IMG/VR virus record: IMGVR_UViG_3300047557_000923
Location: 1 to 47,115 of that record
DNA length: 47,115 nt
Reading direction: 5' to 3' (one strand)
Source of the DNA: a virus
The translations under genes were made by a program, and so were the position numbers. The notes beneath the pieces were generated by a model that worked only from the letters and a program-made list of their open reading frames with translations, searched no databases and was not told the DNA's origin. Positions 1-47,115 of the stretch are shown here, piece by piece. The number at the start of each line of letters is the position of its first letter. Within the stretch, counting starts at the first letter, position 1.

Positions 1-2908
1 CGCCCTGCGTGGCGAGTCAGAACCGATCCGACGATACGGAGTCCTGCTCAACGAGGCGACTCTCCAACAGCGTGCGGTCGAGATGGGTATCCGAGACACC
101 CTCGGACCTCTCACCCAGCAGGAACGAGTGCTCGCCGCCCAAGCCGAAATCTTCGCTCAGACCTCGCTCGCACAGGGCGACTTCGCACGCACCTCGGACT
201 CGCTCGCTAACCAGCAGAAGATCCTCGCCGCCGAGTTCAAGGATCTACAGGTCACGATCGGTGAGGCTCTCGCTCCGGTATTTCAGACGCTGGTCAATAT
301 CGCTGGCGAGGCGATCTCTGCGTTCGGTGCTCTACCTGGTGCGCTTCAGGCAACGATCGCTGTCGCCGTTATCGGTGGTGGAGCGTTCGGTGCGCTCTCG
401 AATGCGATCCAGAACCTCGGTGTCGCCGCCGGAACAGCGAATAAGGCTCTCGGAGTTATCGGCATTACTCTCACTGCTGGGATAGCGATCTACTCGCTAC
501 TCGGTCGAGAAGCAAAGCAGGCTGAGGAACGACAGAACCTACTCAACACCGCTCTGGTCGAAGCGAACGATCCGACAGCGACGCTGACGACTCGTGTCCA
601 GGAACTCGTGACGCAGTGGAAGGAATTCAACCCTGAGGCCGAGACCGCCGCTGAGACAGTCGAGAACTTCGCTGGGGCGCAGGCATTCGCACAGGGCCAA
701 CTGCTCCAGTTCACCGACGCTCTGGCTGGTGTCGGAGCATCGGTCGAGGACATCACGAACTCGGTCAAAGGTGGCACAGACGACTTCCAGGAACTCGCAA
801 AGCAACTCGCAGTGGTCGGCTCGTCGAGCGACTCAACGACAGAGAACCTCGACGTCCTCGTCAAGAAGATCCAAGAGTCGGTCGATGCGTCGAACCCTCT
901 GCGTGACTCGCTGATCTCGCTCGCACAGTCCGGCAACCTGACAAACGGACAGTTCCGTGACCTCGTCAATGCGCTCGACGAGACCGCAGACGCATTCGAC
1001 GACCAGCGTGAGGCTACAAACCGTCAGAGCGAAGCGTTCCTGACGAGCGAAGGTGGAGCGAAAGCCCTCTCAGACATACTCGGTGAGGACCTGTTCAACG
1101 CCATCCTTTCTACGAGTCTTGCTACTGCCGACGTCGTCGGACGATCCGATGACTACACCTTCGCCCTAGAGAACCTGTACGCCGCCGCCGACGAAGCAAC
1201 TGTCGCTGAGCAGGCCCGATGGGAACAGATGACCCTCGCTCAGCAGGTCGCAGAGGACTCGGCCCGAGCGCAGGAAACCTACAACGAGGAACTACGGCTC
1301 GCCGAGGAACGACTCTCGCTTGCCGAGGATGCGATCAACCAGGTGATCGAGGCCCAATATGCCCTTATCGACGCCACGCTCGGGGCGATCAACTCCGACA
1401 TCAACTATCGGAACCAGATCGACCGGACGATCACTGCGATCCAGGATTACAAGACAACCGAGGACGACCTCACGACGACGATCAACGAGAAGGACGCCGC
1501 CCTGCGTGATGCGACGTCGCAGATCCTCCGGCAGGCCGAGGCCGCTGTTCAGGCGGCGGTCGATAACGGCACTCTCACCGAAGCACAGTTGGCCGCCGGT
1601 GGAGCACAGAAACTCATGGCCGACGAACTGCGAACCCTCGCCGGTCTGCTCGACCCATCCGATCCGTTGCGTGCGAACCTACTGGCCTACGCCACCGAAC
1701 TAGAGACAAAGATCCCCCCGACCGTCGAGACGGAGATCATCGCCGAGGTCGAAGGCGCACGACAGAACCTGTACACCGTGACGACGGAAGCAACCCGAGC
1801 CGGTATCGAAACAGGTGCGAACTTCGCTCTCGGTATGGCCGAAGGAATGCGCCGACAGACAGCCGTCATCCAGGGCCAGGTTCAGACGTTGATCGAGGAA
1901 ACCCGGTGGGCCGCTCGTCGAGCCGCTGAGATCGAGTCCCCGTCGCAACTGTTCGCACGAGAGGTCGGTGAGCCGATCGCCGAAGGTGTCGCCGAAGGTA
2001 TCCGTCAGGGCGAATACTTCGTCGTCACAGCGATGGACGGTCTAACGACCTACGTCATCGACGAGGCCACGGGCACGATCTACGAACTCAACACTCTCCT
2101 CGCTGAAGCGGTGGCGTCTGCGGAGTCTGTGTTCTCGGAGACGCTCGATCTGATCCGTGGCCGACGGTCGCAGGAGGACATGGCTCGTCGGGTCGTCGAT
2201 GCGGAACAGAGGGTCGCTGATGCCCAGGAGAAAGTCACCGAGGCGATCGCTGAGAGCGGTATCGGCTCTCGGGAGTATGAGACGGCCCAACGAAACCTGG
2301 AGAATGCTCAACGTGCGCTAGAGGACGCCAACCTGCGTCTCTTGGAAACCCAGTACGACCTCATCGAGCAGGGCCCGGCTGGAGTTCAAGCGTTCCGTGA
2401 CCTCGCCTCTGCCGCTGGACTCGAAGTCGATGAGATCAACGATTTGGTGAAGGCGTATCAGGATCTAGCGCAGGCCCGACGTGACGAGGCCGCCGCCCGT
2501 GAGGAAGCCGCCGCTCGTGGTGGTGGAGCCGACGTCCTACCCGGTCAGGGTGGCCCCACACCTATCTCGGGCGACGATCTGCTCCTCGGCTTCCCGAAAG
2601 AGGTATGGGACAACATCGACTGGGCTGGTCTCGGAAACCTTGTCGGTCTAGCGAACGGTGCGATCGTCAGCGACAAGACCTACGCCATGATCGGCGAAGC
2701 CGGACCCGAGGCGGTGATCCCGATCTCCCGTCCCGGTCGTGCCCTCGAACTTATGGCCGAGTCCGGACTCCTATCGCTGGCTCAGACGTCCGGAGCCGGT
2801 GGCCCAGCAGTCCAGATTCAGAACGCTACGTTCGCCTCAGCGACCGACGCTGATCTCGTCGCCCAGCGTGTGAACGCCGCCTACCGTGCGAGGACGATCA
2901 ACGTATGA
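1..2908 (+). CDS. Tape measure protein, C-terminal part (partial; continues from 46188..46942 across the circle)
   Basis: This frame is open from base 2, with no start in the window, and continues the frame that enters at the right end (46188 onward). Joined at the 173-base overlap the protein is about 1,220 residues. Tape measure proteins set siphovirus tail length and are injected with the DNA. The sequence shows long alpha-helical Ala/Glu/Gln-rich stretches, hydrophobic segments encoded around positions 330-500 (Gly/Ala/Ile-rich, possible membrane passage), coiled-coil-like regions around 1260-1560 and 2160-2350, and near the C-terminus the motif GEAGPEAVIPI (about 2692-2724), typical of the end of tape measure proteins. 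The ATG at 83 is an internal Met, not a start. The next gene starts inside the stop (ATGA at 2905). The size, position after the chaperones and C-terminal motif make the assignment firm. Confidence 0.93.
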   Translation, partial: ALRGESEPIRRYGVLLNEATLQQRAVEMGIRDTLGPLTQQERVLAAQAEIFAQTSLAQGDFARTSDSLANQQKILAAEFKDLQVTIGEALAPVFQTLVNIAGEAISAFGALPGALQATIAVAVIGGGAFGALSNAIQNLGVAAGTANKALGVIGITLTAGIAIYSLLGREAKQAEERQNLLNTALVEANDPTATLTTRVQELVTQWKEFNPEAETAAETVENFAGAQAFAQGQLLQFTDALAGVGASVEDITNSVKGGTDDFQELAKQLAVVGSSSDSTTENLDVLVKKIQESVDASNPLRDSLISLAQSGNLTNGQFRDLVNALDETADAFDDQREATNRQSEAFLTSEGGAKALSDILGEDLFNAILSTSLATADVVGRSDDYTFALENLYAAADEATVAEQARWEQMTLAQQVAEDSARAQETYNEELRLAEERLSLAEDAINQVIEAQYALIDATLGAINSDINYRNQIDRTITAIQDYKTTEDDLTTTINEKDAALRDATSQILRQAEAAVQAAVDNGTLTEAQLAAGGAQKLMADELRTLAGLLDPSDPLRANLLAYATELETKIPPTVETEIIAEVEGARQNLYTVTTEATRAGIETGANFALGMAEGMRRQTAVIQGQVQTLIEETRWAARRAAEIESPSQLFAREVGEPIAEGVAEGIRQGEYFVVTAMDGLTTYVIDEATGTIYELNTLLAEAVASAESVFSETLDLIRGRRSQEDMARRVVDAEQRVADAQEKVTEAIAESGIGSREYETAQRNLENAQRALEDANLRLLETQYDLIEQGPAGVQAFRDLASAAGLEVDEINDLVKAYQDLAQARRDEAAAREEAAARGGGADVLPGQGGPTPISGDDLLLGFPKEVWDNIDWAGLGNLVGLANGAIVSDKTYAMIGEAGPEAVIPISRPGRALELMAESGLLSLAQTSGAGGPAVQIQNATFASATDADLVAQRVNAAYRARTINV

Positions 2909-3798
2909 CCACCTGTACACCTGTAAACCTCGGGCAAGGCACAGCGACCCTCTCGGCGACCGGCCTCACCGACCTCGATCTGACCTGCGACGAAGGGTTC
3001 GTCCTCGTCTCCCTCCAAGTCGGGTTCCCAGCCGAACGCCCGGTCGTCCGGTCCCGAGCCCTCGCCGACGGAGTATTCGACGAGTCCACCTACCTCGGAC
3101 AGCGAGCCGTCTCGGTAACTCTGCGCCTCGACCATCGGGTCCAGTCGATCCAGGCTCTCCTCGACCGACTGATGCCGTTCATGTCGCCACGCCGCCGCCC
3201 GACGATCACCTGGTCCCTCCCACAAACCCCAACCGACTTCCGATCGCTGGTGCTCCGTGGCGTCGATGCTCCGCTCGTCGTCTCGGGCCCGAAGTACACA
3301 ACGATCATCTGCTCCTGGGTCTCGGAGTCTGCGTTCACGCTCGACCCGACGGTCCAGTGCGAGACGATCAACCCGAACGATCTCCCGGTCGAAGGTGGCC
3401 GAGAGTACGACCTGACATTCGACCGCTACTACACGCCGCTCGTCCCGGTCGGTGGGATCCTGGTCTACAACCTCGGGACCGCTCCGGCGAACTGGACGAT
3501 GGAACTGACCGCCTCGGCGATCGACCCGACGATCACGGTCGGTTCGACCGACATGGAGTTCGACCGCAACGGAGGCATCACTCTCGTCACCGGGCAGACG
3601 CTGAATATCTCGACGTCGGATCGGACGATCCTCCTCAACGACAACCCCACGCTGTCTCGCTATGACCGAGTGAACTTCCAGGACTGGACCTGGGACGACC
3701 TGCTCCTCCAGCCCGGAGCGAACCTGGTGCGTCTCCAAGGGGCCGGGTTCAACACGACGACCCGGCTCACGATCTGCTGGCAGGACACCTACCTGTAA
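2905..3798 (+). CDS. Distal tail (Dit-like) minor tail protein
   Basis: 297 residues, starting in a 4-base ATGA overlap with the tape measure stop. The position directly after the tape measure and before the tail hub protein, plus the mainly beta composition (many Val/Thr/Asp strands, few helices), fit the siphovirus distal tail protein that forms the ring joining tail tube to baseplate. A central segment (about residues 75-110) with ...LDRLMPFMSPRRRPTITW... resembles the beta-rich N-terminal domain of this class, and the C-terminal half looks like a second beta-sandwich. The assignment rests on gene order and fold impression; no catalytic motif is expected. It could be a generic minor tail protein. 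Confidence 0.7.
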   Translation: MTTCTPVNLGQGTATLSATGLTDLDLTCDEGFVLVSLQVGFPAERPVVRSRALADGVFDESTYLGQRAVSVTLRLDHRVQSIQALLDRLMPFMSPRRRPTITWSLPQTPTDFRSLVLRGVDAPLVVSGPKYTTIICSWVSESAFTLDPTVQCETINPNDLPVEGGREYDLTFDRYYTPLVPVGGILVYNLGTAPANWTMELTASAIDPTITVGSTDMEFDRNGGITLVTGQTLNISTSDRTILLNDNPTLSRYDRVNFQDWTWDDLLLQPGANLVRLQGAGFNTTTRLTICWQDTYL

Positions 3799-4847
3799 TG
3801 GCGCTCAACCCGTTTACGCTCGCTGTCGGCGACTACACGCTCTCCGCACCCGAAGGGCAGGTCATCGACTTCGAGGAATGGACGCTCACGAATAACCTCG
3901 ATGAGGGATGCGACATCCAGTTCACCGCCCGAGGCAACTCGACGACCGCTCTACTGATCGACGAACTCGTCACCGACGTCTGGCTCTACCGGGGCTCGGC
4001 CCTCTACCAGCGGTTCCGCATCATCTCGGTCGAGCAGGAGTGGGGTCCCGACGGATCGGATGACATACGGATAACCGGGGCCTGCTACCGCCGCCTTCTC
4101 CGTAAAGCGCACGTTCGGAGCCTCCAGACGTACACGGGTATCTCGCAGGGCGACATCGTCTGGAACCTAATCCAGCACGCCCAGGCCGCTAACGGTGGCA
4201 ACCTCGGGATCACGCTCGGCACATCGGGCCCGGCGATCCTCCGAGATCGGGAGTACATCGTCGGCCAGAACATCTACGATGCCATCACCGAACTTACGAA
4301 GATCGACAACGGGATCTCGTGGGACATCAACGAGAACCTGGAACTCCTGGTCGGCGACCAGTTCACGTTCCCGATCCGAGCGACACCGATCGAACTGGGC
4401 TCGACGGCCCGACGCCTGCTCCGACCGTCGTCGGCAGAGCGGTTCGCTAACGCCGCCATAGTCACCGGGAACACTCTGGCGACCACGACCGAGATCGTGG
4501 AGACGACCGGCATCCTGTCTGACCCTCGGGGCCGCTGGGAGAAATACCTCTCGCTCGGTCAGATCGACCAGCAGGCCGCCCTACAGGACGCCGCTGACGG
4601 ACTGATCGACGAGTCGATCTCACCGATCACCACCTGGCAGATAGAAATGGAGCCGACCCGATACTTCTACGACGCCGAGTACGAGATCGGCGACTTCGTA
4701 AACCTCGTCGTCCCACGCTCGACAGTGTTCTCGATCGGCCAGCCCGGTGTGCTCGTTACCGTCCAGATCATCTCCCGAACGATCACCCAGACCGCCTCCG
4801 GCGACGTCACGGTGAACCTGACCGCTATCGAAATACCGGGGTCCTGA
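3798..4847 (+). CDS. Tail hub / Gp37-like minor tail protein
   Basis: 349 residues; its ATG overlaps the last base of the previous stop (taATG). The N-terminus (about 1-110) reads like a hub barrel (LAVGDYTLSAPEGQVIDFEEWT... YQRFRIISVEQ), followed by a helical segment with GDIVWNLIQHAQ (about 120) and the segment DREYIVGQNIYDAITELTKIDNGISWDINE (described here; about 152-180), both reminiscent of the Rhodococcus phage ReqiPepy6 Gp37-like family found after Dit in many actinophages. Such proteins make the trimeric hub that closes the tail tube. Family recognition is from memory of motif style; order supports it strongly. Confidence 0.72.
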   Translation: MALNPFTLAVGDYTLSAPEGQVIDFEEWTLTNNLDEGCDIQFTARGNSTTALLIDELVTDVWLYRGSALYQRFRIISVEQEWGPDGSDDIRITGACYRRLLRKAHVRSLQTYTGISQGDIVWNLIQHAQAANGGNLGITLGTSGPAILRDREYIVGQNIYDAITELTKIDNGISWDINENLELLVGDQFTFPIRATPIELGSTARRLLRPSSAERFANAAIVTGNTLATTTEIVETTGILSDPRGRWEKYLSLGQIDQQAALQDAADGLIDESISPITTWQIEMEPTRYFYDAEYEIGDFVNLVVPRSTVFSIGQPGVLVTVQIISRTITQTASGDVTVNLTAIEIPGS

Positions 4848-4849
4848 CC

Positions 4850-5164
4850 ATGATCCGACCAAGAACCACCCCTTCGCCGATCGACGGGCTCGCCTCCACA
4901 CTCGTCGATCAGCAGGCCAGACTCCAGGCAACGGAACTGAACTCGCATCGGCACGACACCGCCTCAACAGTCCTTCTCCCTGTCGGTTCGATCGTTGAGA
5001 CTCTCTGGACGACAGACCCGACCGGGTTCCTGCTCCTCGATGGACGGACGATCCCGAACGGTGCGACCGCCTACCCGTCGCTGTGGCCGATCGCTACCGT
5101 CTGGCAGTCCGGAACCGATCTCGTCCTACCTACTAACGCTGGAAAGATGGTGAGGGCCTTCTAG
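4850..5164 (+). CDS. Short tail-collar-like protein
   Basis: 104 residues, starting 3 bases after the hub gene. The C-terminal 60 residues contain PVGSIVETLW, GFLLLDGRTI and YPSLWPI, the layout of the phage tail collar domain (PVGsi..w....p.gwl.cdG), ending just after the segment that leads into LPTNAGKM. The normal collar domain goes on further, so this is a minimal or shortened version. N-terminal residues 10-40 could form a short helix for fibre attachment. Probably a baseplate or fibre-tip structural protein. Confidence 0.6.
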   Translation: MIRPRTTPSPIDGLASTLVDQQARLQATELNSHRHDTASTVLLPVGSIVETLWTTDPTGFLLLDGRTIPNGATAYPSLWPIATVWQSGTDLVLPTNAGKMVRAF

Positions 5165-5181
5165 CGGTCGGCCTGATCCAC

Positions 5182-5187
5182 TAGCAT
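5182..5187 (+). promoter_or_regulatory. -10-like TAGCAT, 7 bases before the 5195 start
   Basis: TAGCAT lies 7 bases before the ATG at 5195, and no Shine-Dalgarno sequence precedes that ATG. This is one of about fifteen TANNNT-N6/7-start arrangements in the window, read here as leaderless promoters. No clear -35 is visible. Confidence 0.4.
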
Positions 5188-5194
5188 CTGTCTC

Positions 5195-6007
5195 ATGGTC
5201 GCCCTCGTTCAGCCTCCCACCTGGCTACAGAATGGCGTGTATTCGGCACGCATGGACCGCAACCTGGTCGATCTGTTCTTCACCGAAGGTGTCCTCGCTC
5301 CTGGTGCTGGCGACTTTGAGGTCGTGGAGACCTCGCCGCTGTCGAACTCGGTGGCGATCCAAGCCGGGCGTGCGGTCGTAACCGGCGACGACGAGGCGAA
5401 CCAGGGCAAGTACCTGTGCGTCAATGAGACGACCCTCAACCTGCCACTTGCCGCCGCCCCGACTGTCGATGCCCGTATCGACCTGATCTATCTCCGTGTG
5501 AACGATCCGGTCGCTGGTGGCCCAGCCGGAAATAACGCTACGGTCGAGGTGCTCGCCGGAGCCACCTCCGTCACCCCGGTCGCCCCGGCAACGCCGACGA
5601 CAGCCATCCCTCTCGCTGAGATCCTCCGTACGGCCGGAGACACGTTCGTCGATAACGCCATGATTACCGACGTCCGAACCCCGTCGTCGGGACAGACGTT
5701 TACGGTTCGATCGAACTTCGAGATCCTGACCACAGTTCAGCGTCTCGCCCTCACCCCGTATGCCGGTCAGACTGTTTACGACTCGACCGACAATCTGATC
5801 TACACCTGGAACGGTTCCGACTGGGTAGCGATGGGCATCCCAGCCGTCACGACCGCCGAACGAAACGCCCTGACCCCATACGTCGGGCAGACGATCTACA
5901 ACACCGACCTCGCCGCTCTCCAATACTGGGACGGCTCATCCTGGCAGTTCGCTGTCCGTCCCGTCGAGGACGCCGATCAAATCATCGCAGTCTCGACCTT
6001 CTCGTAA
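5195..6007 (+). CDS. Minor tail / upper baseplate-type protein
   Basis: 270 residues. The N-terminal ~150 residues (residues 1-20 with WLQNGVYSARMDRNLVDLFF; ...VAIQAGRAVV; ...DARIDLIYLRVND) match the style of upper-baseplate or appendage proteins found after the hub in actinophages. The C-terminal ~110 residues carry two copies of a small repeat built on LTPY-GQTVYD/IYN followed by a strand with W (about residues 186-212 and 225-250), probably carbohydrate-facing beta units. The start is ATG 5195 with a -10-like box 7 bases upstream and no ribosome binding site. It likely connects the hub with the adhesins downstream. Confidence 0.6.
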   Translation: MVALVQPPTWLQNGVYSARMDRNLVDLFFTEGVLAPGAGDFEVVETSPLSNSVAIQAGRAVVTGDDEANQGKYLCVNETTLNLPLAAAPTVDARIDLIYLRVNDPVAGGPAGNNATVEVLAGATSVTPVAPATPTTAIPLAEILRTAGDTFVDNAMITDVRTPSSGQTFTVRSNFEILTTVQRLALTPYAGQTVYDSTDNLIYTWNGSDWVAMGIPAVTTAERNALTPYVGQTIYNTDLAALQYWDGSSWQFAVRPVEDADQIIAVSTFS

Positions 6008-6016
6008 GGAGACCTC

Positions 6017-6382
6017 ATGGCAACCTTCAGCAAAGTCCTACTTTCCGGTTCGACAGGTGGCCGACTCATCAGAGTCGCCGCTACCGGCACACCGGGTACG
6101 ACGATCCATGCGACCGGAACGTCAGCGACGATCATCGACGAGATCTGGCTCTACGCCTCGAATACCGATACGACGGATCGCAAACTGACGATCGAGTTCG
6201 GTGGCACGTCTGCGCCGGACGATCTGATCGAGTTCACCGTCAAGGCCGAGTCAGGTCTGTATCTCATGATCCCTGGGCTCGTGCTCACGGGTGACGGTGC
6301 GGCGGCTCGTACAGTGCGTGCGTTCGCCGCGTCCGCAAACGTGCTGAATATTGGCGGTTTCGTAAACCGGATCACACCTTAG
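6017..6382 (+). CDS. Small virion-type beta protein of unknown function
   Basis: 121 residues, with a good ribosome binding site (AAGGAG, 6005-6010) before ATG 6017. It is predicted all-beta (alternating hydrophobic and Thr/Gly stretches), and has no motif I recognise. It sits between a baseplate protein and the glycine-rich adhesin, in one transcription unit, so a decoration or fibre-capping role is plausible. Similar small proteins accompany tail fibres in marine phages; the function is unknown. Confidence 0.6.
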   Translation: MATFSKVLLSGSTGGRLIRVAATGTPGTTIHATGTSATIIDEIWLYASNTDTTDRKLTIEFGGTSAPDDLIEFTVKAESGLYLMIPGLVLTGDGAAARTVRAFAASANVLNIGGFVNRITP

Positions 6383-6392
6383 GAGTGCTTCG

Positions 6393-7253
6393 ATGACGAT
6401 TCGATATGGCGACAGAACCGAGATCGGAAACCCCGTAACGGCATGGGGTCGAGGTGGTGGCGTAGCACTTTCAGAAGTCACGTTGTCGTTCTCGCCTGCG
6501 CCTGCCGCAACAGTTACACCTGTAACGGTGAACGGAACCGAGTTTCTAGTTGCGAGAGTCACCGCAAATACGACACTTACTGTTGCCGGTGCTCCTGCGA
6601 CCGCTTGCGCTGACCTGATTATGCTCGCAGGCGGTGGTGGTGGTGGTCCTGGATCTGGCGCACCTGCGTCGGGAAGTGGTGGCGGTGCTGGTGGTGCGAT
6701 CCAGGCAATGATACCCATAGCAAGCACCACATATCCAATAGTGATCGGTGGTGGTGGTGCGGCATCGGTTCAGGGAACAAACTCAACAGGATTTACCTTT
6801 ACTGCTATCGGTGGCGGCTTCGGTGGCTCCGGAACTTCCCCTGGTGGTCCCGGTGGCTCGGGTGGCGGAAGTCCTATCGGATCGTTCACAAATGTGGCAG
6901 GAACTCCGGGACAGGGCTTCCAAGGTGGACGTGGCGTAGAGTCTGGCCCTGGGAATTACGGTGGTGGTGGTGGTGGTGCTGGCGGCAACGGATCTGAAGG
7001 CTCAAATGCTGGGGGTGGCATCACCGTTTATTGGCCTAACTCGACGCCGACATGGGCAAGGATCGGCGGTGGCGGTGGTGGCGCAACTGGTTACAGTAGT
7101 CGTTTCGCTACTAACAGTTTCGGTGGTGGCACAGGTGGAAACCCGGTGACGCCTGGTACCAGTGGAACAGCCAATACGGGCGGCGGTGGCGGTGGGCAAG
7201 GTTTCAGTGGTGGCTCTGGTGTCGTGTTTCTTCGTGTTAGGAAGTTTCAGTAA
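6393..7253 (+). CDS. Glycine-rich tail adhesin
   Basis: 286 residues, with AGGAG just upstream (6382-6386). Residues 30-75 form a short beta lead-in (VNGTEFLVARV..TTLTVAGAP) ending in the sentence-like motif DLIMLAGGGGGG, which is characteristic of glycine-rich fibre domains. The rest is dominated by runs of Gly with Ser/Asn/Pro (GGGG at about residues 81-86, 115-119, 190-198, 225-233, 266-272), ending in VVFLRVRKFQ. Such domains form polyglycine-type adhesive tips (compare T-even gp38 adhesins and pelagic phage fibres) and usually decide host recognition. The DNA of the glycine runs is GGT/GGC-rich and may be prone to slippage. Confidence 0.8.
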   Translation: MTIRYGDRTEIGNPVTAWGRGGGVALSEVTLSFSPAPAATVTPVTVNGTEFLVARVTANTTLTVAGAPATACADLIMLAGGGGGGPGSGAPASGSGGGAGGAIQAMIPIASTTYPIVIGGGGAASVQGTNSTGFTFTAIGGGFGGSGTSPGGPGGSGGGSPIGSFTNVAGTPGQGFQGGRGVESGPGNYGGGGGGAGGNGSEGSNAGGGITVYWPNSTPTWARIGGGGGGATGYSSRFATNSFGGGTGGNPVTPGTSGTANTGGGGGGQGFSGGSGVVFLRVRKFQ

Positions 7254-7633
7254 TGGCACACTTCGCACGACTAAATGAGAACAGTACAGTCACGATGGTT
7301 ACCGTCGTTTCTAACGATGACATTCTCGATGACGACGGAAATGAAATCGAAGCATTAGGTGTCGCAGTATGCGAGCAGGTCGTGGGTCCTGGTCCATGGA
7401 TACAGACTTCGTTCAATAACAACTTTAGAAAGCAATACGCCGGAGTTGGATTCACATACGATCCTGTAGCGGATGTCTTTATCAGACCTAGCCCGTACCC
7501 ATCTTGGGCACTCGACAATAACTATGACTGGCAGGCTCCGATACCGATGCCAGACGACGGGGGATTCTACGAATGGAACGAAGAAACACAGACCTGGGAT
7601 CGTCTACTAAGTTTCAAGCCGATCGAGGAATAA
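7253..7633 (+). CDS. Phage protein of the MAHFA family, unknown function
   Basis: 126 residues, overlapping the adhesin stop (TAATG). It begins MAHFARLNENSTVTMVTVV and has conserved-looking FRKQYAGVGFTYDPVADVFIR and PYPSWALDNNYDWQAP segments. I recognise this layout from T4-like and other marine phages, where proteins starting MAHFA(K/R)I(N/D)ENN sit next to tail fibre and oxygenase genes; no function has been assigned to my knowledge. The neighbourhood (adhesin before, oxygenases after) matches that setting. Base composition here (6.4-7.7 kb) is noticeably more A+T-rich than the flanks, suggesting a swapped cassette. Confidence 0.75.
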   Translation: MAHFARLNENSTVTMVTVVSNDDILDDDGNEIEALGVAVCEQVVGPGPWIQTSFNNNFRKQYAGVGFTYDPVADVFIRPSPYPSWALDNNYDWQAPIPMPDDGGFYEWNEETQTWDRLLSFKPIEE

Positions 7634-8235
7634 CGGAAGGTCCGACGATACTTAGATCGCTATTCAATGATTCAACACATAAGGCGATCAAACAGTTCCT
7701 CGATGACCGGGTTCCATTACTCGCTCTTGGAACGCCTCTGGGAACCGATACAACGAACTTCGTGCGTGATTACGCACACAATGCCCCGTTCTTTGTGAAG
7801 ATTCATAGGAACTTAGTTGAGACTGCGTGCGAGATATTCGGTGAGCCGGTCAAACCGTCGTACTCGTTTCTGTCGATGTACAAAGACAACGGGATCTGCC
7901 CACTTCACATCGATCGACCGCAGTGCCGATACACGATCGACTATCTCATTCGACAGACGCAGTCAGAGCCGTGGCCGATCCTGATCGGTGACCATATGAG
8001 CGACGACGAACGGCAGGCAATCGACGAAGCAGAGGATGGGCATCCCGATACGCCAGAGAAGATCGAGGCTCGGATCGCCGCCGAGAACTGGCATCGGATC
8101 GAACTAAACCCAAATGACGCTGTCTGCTACTCGGGCACGCACTCCTGGCATTACCGACCTGATCGACTTCGAGGAACAGCCGACCTAGTGTTCTTCCATT
8201 TCGTTCCGGTCGCCTTCGACGGATCGCTGGACTAG
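7573..8235 (+). CDS. Putative 2-oxoglutarate/Fe(II)-dependent dioxygenase (first of three)
   Basis: 220 residues. The only start in this frame before the conserved part is ATG 7573, giving a 61-base overlap with the preceding gene. Residues ~110-118 give an H-x-D metal motif (CPLHIDRP) and the distal part has GTHSWHYRPD (about residues 190-199) with the second His, then a beta strand (ADLVFFHFV). This is the order expected of the double-stranded beta-helix dioxygenases, which hydroxylate protein or small-molecule substrates using O2 and 2-oxoglutarate. Substrate unknown. The two following genes carry other variants of the same fold. Confidence 0.65.
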   Translation: MERRNTDLGSSTKFQADRGITEGPTILRSLFNDSTHKAIKQFLDDRVPLLALGTPLGTDTTNFVRDYAHNAPFFVKIHRNLVETACEIFGEPVKPSYSFLSMYKDNGICPLHIDRPQCRYTIDYLIRQTQSEPWPILIGDHMSDDERQAIDEAEDGHPDTPEKIEARIAAENWHRIELNPNDAVCYSGTHSWHYRPDRLRGTADLVFFHFVPVAFDGSLD

Positions 8236-8243
8236 GAGCCGTT

Positions 8244-14489: not shown

Positions 14490-14505
14490 GAAGGAGACCT
14501 ATTCC

Positions 14506-14799
14506 ATGACCACGAAACGACGACCATCTAGCCGAGTCACAGTCACGAGAGCAGACGGCTCGACCTATGAGATGAGCGCCTACGATCGACGATCGATGCG
14601 CCTGATACTCGACTCCACAAACCTCTCCGAATATGACCGGGCGATGATCTCGATCACCTGCCCGATCTGTGATGCTCGCCCCGGACGAGTATGTCGAGCC
14701 GACACGGGACGGATCATGCGCCATCGGGAACGCATCGACGCTTATCGAGCCCGGAAATCCACCACAGCCCGACCACAGTCGCCTAGACTGGAGTCGTGA
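14506..14799 (+). CDS. Small zinc-binding protein (CPxC-PG-C...H type)
   Basis: 97 residues from ATG 14506 after GGAAGGAG. Residues ~52-80 contain CPICDARPGRVC followed by RHRERIDAYR, the C-x2-C-x7-C...H pattern of small zinc-binding modules common in actinobacterial phages. Residues 1-45 are basic then strand-like (SRVTVTRADGSTYEM). Likely nucleic-acid binding. It is followed closely by the HNH gene. Confidence 0.7.
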   Translation: MTTKRRPSSRVTVTRADGSTYEMSAYDRRSMRLILDSTNLSEYDRAMISITCPICDARPGRVCRADTGRIMRHRERIDAYRARKSTTARPQSPRLES

Positions 14800-14822
14800 C
14801 TAGTCGAGGAGAGCCACAGTGA
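14784..14822 (+). promoter_or_regulatory. -10-like TAGACT and 8-codon leader before the HNH gene
   Basis: TAGACT (14784-14789) is followed 6 bases later by GTG 14796, which opens an 8-codon reading frame ending at TGA 14820-14822, overlapping the HNH start GTG (14819). A degraded operator (CCGACCACAGTCGC, about 14769-14782) lies just before the -10. Either a leaderless micro-ORF coupled to the HNH gene or simply its 5' leader. Confidence 0.4.
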
Positions 14823-15193
14823 AACGATCAGGCCCTCTCCGACGACTCACACCCCTCAGGACACGCTCAGCCCTACGCCGATCCAAGCCGATCGAACGGT
14901 CAGTCGGAGATCAACTCCGACGCACCACACGCAAACGGAAGGCCCTCGGAGTACCGAGCGACATACGGGAACAGGTTCTACAGCGAGATCGAGGATGTCG
15001 AGCACAGAGACTCGTCACCGACATCCGATGCTGGGGTCCCATCGACCCTCATCACGTCCTGAGACGCTCCCAGGGTGGGCCCGACACGGTCGAGAACCTC
15101 ATCTCGGTCTGTCGAGCCCATCACGACTGGATCCATCAGCATCCGGCCCGATCGTATGACCTCGGCCTCCTCAGGAGATCAGGCGATGCGTGA
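14819..15193 (+). CDS. HNH endonuclease
   Basis: 124 residues, start GTG 14819 with GAGGAG upstream (about 14806-14812). The first 45 residues are strongly basic (RSGPLRRLTPLRTRSALRRSK). Residues ~78-106 carry the HNH core: DPHHVLRRSQGG, then DTVENLISVCRAHHDWIHQHP, with both His of the first strand, the Asn and the last His in place. It could be a homing-type nuclease, a recombination nuclease or a packaging accessory. In this phage it lies in the recombination region rather than next to terminase. Confidence 0.85.
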   Translation: MKRSGPLRRLTPLRTRSALRRSKPIERSVGDQLRRTTRKRKALGVPSDIREQVLQRDRGCRAQRLVTDIRCWGPIDPHHVLRRSQGGPDTVENLISVCRAHHDWIHQHPARSYDLGLLRRSGDA

Positions 15194-15314
15194 GACACGA
15201 TGCGCCCATACGGCTAGTCGGCTTCGATGCCGACGACACCGGCCCATACGACGACCACGACCCGACATGACCGCCTGGATCGCACAGCATCTCCGATCTC
15301 AGGGTCATCAGTAG
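15186..15314 (+). CDS. Possible small basic protein
   Basis: 42 residues from ATG 15186, overlapping the HNH stop, with AGGAG at 15173-15177. It is Arg/His-rich (SRLRCRRHRPIRRPRPD) then MTAWIAQHLRSQGHQ. The spacing of the ribosome binding site and the overlap support expression; no family recognised. Confidence 0.4.
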   Translation: MRETRCAHTASRLRCRRHRPIRRPRPDMTAWIAQHLRSQGHQ

Positions 15315-15328
15315 AGAGAGACCACGAC

Positions 15329-15814
15329 ATGACCGACATCCCCACACTGTTTGACGAACCAGATCCGGTGCTCCCTGTCCTCCCGTATGGACGGACATCC
15401 GGCTGGTCGGGCTCTGAGACGAGTCGAGAGCGAGCCCGGACTGCTGACCGATCCGGCATGACTGAGAGTCGCCAGGCCATCACTCTTGGCCTGCTACGCC
15501 GAGCCGGTATCGACGGCCTCACCTGGCGTGATCTGTCCGAGCAGACAGGCTGGCATCACGGCACAGCATCCGGAGCGCTGTCTGTCCTCCATAAGGACGG
15601 CCAGATCGCACGCCTGTCGGAGCGCAGGGACAAGTGCCAGATTTACGTCAGCCGAGAGAACGTCCTCGGACGACCCACCTCGGATCATCAGCCGAACGTC
15701 TCGGCACGCATCCTGCGTGAGGTACTGACCGAGGTCGAGCAGGACCTCCTCGCTGATCGACGCTGGGATGCGATCCGACGTATCCGTGCGACGCTGGAGA
15801 TGTACGACGGATGA
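15329..15814 (+). CDS. Helix-turn-helix DNA-binding protein (actinophage type)
   Basis: 161 residues from ATG 15329 (GAGAGAGACC upstream; the frame is open to 15227 but that part is low complexity). Residues ~18-45 (PYGRTSGWSGSETSRERA) and ~65-105 (GLTWRDLSEQTGWHHGTASGALSVLHKDGQIARLSERRDKCQIYV) match a winged-helix protein widespread in mycobacteriophages. It probably binds phage DNA as a regulator. It may be one candidate for the protein that recognises the CCGAC-N4-GTCGG operators. The last ~40 residues are helical. Confidence 0.75.
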   Translation: MTDIPTLFDEPDPVLPVLPYGRTSGWSGSETSRERARTADRSGMTESRQAITLGLLRRAGIDGLTWRDLSEQTGWHHGTASGALSVLHKDGQIARLSERRDKCQIYVSRENVLGRPTSDHQPNVSARILREVLTEVEQDLLADRRWDAIRRIRATLEMYDG

Positions 15815-16488
15815 CGATGGTCGAGATCATCCACCAGCCCGATCTGTTTGCCGACGACGAGCCTGACTATCGGATCTTGCCGATCGATCCACGAGAGGCG
15901 TATCCGTTCATCATGGAGATCCATTACGCCCGACGGATGCCACCGATCTCCTACGCCTACGGTCTGATCCGCTCAGGATCTCTCCTCGGGATCGTCACCT
16001 ACGGCAAGCCAGCGTCGAGGACACTCTGCGACGGGATCTGCGGTCCCGAGTGGACAGACAAAGTGATCGAACTGAACCGTCTGTGTTTGCTCCGCAACGA
16101 GCCGAACGAGGCGTCACGTCTTGTCGGAGGCTCCCTGCGTCTTATCCCTCGACCGTCGATCGTCGTGTCGTATGCCGACACCGGCCAGGACCATCTTGGG
16201 GTGATCTACCAGGCCACGAACTTCCTGTACACGGGACAGACCGTTCCGAGAGATGACTGGTATCTGGAGGGCGAGGAGACAGCCCATATCCGACGTCTCG
16301 GCCATCTCGCATCTGAGCATGGTGGCCTGGCAGGCCTGCGAGAGGAGTACGGCGACAGGCTCCGCACCAGACCTCGATCCGTGAAACATCGTTACGTCTA
16401 CATCACCGGATCACGATCCGATCGTCGAGCGATCCTCGACGCACTGCGCTATCAGATCCAGCCGTACCCGAGGAGGACCGATGGCTGA
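15811..16488 (+). CDS. Mom-like DNA modification protein (first copy)
   Basis: 225 residues, ATGA overlap with the HTH gene. The GNAT-like core shows YAYGLIRSGSLLGIVTYGKPAS (about 48-69), IELNRLCLLRNEPNEASRLVGGSLRLI (about 85-112) and SIVVSYADTGQDHLGVIYQATNFLYTG (about 116-142). These correspond to the (F/L)NR...NE-SR... SYAD...H.G..YQA..F signature of Mom proteins, which in phage Mu modify adenines to resist host restriction. The C-terminal part is basic (RPRSVKHRYVYI). A second copy is at 20337. Confidence 0.8.
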   Translation: MTMVEIIHQPDLFADDEPDYRILPIDPREAYPFIMEIHYARRMPPISYAYGLIRSGSLLGIVTYGKPASRTLCDGICGPEWTDKVIELNRLCLLRNEPNEASRLVGGSLRLIPRPSIVVSYADTGQDHLGVIYQATNFLYTGQTVPRDDWYLEGEETAHIRRLGHLASEHGGLAGLREEYGDRLRTRPRSVKHRYVYITGSRSDRRAILDALRYQIQPYPRRTDG

Positions 16489-16831
16489 TCGTCTACTCAG
16501 TCAGGGTGAGATCGAGACGGCGATCATGCGCCTATCGGAGGAACTGGAGTCGGTGACCTACCAGTACGCAGATCTAGCCGACAAGGCCGCGACCGCTGAA
16601 GCCGACTACAAACTCCACTCGGCACGCCTCATGGTGGCGCTCGCTAATAGCCCGATGAAGATGACCGCACCTGAGCGACAGGCTCGGGTCGATGCCCAGT
16701 CCGACGACCAGTATCGGATCTGGAAGATCAACGAGGCTCGACGTCAGGCATCGAAGGAGATCCTGCTGTCGCTCCGAGCCCGACTGGACTCCCTCCGCAC
16801 TCTGTCAGCCAACATTCGAAATCAAACCTAG
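16481..16831 (+). CDS. Hypothetical helical protein
   Basis: 116 residues, overlapping the Mom-like gene by 8 bases. All-helical composition: EIETAIMRLSEELESVTYQYADLADKAATAEADYKL then a second long helix (EARRQASKEILLSLRARLDSLRTLSANI). Small coiled-coil proteins of this kind often accompany phage recombination genes. No function assigned. Confidence 0.65.
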   Translation: MADRLLSQGEIETAIMRLSEELESVTYQYADLADKAATAEADYKLHSARLMVALANSPMKMTAPERQARVDAQSDDQYRIWKINEARRQASKEILLSLRARLDSLRTLSANIRNQT

Positions 16832-16842
16832 AAAGGCACGTC

Positions 16843-17076
16843 ATGACCACCCAGACCACCAGTCGCCTAGAGGACCTGGAGCGAGCCGTTGTGCTCGGCC
16901 AGAAGGCGCTCATCGAACGCAACCGTATGGTCGTGGAACTCGCTGACGCTGGACATTCAGGCGCATCTATCTACCATCGACTCAACGCTGTGAGAGCCGA
17001 GGAAGGTGCTCAGCCTCTGACACCTGACGCTGTGTACGTCACGATCCGTCGAGGTCGAGACGCACGAGCGAAATAA
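16843..17076 (+). CDS. Small HTH-like protein
   Basis: 77 residues after GAAAGG (16830-16835). Residues ~28-70 (RNRMVVELADAGHSGASIYHRLNAVR...LTPDAVYVTIRRGR) have the shape of a helix-turn-helix with basic tail, similar to sigma-region-4 or AsnC-type folds. It probably binds DNA; a possible regulator. No family name is certain. Confidence 0.55.
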   Translation: MTTQTTSRLEDLERAVVLGQKALIERNRMVVELADAGHSGASIYHRLNAVRAEEGAQPLTPDAVYVTIRRGRDARAK

Positions 17077-17098
17077 CGGGACACCTATCCCACACCAT

Positions 17099-17120
17099 CC
17101 GACAACAGTCGGCTAGTTTC
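17099..17120 (+). promoter_or_regulatory. Operator copy 4 (degenerate promoter, gene 17168)
   Basis: CCGACAACAGTCGG (17099-17112) followed by CTAGTTT (17113-17119). No TTG-type -35 is visible. The leader then contains GAAAGGA (17152-17158) before ATG 17168, so this gene is not leaderless. Palindrome and spacing to the -10 match the other copies. Confidence 0.6.
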
Positions 17121-17167
17121 AGATCTGACCACGACCCCTCACGGGGCATCTGAAAGGACCACGACAT

Positions 17168-17527
17168 ATGGACGTCATCTATCGACTCGAATACGAGTCG
17201 TCACACTGCGAGCATCTCGACAAGCGCATCCTGTATCCCGACGGATCAGGGTTCTTCGATGTCGATCAACTCAGCACACGAGGCATCACCTCAGAAGTCA
17301 TCCGACCCCTCTCGGGTGATGATCCTCACGCCACAGTCCATCTCTACGGGACCGGCACGATCACGATCGAGGATCAGTGTCTCGACGGCCAGTGTGTCGC
17401 CATCATCGTCAGGACTCAGCACATCGAAACGACGATCTACCTGCCGATCGAGATGACTCTCACCACTCTCGACGCCGCGATCTGCTCGGCGATCATGGAG
17501 AGACGTGCCCGGGAGGAGGGTCGATGA
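17168..17527 (+). CDS. Hypothetical beta-rich protein
   Basis: 119 residues. Strand-rich sequence with HATVHLYGTGTITIEDQ (about 58-74) and TTIYLPIEMTL (about 92-102), and a short C-terminal helix. Not recognised. It begins the WhiB-containing unit (17168-18940), in which each stop overlaps the next start. Confidence 0.6.
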   Translation: MDVIYRLEYESSHCEHLDKRILYPDGSGFFDVDQLSTRGITSEVIRPLSGDDPHATVHLYGTGTITIEDQCLDGQCVAIIVRTQHIETTIYLPIEMTLTTLDAAICSAIMERRAREEGR

Positions 17528-18000
17528 CTAGCCTGGACATCAGAGTCGTCGATCAGGCAACCCTGGAGCAGATGGTGATCCCAGAGATCCTCCCTCTGTG
17601 CGAGGGCAAACCCCCCGGATATTTCGGTGTCCTGCTCATCGACCGGCTCACTCGGGGGCGATGGAACCGGCAGACATACTGGCGACTCGAAACAGGAGAG
17701 GAACGATCGATCATGATCCGACGCACTCCTGACGTACCGCCCGGCGACTGGACCGATCACGCCGCCTGTAAGGGTCAGAGGATGTACTACGACACCTTCG
17801 GAGCGCACTACACGAAGATCACTGGCAAGGATAGGCAGATGGAACGGCAGGCGCTCGCCACCTGCGACAAGTGTCCGGTCCTCGACCAATGTCGAGACTG
17901 GTCGCTTCAGGAGATCGAACCAGCGATCGATCATGTCGCCGGAGGCATGACCCCACGTCAGCGAGCCGAGTATCGTCGCCGGAGGATGCGTGGACTATGA
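17524..18000 (+). CDS. WhiB-like iron-sulfur regulator with extended N-terminus
   Basis: 158 residues from ATG 17524 (ATGA overlap; GGAGGG upstream). Four cysteines at 82, 114, 117 and 123 (AACKG ... TCDKCPVLDQC) give the WhiB C...C-x2-C-x5-C [4Fe-4S] site. The usual G-(V/I)-W-G-G turn is replaced by VAGGMTPRQR (about 138-146), followed by a basic tail RRRRMRGL for DNA contact. Typical WhiB proteins are 80-130 residues; here about 70 residues of unrelated sequence precede the domain. WhiB proteins bind sigma factor region 4 and alter promoter choice. Their restriction to actinobacteria and their phages is the main host clue. Confidence 0.85.
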   Translation: MTSLDIRVVDQATLEQMVIPEILPLCEGKPPGYFGVLLIDRLTRGRWNRQTYWRLETGEERSIMIRRTPDVPPGDWTDHAACKGQRMYYDTFGAHYTKITGKDRQMERQALATCDKCPVLDQCRDWSLQEIEPAIDHVAGGMTPRQRAEYRRRRMRGL

Positions 18001-18572
18001 CGATGGTCGAGGAGATGACTCACCAGCAGTCAGAGACCGCTCGTGTCATCTATGAGAAGCGTGGGGTCCTTCGACCTCAGGTCTGGGCCCAGGGTCTGAC
18101 CGGCATGATGATCGCCGAACCGATCACGGACCGAGCCGGAGCAAGCCTGGACGATCAGAGGATGGCGACACTCCTGACCGCTATGGCAGTTCGTGTGGAT
18201 GCGCTGACGATCGGTAGGACCGACCAGGTGTACTACAGACAGTCTGAGAAACCGATCTACACCGGGAACCTGAGGGCTCTGCTCGACATCGACCCAGAGA
18301 TCCGGACCTGCGTCGTGACAGAAGCGGTCGGGGTGGGAGGGTCGGAGGAGATCCTCGTCGTCGCCATCCATCATCGAGACGACGACGGCTCGCACCAGTG
18401 GGAGATCCTCCAGGGATCCACGATCGAGGGACGCTCTGCCATCCCTCTCCGAACCTCCCGGGACCTCCTCGACGAGGGCCTACCGGACTACTGGCGTGAC
18501 CCGATCGCTCTACGCCAGTACGCCAACCAGATCGGCTGGATCATCCGATCCTTCCCCGATGATCTGTCATGA
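17997..18572 (+). CDS. Hypothetical protein
   Basis: 191 residues from ATG 17997 (ATGA overlap with the WhiB gene). Residues 1-80 are helical, the middle is strand-rich (RTCVVTEAVGV...EEILVVAIHHRDDD), and the end helical with aromatic residues (DYWRDPIALRQYANQIGWIIRS). No motif recognised. Operon position suggests a regulatory or DNA-metabolism accessory. Confidence 0.6.
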   Translation: MTMVEEMTHQQSETARVIYEKRGVLRPQVWAQGLTGMMIAEPITDRAGASLDDQRMATLLTAMAVRVDALTIGRTDQVYYRQSEKPIYTGNLRALLDIDPEIRTCVVTEAVGVGGSEEILVVAIHHRDDDGSHQWEILQGSTIEGRSAIPLRTSRDLLDEGLPDYWRDPIALRQYANQIGWIIRSFPDDLS

Positions 18573-18940
18573 CGACCCGATACACCTATCAGGCTCGACC
18601 GTGGACGATGAACAGAGAGCGTCGAGGCGATCAGCACTGGTCTCAGACCCGACTCCGCACCGCCGAGTGGCGCAAGGCGTTCTGGGCTCTCGGCATCCAG
18701 CAGAGACGCCGATACGACCGAGTGGCGATCACTGTCGAGATCATGATGCGAGCGCCAGTCGCTGACACCGGAGCGTGCTATCCGGCTGTGAAGGCGGCGA
18801 TCGACGGCCTCGTCGATGCCGGAGTCCTTCCGGGGGACACCGGCCTCCATGTCGCCTCGATCACGTTTCTCGCACCAGTCCGTGTCGCTAAAGACCAGGT
18901 AGAGACCCTAACTCTGGTCGTCGAGCCCATCAGACCCTGA
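18569..18940 (+). CDS. RusA-like Holliday junction resolvase
   Basis: 123 residues, ATGA overlap. Residues ~62-100 (ADTGACYPAVKAAIDGLVDAGVLPGD) resemble the RusA core, where D-x-DN-x3-K..LDAL..AG...DD carries the catalytic aspartates. Here the Asp-Thr-Gly, the Lys and the downstream GD are present but the usual second D-N is replaced by Gly-Ala-Cys, so activity is uncertain. The N-terminal RPWTMNRERR segment is also RusA-like. It would resolve recombination intermediates made by the ERF protein. Confidence 0.6.
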   Translation: MTTRYTYQARPWTMNRERRGDQHWSQTRLRTAEWRKAFWALGIQQRRRYDRVAITVEIMMRAPVADTGACYPAVKAAIDGLVDAGVLPGDTGLHVASITFLAPVRVAKDQVETLTLVVEPIRP

Positions 18941-19061
18941 TTCCGAACTACACTTAGTCTCGATCAACAGAGCGCAGATGCGAGGACTAGATCCCGTCTG
19001 CGTACCAGCGTCGCTAGCGAGCGACCACGTCCTCTGATCCGTCTCCTGAAAGGAGCCCTCG

Positions 19062-19676
19062 ATGCCTCGCATCTCCCTCTCCTCTATTCGGCTACCCCGA
19101 CTGACCGTCACCTCGACGATCGTCGGTATCTCGACTGTGTTCCTCATCGGAGCAGTCCTCACCGTCGGCAACGACTCGGGGGCCCATCCGGTCGAGCCGA
19201 CCCTCCCGGTGACAGCACCGAACACAGTCGTCGTGACTCAGCCTCCGAGAACGACCGCACCTCCGACAACGATCCCGGCGACGACGACGACCACGACGAT
19301 CGCTCCCGTCGCTCTCGATCCGAGCCTCCCCTGCCAGCAGTGGGTCCCACTCGCACTCCAGGTCGGCTGGCCGAACGACCCGGAGGTGCTCTCGATGCTC
19401 ATGCGAGTCATGAACCGAGAGTCTCGATGCCGACCAGAGGCTCGTTCTAAGACGTCGGACACGGGTTTGCTTCAGGCGAATGACTACTGGTGCGAGCCGT
19501 CGAGGTACACGGATCATCCGGCAGGATGGCTCGGTGAACGCATGGATCTCGACTCGTGCGCCGATCTCACCGATCCGGCTAAGAACCTCCAGGCTGGCCT
19601 GCTGATCTGGATGTATTCGCTCGACCGAAACGGCAACGGCTGGCATCCGTGGCGCTATTCCGGTCCGACGGAATGA
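19062..19676 (+). CDS. Membrane-anchored lytic transglycosylase-like protein
   Basis: 204 residues; GAAAGGAG precedes ATG 19062. One membrane segment at about residues 16-36 (signal anchor), a Pro/Thr linker (about 47-84, with TTTTTT) and a lysozyme-like domain (about 95-200) with the putative catalytic Glu120 in MNRESRC, then PEARSKTSDTGLLQ and a WCEPSRY..WLG segment. It would cut or remodel peptidoglycan from outside the membrane. Located in the non-structural region, far from the endolysin, so it could act early on the infected cell, or be virion-associated for entry. Confidence 0.75.
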   Translation: MPRISLSSIRLPRLTVTSTIVGISTVFLIGAVLTVGNDSGAHPVEPTLPVTAPNTVVVTQPPRTTAPPTTIPATTTTTTIAPVALDPSLPCQQWVPLALQVGWPNDPEVLSMLMRVMNRESRCRPEARSKTSDTGLLQANDYWCEPSRYTDHPAGWLGERMDLDSCADLTDPAKNLQAGLLIWMYSLDRNGNGWHPWRYSGPTE

Positions 19677-19701
19677 TCTCTCATCCACAGGACAGGTGGA
19701 C

Positions 19702-19707
19702 TACTGT
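19702..19707 (+). promoter_or_regulatory. -10-like TACTGT before GTG 19714
   Basis: TACTGT, 6 bases, GTG 19714. It has the same geometry as the leaderless promoters. A different inverted repeat, CCAC/GTGG (about 19685-19699), precedes it. Confidence 0.4.
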
Positions 19708-19713
19708 CGGATC

Positions 19714-20340
19714 GTGATCGCTGATGACCTCCAGCCTCTCGCCCGACCGATCGACACACTCCATCTCCTAGACGGCAACCCTCGTCGAGGTGACGTCGAG
19801 GCAGTCGCCCGGTCGTATCAGAGGTTCGGCCAACGGAAGCCGATCGTCGCCCGACGGGACGGAACGGTGATCGCCGGTAATCACCAGTTGCTCGCCGCCC
19901 GATCCCTCGGCTGGACAGAGATCGCTGTCGTCTACGTCGATGACGACGACCTGACCGCCTCAGCGTTCGCTCTCGCCGATAACCGCATCTCCGATCTCGG
20001 GTCATACGACGAGACAGATCTCCGCTCGATGCTGGAGGACGTCGCAGTCGATCTCGATCTCCTCCTCGCCACCGGCTACGACGAGGAAACCCTCCGGATG
20101 CTTCAGCGTGACGTCACCGATGACGACTGGCAGTCAGCCCTCGGAGGTCTCCCATCGGGCGACAAGGAGCCATTTCAGCAGATGACGTTCACTGTCCACG
20201 ATGACCAGGCCGACATCATCCGAGAAGCGCTGGAGCGTGCGAACACTCTCGGTGACTATGACTCACCGAACACAAACCGAAACGGCAACGCCATCGCCCG
20301 AGTCTGCGAAACATTCCTCACGATGATCGGACCCAGGTGA
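19714..20340 (+). CDS. ParB/sulfiredoxin-like protein
   Basis: About 208 residues from GTG 19714 (a GTG at 19696 would add 6). The ParB core includes DGNPRRGDVEAVARSYQRFGQRKPIVARRDGTVIAGNHQLLAARSLGW (described; about residues 19-66), with the GxxRP-V box and the G-N-H/R-...-A loop, then ALADNRISDLGSYDETDL typical of phage ParB-like nucleases or methyltransferase-associated proteins. The stop overlaps the second Mom-like gene, and this pairing is common in phages with DNA modification, suggesting that the two act together. Confidence 0.8.
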   Translation: MIADDLQPLARPIDTLHLLDGNPRRGDVEAVARSYQRFGQRKPIVARRDGTVIAGNHQLLAARSLGWTEIAVVYVDDDDLTASAFALADNRISDLGSYDETDLRSMLEDVAVDLDLLLATGYDEETLRMLQRDVTDDDWQSALGGLPSGDKEPFQQMTFTVHDDQADIIREALERANTLGDYDSPNTNRNGNAIARVCETFLTMIGPR

Positions 20341-21050
20341 GCGCCAAGAACATCGTCCTCAAACCGATCGAGGCACGAGACGCCCGAGAACTGGTGCGTC
20401 GAGTCCACTACTCCGGCAAGGTCGATCCACGCTCCCAGATCCATATCGGAGTGTTCTGGCAAGGCAGTCTGGAGGGCGCACTCCAGTTCGGCCCGTCGAT
20501 CGACAAGCGAAAGACGATCGGCCTCGTCCGAGACACACCCTGGAACGGGTTTATCGAACTCAACCGGATGGCGTTCACCGACCGCCTGCCACGCAACTCG
20601 GAGAGCCGAGCCCTCGGCATCTCGATCCGGATGCTCCGCAAACACGCACCGCACCTCCAGTGGATCCTCTCCTATGCTGACGCAACCCAGTGTGGAGACG
20701 GAACCATCTACCGGGCCTCCGGCTTCCTCCTAACAGGCATCAAGGAGAACGACTCGATCTGGCAGATGCCCGACGGCGAGGTCGTCGCCAAGATCATCTT
20801 CGAACCCGGCTTCTCACCTAACGCAGGAGAGAACTCAATGAAGGCCCGATACGGCAAGACCGGCTCCGAGTCAGCCGGACGGTTCCTCAAACGCATCGGA
20901 GCACGACCCCTCACCGGCCACCAACTCCGCTACATCTACCCCATCGACCCCACAGTGAAAGACCGCCTCACCGTCCCGATCCTGCCCTACACTGCGATCG
21001 AGACCGCAGGGGCTCGTATGTACAGAGGGGAACGTGCGTCGGAAGCCTAG
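20337..21050 (+). CDS. Mom-like DNA modification protein (second copy)
   Basis: 237 residues, starting in the overlap with the ParB-like gene. The core shows VHYSGKVDPRSQIHIGVFW, FIELNRMAFTDRLPRNSESRALGISIRML (about 62-90) and WILSYADATQCGDGTIYRASGFLLTG (about 103-128), closer to phage Mu Mom (FNRM.F.D.LP.NSESRA) than the copy at 15811. The C-terminal region includes KARYGKTGSES. Predicted to modify adenine in phage DNA against restriction. Having two diverged copies in one genome suggests different targets or steps. Confidence 0.85.
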   Translation: MSAKNIVLKPIEARDARELVRRVHYSGKVDPRSQIHIGVFWQGSLEGALQFGPSIDKRKTIGLVRDTPWNGFIELNRMAFTDRLPRNSESRALGISIRMLRKHAPHLQWILSYADATQCGDGTIYRASGFLLTGIKENDSIWQMPDGEVVAKIIFEPGFSPNAGENSMKARYGKTGSESAGRFLKRIGARPLTGHQLRYIYPIDPTVKDRLTVPILPYTAIETAGARMYRGERASEA

Positions 21051-21136
21051 ATAGCGAGGCGCTCAGCAAACCAGCCGAGAGAGGGCGGCGCAAGTCCGAC
21101 CCCGACGCTCCACTCCCCACCACACAACATGACGAC

Positions 21137-21142
21137 TACACT
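21137..21142 (+). promoter_or_regulatory. -10-like TACACT before the terminase small subunit
   Basis: TACACT, 7 bases, ATG 21150. No ribosome binding site. It supports 21150 rather than 21129 as the start of the terminase gene. Confidence 0.4.
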
Positions 21143-21149
21143 CGGCATC

Positions 21150-21695
21150 ATGGGCACAGACCAGGCCAAACCCACCAAGCCCGGACGCACCCCACTACTC
21201 AACGCCCACACACAAGACCGCATCGTCTCCGCAGTCCGAGCAGGCTCCTACCTCGACGACGCCGCCACCCTCGTCGGCATCAGCCGACACACACTCCTCC
21301 TCTGGCTACGCAACGGCAGAGACGCCCAAGACCGACACGAGTCCGGACACAAACTCACCGACCGAGACCGCCTCTACCTCGACTTCCTAAACGCAGTAGA
21401 AACCGCCCGAGCCGAAGCCCAACTACGCAACATCGCCATCATCCAGAAAGCCGCCAACGAGGGAACTTGGCAGGCCGCCGCCTGGTATCTGGAGCGCACC
21501 AACCCGAGGAAGTGGGGCCGACACGAGACCGTCGAGATCGGCCTGTCCGATGACCGTCCGATGGAGGTCTCCGAGATCGCCAGCCTCCTCGACGAACGGA
21601 TCGCCCGGATGCGAGAGCGGTCGCTCGGCATCATCGACACTGACGCCACAGACGCTGACGACACCGAACCTCCGAGCCTGACGATCGCCCAGTGA
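21150..21695 (+). CDS. Terminase small subunit
   Basis: 181 residues from ATG 21150 (ATG 21129, in frame, would give 188). Residues ~15-55 form a helix-turn-helix (DRIVSAVRAGSYLDDAATLVGISRHTLLLWLRNG), then a helical region and the signature GTWQAAAWYLERTNPRKWGR (about 110-129), which is the classic ending of the DNA-binding/oligomer domain in small terminases. It recognises phage DNA for packaging. Its stop overlaps the large subunit start. Confidence 0.85.
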   Translation: MGTDQAKPTKPGRTPLLNAHTQDRIVSAVRAGSYLDDAATLVGISRHTLLLWLRNGRDAQDRHESGHKLTDRDRLYLDFLNAVETARAEAQLRNIAIIQKAANEGTWQAAAWYLERTNPRKWGRHETVEIGLSDDRPMEVSEIASLLDERIARMRERSLGIIDTDATDADDTEPPSLTIAQ

Positions 21696-23098
21696 GCACG
21701 ACCCTTCAGCGTCCGTGGTCCGAGATGTCGGATGCGGAGCGTGCGATCCTATCCGGTGAGATCGACGAGATCCGTCGTGACCTGTCGCCGGAGGCGCAGG
21801 AGTATCTCGCCTACTACTGGGATTTCTGGCGTCGCCCGAACCAGGCTCGACCTGACGGGCTGGGCGGTCAGTATCGGATCTGGATGCTCCTCGCTGGTCG
21901 AGGGTTCGGCAAGAGTCGGGTCGGTGCGGAGGAGACCCGGAAACAGATCGAGGTGTGTCGCCGGGTAGCGCTCGTCGGCCCGACCGCCGCTGACGTCCGG
22001 GACGTCATGGTCGAGGGAGAGTCCGGCCTCCTATCAGTGTTCCCACCGTCTCAGAGACCGATGTATGAGCCGTCGAAGCGTCGAGTGACGTTCCACAACG
22101 GGGCGATCGCCACCCTGTTCTCTGCTGAGGAGCCGGATCGCCTCCGTGGCCCTCAGCACGAGTGGGCCTGGATCGACGAGCCAGCCTCGATGAGCCGAGG
22201 CGACGAGGCGCTCTCGAACCTCCTGCTCGGTCTCCGTCTCGGCGACCGGCCCTGGGCACTGATGACTGGCACACCGAAGCGTGTCGGCTGGCTCCGAGCC
22301 CTCTCCGAGCGGTCAGACACGATCGTCACCCGTGGCTCGACCTATGACAACCTGGCGAACCTGGCCCGTGGCTTCATTGACGACATCGTCGGACGGTATG
22401 AGGGCACACGCCTCGGACGTCAGGAACTCCATGCTGAGTGGCTCGACGACGTCGAGGGAGCCCTATGGACGATGAGCATCATCGACCGGGCTCGGATCCA
22501 CACCTGGGATCAGGCGAAGCCGTGGGCGTCGCTGAACGCCTGGCTGACCGCCGGAGGCCAGTCAGCGATCCTGGACCGTCGAGCCTGGAGAACGATCGTC
22601 GCTGTCGATCCGCCGGGTGAGACCGCCGAGTGTGGCATCGTCGTCGCCTGCGCTCCGACACAGGGGCAGGCAGGCCGAGATCATGCGGTCGTCCTGGAGG
22701 ACGCCTCAACAGTGGGACGTCCGGAGGAGTGGGGCGCACGAGTCGCTGAGACCGCTCGACGTTGGCGTGCGGAGCGTGTCGTCGTCGAAGGGAACCAGGG
22801 TGGCGACATGGTGCGAGCCACGATCCACGCTGTCGATCCTGATCTTCGCATCGACAAGATCACGGCGAAAGTGTCGAAGGTGGCCCGAGCCGAGCCCGTC
22901 TCAGCGCTGTATGAGCGTGGCCTCATCCATCACGTCGCCTTCCATCCGCTACTGGAAAGCCAGATGACGACCTGGGTCCCGAGCGACTCCCGATCCCCGG
23001 ACCGGATGGACGCCCTCGTCCACGCCATATCGAGCCTCCTACAGGAGACACCGAGAGTCCGAGCCTCAGTCATATCGCCTAGTCAGAGGAGAATATGA
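21692..23098 (+). CDS. terL: Terminase large subunit
   Basis: 468 residues, ATG/GTG-type start in overlap with TerS. Walker A AGRGFGKS at about residues 68-75, Walker B WAWIDEP at about 155-161 and a coupling motif LMTGTP (about 190-195) form the ATPase. The nuclease half has AVDPPGE (about 309), VVVEGNQGG (about 366) and SPDRMDALVHA (about 440), the three acidic clusters of the RNase H-like terminase nuclease. It pumps and cuts phage DNA. The length and motifs are complete. Confidence 0.95.
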   Translation: MSTTLQRPWSEMSDAERAILSGEIDEIRRDLSPEAQEYLAYYWDFWRRPNQARPDGLGGQYRIWMLLAGRGFGKSRVGAEETRKQIEVCRRVALVGPTAADVRDVMVEGESGLLSVFPPSQRPMYEPSKRRVTFHNGAIATLFSAEEPDRLRGPQHEWAWIDEPASMSRGDEALSNLLLGLRLGDRPWALMTGTPKRVGWLRALSERSDTIVTRGSTYDNLANLARGFIDDIVGRYEGTRLGRQELHAEWLDDVEGALWTMSIIDRARIHTWDQAKPWASLNAWLTAGGQSAILDRRAWRTIVAVDPPGETAECGIVVACAPTQGQAGRDHAVVLEDASTVGRPEEWGARVAETARRWRAERVVVEGNQGGDMVRATIHAVDPDLRIDKITAKVSKVARAEPVSALYERGLIHHVAFHPLLESQMTTWVPSDSRSPDRMDALVHAISSLLQETPRVRASVISPSQRRI

Positions 23099-23397
23099 TG
23101 ACATCTACCGTCCTGATCGTCCTGGTGGTCCTCTCGACCTATCGGCTGACCAGGCTCGTCACCGCAGACCGGATCCTTCAGGCCCCGAGAGCGTGGATCG
23201 TGCGACGCTCTCAGAGGCTGGGCTATCTGGTGACCTGCGACTGGTGCTTCTCGATCTGGGTCGCTCCGGGCCCGGTAGCGGTAGCGACGATCTGGCCTGA
23301 GAGCCGTGTGGTCTGGGCGATCCTGATCGGTCTGTCGGCCTCGGCGCTGACTGGTCTGCTGTCGATGGTGGAGGCCCGGCTCGATACGGAGTCCTGA
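23095..23397 (+). CDS. Small membrane protein (DUF1360-like)
   Basis: 100 residues, overlapping the terminase stop. Two to three hydrophobic segments (residues 4-18, ~45-65, ~70-90) and the pattern YRLTRLVTAD ... LVTCDWCFSIWVAP, which I associate with small membrane proteins found after terminase in many actinophages. No known function; holin-like behaviour is possible but unproven. Confidence 0.65.
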   Translation: MMTSTVLIVLVVLSTYRLTRLVTADRILQAPRAWIVRRSQRLGYLVTCDWCFSIWVAPGPVAVATIWPESRVVWAILIGLSASALTGLLSMVEARLDTES

Positions 23398-23414
23398 CAC
23401 TCCGAGATCATGAC

Positions 23415-23443
23415 TTGACGATGCCGACTGGAGTCGGTATTGT
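23415..23443 (+). promoter_or_regulatory. Operator-promoter copy 5 (leaderless, gene 23451)
   Basis: TTGACG (23415-23420), exactly 17 bases, TATTGT (23438-23443), 7 bases, ATG 23451. The perfect palindrome CCGACTGGAGTCGG fills 23424-23437. This is the best promoter match in the window. Confidence 0.85.
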
Positions 23444-23450
23444 TTCAGAC

Positions 23451-23672
23451 ATGACAACGAACACCACCACCCACCGCTCCGGTCGCCAGACCGAGATCGC
23501 CACCACCACCACCATCGAGGCCACCGAGCACCGTGGCTACGAGGTCACCAGTGTCATCCGATGCGAGCGCCAGTTCGACGGAGAGTACGACTCGACGATC
23601 TACCACGCAGTCACCTCGACCGGCCAGTACCTGCTCATCAACCAGACCACCTACTCGGCACTGGTGGCCTGA
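23451..23672 (+). CDS. Small hypothetical protein
   Basis: 73 residues from the leaderless ATG 23451. Starts MTTNTTTHRSGRQTE with a Thr-rich stretch (ATTTTIEAT), then a strand-rich core (GYEVTSVIRCERQFDGEYDSTIYHAVTSTGQYLLINQTTYSALVA). Not recognised. First of a set of very small genes between terminase and portal. Confidence 0.6.
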   Translation: MTTNTTTHRSGRQTEIATTTTIEATEHRGYEVTSVIRCERQFDGEYDSTIYHAVTSTGQYLLINQTTYSALVA

Positions 23673-23677
23673 GCATC

Positions 23678-23884
23678 ATGGCTAAGACCTACGCCTGCGA
23701 GCACTGCGACCAGACCTTCCGCAAGTGGTACGAGCGCTCATCGCACGTCACCGAGGCACACGCTGACCGAGGTCGGCTCAGCCGTGTCTCCTGCTGGCGA
23801 TGCGCTCGATACATCGATCCGAACGTGACCGCCTACTGCCACTGCGGATGGAAGCATCCCTACATCGAGACGACTGGAGCCTGA
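23678..23884 (+). CDS. Small C2H2 zinc-finger-like protein
   Basis: 68 residues from ATG 23678. Residues 5-28 (YACEHCDQTFRKWYERSSHVTEAH) give C-x2-C-x12-H-x4-H, a good C2H2 zinc finger with the expected aromatic and hydrophobic positions. A second metal site is likely from CWRC (about 43-46) and CHC (about 58-60). Probably binds nucleic acid. C2H2 fingers are uncommon but known in phages. Confidence 0.7.
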   Translation: MAKTYACEHCDQTFRKWYERSSHVTEAHADRGRLSRVSCWRCARYIDPNVTAYCHCGWKHPYIETTGA

Positions 23885-23885
23885 C

Positions 23886-24146
23886 ATGACCACCACTCGC
23901 TTCGAGACCACCGAGACCGGACTGCCGACATGGATCCTCATGGGCGGTCGGAACTGCCGGTCGTACCACCTCACCACTGAGGCGCACGCCTCGCTCTACG
24001 TCCACGAGTGTACGGACTCGATGCCCTCCGTGTCCTTCCAGGCCCTCTGCGGTCGAGAGGTCACGCACACGATCGTCGAGACCGAGACCATCTCACTCGA
24101 CTCAGTTTGTAAGACCTGCGCCAGCAGAGCCAACATCATCCAGTGA
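23886..24146 (+). CDS. Small Cys-containing hypothetical protein
   Basis: 86 residues starting MTTTRFETTETG. Cysteines at about 24, 42, 55, 75 and 78 (final pair CKTC) suggest a zinc site. It has two short beta stretches and follows gene 23678 by one base. Unknown function. Confidence 0.55.
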   Translation: MTTTRFETTETGLPTWILMGGRNCRSYHLTTEAHASLYVHECTDSMPSVSFQALCGREVTHTIVETETISLDSVCKTCASRANIIQ

Positions 24147-24148
24147 CC

Positions 24149-24160
24149 ACCGACAGAAAG
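24149..24160 (+). repeat. Shared leader motif ACCGACAGAAAG (copy 3 of 4)
   Basis: Same 12-base leader element as at 12174, 13 bases before ATG 24173. Confidence 0.6.
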
Positions 24161-24172
24161 AGAGATACCGAC

Positions 24173-24502
24173 ATGACCACGACACCCGACCAGATCCTCG
24201 CCTACGTCGAGCAGTACATCGAGGCGCTCGACGCTGAGGACATCAGACGACAGAGCGCCTACATCCAGACCGGGATCGAGAACTACATGGAGCGAGGCAT
24301 CAGCCACGCCGAGGCCACGAAGCGGATGTACTCGTACTGCTCCGGTCGCTCATACCTCTACTCGACTGAGGTCGGTAAGAGGTTCATCAGGATCGTCCAG
24401 ACCGACGCACCTCAGCCCTTCAGTGACCTACGGACCGCACGGCCCACGGTTCACGCCTTCGTCGAGATCGAGACCGGCCTCGTCTACAAGTCGGCGACAT
24501 AG
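24173..24502 (+). CDS. Small conserved phage protein, ended by an in-frame TAG
   Basis: 109 residues from ATG 24173 to TAG 24500-24502. Residues 1-60 are helical (DQILAYVEQYIEALDAEDIRRQSAYIQ) with a YMERG..HAEATKRMYSY segment. The last part, VHAFVEIETGLVYKSA, is the start of a motif I know from many actinophage proteins (HAFV..ETG.VYK.A.W.APAKG.R). Here the tryptophan position is TAG, and the rest of the motif continues in the same frame after the stop (24503-24649). TGG to TAG is one base change. Possibly read through, or recently truncated. Confidence 0.65.
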   Translation: MTTTPDQILAYVEQYIEALDAEDIRRQSAYIQTGIENYMERGISHAEATKRMYSYCSGRSYLYSTEVGKRFIRIVQTDAPQPFSDLRTARPTVHAFVEIETGLVYKSAT

Positions 24503-24649
24503 AGCGCACCGGCCAAGGGCGCTCGCTACGACCTCACCGACGACACCGATCGAGCCCTCCTGTTCGAGCACTGCGAGTCCACCTGTGGCTACCTGTACGC
24601 CGACCGTGTCGCTGAGATCCGTCGCACCGCACAGCAGGTGACCGCATGA
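24503..24649 (+). pseudogene. In-frame continuation of gene 24173 after the TAG
   Basis: Reading on in the same frame gives 48 residues, SAPAKGARYDLTDD...CGYLYADRVAEIRRTAQQVTA, then TGA 24647-24649, which overlaps the next ATG (ATGA at 24646), as for intact genes here. The sequence keeps the APAKG-R and YLY parts of the family motif and normal codon use, with no independent start or ribosome binding site. It is either a readthrough extension or a very young broken end. Confidence 0.65.
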
Positions 24650-24915
24650 GCGCTGACATGACAGTCACCTCGACGATCGACCTCGTCATCCGATACGGGC
24701 AGGGATCCCGGATGGTCGTCACCGACCGGCATACGAAGCGTCGAGCGTCGATCGGCTACCGCTACGACCTCAACGACGACGACCGTCTGCGAGACGCTGT
24801 CCAGTGCTGGGTCGAGAAGCACGGAGCCCTCATGAGCGATGTCTCCTGGGTTATCGGATCGGTCGCACCGTCGGAGTGGGTGGCGCTCGCAGTCTGGAAG
24901 GAGGACGACAGATGA
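24646..24915 (+). CDS. Hypothetical protein
   Basis: 89 residues in ATGA overlap with the readthrough frame's stop. Strand-helix composition (STIDLVIRYGQGSRMVVTDRHTKRRASIGYRYDL, then helix LRDAVQCWVEKHG, then SEWVALAVWKEDDR). Not recognised. The overlap with 24649 argues that the upstream gene normally ended there. Confidence 0.6.
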   Translation: MSADMTVTSTIDLVIRYGQGSRMVVTDRHTKRRASIGYRYDLNDDDRLRDAVQCWVEKHGALMSDVSWVIGSVAPSEWVALAVWKEDDR

Positions 24916-25148
24916 GCACGACTCGCACGCCAGCGCTCACGAGGCGTCGCCGGATGGATGCGCTACGCATCCTGGACGAACTGCGTCGCCAACTGATCCC
25001 GGATCTGCTCACGGCTGAGGAGGCGTCGTGGATCTGCGACGACTATCTGATGACCGACTCGAAGTATCACCGGGCCCGTCCGAGCCTTCAGGTCCGTCTC
25101 GTTGATGTAGCGATCTATCTGGCTCGATACTCGAAGCGACTGGGGTAA
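24912..25148 (+). CDS. Hypothetical helical protein
   Basis: 78 residues from ATG 24912 (ATGA overlap). Basic N-terminus (TPALTRRRRMDALR) then helices (ILDELRRQLIPDLLTAEEASWICDDYL... QVRLVDVAIYLARYS). Possible small DNA-binding protein; no family recognised. Confidence 0.55.
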   Translation: MSTTRTPALTRRRRMDALRILDELRRQLIPDLLTAEEASWICDDYLMTDSKYHRARPSLQVRLVDVAIYLARYSKRLG

Positions 25149-25164
25149 TCGCTGACCAGGCGAT

Positions 25165-25193
25165 TTGACCTACCGACTGGAGTCGGCTATTGT
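25165..25193 (+). promoter_or_regulatory. Operator-promoter copy 6 (gene 25236, with a normal leader)
   Basis: TTGACC (25165-25170), 17-base spacer with CCGACTGGAGTCGG (25173-25186), TATTGT (25188-25193). Unlike the other copies a ~35-base leader follows, with AGAAAGGA before ATG 25236. Confidence 0.8.
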
Positions 25194-25215
25194 TCACTCA
25201 TCGGACGACGGTCCG

Positions 25216-25227
25216 ACCGACAGAAAG
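25216..25227 (+). repeat. Shared leader motif ACCGACAGAAAG (copy 4 of 4)
   Basis: Same 12-base leader element as at 12174, 9 bases before ATG 25236. Confidence 0.6.
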
Positions 25228-25235
25228 GACAAGCC

Positions 25236-25463
25236 ATGACCACGACGATCACAGAGGAGGTGCTCAAAGTGAACGGACGCCTCATCGAGAACGGAACCGA
25301 GATCTCGATCCACGGAGAGACCGGACGCTTCATCTTCCGATGGATGACCGGACCACACCTCACCTGCTGGGGCGGTCGCACCGGCCACGAGATGTACCGA
25401 ACCTTCCGCATCGACCGGGTGCGACGAGTCCACTCGAAGCCCAAGACCCGAGGAGCCGCATGA
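25236..25463 (+). CDS. Small hypothetical protein
   Basis: 75 residues starting MTTTITEEVLKVNGRLIENGTEISIHGETGRFIF. Strand-rich, reminiscent of a small SH3- or OB-like barrel (VNGRLIENGTEISI...RFIFRWMTG...HEMYRTFRIDRVRRV), with a basic C-terminus. Controlled by operator-promoter copy 6. Function unknown. Confidence 0.6.
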   Translation: MTTTITEEVLKVNGRLIENGTEISIHGETGRFIFRWMTGPHLTCWGGRTGHEMYRTFRIDRVRRVHSKPKTRGAA

Positions 25464-25681
25464 CTGCCGTCTCCTGCGATCGATGCGACGCTGTCCATCC
25501 CGGGTTCTGTCCCCGATGCCGATACCTGATGGACAACATGGCTCGCTGGCATCGTGTCGCCCTCATGGAACACGACGCCCACTGCCAGCGTCGAGGGAAC
25601 TGCGACAGCCACGTCGAGGAGATCTACAACCATCTGCTCGCCACTGACACCCGATCCCCTACGACCACGACCGATCACTAG
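25460..25681 (+). CDS. Small zinc-ribbon-like protein
   Basis: 73 residues from ATG 25460 (ATGA overlap). CDRC...GFCPRC within the first 21 residues is a C-x2-C-x8-C-x2-C metal site. A helix with His/Cys (HDAHCQRRGNCDSHVEEIYNHLL) follows. The end is Thr-rich. It may bind nucleic acid or protein. Last gene before the 25707 terminator. Confidence 0.6.
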   Translation: MTAVSCDRCDAVHPGFCPRCRYLMDNMARWHRVALMEHDAHCQRRGNCDSHVEEIYNHLLATDTRSPTTTTDH

Positions 25682-25706
25682 AACCGTCACTAGACGACTC
25701 GACATC

Positions 25707-25730
25707 GAGGGAGCCCGACAGGGCTCCCTC
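25707..25730 (+). terminator. Hairpin terminator before the head genes
   Basis: GAGGGAGCCC (25707-25716) and GGGCTCCCTC (25721-25730) form a perfect 10-bp stem with loop GACA. The left arm with its 5' flank is the same as in the terminator at 10802. Confidence 0.8.
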
Positions 25731-25771
25731 ACTCATTGAGCGACTACCGATCTCACACACCGACGATCCAC

Positions 25772-25777
25772 TAGGCT
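25772..25777 (+). promoter_or_regulatory. -10-like TAGGCT before the portal gene
   Basis: TAGGCT, 7 bases, ATG 25785, with no ribosome binding site. Located just after a terminator, so a promoter is needed here; probably the head-operon promoter. Confidence 0.5.
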
Positions 25778-25784
25778 CCGAGCG

Positions 25785-27701
25785 ATGCCTGACCGTCGCC
25801 GAGATCGCCGGACACCGAGATGGAACAGTCTCGTCGCCGCCGCCCAGATCATGACCGCCCCGAACGCCTCGGTCACCCGAGCGTCGATCGGGAAACCCCA
25901 GTACTGGCAAACCGAAGCGTGGGAGTACTACGACATCGTCGGCGAACTCCGCTTCGGTATCTCATGGATCTCGAACGCTATGAGCCGAGTGAACCTCACT
26001 GCCGCGATGCCACCGCTCGGCCCGGGCGACGAACCGACAGCGATCGACCTCGACGACCCACGCACGACCGCAGTCCAGCGTCGAGCGTATGAGATCGTTC
26101 AGGAGATGGCTGGTGGAGCCGCGGGCCAGTCTCAGATCATGGCCGCGTTCGGTATCCAACTATCGGTCGCAGGGATCGGCTGGCTCGTCATCGAACCTGT
26201 GCTCGACGATCCGACCGCAGACCAGTTCGTCACCTGGCAGGTGTACTCCTCAGATGAGGTGCGCTCGTCTGTGACTGGAGAGGGTATCGAGATCCGTGTC
26301 GGCGAACGAGAGTGGCGTGCTGTCCATGCCAATGCGATCGTCATCAAAGTATGGCGGAAGCATCCTCGACGCTCATGGGAGCCCGACGCACCGACACATG
26401 GCGTCCTCGGTGTGCTCCGTGAGATCGACCTACTTCAGAAACACATCCAGGCGTCAGCGCAGTCCCGTCTCGCCGGAGCCGGACTGCTCGCCATCCCATC
26501 AGAGGCAGTGTTCCCACCGGGCCAGGGACCACAGAGCGCTGTCGAGGACATCGACCCCGACAACCAGAACATCACCCCACCCGAGGACACCTTCGTCGAG
26601 ACGATGATCGACTCGATGACGACACCGATCCTCGACCGTGGCTCAGCCGCCGCTGTCGTCCCTCTCGTCGTAAAGATCCCAGGCGAGTATGTAGACAAGA
26701 TCCGACACATCTCGTTCGCCACACCGTTCGATGCGAACGTCCTCAACCTGTTGGAATCGGCGATCAAACGGCTGGCGCTCGGCATGGACATCCCACCGGA
26801 GATCCTCACCGGCACGTCCGGCATGAATCACTGGGGCGCATGGCAGGTCCAGGAGGAGTCGATCACCCTCCACATCGAGCCACTGTCCGAGGTTGTCACG
26901 CACGCCCTTACCGTCGGCTTCCTGCGCCCAGCCCTAGAGGCCGAAGGGTTCGACGCCTCCGAGGTGATGGTCTGGTACGACACCACTGACCTCCGCACTC
27001 GACCGGACCGATCCTCCGGTGCGATCCAGGCCTACGACCGAAACGAACTATCAGCGAACGCTCTGCTCCGAGAACTCGGCCTGTCTGTCGATGACCTGCC
27101 GACCGAGGAGGAGAAACGAGAAAAGATCCTGCTGTCGGTCGCTCGTGGCGCTCCGACACTCGCTCCGATCATGCTCGCCGAACTCGGCTACCTCGACCCG
27201 GTGAGCGCAGGCGAGACCGCAGGTGAGATCGCTGAGGCCACTCAGGTCACCGAGGAGGCTGTCGCCGGAGAACTACCTTCAGCAGTCGAGCCGACACAGG
27301 GCCCACCGGACACGCAACCTGAGACAGGCGATCAGACCCCAGCACAGACAGCCTCGGCGCTCGTCGCCGCGTGCGACGTCCTCGTCTATCGAGCACTGGA
27401 GAAGGCCGGATCGAGACTGCGGTCTGCGGCAGGTAAGAATGTCCAGGGTGGAGCGGCGTCGATCCCATGTCCGGATCCGACACGCCTTCACTGCGACATC
27501 GAACCGACCCTGTATGCCGATCTCGGAGCGCTCCTCGACGGTGCGTGGACGTTGGCTCCTGCGATCGCTGAGCGCTGTGGCATGAACGGTGACGCTCTCG
27601 TCGAGACACTCGACGCCTACACACGGGCACTGCTCGCCTCCGGCCAGCAACACGACTACGAACGGCTCTCCGATGCTCTCGGTTTACGAGCCACCCTCTG
27701 A
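25785..27701 (+). CDS. Portal protein
   Basis: 638 residues from ATG 25785. Recognisable portal features: N-terminal ...WQTEAWEYYDIVGELRFGISWISNAMSRV... (about 45-70), the wing/stem region with LREIDLLQKHIQASAQSRLAGAGLLAIP (about 205-235), and KRLALGMDIPPEILTG.SGMNHWGAWQVQEESITLHIEPL (about 325-370), the typical portal helix preceding the crown. The last ~170 residues are variable and acidic. The dodecameric portal is the DNA entry ring. The order terminase, portal, MuF supports it. The stop lies inside the next gene (29-base overlap). Confidence 0.85.
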   Translation: MPDRRRDRRTPRWNSLVAAAQIMTAPNASVTRASIGKPQYWQTEAWEYYDIVGELRFGISWISNAMSRVNLTAAMPPLGPGDEPTAIDLDDPRTTAVQRRAYEIVQEMAGGAAGQSQIMAAFGIQLSVAGIGWLVIEPVLDDPTADQFVTWQVYSSDEVRSSVTGEGIEIRVGEREWRAVHANAIVIKVWRKHPRRSWEPDAPTHGVLGVLREIDLLQKHIQASAQSRLAGAGLLAIPSEAVFPPGQGPQSAVEDIDPDNQNITPPEDTFVETMIDSMTTPILDRGSAAAVVPLVVKIPGEYVDKIRHISFATPFDANVLNLLESAIKRLALGMDIPPEILTGTSGMNHWGAWQVQEESITLHIEPLSEVVTHALTVGFLRPALEAEGFDASEVMVWYDTTDLRTRPDRSSGAIQAYDRNELSANALLRELGLSVDDLPTEEEKREKILLSVARGAPTLAPIMLAELGYLDPVSAGETAGEIAEATQVTEEAVAGELPSAVEPTQGPPDTQPETGDQTPAQTASALVAACDVLVYRALEKAGSRLRSAAGKNVQGGAASIPCPDPTRLHCDIEPTLYADLGALLDGAWTLAPAIAERCGMNGDALVETLDAYTRALLASGQQHDYERLSDALGLRATL

Positions 27702-29301
27702 CCCGGCAGAGATCGAGCGTTGGCTTCTCACTCGTGAGGAGGAGATCGCTGAGGTCGTCGTAGCCCGTCTCACTGCGATCATCGACGACGCCTCGACAGC
27801 GTTTACGAACACTCTGACCGCCGCAGGTGACATGAGCGTATTCGACTCGGTTCCGATCGAATGGTCGAGGTTCGTGACGCAGGATCTCGGCGATCGGCTC
27901 GGAGGGATGTATCTCTCCGGTGGTGTCTCAGCATGGGTTCAGGCTCCCGGCACGGACGCCCTACCCGAGTCCACTGCTCAGGCGTGGACGAACGTCGTGA
28001 ACGAGAACGCAGTGTCGTATGCCTCTCAGGCGACGAACCGGCTAACGGGCCCGGTCGCTGACTCGATCTGGAACGACCTCCGACTGAAGGTGTCGAAGGC
28101 GATCGAGACTGGCATGAGCACTGAGCGTCTCACGCAGGAGATCGCACTCAACCGAGATTTCGCTATCTACAGGGCGCAGATGATCGCACGCACTGAGGTA
28201 AACGGTGCGTACAACGCTGGGAACTATCAGTCGAACCAGGCGCTCGGCGACATGGGCCCAGTCGAGAAGTACTGGGTGGCGACTGGTGACGATCGGACTC
28301 GACAGTCGCATCGAGAGGCCGACGGTCAGGTGAGAGCGTTCGATCAGCCGTTCATCGTCGGTGGCTCAGAGATGATGTATCCGCATGATCCGTCGGGTCC
28401 TGCGAGCGAGGTCGTGAACTGTCGCTGTGTGACTGCGTATCTCTATCCGGGTATGACTCGACCAGACGGCACGATCGTCCCAGCATCACCAGAGGCGCTC
28501 GCCGCTGAGGAAGCAGGTGCGCCATCTCCAGAGCAGGCCAGGACATTCCGTGCGATCGTCGGTGAGGGCACGCCAACTGGTCAGCCGTGGATCGAGGATG
28601 TACCTGAGTTCACCTCGACACGAGAAGCCGAGGCATGGCTCGAACGACGCTGGTCTGTCACCTACAAGGGAGAGACACGCCGGATCAACTACGGCAACAT
28701 CAACCTAGAGGCCGCTCAGGTATTCACACAGGACACCGACTATCTGTTCCGGACATTCCCAGACGTCGCAGACAACATCATCAAGATCGGATCATCACGA
28801 GACTTCGGCTTTGACATCGGTTCGTCCATCGGTGTCGCCAGCAGATCAGAACGCTTCATCTACTGGAACGAGACGAGGTTTACGAGCGAGACATGGACTG
28901 AGACGTTCACCCGAGCGAAACAGAAGAACTGGTTCGCATCAGGACAGAAGTCGCAGGTCCTCCATCATGAGTTCGGCCATCACATCGCCTATGAGATCGA
29001 GGCAAGAGGATATGGCAACCGTGCTCTGCGTATGCCAAATGAGAAGCATCTAAAGAACGGACTGTCTCCGATCCTGAAGCGAGTGCTCGGTCTGAAGGGA
29101 TCGCCGGGCATGAGCGGAGTAGCGACGAAGCAGGCGGTCGGACCGGCTCTATCTGACTATGGGACGACAAACTGGCAGGAGTTCATCGCAGAGGCATTCT
29201 CGGAGTCGATGGCTGGTGAGATCAACGGCATCGAGGTCCGGCCTCTGGCTCAGGCTGTGCGTGACTGGATCGATGAGGAGTTGGCTAGGGTTGTGCCATG
29301 A
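27673..29301 (+). CDS. MuF-type head morphogenesis protein fused to a zinc-metallopeptidase (HEFGH) domain
   Basis: 542 residues from ATG 27673; the frame is open to 27589 but that part only shadows the portal gene. Residues ~110-270 are the MuF domain: helices, QMIARTEVNGAYNAG, VEKYWVATGDDRTRQSHREADGQ and VNCRCVTAYLY. MuF proteins act in early head assembly and may enter the cell with DNA. The C-terminal ~230 residues are different: QVLHHEFGHHIAYEIE near residue 430 holds the HExxH zinc motif, and SDYGTTNWQEFIAEAFSE further on supplies the E-F-x-A-E/F-A-E helix of zincins such as those in toxin C-termini. The fusion looks like a MuF polymorphic-toxin or virion protease architecture. Confidence 0.78.
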   Translation: MLSVYEPPSDPAEIERWLLTREEEIAEVVVARLTAIIDDASTAFTNTLTAAGDMSVFDSVPIEWSRFVTQDLGDRLGGMYLSGGVSAWVQAPGTDALPESTAQAWTNVVNENAVSYASQATNRLTGPVADSIWNDLRLKVSKAIETGMSTERLTQEIALNRDFAIYRAQMIARTEVNGAYNAGNYQSNQALGDMGPVEKYWVATGDDRTRQSHREADGQVRAFDQPFIVGGSEMMYPHDPSGPASEVVNCRCVTAYLYPGMTRPDGTIVPASPEALAAEEAGAPSPEQARTFRAIVGEGTPTGQPWIEDVPEFTSTREAEAWLERRWSVTYKGETRRINYGNINLEAAQVFTQDTDYLFRTFPDVADNIIKIGSSRDFGFDIGSSIGVASRSERFIYWNETRFTSETWTETFTRAKQKNWFASGQKSQVLHHEFGHHIAYEIEARGYGNRALRMPNEKHLKNGLSPILKRVLGLKGSPGMSGVATKQAVGPALSDYGTTNWQEFIAEAFSESMAGEINGIEVRPLAQAVRDWIDEELARVVP

Positions 29302-29537
29302 CACAGGGCTTCAACCTCTGTTGGGCGTGTAAACGACTCCGGGAGGAGTCTGTCGGTGATCCAGTCCAGACCGGGACCTGTGAGGCGTATCCGCTCGGTA
29401 TCCCTCTGGAGATCTTCGCCGAGGGCTACGACCATCGGACCTCTTTCCCGGGTGATAACGGTCTCCGGTTCGATCCGATCGACGAGTCGTTCGAGCAGAA
29501 GGCGCTGAGCGTGCTGGAGGAGTTCGTCGATCCCTGA
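29298..29537 (+). CDS. Small Cys/His protein between MuF and protease genes
   Basis: 79 residues, ATGA overlap with the MuF gene. Motif CWACKRL...CEAYPLGIPLEIFAEGYDHRTSFPGDNGLRF: a CxxC knuckle, a further Cys, and a His with a conserved-looking GIP-I and PGD-G-RF, a pattern I know from a small protein family in phage head operons (function unknown). Possibly zinc-binding. Ends 80 bases before the next operator-promoter. Confidence 0.65.
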   Translation: MTQGFNLCWACKRLREESVGDPVQTGTCEAYPLGIPLEIFAEGYDHRTSFPGDNGLRFDPIDESFEQKALSVLEEFVDP

Positions 29538-29584
29538 CGGATAGTCCCTCCGACCAGGGATTATGTCCTGATCTGAGATAATGC

Positions 29585-29613
29585 TTGCGTATGCCGACAG
29601 CGGTCGGTATTCT
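29585..29613 (+). promoter_or_regulatory. Operator-promoter copy 7 (gene 29620)
   Basis: TTGCGT (29585-29590), 17-base spacer with CCGACAGCGGTCGG (29594-29607), TATTCT (29608-29613), 6 bases, ATG 29620. It lies inside the head operon, which shows that the regulon also covers genes among the structural genes. Confidence 0.8.
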
Positions 29614-29619
29614 TCAGTC

Positions 29620-29868
29620 ATGACCACGACCCGAAAGGATCAGCCCATGACCACGAAGTACCTCATCACAGTGAGCCACACCGCTCGACCCAGCCACAAG
29701 TACTACAAGTGCCTGCGGCAGGCCTCGCAGTGGACGTCGATCGTCAAGACCTACAACCGTGACGTCGCCAAGCAGTACACGAGCCAGTACGAGGCAGAGA
29801 CCGCTGTCATGGATCTCTCGACCATGTACCCGGCGCTCTACTTCACAGTCGTCGAGAAGGGAGCGTGA
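29620..29868 (+). CDS. Small hypothetical protein with two possible starts
   Basis: 82 residues from the leaderless ATG 29620, or 73 from ATG 29647, which has GAAAGGA upstream. The 27-base leader between the starts differs at only 2-3 positions from that at 11680. The protein is basic and aromatic (SHTARPSHKYYKCLRQASQWTSIVKTYNRDVAKQYTSQYEAETAV). Unknown function. Confidence 0.6.
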   Translation: MTTTRKDQPMTTKYLITVSHTARPSHKYYKCLRQASQWTSIVKTYNRDVAKQYTSQYEAETAVMDLSTMYPALYFTVVEKGA

Positions 29869-30080
29869 CCGTGACTGCCATCCACTTTGAGCCCGGCGAG
29901 TACATCGCCTGGTATTTCGGCCCGACTCAGTTCCGAGGCCATGTCCAGAAGATCTTGCGAGGAGGCGAGGAGGTCATCGTCATCTCGACGACTGGTGTCC
30001 GATGGAACCTGTTCCCGAGCCAGACCCAGATCCAGCATCTGCCCCCGACTGATCTCGACTGGATGCGAGCGATCCGATGA
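29865..30080 (+). CDS. Small hypothetical protein
   Basis: 71 residues, GTG start in a GTGA overlap. Strand-rich: FEPGEYIAWYFGPTQFRGHVQKILRGGEEVIVISTTGVRWNLFPSQTQIQHL; looks like a small SH3-type barrel. Not recognised. Confidence 0.6.
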   Translation: MTVTAIHFEPGEYIAWYFGPTQFRGHVQKILRGGEEVIVISTTGVRWNLFPSQTQIQHLPPTDLDWMRAIR

Positions 30081-30511
30081 TCCGACATGAGATGTACAGC
30101 CTCGACGAGGACGAGAGCCAGATCGTCGCTCACGAGATCATCCCTCAGATCGGCCTCGCCGAGCACGCCATCAAGACCTTCATGACAGACGCCTCACCAG
30201 AGGACATCGAGGATCTGCGACAGATCGTTGCCCAGGTGGATCGTCGCTATGACGACAAACAACTACACGCCAGTGACGAGAACATAGGCAGACACTACGG
30301 GACACCCTGGGCCAGCGACGTCATCGTCGATCTGCGACTGGTAGTCCACCTCGTCTACCTCGGAGCCCTCGACCAGTCCCGACCCCAGTACTGGGAAATG
30401 CTCGGAATGCCAGAGGCCGACGGTCTCGCTGAGATGCGTCGTCGCACCTGCGATCGCATCCTGCGCCTAGAGGCCAGCCTCGACGCCACACTCGGAGAGA
30501 CACACCGATGA
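30077..30511 (+). CDS. Hypothetical protein
   Basis: 144 residues, ATGA overlap. Helical, acidic (SLDEDESQIVAHEIIPQIGLAEHAIKTFM...). No motif recognised. Belongs to the operator-promoter copy 7 unit (29620-30666). Confidence 0.6.
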   Translation: MIRHEMYSLDEDESQIVAHEIIPQIGLAEHAIKTFMTDASPEDIEDLRQIVAQVDRRYDDKQLHASDENIGRHYGTPWASDVIVDLRLVVHLVYLGALDQSRPQYWEMLGMPEADGLAEMRRRTCDRILRLEASLDATLGETHR

Positions 30512-30666
30512 GCACCTACCCCTGCCCCGGTGACCCTCTCATGACCTGTACCGACGCAGGAGGCTCCTGGCTCCCGATCATCATCGGCGCTCTCGGCTTC
30601 GCCTGCTGGCTCGGCTACCGCTTCGGACGCTACGGAGGGAACCGACGCCGACGCATCGAGCGCTGA
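30508..30666 (+). CDS. Small membrane protein (52 residues)
   Basis: ATG 30508 in an ATGA overlap, TGA at 30664-30666. The product starts MSTYPCPGDPLMTC, then has one membrane segment (SWLPIIIGALGFACWLG, about residues 20-36) and a strongly basic tail (RYGGNRRRRIER). Outer tail short, cytoplasmic tail basic. A small holin-like or accessory membrane protein; function unknown. It is followed by a strong terminator. Confidence 0.65.
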   Translation: MSTYPCPGDPLMTCTDAGGSWLPIIIGALGFACWLGYRFGRYGGNRRRRIER

Positions 30667-30704
30667 ACTACACTGACACTGCCGGTCTGCCCCCGGCCTC
30701 CGAC

Positions 30705-30736
30705 GACCCCGGCTCGCCTCCGACCGAGCCGGGGTC
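30705..30736 (+). terminator. Strong hairpin terminator
   Basis: GACCCCGGCTCG (30705-30716) pairs perfectly with CGAGCCGGGGTC (30725-30736) around CCTCCGAC, followed by GTTTCAC. It ends the 29620-30666 unit before the capsid protease. Confidence 0.85.
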
Positions 30737-30780
30737 GTTTCACTATCCACGAGTCCCGACGCACACCACTCTCAGCGTTC

Positions 30781-30786
30781 TAGGAT
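30781..30786 (+). promoter_or_regulatory. -10-like TAGGAT before the protease gene
   Basis: TAGGAT, 6 bases, ATG 30793. It follows a terminator, so a promoter is expected here. Leaderless geometry. Confidence 0.5.
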
Positions 30787-30792
30787 GCCACC

Positions 30793-32772
30793 ATGCCGTT
30801 CGCTGGATACGACGACTTCGACGACTGCGTCCGAAGCAACCGAGAGATGGACGATCCACAGGCATACTGCGCCTGGCTCGAACGACGAGCCGGAGGTAAG
30901 AACTCGACCGAGGAGGCAGAGCCCGTGAAGATGAGGATCACCCCAGTCGCCGACATGGCGACCGTCAGCCGGTTCCAGGATGAGAACGGCGATGGGATCG
31001 ACGACATCACAGGCGAACCTGTCGGCGAGATCGCCGAGGAAATCGCTGAGGACATCGCCGAAGAATCGACCGGCAACGTCATCGAGACCGACGTCGCTGA
31101 CGGTGAGGACTTCCACGCTCTGCTCGTCATGGAGGGCGTCTGGACTGGCGACGGACGCTGGATCGAGGAGGGAGCGCTCGGCTGGCGTGAACTCCCACTG
31201 CCCCTCATGGCAACCGACCGCACCACCGAGGGCCATATGGACGCCCGACTCATCGGCTCCATCACCCGGATCGAACGAGACGGACGAGAGATCCACGGCT
31301 ACGGACGGTTCGTTGAGTCCGACGACGCTGAGATCATGCGCCTCCAGGACTTCGTTCGAGCCGGAGACCTGCGTGGCGTGTCCGTCGATCTGGACTCTGT
31401 CGAGTACGAGATCGTGGTCCCAGCCTCTGAGATGGCTCGTATGGTCGGCCCTCTGCCCGGTGACGAGATCAACCCGGACCCGGAGGAGACCGCCAACCCA
31501 GACGAGGACACCGATGAGACCGGCATGAAGCGTGACGAGAACGGAAACGGTCTGTTCGAGGTCGAGGACTACAAGATGCGAGTCACTGCCGCCCGGATCA
31601 TGGGTGCGACCGTCGTCCCGTTCCCAGCGTTCGAGGAAGCGTTCATCGAGAGCATGGCCGCCATGACCGCCGCCCTGATGGTGCGTCCCGAGGTGTCGGG
31701 CACGATCGAAACCTGGTCGAGCCTCGACGGGATCGACTTCCGGCCACCGCAGGGAGCCCGTGAGGAGGCCGAGCGTGGCCTCGCCTGGCGCACCGAATAT
31801 GGTCGTGGTGGCACTCCGGTCGGTATCGCCCGGGCCCGTGACATCGCTAACGGTAAGAACCTGAGCCCTGACACGATCTCCCGAATGACGTCGTTCTTCG
31901 CACGCCACGAGGGAAACAAGCAGGCCGAGGGATGGTCGCCCGGTGAGGATGGCTACCCGTCGAACGGTCGGATCGCCTGGGCTCTGTGGGGTGGCGATCC
32001 TGGTCGAGCATGGGCCGAGAAGGTCCGAGGGCAGATCGAGTCACGCCGACGTGAGGGCTCGATCACCGCATCAGCGCATCCGATCCAGGCTCCGGTCGTT
32101 CCTCCGATCTCCTGGTACTCGGATCCTGGCCTGTCAGCACCGACCCCGATGACGATCGACGACAACGGACGCATCTACGGTCACTTGGCTACCTGGGAGA
32201 CCTGCCATCGTGGGTTCACGGACTCGTGTGTCCGACCGCCGAAGTCGGCCAGTGCCTACACGCATTTCCTGACTGGTGAGATCGTCTGCGACGACGGGAC
32301 ACGAGTCGCTGTCGGTCAGATCACGATGGATACCGGCCACGCACCGCTCTACGCCCAGGGTCAGAAGGCCGCCGCTCACTACGACGACACAGGCCTCGTG
32401 GTCGCTGACATCACCTGTGGTGAGGACCGCTTCGGTATCTGGATGGCAGGATCGCTCCGCTCTGACATCGCACCCGAGAAGATCCGAGCCCTGATGGCGT
32501 CTGATGTTTCGGGTGACTGGCGCAGGATCGGCTCCGGCCTCGAACTGATCGCCATCCTCGCAGTGAACGTCCCCGGCTTCCACAAGGCTCGACCGCAGAT
32601 CCGAGAGGCCGAGGGCCTCGTCGCCGCTCTCGTCGCTACCCTCGGACCGGGAGAACCTCGCCGAGTGTCCACTGATCGTCGGGTCGTGGAACGGATCGCC
32701 GCATCGATCGGACGTACCGCAGATGACCGTCGAGCCGAACTACGCTCTCGTGTACACGCAGGAGGCAAATGA
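30793..32772 (+). CDS. Multidomain capsid maturation protease
   Basis: 659 residues from ATG 30793. Residues 1-35 (PFAGYDDFDDCVRSNREMDDPQAYCAWLE) are a small domain often at the start of phage prohead proteases. Residues ~110-290 (HMDARLIGSITRIERDGREIHGYGRF...DLRGVSVDLD...ITAARIMGATVVPFPAFEEAFIE) match the prohead protease fold (the His and Ser-type region is LRGVSVDL). Residues ~320-420 hold GLAWRTEYGRGGTPVGIARARDIANGKNLSPDTISRM...YPSNGRIAWALWGGD, a separate known phage module. The C-terminal ~180 residues (HLATWETCHRGFTDSCVRPPKSASAY..., ITMDTGHAPL) look like another maturation domain. It cleaves scaffold or capsid precursors during head assembly. Confidence 0.8.
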   Translation: MPFAGYDDFDDCVRSNREMDDPQAYCAWLERRAGGKNSTEEAEPVKMRITPVADMATVSRFQDENGDGIDDITGEPVGEIAEEIAEDIAEESTGNVIETDVADGEDFHALLVMEGVWTGDGRWIEEGALGWRELPLPLMATDRTTEGHMDARLIGSITRIERDGREIHGYGRFVESDDAEIMRLQDFVRAGDLRGVSVDLDSVEYEIVVPASEMARMVGPLPGDEINPDPEETANPDEDTDETGMKRDENGNGLFEVEDYKMRVTAARIMGATVVPFPAFEEAFIESMAAMTAALMVRPEVSGTIETWSSLDGIDFRPPQGAREEAERGLAWRTEYGRGGTPVGIARARDIANGKNLSPDTISRMTSFFARHEGNKQAEGWSPGEDGYPSNGRIAWALWGGDPGRAWAEKVRGQIESRRREGSITASAHPIQAPVVPPISWYSDPGLSAPTPMTIDDNGRIYGHLATWETCHRGFTDSCVRPPKSASAYTHFLTGEIVCDDGTRVAVGQITMDTGHAPLYAQGQKAAAHYDDTGLVVADITCGEDRFGIWMAGSLRSDIAPEKIRALMASDVSGDWRRIGSGLELIAILAVNVPGFHKARPQIREAEGLVAALVATLGPGEPRRVSTDRRVVERIAASIGRTADDRRAELRSRVHAGGK

Positions 32773-32773
32773 C

Positions 32774-32950
32774 ATGGGGTGTGGATGCCGAAAGAAGTCC
32801 TCGACGAACACTCGGGCCGCTGTCGAGGCAGGCTCACGAGTGGTGTATGAGGTCTACCTCAACGACAAGTCCACCGGACGTCACTTCACGTCCCTGATAA
32901 CCGCCCAGCAGTTCGCCACGAAAATAGGTGGCGAAGTCCGTGCCCTGTAG
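32774..32950 (+). CDS. Small MGCGC protein
   Basis: 58 residues from ATG 32774 with AGGAGG (32761-32766) upstream. Begins MGCGCRKKSS, a pattern seen in tiny phage proteins between protease and capsid genes. The rest is a helix-strand unit (VVYEVYLNDKSTGRHFTSLITAQQFATKIGGEVRAL). The Cys pair may bind metal. Function unknown; probably a head accessory. Confidence 0.6.
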   Translation: MGCGCRKKSSTNTRAAVEAGSRVVYEVYLNDKSTGRHFTSLITAQQFATKIGGEVRAL

Positions 32951-32962
32951 CACGGAACCTGT

Positions 32963-33002
32963 TACTATCCGATCTAAGCCTCAGTGCGCCTAGCGCCTGA
33001 GG
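32963..33002 (+). promoter_or_regulatory. Promoter and 5' hairpin of the major capsid gene
   Basis: TACTAT (32963-32968) is a good -10. Just after the expected start of transcription, CCTCAG-T-GCGC-CTA-GCGC-CTGAGG (32979-33002) forms a two-part hairpin. AAGGAG (33051-33056) then precedes ATG 33064. A 5' hairpin would stabilise this abundant mRNA. Confidence 0.5.
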
Positions 33003-33063
33003 TGCGAAGTCCGGGCCACGCTCGGTCGCATCACTAGCCCACTCTTACCCAAGGAGTCCCGTG

Positions 33064-34689
33064 ATGGAGACCGTAGTCCCCGAAGATCTGACCGTCCTGA
33101 GCGACGAAGAACTCGCCACGCTCGCCACTGCTCTCGAAGCAGAGTTCGATGCTCTGTACGACGCAGGCTCAACCGATCTCGCAACCCTGACCGCTATCGC
33201 AGATGCGATCGAGCAGGCTCGCACCGAGACCGTCGCCCGTGAAGAGCGTGCGATCCAGACCGCCCAGGCGATCGCACAACTCGCCGAGCGCATCCACCCC
33301 GTCGCCGAGGAGACCGTCGAGGTCGAGGCGAGCGCCGAGGAACCCGAGGAGACCGACGAGGTCGCCGAAGAAGCAGAACCCACCGCCGACGCCGACGAGG
33401 TCGAGGCCAACACCGAGGAGCGTGAACTGGTGACCGCATCAGCACCGAACCCGAAGGCTCTTTCCGCTCGTGCGGTGAAGGCCCGTACCCACACACCCGA
33501 GGCTCCGAAGGCCGGACCCGAGGTCGTCATCACTGCCGCCGCCGACATCCCTGGTGTCGCTGGTGGAGCGAACCTCGACACGATGGCCCTCGCTAACGCT
33601 CTCCATGCGAAGGCTCGCACGCTATCGAACGGCTCGGGCATGATCCCGGTCGCTTCGATCAACCTGCCGATCCCTGCCGAGAACAAGGTCGGTGTGGACA
33701 TGGCGTACAACATGGAAGTGATCGAGCGAGTCACCGCTCCCGAGGCGCTCACCGCCTCCGGCTGGTGCGCTCCGTCGCAGACCCTGTACGACCTGTTCGG
33801 CATCGACGCTGGCGATGGCCTGCTCGACCTGCCGACCGTTCAGGTGACCCGTGGCGGTCTGAAAGTGCCGGGCTTCCTCGGCTACGGAGACGCCGCCGAT
33901 GGCCTGTGGACTTGGACCGAGGAGGACAACGACAACGCACACTCGGCTGAGCCGACCGCCTCGAAGCCCTGCCTCTACATCCCCTGCCCCGACTTCAACG
34001 ACTACCGCTTGGTGGCCGAGGGTCTGTGTATCACCGCTGGCAACCTGACCGACCGTGCGTTCCCCGAACTCACCCGTCGCTTCGTCGCCCTGGCGATCAA
34101 CAGCCACCTCCACCGTCTCTCGGCGGCGATGATCGCTGACATCTCGGGCTCCGCTACTGGCGTCACGATGGGCGCTGTGGACACCTCAGCCGCTGGCTCG
34201 ATCCTCAATGCGATCGATCTCCAGGTCGAGGACTACCGCTCGCAGTACCGCATGAGCGTCTCGGCGATCCTCGAAGCCGTATTCCCGTTGTGGACGAAGG
34301 CTCTCATCCGAGCCGACCTCGCCATGCGCCACGGTGTCATGCTCACCAACGTCACCGACGAGATGGTCGATGAGCACTTCCGGGCCCGTAAGGTCCGGGC
34401 CCAGTTCGTCCACGACTACCAGCCGCTCTACTCGGTGGCCGCCAAGACGACCTGGCCGACCAGCCTCGACTTCCTGCTCTACCCGGCAGGTGGCTACATC
34501 AAGGGCGACGGTGGCGTGATCGACCTCGGTGTCGTGCGTGACTCGGTGCTCAACGCCACCAACGACTACACCGCCGCCTGGACGGAGCAGTTGTACCTCG
34601 TCGCACAGTTGGGCCCGAACGCCCGTGAAGTGACGATCAACTACGCAGTGGACGGTGTCACCGCCTGCTGTCCGACCCCGGCTTCCTGA
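33064..34689 (+). CDS. Major capsid protein with N-terminal scaffold-like region
   Basis: 541 residues from ATG 33064 (GTG 33061 is also possible). Residues 1-130 are helical and very acidic (LSDEELATLATALEAEFDALYD; then Glu/Ala-rich EVAEEAEPTADADEVEAN), like a delta/scaffold domain removed by the protease. Residues ~150-541 form the HK97-type capsid body (...GSGMIPVASINLPIP... EDNDNAHSAEPTASKPCLYIPCPDFNDYRLVAEGLCITAGNLTDRAFPEL... LRADLAMRHGVM...). The HK97 fold and the position after the maturation protease make it the coat protein. It has its own promoter and hairpin leader. Confidence 0.85.
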   Translation: METVVPEDLTVLSDEELATLATALEAEFDALYDAGSTDLATLTAIADAIEQARTETVAREERAIQTAQAIAQLAERIHPVAEETVEVEASAEEPEETDEVAEEAEPTADADEVEANTEERELVTASAPNPKALSARAVKARTHTPEAPKAGPEVVITAAADIPGVAGGANLDTMALANALHAKARTLSNGSGMIPVASINLPIPAENKVGVDMAYNMEVIERVTAPEALTASGWCAPSQTLYDLFGIDAGDGLLDLPTVQVTRGGLKVPGFLGYGDAADGLWTWTEEDNDNAHSAEPTASKPCLYIPCPDFNDYRLVAEGLCITAGNLTDRAFPELTRRFVALAINSHLHRLSAAMIADISGSATGVTMGAVDTSAAGSILNAIDLQVEDYRSQYRMSVSAILEAVFPLWTKALIRADLAMRHGVMLTNVTDEMVDEHFRARKVRAQFVHDYQPLYSVAAKTTWPTSLDFLLYPAGGYIKGDGGVIDLGVVRDSVLNATNDYTAAWTEQLYLVAQLGPNAREVTINYAVDGVTACCPTPAS

Positions 34690-34729
34690 GCCGAACAGAC
34701 GAGACGACCGAGACCGATAGGAGGATGAC

Positions 34730-35548
34730 ATGGGAGCGTATCTAGACACCTACCATCTGGTGACTGCGCCGCCTGCCGTCCCCTATCGGTTCGGTCTGTT
34801 CTCGGTGGTCGAGCCACGCACAGCGGCGATCGAGGGCGTCACGATCGACGAGCACTGGCGTCTCGGTGTCCAGTGGCAGTCGCAGTCCTGTGGCGAGATC
34901 AAGGAGACGACGGGTCCGTGTATCGACCCGGAGATCTCTCCGCTCACCCCGGACGGGCAACTCTGCTCGATCCTGGAGTACGACCCGTTCACGCTGTACG
35001 CCTACAACGACGACGCTGTGCCCGGACATACCCTCGCCGAGCATGAGGCGAATGCGATCGCACGCCTCACGAAAGGTGAGCAGTTCGGAGCCGAACGGCA
35101 TCTCTGGGCGGCGATCACGACCGCCGCTGGAGCCGCTACAGACGCAACCGCACACCCGATCTATGTCGGTCTCGGTGTCGCCGAACAGGCGATCTCAGAA
35201 ACCTATGAGGCTCAGGGTGTCCTTCACATGGACCGCCTTACTGCTATGGCCTGCGCTCCGTACCTGAAGGTCGAGGGAGGTCGCATGATGACCGTCCTCG
35301 GCACTCCGGTCGTTGTCGGTGCTGGCTACCGATCTGAGGAGGTCACTCCTTCCTCGACGGGAACCATCCTGGCGACGGGACCGCTCGTCATGTATCGAGG
35401 CGACATCGACACACGAGAGAACGCTGTGAACAAGGCGATCAACAGCGTGTCGATTATCGCTCAACGGGACTATGTCATCGGCTGGGACTGCTCAGCCCTG
35501 GCGGTCTCGGTGAGTCTCTGTAACGTCTGCTCGCCTTCGGTGGGCTGA
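34730..35548 (+). CDS. Virion structural protein after the capsid gene
   Basis: 272 residues, with ATAGGAGG (34718-34725) before ATG 34730. Contains several Cys (CGEIKETTGPC, CSILEY; end ...SLCNVCSPSVG) and an alpha/beta layout with HLWAAITTAAGAATDATAHP (about 125-145). A protein of this size often follows the capsid gene in actinophages and is found in virions, but I do not recognise a family. Could be a capsid decoration, minor capsid or head-completion protein. Confidence 0.6.
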   Translation: MGAYLDTYHLVTAPPAVPYRFGLFSVVEPRTAAIEGVTIDEHWRLGVQWQSQSCGEIKETTGPCIDPEISPLTPDGQLCSILEYDPFTLYAYNDDAVPGHTLAEHEANAIARLTKGEQFGAERHLWAAITTAAGAATDATAHPIYVGLGVAEQAISETYEAQGVLHMDRLTAMACAPYLKVEGGRMMTVLGTPVVVGAGYRSEEVTPSSTGTILATGPLVMYRGDIDTRENAVNKAINSVSIIAQRDYVIGWDCSALAVSVSLCNVCSPSVG

Positions 35549-35580
35549 CCGAAACGACCGAACCCGAGGAGGTTCTCATC

Positions 35581-36234
35581 ATGGCAACATCCATCCTGAA
35601 GTCGATCAAGGGCAAGGTCGTCCGGCTCACCCGTCTCGACGACTGTGGCGATCCGGTCGTCGGCTCCTGCTCGACGCTCGTCTCGGAGTGTTTCGTCTCG
35701 GTCACGTTGTCGGCTGAGATCGAAGCCGGTGACGAGTATCTCCAGAAGTCGGCATGGGGCGACCTCTGTATCAACGACAAGGATCCGGACATCATCAAGT
35801 GGGTGAACGTCTCGATCAACTTCGCTGAGATCAACCCGGACGCTCTCGACATCCTCACTGGCGCTGACCCGATCGTCTCGGGTGGTAACACGATCGGTGC
35901 GGCCTGGGCTCCGGTGGCGAACGACACCGCCTTCTCGCTCGAAGTGTGGACCAAGTTCACGGGCGAGCCGTGTACCGGCACTCCGGACTGGGGCTACTTC
36001 GTCGTCCCGTTCATCCGTAACGGTCGCATCGACGGTGACCTCACCATCGAGAACGGTGTCATGACGATCGGTGTCGTCGGCCAGGGCTTCGCCGCGACTA
36101 ACTGGGGCGCATCGCCCTACACGCCGAACCCGTTCATCGAGACCTTCCCGACCGGGAACATCTTCGGCATGGTCGTCACCGACGTTCAGCCTCCGACCGA
36201 CACCGCCGGTTGTATCCCCTACACCGGATCCTGA
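35581..36234 (+). CDS. Putative major tail protein
   Basis: 217 residues. Beta-rich with ILKSIKGKVVRLTRLDDCG (about 5-23), INPDALDILTGADPIV (about 82-97) and a repeated strand-turn pattern (FFVVPFIRNGRIDGDLTIENGVMTIGVVGQGF), the style of tube-forming tail proteins. The motif around ALDILTG with a preceding strand is frequent in actinophage major tail proteins. The position between capsid and connectors is unusual but occurs. Possibly Ig-like domain at the end is lacking. Confidence 0.6.
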   Translation: MATSILKSIKGKVVRLTRLDDCGDPVVGSCSTLVSECFVSVTLSAEIEAGDEYLQKSAWGDLCINDKDPDIIKWVNVSINFAEINPDALDILTGADPIVSGGNTIGAAWAPVANDTAFSLEVWTKFTGEPCTGTPDWGYFVVPFIRNGRIDGDLTIENGVMTIGVVGQGFAATNWGASPYTPNPFIETFPTGNIFGMVVTDVQPPTDTAGCIPYTGS

Positions 36235-36245
36235 TCTCTCACACG

Positions 36246-36509
36246 ATGAGAAACTTCCTCGCTCGCCTGTTCAGGCGAACGGTGGCCGCTCCGCAGGCCG
36301 AGGTCTCGCCTCCCCCCGAGCCTCGGCCTGCGTCGGGCATCGAAGAACTCTTAGAGGACGTCGCCGCTCGTGTCGTCGCTCAATTCGATCCGAAACTCCA
36401 CACGGTCGCCGAAGTGAAGGCGTATCTCGCTCAGCATCCTGAGGATCGTGCGAGAGTCATGCGAGCCGAACGGCGAGGTAGAGCCCGTCGAGGCATTCTC
36501 GGCCAGTAG
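36246..36509 (+). CDS. Small hypothetical protein
   Basis: 87 residues from ATG 36246. Basic start (MRNFLARLFRR), Pro-rich linker, then helices (GIEELLEDVAARVVAQFD, VAEVKAYLAQHPEDRARVMRAERRGR). May be a small head or tail accessory protein. Stop 36507-36509 forms part of the next -10-like box. Confidence 0.5.
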   Translation: MRNFLARLFRRTVAAPQAEVSPPPEPRPASGIEELLEDVAARVVAQFDPKLHTVAEVKAYLAQHPEDRARVMRAERRGRARRGILGQ

Positions 36510-36512
36510 CGT
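36507..36512 (+). promoter_or_regulatory. -10-like TAGCGT before the glycosyltransferase
   Basis: TAGCGT, which includes the stop of the previous gene, then 6 bases and ATG 36519. No ribosome binding site. Confidence 0.35.
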
Positions 36513-36518
36513 CGAGAC

Positions 36519-37958
36519 ATGACTCTGCTCGTACCCCGAACCTTTCATCGGATCTGGCTCGGCTCCCGAATCCCAGCCGAGTTCGCCTCGTTCGGCCAGT
36601 CCTGGCTGGATCTGAACCCAGGGTGGGAGATGCGTCTCTGGACCGAGGACACGCTCCCTCCGCTCCGTAATCAGGATCTGTATGACCGGGCCCCGGAGAT
36701 CGTCCCGTCCCGTCTCGTGTGGCGTTTCCGATCCAACCTGGCCCGATATGAGATCCTTCATCAGTACGGAGGCGTCTACCTCGACACTGACTTCGAGGCG
36801 CTCAAACCGATCGAGCCATACATCGGTGGCCTGGATCTATTCGCCGCTGAGGAAAGACCCGGTCTGATCGCTAACGGCTTTATCGGGGCCCGAGCCGGAC
36901 ATCCCTTCCTGGACGCTCTCATCATGGGAGCCAAGCGTTCGGTAGCGGAACGGCCTGGCTATCCGTCGTGGCGCACAACTGGGCCAGAGTATCTGACCAG
37001 GGTCGCACGAGAGCGTCCGGGACAGATGTCCCTCATCCCGACTCGTCTGGTGTACCCGTACCATCACACAGATCTCGGACGTGACGGCTCGTCAGGCGAC
37101 ATCGATCCTGACGCCTTCGCTCATCATGTCTGGGCGTCTCGACGTAAGAGTGTGTCGGTCATCATCCCGTGGAGGCCCGGATGCCCTCATCGTGAAGCGA
37201 GTCGAGACTGGCTCGTAAGCAAGATCGAGACAGATCATCCGGACTGGCAGATCGTCGAGACAGATCATCCGGGCGACGACTGGTCGAAGGCTGAGGCGAT
37301 CATCCTCGGGATCGAACGATCCTACGGTGACGTGATCGTCGTCCATGACGCCGACGTCTGGTCTGACGGGACGATGGAAGCGATCCAGATGGTCCGACAG
37401 GGACAGCCGTGGGCGATGCCTCATCAGAGGGTCATCCGACTCGATGAGCGTGCGTCGATAGCCTGGCGTGACGGATCACGAGGAACGATGGTGGTCCGGA
37501 ACACAGCCGAACGCCCGTATCAGGGTGTGCTCGGTGGAGGGATCGTCGTCCTTCCACGCTCAACTGCTGAGATGTATCCACCCGACCGGCGGTTCCGTGG
37601 CTGGGGTGGCGAGGACGAGTCGTGGGCGTTCATGCTGGAGACACTGGTCGGCCCTGTGTGGCGTGGCCGACATGACCTCATCCACCTATGGCATCCTCCG
37701 CAGGCTCGACGCACCCGATCGCACGGCTCGCAGGCGAACACTGATCTCGCCGCCCAGTACAGGGCCGCCCGAGGGAATGTCGAGGTGATGCTTCGAGTCA
37801 TGGCTGGTGAGGACATCGCAGTCCGAGCGATCTTCCGACACGAACGCACGGGACGACAGATCGAAACTGAGGTCGGCTCAAACCAGTTTCACCAGTTGTG
37901 TACCGACCCGAGATGGAAGATCTCGATCCCTCCTCTGAGGCAACGACGCTCGGTGTAG
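36519..37958 (+). CDS. Two-domain glycosyltransferase (GT32-like plus GT7/GT2-like)
   Basis: 479 residues. Residues 1-190 form a sugar-transferring DXD domain (GT32/Och1-like): IPRTFHRIWLGSRIP-type start, RFRSNLARYEILHQYGGVYLDTD (DTD at 89-91), then EERPGLIANGFIGARAGHPF. Residues ~210-440 are a second transferase: SVSVIIPWRPGCPHREASR, VVHDADVW (D-A-D, about 272-278), PYQGVLGGGIVVLP and the RGWGGEDESWAF motif (about 364-375) typical of galactosyltransferase-type C-termini. The two could add successive sugars. It lies in the structural operon, upstream of the collagen-like fibre. The substrate is not known; virion protein glycosylation is the natural guess. Confidence 0.82.
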   Translation: MTLLVPRTFHRIWLGSRIPAEFASFGQSWLDLNPGWEMRLWTEDTLPPLRNQDLYDRAPEIVPSRLVWRFRSNLARYEILHQYGGVYLDTDFEALKPIEPYIGGLDLFAAEERPGLIANGFIGARAGHPFLDALIMGAKRSVAERPGYPSWRTTGPEYLTRVARERPGQMSLIPTRLVYPYHHTDLGRDGSSGDIDPDAFAHHVWASRRKSVSVIIPWRPGCPHREASRDWLVSKIETDHPDWQIVETDHPGDDWSKAEAIILGIERSYGDVIVVHDADVWSDGTMEAIQMVRQGQPWAMPHQRVIRLDERASIAWRDGSRGTMVVRNTAERPYQGVLGGGIVVLPRSTAEMYPPDRRFRGWGGEDESWAFMLETLVGPVWRGRHDLIHLWHPPQARRTRSHGSQANTDLAAQYRAARGNVEVMLRVMAGEDIAVRAIFRHERTGRQIETEVGSNQFHQLCTDPRWKISIPPLRQRRSV

Positions 37959-37961
37959 GAT
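37956..37961 (+). promoter_or_regulatory. -10-like TAGGAT before the connector gene
   Basis: TAGGAT, 6 bases, ATG 37968. Identical box and spacing to that before the protease gene (30781). Confidence 0.45.
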
Positions 37962-37967
37962 CCGGAC

Positions 37968-38669
37968 ATGACTGCCTGCGACGACTGGCCGATCCGTTAT
38001 CCATGCGACGTATCTGAGGTCGATCCGGCTCTGCTCGGCATCGTCCGAGACTCCGCTCAGACGATCCTCTGGTCACTCTCAGGTCGCCGATACGGTCTCT
38101 GCTCGACGACCGAGTCGTATCGGACACCATGTAACGATCCGTGCTATCAGGGCATCCTGTTCGATATGCCACCGGGCGTCCAGTGGGATCTGGGGATCCG
38201 GTATCGCCATCCATGTTGTCGGATCCAACTCCATTCGCTACCTGTGCGTGCGATCGTCGAGGTCACGGTCGAGGGCGAGATCCTCGATCCGTCCGAGTAT
38301 GCCCTGGAGCGTGACATCCTGTGGCGCAACGGAGAGTGCTGGCCGTGCGACTCTGGATGCGATGAGCCACCTGTCGTTGTCGAGTATCTGTATGGGATCG
38401 ATGTGCCACCGCTCGGCGAACTGGCGATGGGAGAACTGGCCTGCGAACTGTTGGCCGGTCTGACCGGAGCCGACTGTCGTCTCCCATCGAATGCGGTCGC
38501 AGTCACCCGGCAGGGTGTCACGATCGACCTCGGAGACGTTCGCACCCTATTCGAGATGGGACGGATCGGCCTGCCGATCTCTGACGCCTTCCTCAGATCG
38601 GTGAACCCGAACCATCTCCAGTCACGGTCGATGGTCTACTCACCTGATCTGGCGAGGCGTGTCCGATGA
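37968..38669 (+). CDS. Head-tail adaptor (connector) protein
   Basis: 233 residues. Starts MTACDDWPIRYPCDVSEVDPALLGIVRDSAQTILWSLSGRRYGLC, like head-tail adaptors of actinophages, then RHPCCRIQLHSLPVRAIVEVTVEGEILDPSEY and helices towards the end (ELAMGELACELLAGLTG...). Many cysteines (14 or so). It docks on the portal. Position among connector genes and the early helix-rich core support the call. Confidence 0.7.
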   Translation: MTACDDWPIRYPCDVSEVDPALLGIVRDSAQTILWSLSGRRYGLCSTTESYRTPCNDPCYQGILFDMPPGVQWDLGIRYRHPCCRIQLHSLPVRAIVEVTVEGEILDPSEYALERDILWRNGECWPCDSGCDEPPVVVEYLYGIDVPPLGELAMGELACELLAGLTGADCRLPSNAVAVTRQGVTIDLGDVRTLFEMGRIGLPISDAFLRSVNPNHLQSRSMVYSPDLARRVR

Positions 38670-39154
38670 TCGACTCACCCTACGTTGTCGCCAACCAGGT
38701 TCTCTGTTGCGTCCGGGACGGGATGCTCAACGCCAACCGTCCAGAACTCCAGCAGGCATACGTCGCCGCCGGGTCCATCGCCTGGGACAACTGCTGTGGG
38801 ATGCTCGTCGTCGCACCAGAACGGATCTACCGCTCCACCACGTTCTTCACTGAAGCAACCGGACCCGAGGACTGTAACGCCGGATTTCTAGTCGTCGAAC
38901 TGGTCGTCGTTGTCGTGCGATGCGTCCCAACAGTCGATGATCGTGGTCGAGCCCCAACAGCCCATGCCCTCAACGAGGCATATCGAGATCTCCTCGACGA
39001 CGCCGCTGTTGTCTGGAACTCCATACTCTGTTGCGACTTCGAGGACTGGGAACGAGGAGCAATCTCACAGACATTCGTCGGAGCCGATGGAGGATGCGTC
39101 GCCGTCGAAACCCGATTCCCGTTAGGGCTAGAGCAACAAAGGTGGATCAGATGA
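38666..39154 (+). CDS. Putative neck / tail-terminator protein
   Basis: 162 residues, ATGA overlap. Alternating helix and strand (LLCCVRDGMLNANRPELQQAYVAAGSIAWDNCCGM... FLVVELVVVVVRCVP... HALNEAYRDLLDDAAVVWNSILCCDFEDW), similar to head-completion and tail-terminator proteins. Function inferred from operon order. Cys-rich like its neighbour. Confidence 0.5.
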   Translation: MIDSPYVVANQVLCCVRDGMLNANRPELQQAYVAAGSIAWDNCCGMLVVAPERIYRSTTFFTEATGPEDCNAGFLVVELVVVVVRCVPTVDDRGRAPTAHALNEAYRDLLDDAAVVWNSILCCDFEDWERGAISQTFVGADGGCVAVETRFPLGLEQQRWIR

Positions 39155-39510
39155 CGACAGTCGCCGCCGCTACATGGAACGCCGTGACCGATCAGGGAGG
39201 AACCTTCGATCGGCTCGTCACCTACCGATACAACGGGACACCGTTCGACTTCACCGGCTGGGGTTTCCGGTTCGCTCTGAAACGATCGTTCGACTCGACC
39301 GCCGTCCTAGAAATGGACACTGCTGACGGTGATCCGATCACGCTCGGAGGACCGCTCGGCACGATCCAGTTCACGGTCAGCGCCGTCACTATGGCTGGAC
39401 TAACCGGCAAGTATCTGTGGGACGGCGAGGCATACGATCCGCTGAACCCGGCGACCGTCGTAAAGGTGTGGCGTGGCACGGTCACGGTCCGGCCTGAGGT
39501 GACGACATGA
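39151..39510 (+). CDS. Small beta-sandwich virion protein (BppU N-terminal-like)
   Basis: 119 residues from ATG 39151 (ATGA overlap). Sequence [30 protein letters not shown]...[20 protein letters not shown]...[17 protein letters not shown] has the strand order of the domain found at the start of upper-baseplate/fibre proteins. It directly precedes the collagen-like protein, in ATGA overlap, so it may be the fibre's anchoring partner. Confidence 0.6.
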
Positions 39511-42113
39511 CCGATCCGAACTGCTGTCCTGACGCCGAGATCACGGAACTCCCGGCGCAACTCGTCGTCGAGGACGACTGCTCCGTCATTATCGAGGTCG
39601 CCGGAGCCGGTATCCCCGGTCCGGTCGGACCACAAGGCTCCCAGGGTCCACAAGGACCGCAGGGAGACACCGGCCCACAGGGATCGCAGGGTCCTCAGGG
39701 ATCACAGGGCTCCCAAGGCTCGCAGGGTCCACAAGGGCCACAGGGCGACGAGGGTCCTCAGGGAGCCGGTGGAGCCCTCGGCTACTACGGGTCGTTTATC
39801 GACCTGACGACACAGACCGCCGCCTCGACGACGGTCGCCTACCCGTTAGAGATCAACACGACGCTCGAAGCGAACGGTGTGTCGATCACGAACGACGGCT
39901 TGGGTAACCCGACACAGATCACGATCGCTAACGACGGGACCTACCAGATCATCTACTCGGCGCAGATGGTGAACCCATCGAACGACGAGCATCATGTCTC
40001 GATCTGGCTACGCCTCAACGGGACCGACATTCCGGCCTCCCGATCGCAGTGGACGCTCGTCAAATCACACGGTGGCGAACCAGGTGCGACGGTCGGGACG
40101 ATCGAATACACGATGACGCTCGACGCTGGAGACGACCTCCAGTTGTACTGGCAGACCGAGTCCACAGCGATCCAGATCGCTACTCTCCCGGCAGGTACGA
40201 CGCCGACGACTCCGCAGTCTCCGGGCCTGATCGTCTCGGTAACGCAGGTGATGTACACGCAGGTCGGACCGCAGGGCGTCCAGGGACCGCAGGGTGCGGT
40301 CGGAGCGCAGGGAGCAGTAGGTCCTCAGGGTGCTGTGGGGGCGACTGGAGCACAGGGCGCACAGGGAGCACAGGGACCGATCGGCCTTACCGGAGCGCAG
40401 GGTGCTACAGGACCGCAGGGAGCCGTCGGACCCCAGGGATCGACCGGACCGCAGGGCAGTCAGGGCGCACAAGGACCGACCGGAGCACAAGGACCCCAGG
40501 GACTCACCGGCTCCCAGGGTGCTCAGGGACCTCAGGGTGCGACCGGGGCGCAAGGTGCGACGGGTGCTCAGGGCTCGACTGGGCCGCAAGGACCGCAGGG
40601 CCTGACCGGACCGCAAGGCTCGCAGGGTGCGACCGGATCTCAGGGATCGACTGGACCTCAGGGAGCGCAGGGAGCGACCGGCGCACAGGGCTCGATCGGA
40701 CCACAGGGCCCACAGGGAGACGTCGGCGCTCAGGGCAGTCAGGGGCCACAGGGCTCGCAGGGACCCCAGGGCGCAGATGGAACGTCCGTGACGATCCTCG
40801 GCGAGTATCCCGACTATGCGGCTCTCATCGCCGCACACCCGACCGGCAACCCTGGCGACGCCTACCTCCTCGCTAACGGCGATCTCTATGTCTGGGACGC
40901 TGTCGGGAACCAGTGGGTAAACGTCGGCAACATCGAGGGACCGCAGGGCGATACCGGACCCCAGGGTCCTCAGGGAGCCCAGGGCGCTCAGGGTGACGTC
41001 GGCCCTCAGGGTGCTGTCGGCGCACAAGGCTCAACAGGACCGCAGGGACCGCAAGGCGACACCGGCCCTCAGGGACCGCAGGGCGATACGGGCCCTCAGG
41101 GTGCGACAGGTCCTCAGGGCGCTCAGGGAGCGACCGGAGCACAGGGACCGCAGGGCGCTGTCGGCGCTCAGGGCGACACCGGACCACAGGGAGCGCAAGG
41201 CTCACAGGGCGCTCAGGGACCGCAGGGAGACGTCGGCGCACAAGGACCCCAGGGAGCCATCGGGCCGCAAGGACCGCAGGGAGATACGGGCGCAACGGGA
41301 CCGCAGGGACCACAAGGAGACGTAGGTGCTCAGGGACCTCAGGGTGCTCAGGGTGCGACAGGCGCTCAGGGACCCCAGGGCGACACGGGAGCGACTGGTC
41401 CTCAGGGTCCACAGGGCGACACAGGCGCACAGGGGCCACAGGGAGCGAGCGGACCGCAGGGTGCTACCGGACCTCAGGGACCGCAAGGAGACACAGGACC
41501 TCAGGGACCGCAGGGCGATACCGGACCCCAGGGCGCACAAGGACCCCAGGGAGATACCGGGGCGCAGGGTCCCCAAGGACCCCAGGGTGATACAGGACCG
41601 ATCGGTCCCCAAGGCCCACAGGGAGATACCGGACCCCAGGGCGCTACTGGCGCTCAGGGAGCAGTAGGTCCTCAGGGTCCTCAGGGACCGCAAGGAGACA
41701 CGGGCGCTCAGGGCGCTGTCGGTCCCCAGGGACCGCAAGGTGACGTCGGACCGCAGGGCTCCACCGGGCCGCAAGGACCACAGGGAGATACAGGACCACA
41801 AGGCCCAGTGGGTCCTCAGGGTGCGACTGGAGCCCAGGGCGCACAGGGCGCACAGGGTCCTCAGGGAGCCGCCTCGACAGTCCCCGGACCGCAGGGACCG
41901 CAGGGGCCGCAGGGCGCTACCGGAGCGACAGGTCCCCAAGGGCCAACGGGACCGCAGGGACCTCAGGGCAATACTGGGCCTCAGGGCGCAACAGGCCCTC
42001 AGGGACCGGCAGGACCGCAAGGAGCACAGGGAGCCCAGGGAGCACAGGGTCCTCAGGGTCCATCCGGGGCGGCGTCCGACCTGACCGTGCTCGAACTACA
42101 GGTATTCGGCTAG
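39507..42113 (+). CDS. Collagen-like fibre protein
   Basis: 868 residues, ATGA overlap with the previous gene. N-terminal 35 residues (Cys-Cys at 6-7) form an attachment part. Gly-X-Y repeats (mostly Gly-Pro-Gln, with Gly-Ala-Gln, Gly-Asp-Thr, Gly-Ala-Thr, Gly-Ser-Thr) fill about residues 34-92, 253-421 and 476-852. Between the first two lies a beta domain (about 93-252) like a C1q/TNF-type trimerisation unit. A short globular insert (about 421-475; [35 protein letters not shown]) interrupts the repeats. The repeats contain no Lys but many Thr at Y positions. Probably a trimeric tail or head fibre. Flanked by glycosyltransferase genes. Confidence 0.85.
40264..40770 (+). repeat. Collagen repeat DNA, block 2
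   Basis: About 56 tandem 9-base-like Gly-X-Y coding units (GGN-CCN-CAG dominant), which make the DNA highly repetitive. Prone to recombination and to assembly error, so repeat number should be treated with caution. Confidence 0.7.
40936..42064 (+). repeat. Collagen repeat DNA, block 3
   Basis: About 125 Gly-X-Y units, the longest repeat block. Same cautions as for the block at 40264. The repetitive codons explain several long antisense open frames here. Confidence 0.7.
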
Positions 42114-42122
42114 ACAGATCTC

Positions 42123-42893
42123 GTGCTCGTCTCGATCATCACGCCGACCTACAAGACACCGCCTGAGATCCTCGCTCGGACCTACGCCAGCCTCCGAGCG
42201 CAGACCTACACCAACTGGGAGTGGATCATCTGGGATGACTCGCCCGGCGATCTCGTGTGGAGACAGATCTACGGCTTCGCCGCCGACGAGCGGTATCGCA
42301 TCCGAGCCCACCGATCCCTTGCCCCGAGCGGAGGGCAGATCGGACAGGTGAAACGACAGGGGTTCATGGTCGCCGAGGGAGAGATCCTCGTCGAACTCGA
42401 CCACGACGACGAACTGACCTCGGACTGTCTCGCCGAACTCGTCGAAGTGTTCTCCGATCCTGACGTCGGCTTCGTCTACTCCGACTGGTGTGAGATCAAC
42501 GAGCGAGGCGAATGGTGTCGCTATCCGGCAGGCTGGGCGTTCGGCTATGGCTCCGAGTATGAGATCGAGCCGGGCCGATGGGTGATGCGAGCACCGATCC
42601 TGAACCGGACGACGCTGTCGCATATCGTTTCGGCTCCGAACCATGTCCGAGCGTGGCGTGCGTCGGTCTACCGGCAGATCGGCGGTCACGATCCGAGTCT
42701 GCCGATCGCCGACGACTATGACCTCTGTGTCCGTACTGCTCTTGCTACCAGGTGCGTCCACATCCCGAAACTGCTCTACCGTCAGTACATCGGCTCGCAT
42801 ACCGCTCAGCGACAGCGGAACGATCTCATCCAGACACTCGTGGCAGAGATCTCAACCCGGCACATGGATCAAATCGCTGAACTATTCTCTTAG
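42123..42893 (+). CDS. Family-2 glycosyltransferase next to the collagen-like gene
   Basis: 256 residues, GTG start 42123, 9 bases after the fibre gene. The N-terminus MLVSIITPTYKTPPEILARTYASLRAQTYTNWEWIIWDDSP is the classic GT2 nucleotide-sugar fold. Asp residues at EILVELDHDDEL (about 88-99) give the D-x-D; VRAWRASVYRQIGGHDPSLPIADDYDLCVRTA (about 178-209) supplies the ED-type acceptor region. GT-A enzymes transfer sugars from UDP/GDP donors in the cytoplasm. The tight spacing behind the fibre gene suggests that the fibre is the acceptor. Confidence 0.88.
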   Translation: MLVSIITPTYKTPPEILARTYASLRAQTYTNWEWIIWDDSPGDLVWRQIYGFAADERYRIRAHRSLAPSGGQIGQVKRQGFMVAEGEILVELDHDDELTSDCLAELVEVFSDPDVGFVYSDWCEINERGEWCRYPAGWAFGYGSEYEIEPGRWVMRAPILNRTTLSHIVSAPNHVRAWRASVYRQIGGHDPSLPIADDYDLCVRTALATRCVHIPKLLYRQYIGSHTAQRQRNDLIQTLVAEISTRHMDQIAELFS

Positions 42894-42895
42894 CG

Positions 42896-43099
42896 ATGCG
42901 TCGTCTCCTGATCTCGCTCGCCCTCGTCATCGGGCCGACAGCCCTGACCGGCTGTGGGTACGACGGCTGGGTGCGCTACCCCTGCCAGAGTCCGGAGAAC
43001 TGGGAGCGACCTGACTGTCAGCGTCCAGCGTGCGAAGTGACCGGGACCTGCCCCGACTACCTGCTACCCGAGGGAGTGATCGACGATGCCGACGAGTAG
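42896..43099 (+). CDS. Small lipoprotein
   Basis: 67 residues. Signal peptide MRRLLISLALVIGPTALTGC with lipobox LTGC (Cys20 region), then a Cys-rich 45-residue domain (WVRYPCQSPENWERPDCQRPACEVTGTCPDYLLPEG). It should be lipid-anchored outside the membrane. Exported phage lipoproteins often act in lysis (spanin-like) or superinfection exclusion. It overlaps the next gene by 14 bases. Confidence 0.75.
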   Translation: MRRLLISLALVIGPTALTGCGYDGWVRYPCQSPENWERPDCQRPACEVTGTCPDYLLPEGVIDDADE

Positions 43100-43421
43100 G
43101 AAACCTCGACCACAGAAATACTCGGCGAAAGAGGTGCTCACCCTCGCTGTCGGAGTGACCCTGGCGATCACGTTCTCGATCATCGTCCTCGGAGTCATGT
43201 ACTCGCTCATCTTTGTCACTCAGCCTCTCGGCCCTGATAACACGACCGGGCAGGCGCTGACCGACAAGATGCTGATCGAGTCGATCCTCGTCCCGATCGT
43301 CCTGTTCCTATCCGGAGCGCTGTCCGGTGTGCTTGCCGCTAATGGTCTGTCGAACCGTAAGGGATCGACACCGGAGCCGACACAGCAGTTCGATCCCTAC
43401 GACGAGCAGGGCTATTCGTGA
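43086..43421 (+). CDS. Membrane protein with two TM segments
   Basis: 111 residues. Basic N-terminus ([10 protein letters not shown]), membrane segments at about residues 20-44 ([27 protein letters not shown]) and 68-88 ([22 protein letters not shown]), with an acidic C-terminal tail. Holin-like topology, but the location is not a typical lysis cassette. Part of the envelope block. Confidence 0.65.
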
Positions 43422-43422
43422 A

Positions 43423-44631
43423 ATGTCGAGCCGGATCCTGCGTGCTCTCGGGGGAGCCTGCTGGGGTGGCCTAGTCCTTCTCGCATTTCCGTGGCCGACC
43501 TACCGTGCGTCGGCGGCGACATATCAGGTGACCGGCGCTTCCGACTTCTACGTCGAGGTCACCGAGCCGAGCAACCTCCAGATCAGGGCCTATGCTCAGC
43601 AGTACGGCATCGACTCGCATCTCTGGGTCTACGACACCTCCGACGTCCTGGTCGCCGCTAACGACGACTGGTACGGACTCGACTCGTGGATCGACGTCCC
43701 GGTCCAGCCTGGGATCTATCGCATCCGAGCCGGGATCTGCTGTGGTGATCCGGACGCTTGGTATGGGGCAGGCTATGAGATCCACCTCAACTATGAGCCG
43801 ACAAACCTGTCACCGACGACGACCTCGACGACGACTACGACCGAGCCCGAACCGACGACTACGACGTCCGAGCCGGAGCCGACTACGACAACGACGATCC
43901 CGGAGGAGACGACAACATGGCCGCCAACTACCGAGTCCACGATCCCCGAGACGACGCCTACTACTACTGCGCCTCCCGAGACTGTCCCTGCCACGACCCA
44001 GCCTCCACAGCCACCGATCGTGATCCCTCCGATGCCGGACCCAGAGCCGACGATCCCACCCGAACCCGACCCGGAACCTGAGCCGACGGTCGCCCCGGAA
44101 CCTGAGCCGACACCCGAGCCCGAGCCGAGCGTCGCACCGGAGCCTGCGCCGATCGATCAGCCCGAACCGATCTCTGAGCCCGAGGTCGTGGAACCCGAGG
44201 TCGCACCTACCCCGGAACCTGAGCCGTCACCTACGCCCGAGCCTGAGCCCGAGGCCGAGCCTCAGCCTGAGCAGGAAACCGATCCCGTGCTCGATGAGGA
44301 GAAGATCGACGCCGCACCCTACCCACCGCTAGTGACCGTGACCAGTAGCGACCTCGCCTCCCTCACCTCGGAGGCGCTGTCCGAACTACTATCGACGATC
44401 AACGACGGCATCTCCGACGAGGAGGCCGAAGCGCTCGCTCTGGCGATGAGCGACGCACCCGACGAAGTGAAAGCCCAGTTCGAGGCTCAGATCAACATCT
44501 TCGCCGGGCAGTTCGACTCCTACGTTCCGATCGGATCGCTGATCCCGGTCGGAGAGCGTCGGAGTTTCATCGCCGCTGTGGGGGTCACCGCATCGGCTAT
44601 GGCGTCGGCCAGCCGGAGGAGCAAACCCTAA
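43423..44631 (+). CDS. Secreted Pro/Thr-rich stalk protein with C-terminal membrane anchor
   Basis: 402 residues from ATG 43423, whose start lies right after the previous stop; a start at 43327 would lack the signal. Residues 1-30 are a signal peptide ([21 protein letters not shown] ... ASA-A). Residues ~33-125 form a beta domain ([22 protein letters not shown]...[29 protein letters not shown]... YRIRAG) like a PPC or lectin-type domain. Residues ~126-290 are Thr/Pro/Glu-rich (TTTTTT, PEPEPT repeats), an extended, possibly glycosylated stalk. The C-terminal ~110 residues are helical, ending in a hydrophobic segment and basic tail ([21 protein letters not shown]), a type I membrane anchor. It resembles actinobacterial surface proteins. 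Confidence 0.65.
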
Positions 44632-44817
44632 ATGAAGAACCTACTCTCGGAGGCGTGGACCCTTGCCGGAGTCCTGCTCGTCATCATCACTCTGTCCGGC
44701 GATGTTCGTACACAGGCGATCCTGATCTCGCTCGTCGCACTAGGCTTCTGGGCGTTAGGGACCTGGCTCGACCGTGAGGAGGAGGGAGGCGATGAAGGTG
44801 GCAAGCCCTCCGAGTGA
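44632..44817 (+). CDS. Small membrane protein
   Basis: 61 residues, one base after the previous stop. Two hydrophobic segments (about residues 10-22 and 30-45: LAGVLLVIITLSG, AILISLVALGFWALG), then an acidic tail (DREEEGGDEGGKPSE). Possible holin-type topology. It overlaps the next gene. Confidence 0.65.
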   Translation: MKNLLSEAWTLAGVLLVIITLSGDVRTQAILISLVALGFWALGTWLDREEEGGDEGGKPSE

Positions 44818-45067
44818 TCCGACGGTAGCGATCGCTGTGCTCTACGAACGGATGGGGCACGTCATCGAGAAGGTGGACGCTCTGACCGCCAAGATCGACG
44901 CCCAGAGCCTCCATCGTGACCAGATGATCCAGGACCTAGAGGACCGGGTTGAGGTCATCGAGAAGCAGATCACCGGAGCCCGAGGCTTCCTCGCCGGACT
45001 AGCGGTCCTGGGAGGGCTCCTCGGAGGAGGCGTCGCCGCCGGACTCGGTCAGATGCTCGGATCCTAA
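44792..45067 (+). CDS. Coiled-coil and membrane-anchored small protein
   Basis: 91 residues from ATG 44792, chosen because GAGGAGGGAGG lies just upstream (a GTG at 44774 would add 6). Residues ~15-60 are a coiled coil (MGHVIEKVDALTAKIDAQSLHRDQMIQDLEDRVEVIEKQI), then a Gly/Leu-rich membrane segment (GFLAGLAVLGGLLGGGVAAGLGQML). Topology like small holin-accessory or spanin-like proteins. Ends 2 bases before the tail completion gene. Confidence 0.65.
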   Translation: MKVASPPSDPTVAIAVLYERMGHVIEKVDALTAKIDAQSLHRDQMIQDLEDRVEVIEKQITGARGFLAGLAVLGGLLGGGVAAGLGQMLGS

Positions 45068-45069
45068 TC

Positions 45070-45501
45070 GTGGCATCCGTCGTCATCGACCCGTCTGCCC
45101 TACGGGATCTGCTCTACTCTCCACAGGGTCCGGTCTACCGGGATATCCAGATCCAGACCGAACGGGTACGCAACCGGGCTATCTCCCTCTGCCCAGTCAA
45201 TAACGGACGACTCCGAGCCTCGATCACAGGCCAGGTGCTCTCCGAGCAGACCGGGCCCGTCGGCAGAGTCGGCACGAACGTCGAATACGCCCTGTTCGTC
45301 CACGAGGGAACCGGCATCTACGGTCCGAAAGGCGCTCCGTACACGATCGTTCCTCGACGCCGGAAAGCGCTGGCTTTCGTCTGGAAGGGCGCTCCGGTCC
45401 CTCCGAACGGGCGAGGTGGACGCCATGTCTACAAGCGAGTCATGGTGAAGGGATCTCGACCAAAGCCGTTCCTCCGTGACGCTCTCCAGGCCGTCCAGTA
45501 A
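45070..45501 (+). CDS. Tail completion / HK97 gp10-like protein
   Basis: 143 residues, GTG start 45070. Residues ~28-110 (RNRAISLCPVNNGRLRASITGQVL...VGRVGTNVEYALFVHEGTG...YTIVPRRRKALAFVWKGAP) and the end RPKPFLRDALQAV match the HK97 gp10-type neck/tail-terminator family exactly in layout: Pro/Asn-containing start, T-G-R-L..SI, V-G-T-N-x-x-YA-x-x-x-H-x-G, and RPFLR. It closes the head-tail joint or tail end. Confidence 0.8.
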   Translation: MASVVIDPSALRDLLYSPQGPVYRDIQIQTERVRNRAISLCPVNNGRLRASITGQVLSEQTGPVGRVGTNVEYALFVHEGTGIYGPKGAPYTIVPRRRKALAFVWKGAPVPPNGRGGRHVYKRVMVKGSRPKPFLRDALQAVQ

Positions 45502-45527
45502 TACGCCTACCCACAGGACTTCAGTCG

Positions 45528-45533
45528 TAGACT
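45528..45533 (+). promoter_or_regulatory. -10-like TAGACT before the tail chaperone gene
   Basis: TAGACT, 7 bases, ATG 45541; same box and spacing as before the tape measure (46175). Confidence 0.45.
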
Positions 45534-45540
45534 CCGATCT

Positions 45541-45987
45541 ATGACACGACACCGCTCCTTTCAGACCGCCGCCGCCCGACGCAGGGCCGAACCGATCGTC
45601 TGGGAAATCGACGGCCACGACATCCGACTCCGATCCTCTGTCGGTCTGACCGATCTCGCTGACCTGGTCGATCTGCTCCAGGAAGCCGTACCAGAGAACA
45701 TGACCCCGTGGCAGTACGCCGTTCACCGTCGCACTGTCCTCATCGAGAAGATGCGCCCGTTCATCGAACCGGACTCGATCACCGCATACGAGCAGGTAGC
45801 CGAGGACCTCGACATCCAAACCGTCGGTGAAATGATCCTCGACCTGATCGCCGAATACGCCGGTACGAGAAACCCTACGAAGCCGTCGTCCTCGTCACCT
45901 GGATCAGAACTAACTGGGTCGAGTTCGACGGATGGTGCTCAGCCCGAGGACTCGACGCCGTCGATCTCCCAGCCGACCGAGCAGTAA
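45541..45987 (+). CDS. Tail assembly chaperone, short (0-frame) form
   Basis: 148 residues. Residues ~12-110 are a conserved G-type chaperone core: EPIVWEIDGHDIRLRSSVGLTDLADLVDLLQEAVPENMTPWQYAVHRRTVLIEKMRPFIEPDS. The last 38 residues are low complexity (TKPSSSSPGSELTGSSSTDG...), which is what a 0-frame tail looks like when the real continuation is in another frame. It helps load the major tail protein on the tape measure. Confidence 0.75.
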   Translation: MTRHRSFQTAAARRRAEPIVWEIDGHDIRLRSSVGLTDLADLVDLLQEAVPENMTPWQYAVHRRTVLIEKMRPFIEPDSITAYEQVAEDLDIQTVGEMILDLIAEYAGTRNPTKPSSSSPGSELTGSSSTDGAQPEDSTPSISQPTEQ

Positions 45988-46151
45988 ACGCCTACCTCTA
46001 CGCCATAACCGAGCATGCCACAGCAGAGACCCGAGACAAGATCATGAAGGGTCTCGAACCGCCGAACACCTACAAATACAACGGTGCGCCAGCCTGGTAC
46101 GGCTCCGATGAGGACGCCGAAGCAGAATGGCGAAGAGCCGCACGACGCTAG
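45541..46151 (+). CDS. Tail assembly chaperone, -1 frameshift form (GT-type)
   Basis: The first ~110 codons are shared with the 0-frame form; the -1 frame opens after a TGA at about 45821 and continues to TAG 46149-46151, about 92 further codons with good coding content: YEAVVLVTWIRTNWVEFDGWCSARGLDAVDLPADRAVNAYLYAITEH...YNGAPAWYGSDEDAEAEWRRAARR. A slip at GAGAAAC (45867-45873) joins the frames, giving about 203 residues. This mirrors the G/GT chaperone pair of most siphoviruses, placed just before the tape measure. Confidence 0.72.
45867..45873 (+). other. Candidate -1 frameshift site GAGAAAC
   Basis: G-AGA-AAC in the 0 frame; -1 slip gives GAG-AAA. It is not a canonical X-XXY-YYZ heptamer but the A-AAC half is good, and it is the most slippery run in the 45822-45987 overlap. 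Slip site not certain. Confidence 0.45.
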
Positions 46152-46174
46152 CCCTTCGGCTTATCTCGGTCGCA

Positions 46175-46180
46175 TAGACT
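46175..46180 (+). promoter_or_regulatory. -10-like TAGACT before the tape measure
   Basis: TAGACT, 7 bases, ATG 46188, in the 36-base gap after the chaperone. No ribosome binding site. Confidence 0.45.
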
Positions 46181-46187
46181 CGCACGC

Positions 46188-47115
46188 ATGGCGAGAAACC
46201 TCGGAGAAGCGTTCGTTCAGATCTCGCCCGACCTATCCGGCTTCGGACCCGAACTACAGGCCGGAGTCCAGGCCGCCATGTCGAAGGCGGTCGGTGAAGT
46301 CGAGGAAGCAAACGACGAGATCGAAGCGTCGTTTCGGGCGACGGCTCAGGCCGCCGAAACTGCTCTCGGTCAGGTAGACGGAGACGGCTTCCAGAAGGTA
46401 CGTCAGGCCGCTAACCAGGCCGGTGAGACGATCGGAGCGCAACTCCGGGAAGGAGCCCTCGAAGGCGATCGGGCTCTCGCCGACGTCGATGGTGACGGCT
46501 TCCGAGAAGTACGGGACGAGGCCAAGAAAGCCGGTGATGCGATCGGCGACTCGCTCGCCGAAGGAGCGAAAGAGGGCGACCGGGCGATTTCTAACCTGGC
46601 AAAGTCTGCCGGGTTCGCCGCTCTCGCCGCCGGGATCACCAAGTTCGCTACAGACTCAGTCAATGCGTTCGCCGACCTCGGCGAGACTGTCTCGAAAGCG
46701 ACCGTCATCTTCGGCGACGGGGTCGATGAAATTATCCGGTTCGGTGACGAGGCATCGCAGGCTCTAGGCCAGTCAAAGCAGGCCGCTATCGCCGCCGCCT
46801 CCGACTTCGCTATCTTCGGTAACGCCGCCGGACTGACAGGTCAGGAACTCGCTAACTTCTCCGTCGATCTGACGACCCTCGCTTCTGACCTCGCATCGTT
46901 CTCCAACACGACGCCCGAGGATGCGGTGCTCGCTCTCGGAGCCGCCCTGCGTGGCGAGTCAGAACCGATCCGACGATACGGAGTCCTGCTCAACGAGGCG
47001 ACTCTCCAACAGCGTGCGGTCGAGATGGGTATCCGAGACACCCTCGGACCTCTCACCCAGCAGGAACGGGTCCTAGCCGCACAGGCTGAGATCTTCGCTC
47101 AGACCTCGCTCGCAC
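46188..47115 (+). CDS. Tape measure protein, N-terminal part (partial at window end)
   Basis: The reading frame opens at ATG 46188 (MARNLGEAFVQISPDLSGFG) and runs to the window end, where it overlaps the frame starting at base 2. N-terminal features: QISPDLSGFGPELQAGVQAAM, the typical start of actinophage tape measures; two related internal repeats with D-x-D-x-D-G-F and (R/Q)xAxxA/xG (LGQVDGDGFQKVRQAANQAG and LADVDGDGFREVRDEAKKAG); then a hydrophobic segment (ISNLAKSAGFAALAAGITKF). The joined length is about 1,220 residues, which would predict a tail of medium length (roughly 1.5 angstrom per residue). Confidence 0.92.
   Translation, partial: MARNLGEAFVQISPDLSGFGPELQAGVQAAMSKAVGEVEEANDEIEASFRATAQAAETALGQVDGDGFQKVRQAANQAGETIGAQLREGALEGDRALADVDGDGFREVRDEAKKAGDAIGDSLAEGAKEGDRAISNLAKSAGFAALAAGITKFATDSVNAFADLGETVSKATVIFGDGVDEIIRFGDEASQALGQSKQAAIAAASDFAIFGNAAGLTGQELANFSVDLTTLASDLASFSNTTPEDAVLALGAALRGESEPIRRYGVLLNEATLQQRAVEMGIRDTLGPLTQQERVLAAQAEIFAQTSLA
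46943..47115 (+). repeat. 173-base overlap with bases 1-173 (circle closure)
   Basis: The last 173 bases match bases 1-173 except at seven positions (127, 130, 133, 139, 142, 145 and 148 in the first copy), all third codon positions and synonymous. It shows that the sequence closes on itself. Confidence 0.9.

What the first reader, a model, noticed from the sequence alone, without database searches (positions are those of the whole stretch)
36519..42893. Possible collagen-modification module: Gly-X-Y fibre, glycosyltransferases and three dioxygenases
Seen: an 868-residue collagen-like protein (39507) with three glycosyltransferase domains nearby (two-domain enzyme at 36519, GT2 at 42123), and three successive 2-oxoglutarate/Fe(II) dioxygenases at 7573, 8244 and 8879 in the same late gene set on the circle; the second is prolyl-hydroxylase (PKHD) type. 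Known: collagens are hydroxylated by such dioxygenases and then glycosylated; Bacillus BclA collagen-like fibres are glycosylated on Thr. Inference: the phage hydroxylates and/or glycosylates its own fibre (Thr at Y positions, many Pro at X positions; no Lys in the repeats, so a hydroxylysine route is unlikely). The glycine-rich adhesin or the 43423 stalk are alternative acceptors.
Basis: partly seen in the sequence, partly recalled or inferred. Interest (0 to 1): 0.78.

Follow-up and report, generated by a model that had tools for sequence, protein, structure and literature searches.

The report
Phage fibre modifiers: two separate cassettes
The phage carries a collagen-like fibre, sugar-adding enzymes and three oxygen-adding enzymes, but comparison with related viruses suggests that the oxygen-adding enzymes serve a different part, a glycine-rich tail protein whose prolines they probably hydroxylate, while at most one sugar-adding enzyme goes with the collagen fibre.

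Summary
Against it: in 38 searched records only this phage and its nearest sister carry 2OG oxygenases (PF13640/PF13759), while relatives keep the collagen without them. The collagen has 88 prolines at X and 1 at Y, no Lys at Y, and few X-Pro-Gly sites (5; 27 expected). The oxygenases belong to a cassette that recurs elsewhere: Gly-rich tail adhesin (PF21722), phrog_7759, OXY1, OXY2. Of 21 distinct OXY1 loci, 18 have the Gly-rich gene within 2.2 kb and none has a collagen there. Across phages, adhesins with oxygenases are proline-rich (median 19.5 Pro in 260 residues) and those without are not (5; p=4e-9); this phage's adhesin has 18 Pro and 6 Pro-Gly. Best reading: the oxygenases hydroxylate adhesin prolines. 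GT2 at 42123 plausibly glycosylates the collagen: a GT lies downstream of every stand-alone collagen of this family (5/5, two GT families), as SgtA lies beside BclA3 in C. difficile. The two-domain GT at 36519 also occurs in relatives without collagen. In other phages one oxygenase clade lies by collagens rich in Y-position Pro (7/7). All chemistry is inferred.

The parts
6393..7253 (+). Gly-rich tail-tip adhesin (PF21722), 286 aa, 87 Gly, 18 Pro, 6 Pro-Gly; proposed acceptor of the oxygenases
   Evidence: PF21722 E=4.4e-15; AF2 pLDDT 86 and fold matches to mycobacteriophage Bxb1 tail tip 9d93_Qa (9.5e-5) and cyanophage Pam3 fibre 7ypx (4.6e-4); Pro and Pro-Gly counts
7253..7633 (+). phrog_7759 protein, 126 aa, constant neighbour of the oxygenases, function unknown
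   Evidence: phrog_7759 E=3.3e-40; within 2.2 kb of OXY1 in 18 of 21 distinct loci
7573..8235 (+). OXY1, 2OG/Fe(II) dioxygenase (phrog_2954, mislabelled ferrochelatase); first ~17 residues of the ORF are low-confidence and may not be coding
   Evidence: HxD...H conserved in the family; AF2 pLDDT 90; Foldseek hits are 2OG dioxygenases
8244..8882 (+). OXY2, PKHD-type 2OG/Fe(II) dioxygenase
   Evidence: PF13640 1.5e-16; PiuC 1.3e-11, B. anthracis P4H 0.03; in a 17-row clade (100/99) whose members are all linked to Gly-rich genes or phrog_7759
8879..9442 (+). OXY3, 2OG/Fe(II) dioxygenase (PF13759), GTGA overlap with OXY2
   Evidence: PF13759 1.8e-25; start read; longest ORF begins 8855
35581..36234 (+). 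major tail (tube) protein
   Evidence: phrog_792 1.2e-52
36519..37958 (+). two-domain glycosyltransferase (GTA): PF04488 DXD domain plus phrog_1721 domain; acceptor probably not the collagen
   Evidence: homologues in G004, G001, G016 beside the tail-tube gene, G001 and G016 without collagen
37968..38669 (+). head-tail adaptor
   Evidence: phrog_783 2.9e-47
38666..39154 (+). phrog_810 connector-region protein, likely anchor of the collagen fibre
   Evidence: in G006-G008 the collagen is fused to the C-terminus of this protein
39151..39510 (+). phrog_1084 protein, found just before each stand-alone collagen of this family
   Evidence: phrog_1084 4.5e-15; among the relatives present in G004, G009, G012, G014 only
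39507..42113 (+). collagen-like fibre, 204 Gly-X-Y triplets
   Evidence: PF01391 1.1e-90; composition
39753..40271 (+). domain inside the fibre with weak similarity to BclA_C (C1q-like), probably a trimerisation domain
   Evidence: PF18573 E=1.9e-4, below the curated cut-off
42123..42893 (+). GT2 glycosyltransferase next to the collagen; proposed collagen O-glycosyltransferase
   Evidence: PF00535 1.5e-16; same gene in G004, 87% identical, in the same slot; a different GT family in that slot in G009, G012, G014

Best explanation
Two separate fibre-modifying cassettes, not one. (1) Adhesin cassette, 6393-9442: the Gly-rich tail-tip protein is followed by phrog_7759 and three 2OG/Fe(II) dioxygenases. 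The oxygenases most likely hydroxylate prolines of the Gly-rich protein during infection, before virion assembly; phrog_7759 may help present or bind the substrate. (2) Collagen cassette, 38666-42893: the collagen fibre is attached to connector protein 38666, and GT2 at 42123 most likely adds a sugar to Thr (or Ser) of its repeats, much as SgtA does to BclA3. The two-domain GT at 36519 probably modifies another structural protein, perhaps the tail tube. Shown here: gene content, synteny, covariation of oxygenases with adhesin proline content, enzyme folds. Inferred: substrates, chemistry, timing and role.
For: Oxygenases go with the adhesin. Of 21 distinct OXY1 loci, 18 have the Gly-rich gene and 18 have phrog_7759 within 2.2 kb, all have OXY2 directly after, and 0 have a collagen within 2.2 kb. 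This OXY2 lies in a 17-row clade (100/99) in which every row is linked to a Gly-rich gene or phrog_7759. Among the relatives PF21722 and phrog_7759 occur together in WIN, G004 and G013 only, and oxygenases in two of those three. Gly-rich adhesins with oxygenases (n=24) have median 19.5 Pro and 5 Pro-Gly per 260 residues; without (n=40), 5 and 1 (p=4e-9 and 3e-8), with Gly unchanged; Pro-Gly also differs within each of three GC bins. All 32 oxygenase-linked adhesins have 11 or more Pro, against 6 of 42 others (before removal of near-copies). WIN's adhesin has 18 Pro and 6 Pro-Gly; the collagen has 5 Pro-Gly where composition predicts 27. Collagen goes with a GT. All five stand-alone collagens of the family have a GT downstream in the same slot, of two families; in a survey of 112 collagen loci from viral contigs, all 5 GTs found within 3 kb (two of them near-copies) lie within 348 bp of the collagen. 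Precedent: SgtA, encoded beside bclA3, puts O-GlcNAc on Thr of the collagen repeat (PMC7157674).
Against: No modified residue has been seen. Oxygenase presence and adhesin proline content may share ancestry: on the phrog_7759 tree only two contrasts rest on well-supported branches, and they agree but cannot reach significance. When total Pro is held constant the Pro-Gly effect disappears, so the motif itself is not shown. In G013 the adhesin and phrog_7759 exist without oxygenases. Collagen and GT were gained together in perhaps only two clades, and G006-G008 have a Thr-rich fused collagen with no GT in that slot. In the 112-locus survey GT presence did not track Thr at Y (p=1), and the GT search there had limited sensitivity. 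Three different oxygenases for one protein is unexplained.
Confidence: 0.6

Rival explanations
1. The reader's module: the oxygenases hydroxylate prolines of the collagen fibre and the glycosyltransferases then decorate it.
For: Collagen, GTs and oxygenases are in one genome and, by position, all in structural regions. B. anthracis P4H can hydroxylate X-position prolines, although Y is favoured (PMC8968730). In other phages PKHD oxygenases do lie directly downstream of collagens.
Against: Collagen-bearing relatives lack oxygenases. Collagen has P@X 88 and P@Y 1 and few Pro-Gly. None of 21 OXY1 loci has a collagen within 2.2 kb. This OXY2 is not in the collagen-linked clades.
Confidence: 0.1
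2. The oxygenases act on small molecules or on the host surface (for example sugars or amino acids), as auxiliary metabolic genes that only happen to sit in a variable slot behind the tail genes.
For: The OXY1 model resembles small-molecule enzymes (HygX, SnoK, BesD) as much as proline hydroxylases; PHROGs files all three as auxiliary metabolic genes; the sister phage has a PhyH protein, a cupin-like protein and a further GT2 in the same slot.
Against: A metabolic role does not predict the fixed adhesin-phrog_7759-OXY1-OXY2 order across many different phage contigs or the adhesin's proline enrichment.
Confidence: 0.25
3. All the glycosyltransferases, 42123 included, modify capsid or tail-tube proteins, as reported for mycobacteriophage Che8, or the host's cell wall.
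For: GTA sits beside the tail-tube gene in four genomes, two of them without collagen. Che8 and Rita are reported to carry glycans on their capsid proteins (PMC11256854). Many relatives carry GTs elsewhere in the genome.
Against: 42123 and its unrelated counterparts are in the collagen slot only when a stand-alone collagen is there (5/5, and none seen in that slot in relatives without one).
Confidence: 0.35

Closest known systems
C. difficile BclA3-SgtA (PMC7157674)
   Same: Collagen-like surface fibre with a glycosyltransferase gene next to it; Thr in the repeats as sugar site
   Different: Here a phage fibre; Y is mostly Gln (129) rather than Thr (43); the GT lies downstream, SgtA upstream; homology of 42123 to SgtA was not tested and no glycan is shown
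Mimivirus collagens with L230 and R699 (PMC9546862)
   Same: A virus encoding collagen and enzymes of the hydroxylase and glycosyltransferase kinds
   Different: Mimivirus works through hydroxylysine; here no Lys at Y in the repeats and the oxygenases are not linked to the collagen
2OG-Fe(II) oxygenases near tail fibres of cyanophages and pelagiphages (S-SSM5, S-SM1, HTVC033P)
   Same: 2OG oxygenases and genes labelled 'ferrochelatase' (the OXY1 family's label) in one cluster; S-SSM5 and HTVC033P also have phrog_7759 there
   Different: The nearest of those OXY2 relatives are only 35-40% identical; this cassette is in a siphovirus with actinophage-like structural genes, with OXY1 and OXY2 adjacent in fixed order
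Prolyl 4-hydroxylases and PKHD-type hydroxylases (B. anthracis P4H, PiuC)
   Same: OXY2 matches PF13640 and PiuC (1.3e-11)
   Different: Match to B. anthracis P4H is only E=0.03; substrate unknown
Mycobacteriophage Che8 virion glycosylation (cited in PMC11256854)
   Same: Phage glycosyltransferases that decorate the virion
   Different: There the capsid protein is the acceptor; the primary paper was not held, so only the citing text was read

Membership tests
Collagen-like proteins (PF01391) | Long uninterrupted Gly-X-Y runs | tested here: met
   PF01391 1.1e-90; 204 triplets
Collagen-like proteins (PF01391) | Forms a triple helix | not testable with these tools
   Only a weak BclA_C-like domain (1.9e-4, below cut-off) hints at trimerisation
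Hydroxylated collagen (animal or mimivirus type) | Pro at Y, or Lys at Y, as modification sites | tested here: not met
   P@Y 1, K@Y 0 of 204
Hydroxylated collagen (animal or mimivirus type) | Hydroxylase genes kept with the collagen gene in relatives | tested here: not met
   Oxygenases only in WIN and G004; collagen also in G007, G009, G012, G014
BclA3-SgtA type collagen glycosylation | Glycosyltransferase gene adjacent to the collagen gene | tested here: met
   GT2 starts 10 bases after the collagen stop; GT downstream in 5/5 stand-alone collagens of the family
BclA3-SgtA type collagen glycosylation | Thr or Ser in the repeats | tested here: met
   43 Thr at Y
BclA3-SgtA type collagen glycosylation | Enzyme homologous to SgtA | not tested
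   SgtA sequence was not fetched
BclA3-SgtA type collagen glycosylation | O-linked sugar on Thr | not testable with these tools
   needs mass spectrometry
2OG/Fe(II) dioxygenases | Double-stranded beta-helix fold with HxD...H | tested here: met
   OXY1 by fold and motif; OXY2 and OXY3 by PF13640 and PF13759
Prolyl hydroxylases acting on the Gly-rich adhesin | Substrate enriched in Pro when the enzyme is present | tested here: met
   median Pro 19.5 with, 5 without oxygenase, p=4e-9; phylogenetic independence inconclusive
Prolyl hydroxylases acting on the Gly-rich adhesin | Hydroxyproline formed | not testable with these tools
   needs mass spectrometry
Gly-rich tail adhesins (PF21722) | PF21722 domain above cut-off and tail-tip location | tested here: met
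   56.7 bits against cut-off 24.3; fold like Bxb1 tail tip; gene follows the tail-tip genes

The most novel reading that the evidence does not exclude
Phages carry their own protein-proline hydroxylases: a PKHD-type oxygenase travels with the fibre it hydroxylates. One enzyme clade serves proline-rich Gly-rich tail adhesins (this phage), another serves collagen-like fibres whose prolines have moved to the Y position (7 of 7 against 2 of 13 elsewhere, p=5e-4). This would contradict the published statement that bacteria and viruses lack the prolyl hydroxylases for Y-position proline (PMC3368898).
Probability: 0.45. Interest if true: 0.78.

Novelty: new variant of a known kind. Interest (0 to 1): 0.58.

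Why it matters
2OG oxygenases are common beside tail-fibre genes of aquatic phages and I found no tested explanation of their purpose. If they hydroxylate the adjacent fibre or adhesin, a large unassigned gene class gets a function, phage receptor-binding parts become post-translationally tuned, and a simple mass-spectrometry test becomes possible.

Tried and rejected
A joint collagen-oxygenase-glycosyltransferase module was tested by presence and absence in relatives and rejected. A general link between Y-position Pro and a nearby oxygenase across 112 phage collagens was tested and not found (5/10 against 42/102, p=0.74); it appears only among directly adjacent pairs (6/10 against 19/122, p=0.003; two of the six are 97% identical in the oxygenase) and within one enzyme clade. 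Thr at Y did not predict a GT next to the collagen (p=1). Pfam tallies of proteins up to about 1.2 kb down- and upstream of collagens showed no dominant family, with few GTs or oxygenases. A sequence search of the PDB with the Gly-rich profile found nothing; only the fold search did. Literature searches for phage collagen plus prolyl hydroxylase returned no paper that describes this; the library lacks most subscription journals. The paper on Che8 glycosylation was not held. An early script joined G012 across its ends although they overlap by about 160 bp, so that its collagen looked broken; counts for G012 are therefore approximate.

Full report
What is there. The window is a near-complete siphovirus record: bases 1-173 and 46943-47115 are 96% identical, with portal, MCP, tail-tube, adaptor, tape-measure and tail-tip genes of PHROG families. 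The collagen has 204 Gly-X-Y triplets, Pro almost only at X (88 against 1), Gln (129) and Thr (43) at Y, and no Lys at Y. The enzyme at 36519 has two GT domains, 42123 is a GT2, and the three oxygenases are genuine: OXY2 and OXY3 by Pfam, OXY1 by motif, AlphaFold2 model and fold search. OXY3 begins at GTG 8879 with a four-base overlap with OXY2.

Do the three kinds of gene belong together? A scan with the major capsid protein gave 38 related records; I read 32 of them (whole or nearly so) plus two reached only through the GT at 36519, and searched nearly all of them for families as whole records. The 2OG families PF13640 and PF13759 occur only in this phage and its sister G004 (92% identical MCP). 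Collagen of at least 40 triplets occurs in G004, G006-G008, G009, G012 and G014. G007 and G012 have overlapping ends and are near-complete, and G009 is 49.7 kb, so absence of oxygenases there is credible. The GT at 36519 has homologues in G004, G001 and G016, always beside the tail-tube gene; G001 and G016 have no collagen, and G001 is the next closest relative on the MCP tree. The GT at 42123 behaves differently: the five genomes with a stand-alone collagen (WIN, G004, G009, G012, G014) all have a GT2 between collagen and tape measure, of one family in WIN and G004 (87% identical) and of another (phrog_13126, GT2 with a TPR part) in the rest. No GT was seen in that slot in the relatives without a stand-alone collagen.

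How the collagen is mounted. In G006-G008 the collagen is the C-terminal part of the phrog_810 protein that precedes it here as a separate gene (38666); in G005, G013 and G015 that protein carries instead a domain that looks, by eye, like the globular domain inside this collagen, which itself weakly matches BclA_C. I infer that the fibre is attached at the head-tail connector region or tail, not at the tail tip.

Where the oxygenases belong. Scans of viral contigs with OXY1 and OXY2 gave 21 distinct OXY1 loci. In 18 the Gly-rich gene and in 18 phrog_7759 lie within 2.2 kb upstream; OXY2 follows directly; no collagen is within 2.2 kb, and three have one farther off. On a tree of 63 OXY2 homologues the window's enzyme is in a clade of 17 (100/99) with 15 rows beside phrog_7759 and 2 beside a Gly-rich gene; collagen-linked enzymes are in other clades. 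The label changes 15 times on the tree against 32.7 when shuffled. Cultured cyanophages and pelagiphages carry the same kinds of gene together. The Gly-rich protein is a tail-tip or fibre part by fold: Bxb1 tail tip, Pam3 fibre, with low TM-scores (0.33-0.38), so this is a family resemblance, not a model.

A substrate test. If the oxygenases hydroxylate prolines of the Gly-rich protein, its proline content should follow their presence. I scanned for phrog_7759 and compared the last 260 residues of Gly-rich proteins just upstream. After removing near-copies, 24 with a downstream oxygenase have median 19.5 Pro and 5 Pro-Gly; 40 without have 5 and 1 (p=4e-9 and 3e-8); Gly does not differ (88 and 90). 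Pro-Gly differs within low-, middle- and high-GC bins (p=1e-4, 0.03, 0.04). Before removal of near-copies 32 of 32 against 6 of 42 have at least 11 Pro. The window's adhesin has 18 Pro, 6 followed by Gly; the collagen has 5 Pro-Gly where its composition predicts 27. Limits: the two groups were largely gathered by different queries, the phrog_7759 tree is poorly resolved and gives only two supported independent contrasts (which go the expected way in most pairings), and the Pro-Gly effect is carried by total Pro. So proline is supported as the target residue, the X-Pro-Gly motif is not.

Collagen hydroxylation elsewhere. Among 112 collagen loci fetched by DNA repeat pattern, 10 have a 2OG oxygenase within 3 kb, all on the same strand and all but one downstream, with no overall bias to Y-position Pro. 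But among pairs with a gap of at most 100 bp 6 of 10 collagens have mostly Y-position Pro, against 19 of 122 without an oxygenase (p=0.003; two of the six oxygenases are 97% identical, so five are distinct), and one oxygenase clade (96/87) lies next to Y-Pro collagens in 7 of 7 cases against 2 of 13 for other collagen-linked enzymes (p=5e-4). Some of these fibres grade into Gly-rich adhesins. The clade was picked after seeing the tree, so this is a lead and not a test. A 2012 paper states that bacteria and viruses lack the needed prolyl hydroxylases (PMC3368898).

Mechanism proposed. Shown: genes, folds, synteny, covariation. Inferred: OXY1-3 hydroxylate adhesin prolines before assembly; GT2 at 42123 adds sugar to Thr or Ser of the collagen, for which SgtA-BclA3 is the precedent; GTA at 36519 modifies another structural protein. 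My rough confidence is 0.75 that the oxygenases belong with the adhesin cassette, 0.55 that its prolines are the target, 0.5 that 42123 acts on the collagen.

Verdict.

Noticed in passing
L132:7521-10540, L145:8001-10423, L150:8179-10546, L291:7250-9900, L312:6272-8650, L364:3753-8640, L134: In other phages a clade of PKHD-type oxygenases lies next to collagen-like fibres whose prolines are mostly at Y (for example 26:0, 41:1, 46:8), as in hydroxylated animal collagen.
   Followed up: partly
L051, L053, L055, L056 (G006-G008): The collagen fibre is fused to the C-terminus of the phrog_810 connector protein that is a separate gene here (38666-39154), which suggests where the fibre is mounted.
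   Followed up: partly
L046:4627-8833 (sister phage G004): In the slot where this phage has OXY3, the sister has a different set: PhyH-type dioxygenase, another PF13640 enzyme, a methyltransferase-like ORF and a GT2 on the opposite strand; a weak cupin-like protein lies before its OXY1. The cassette is exchangeable.
   Followed up: partly
10859, 11151, 11653, 17099, 23424, 25173: Six exact copies of CCGACNNNAGTCGG, four of them in a longer 42-nt repeat that runs into an ATG start; 21 matches with up to one mismatch against 4 expected. Looks like an operator or other regulatory site.
   Followed up: no
7573-8235; phrog_2954, phrog_3531; S-SSM5 and HTVC033P records: Proteins annotated 'ferrochelatase' in many marine phages look like the OXY1 family, which has an HxD...H motif and a 2OG-dioxygenase fold; the label looks wrong.
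   Followed up: partly
L330:2337-3644, L378:3463-4515, L383, L387: Glycosyltransferases lie within 0-348 bp of collagen genes in unrelated viral contigs, both up- and downstream.
   Followed up: partly
43423-44631: A 402-aa protein with a long Thr-rich stretch followed by Pro/Glu repeats and a C-terminal domain, no family hit; in relatives G009, G012 and G014 it lies in another part of the genome.
   Followed up: no
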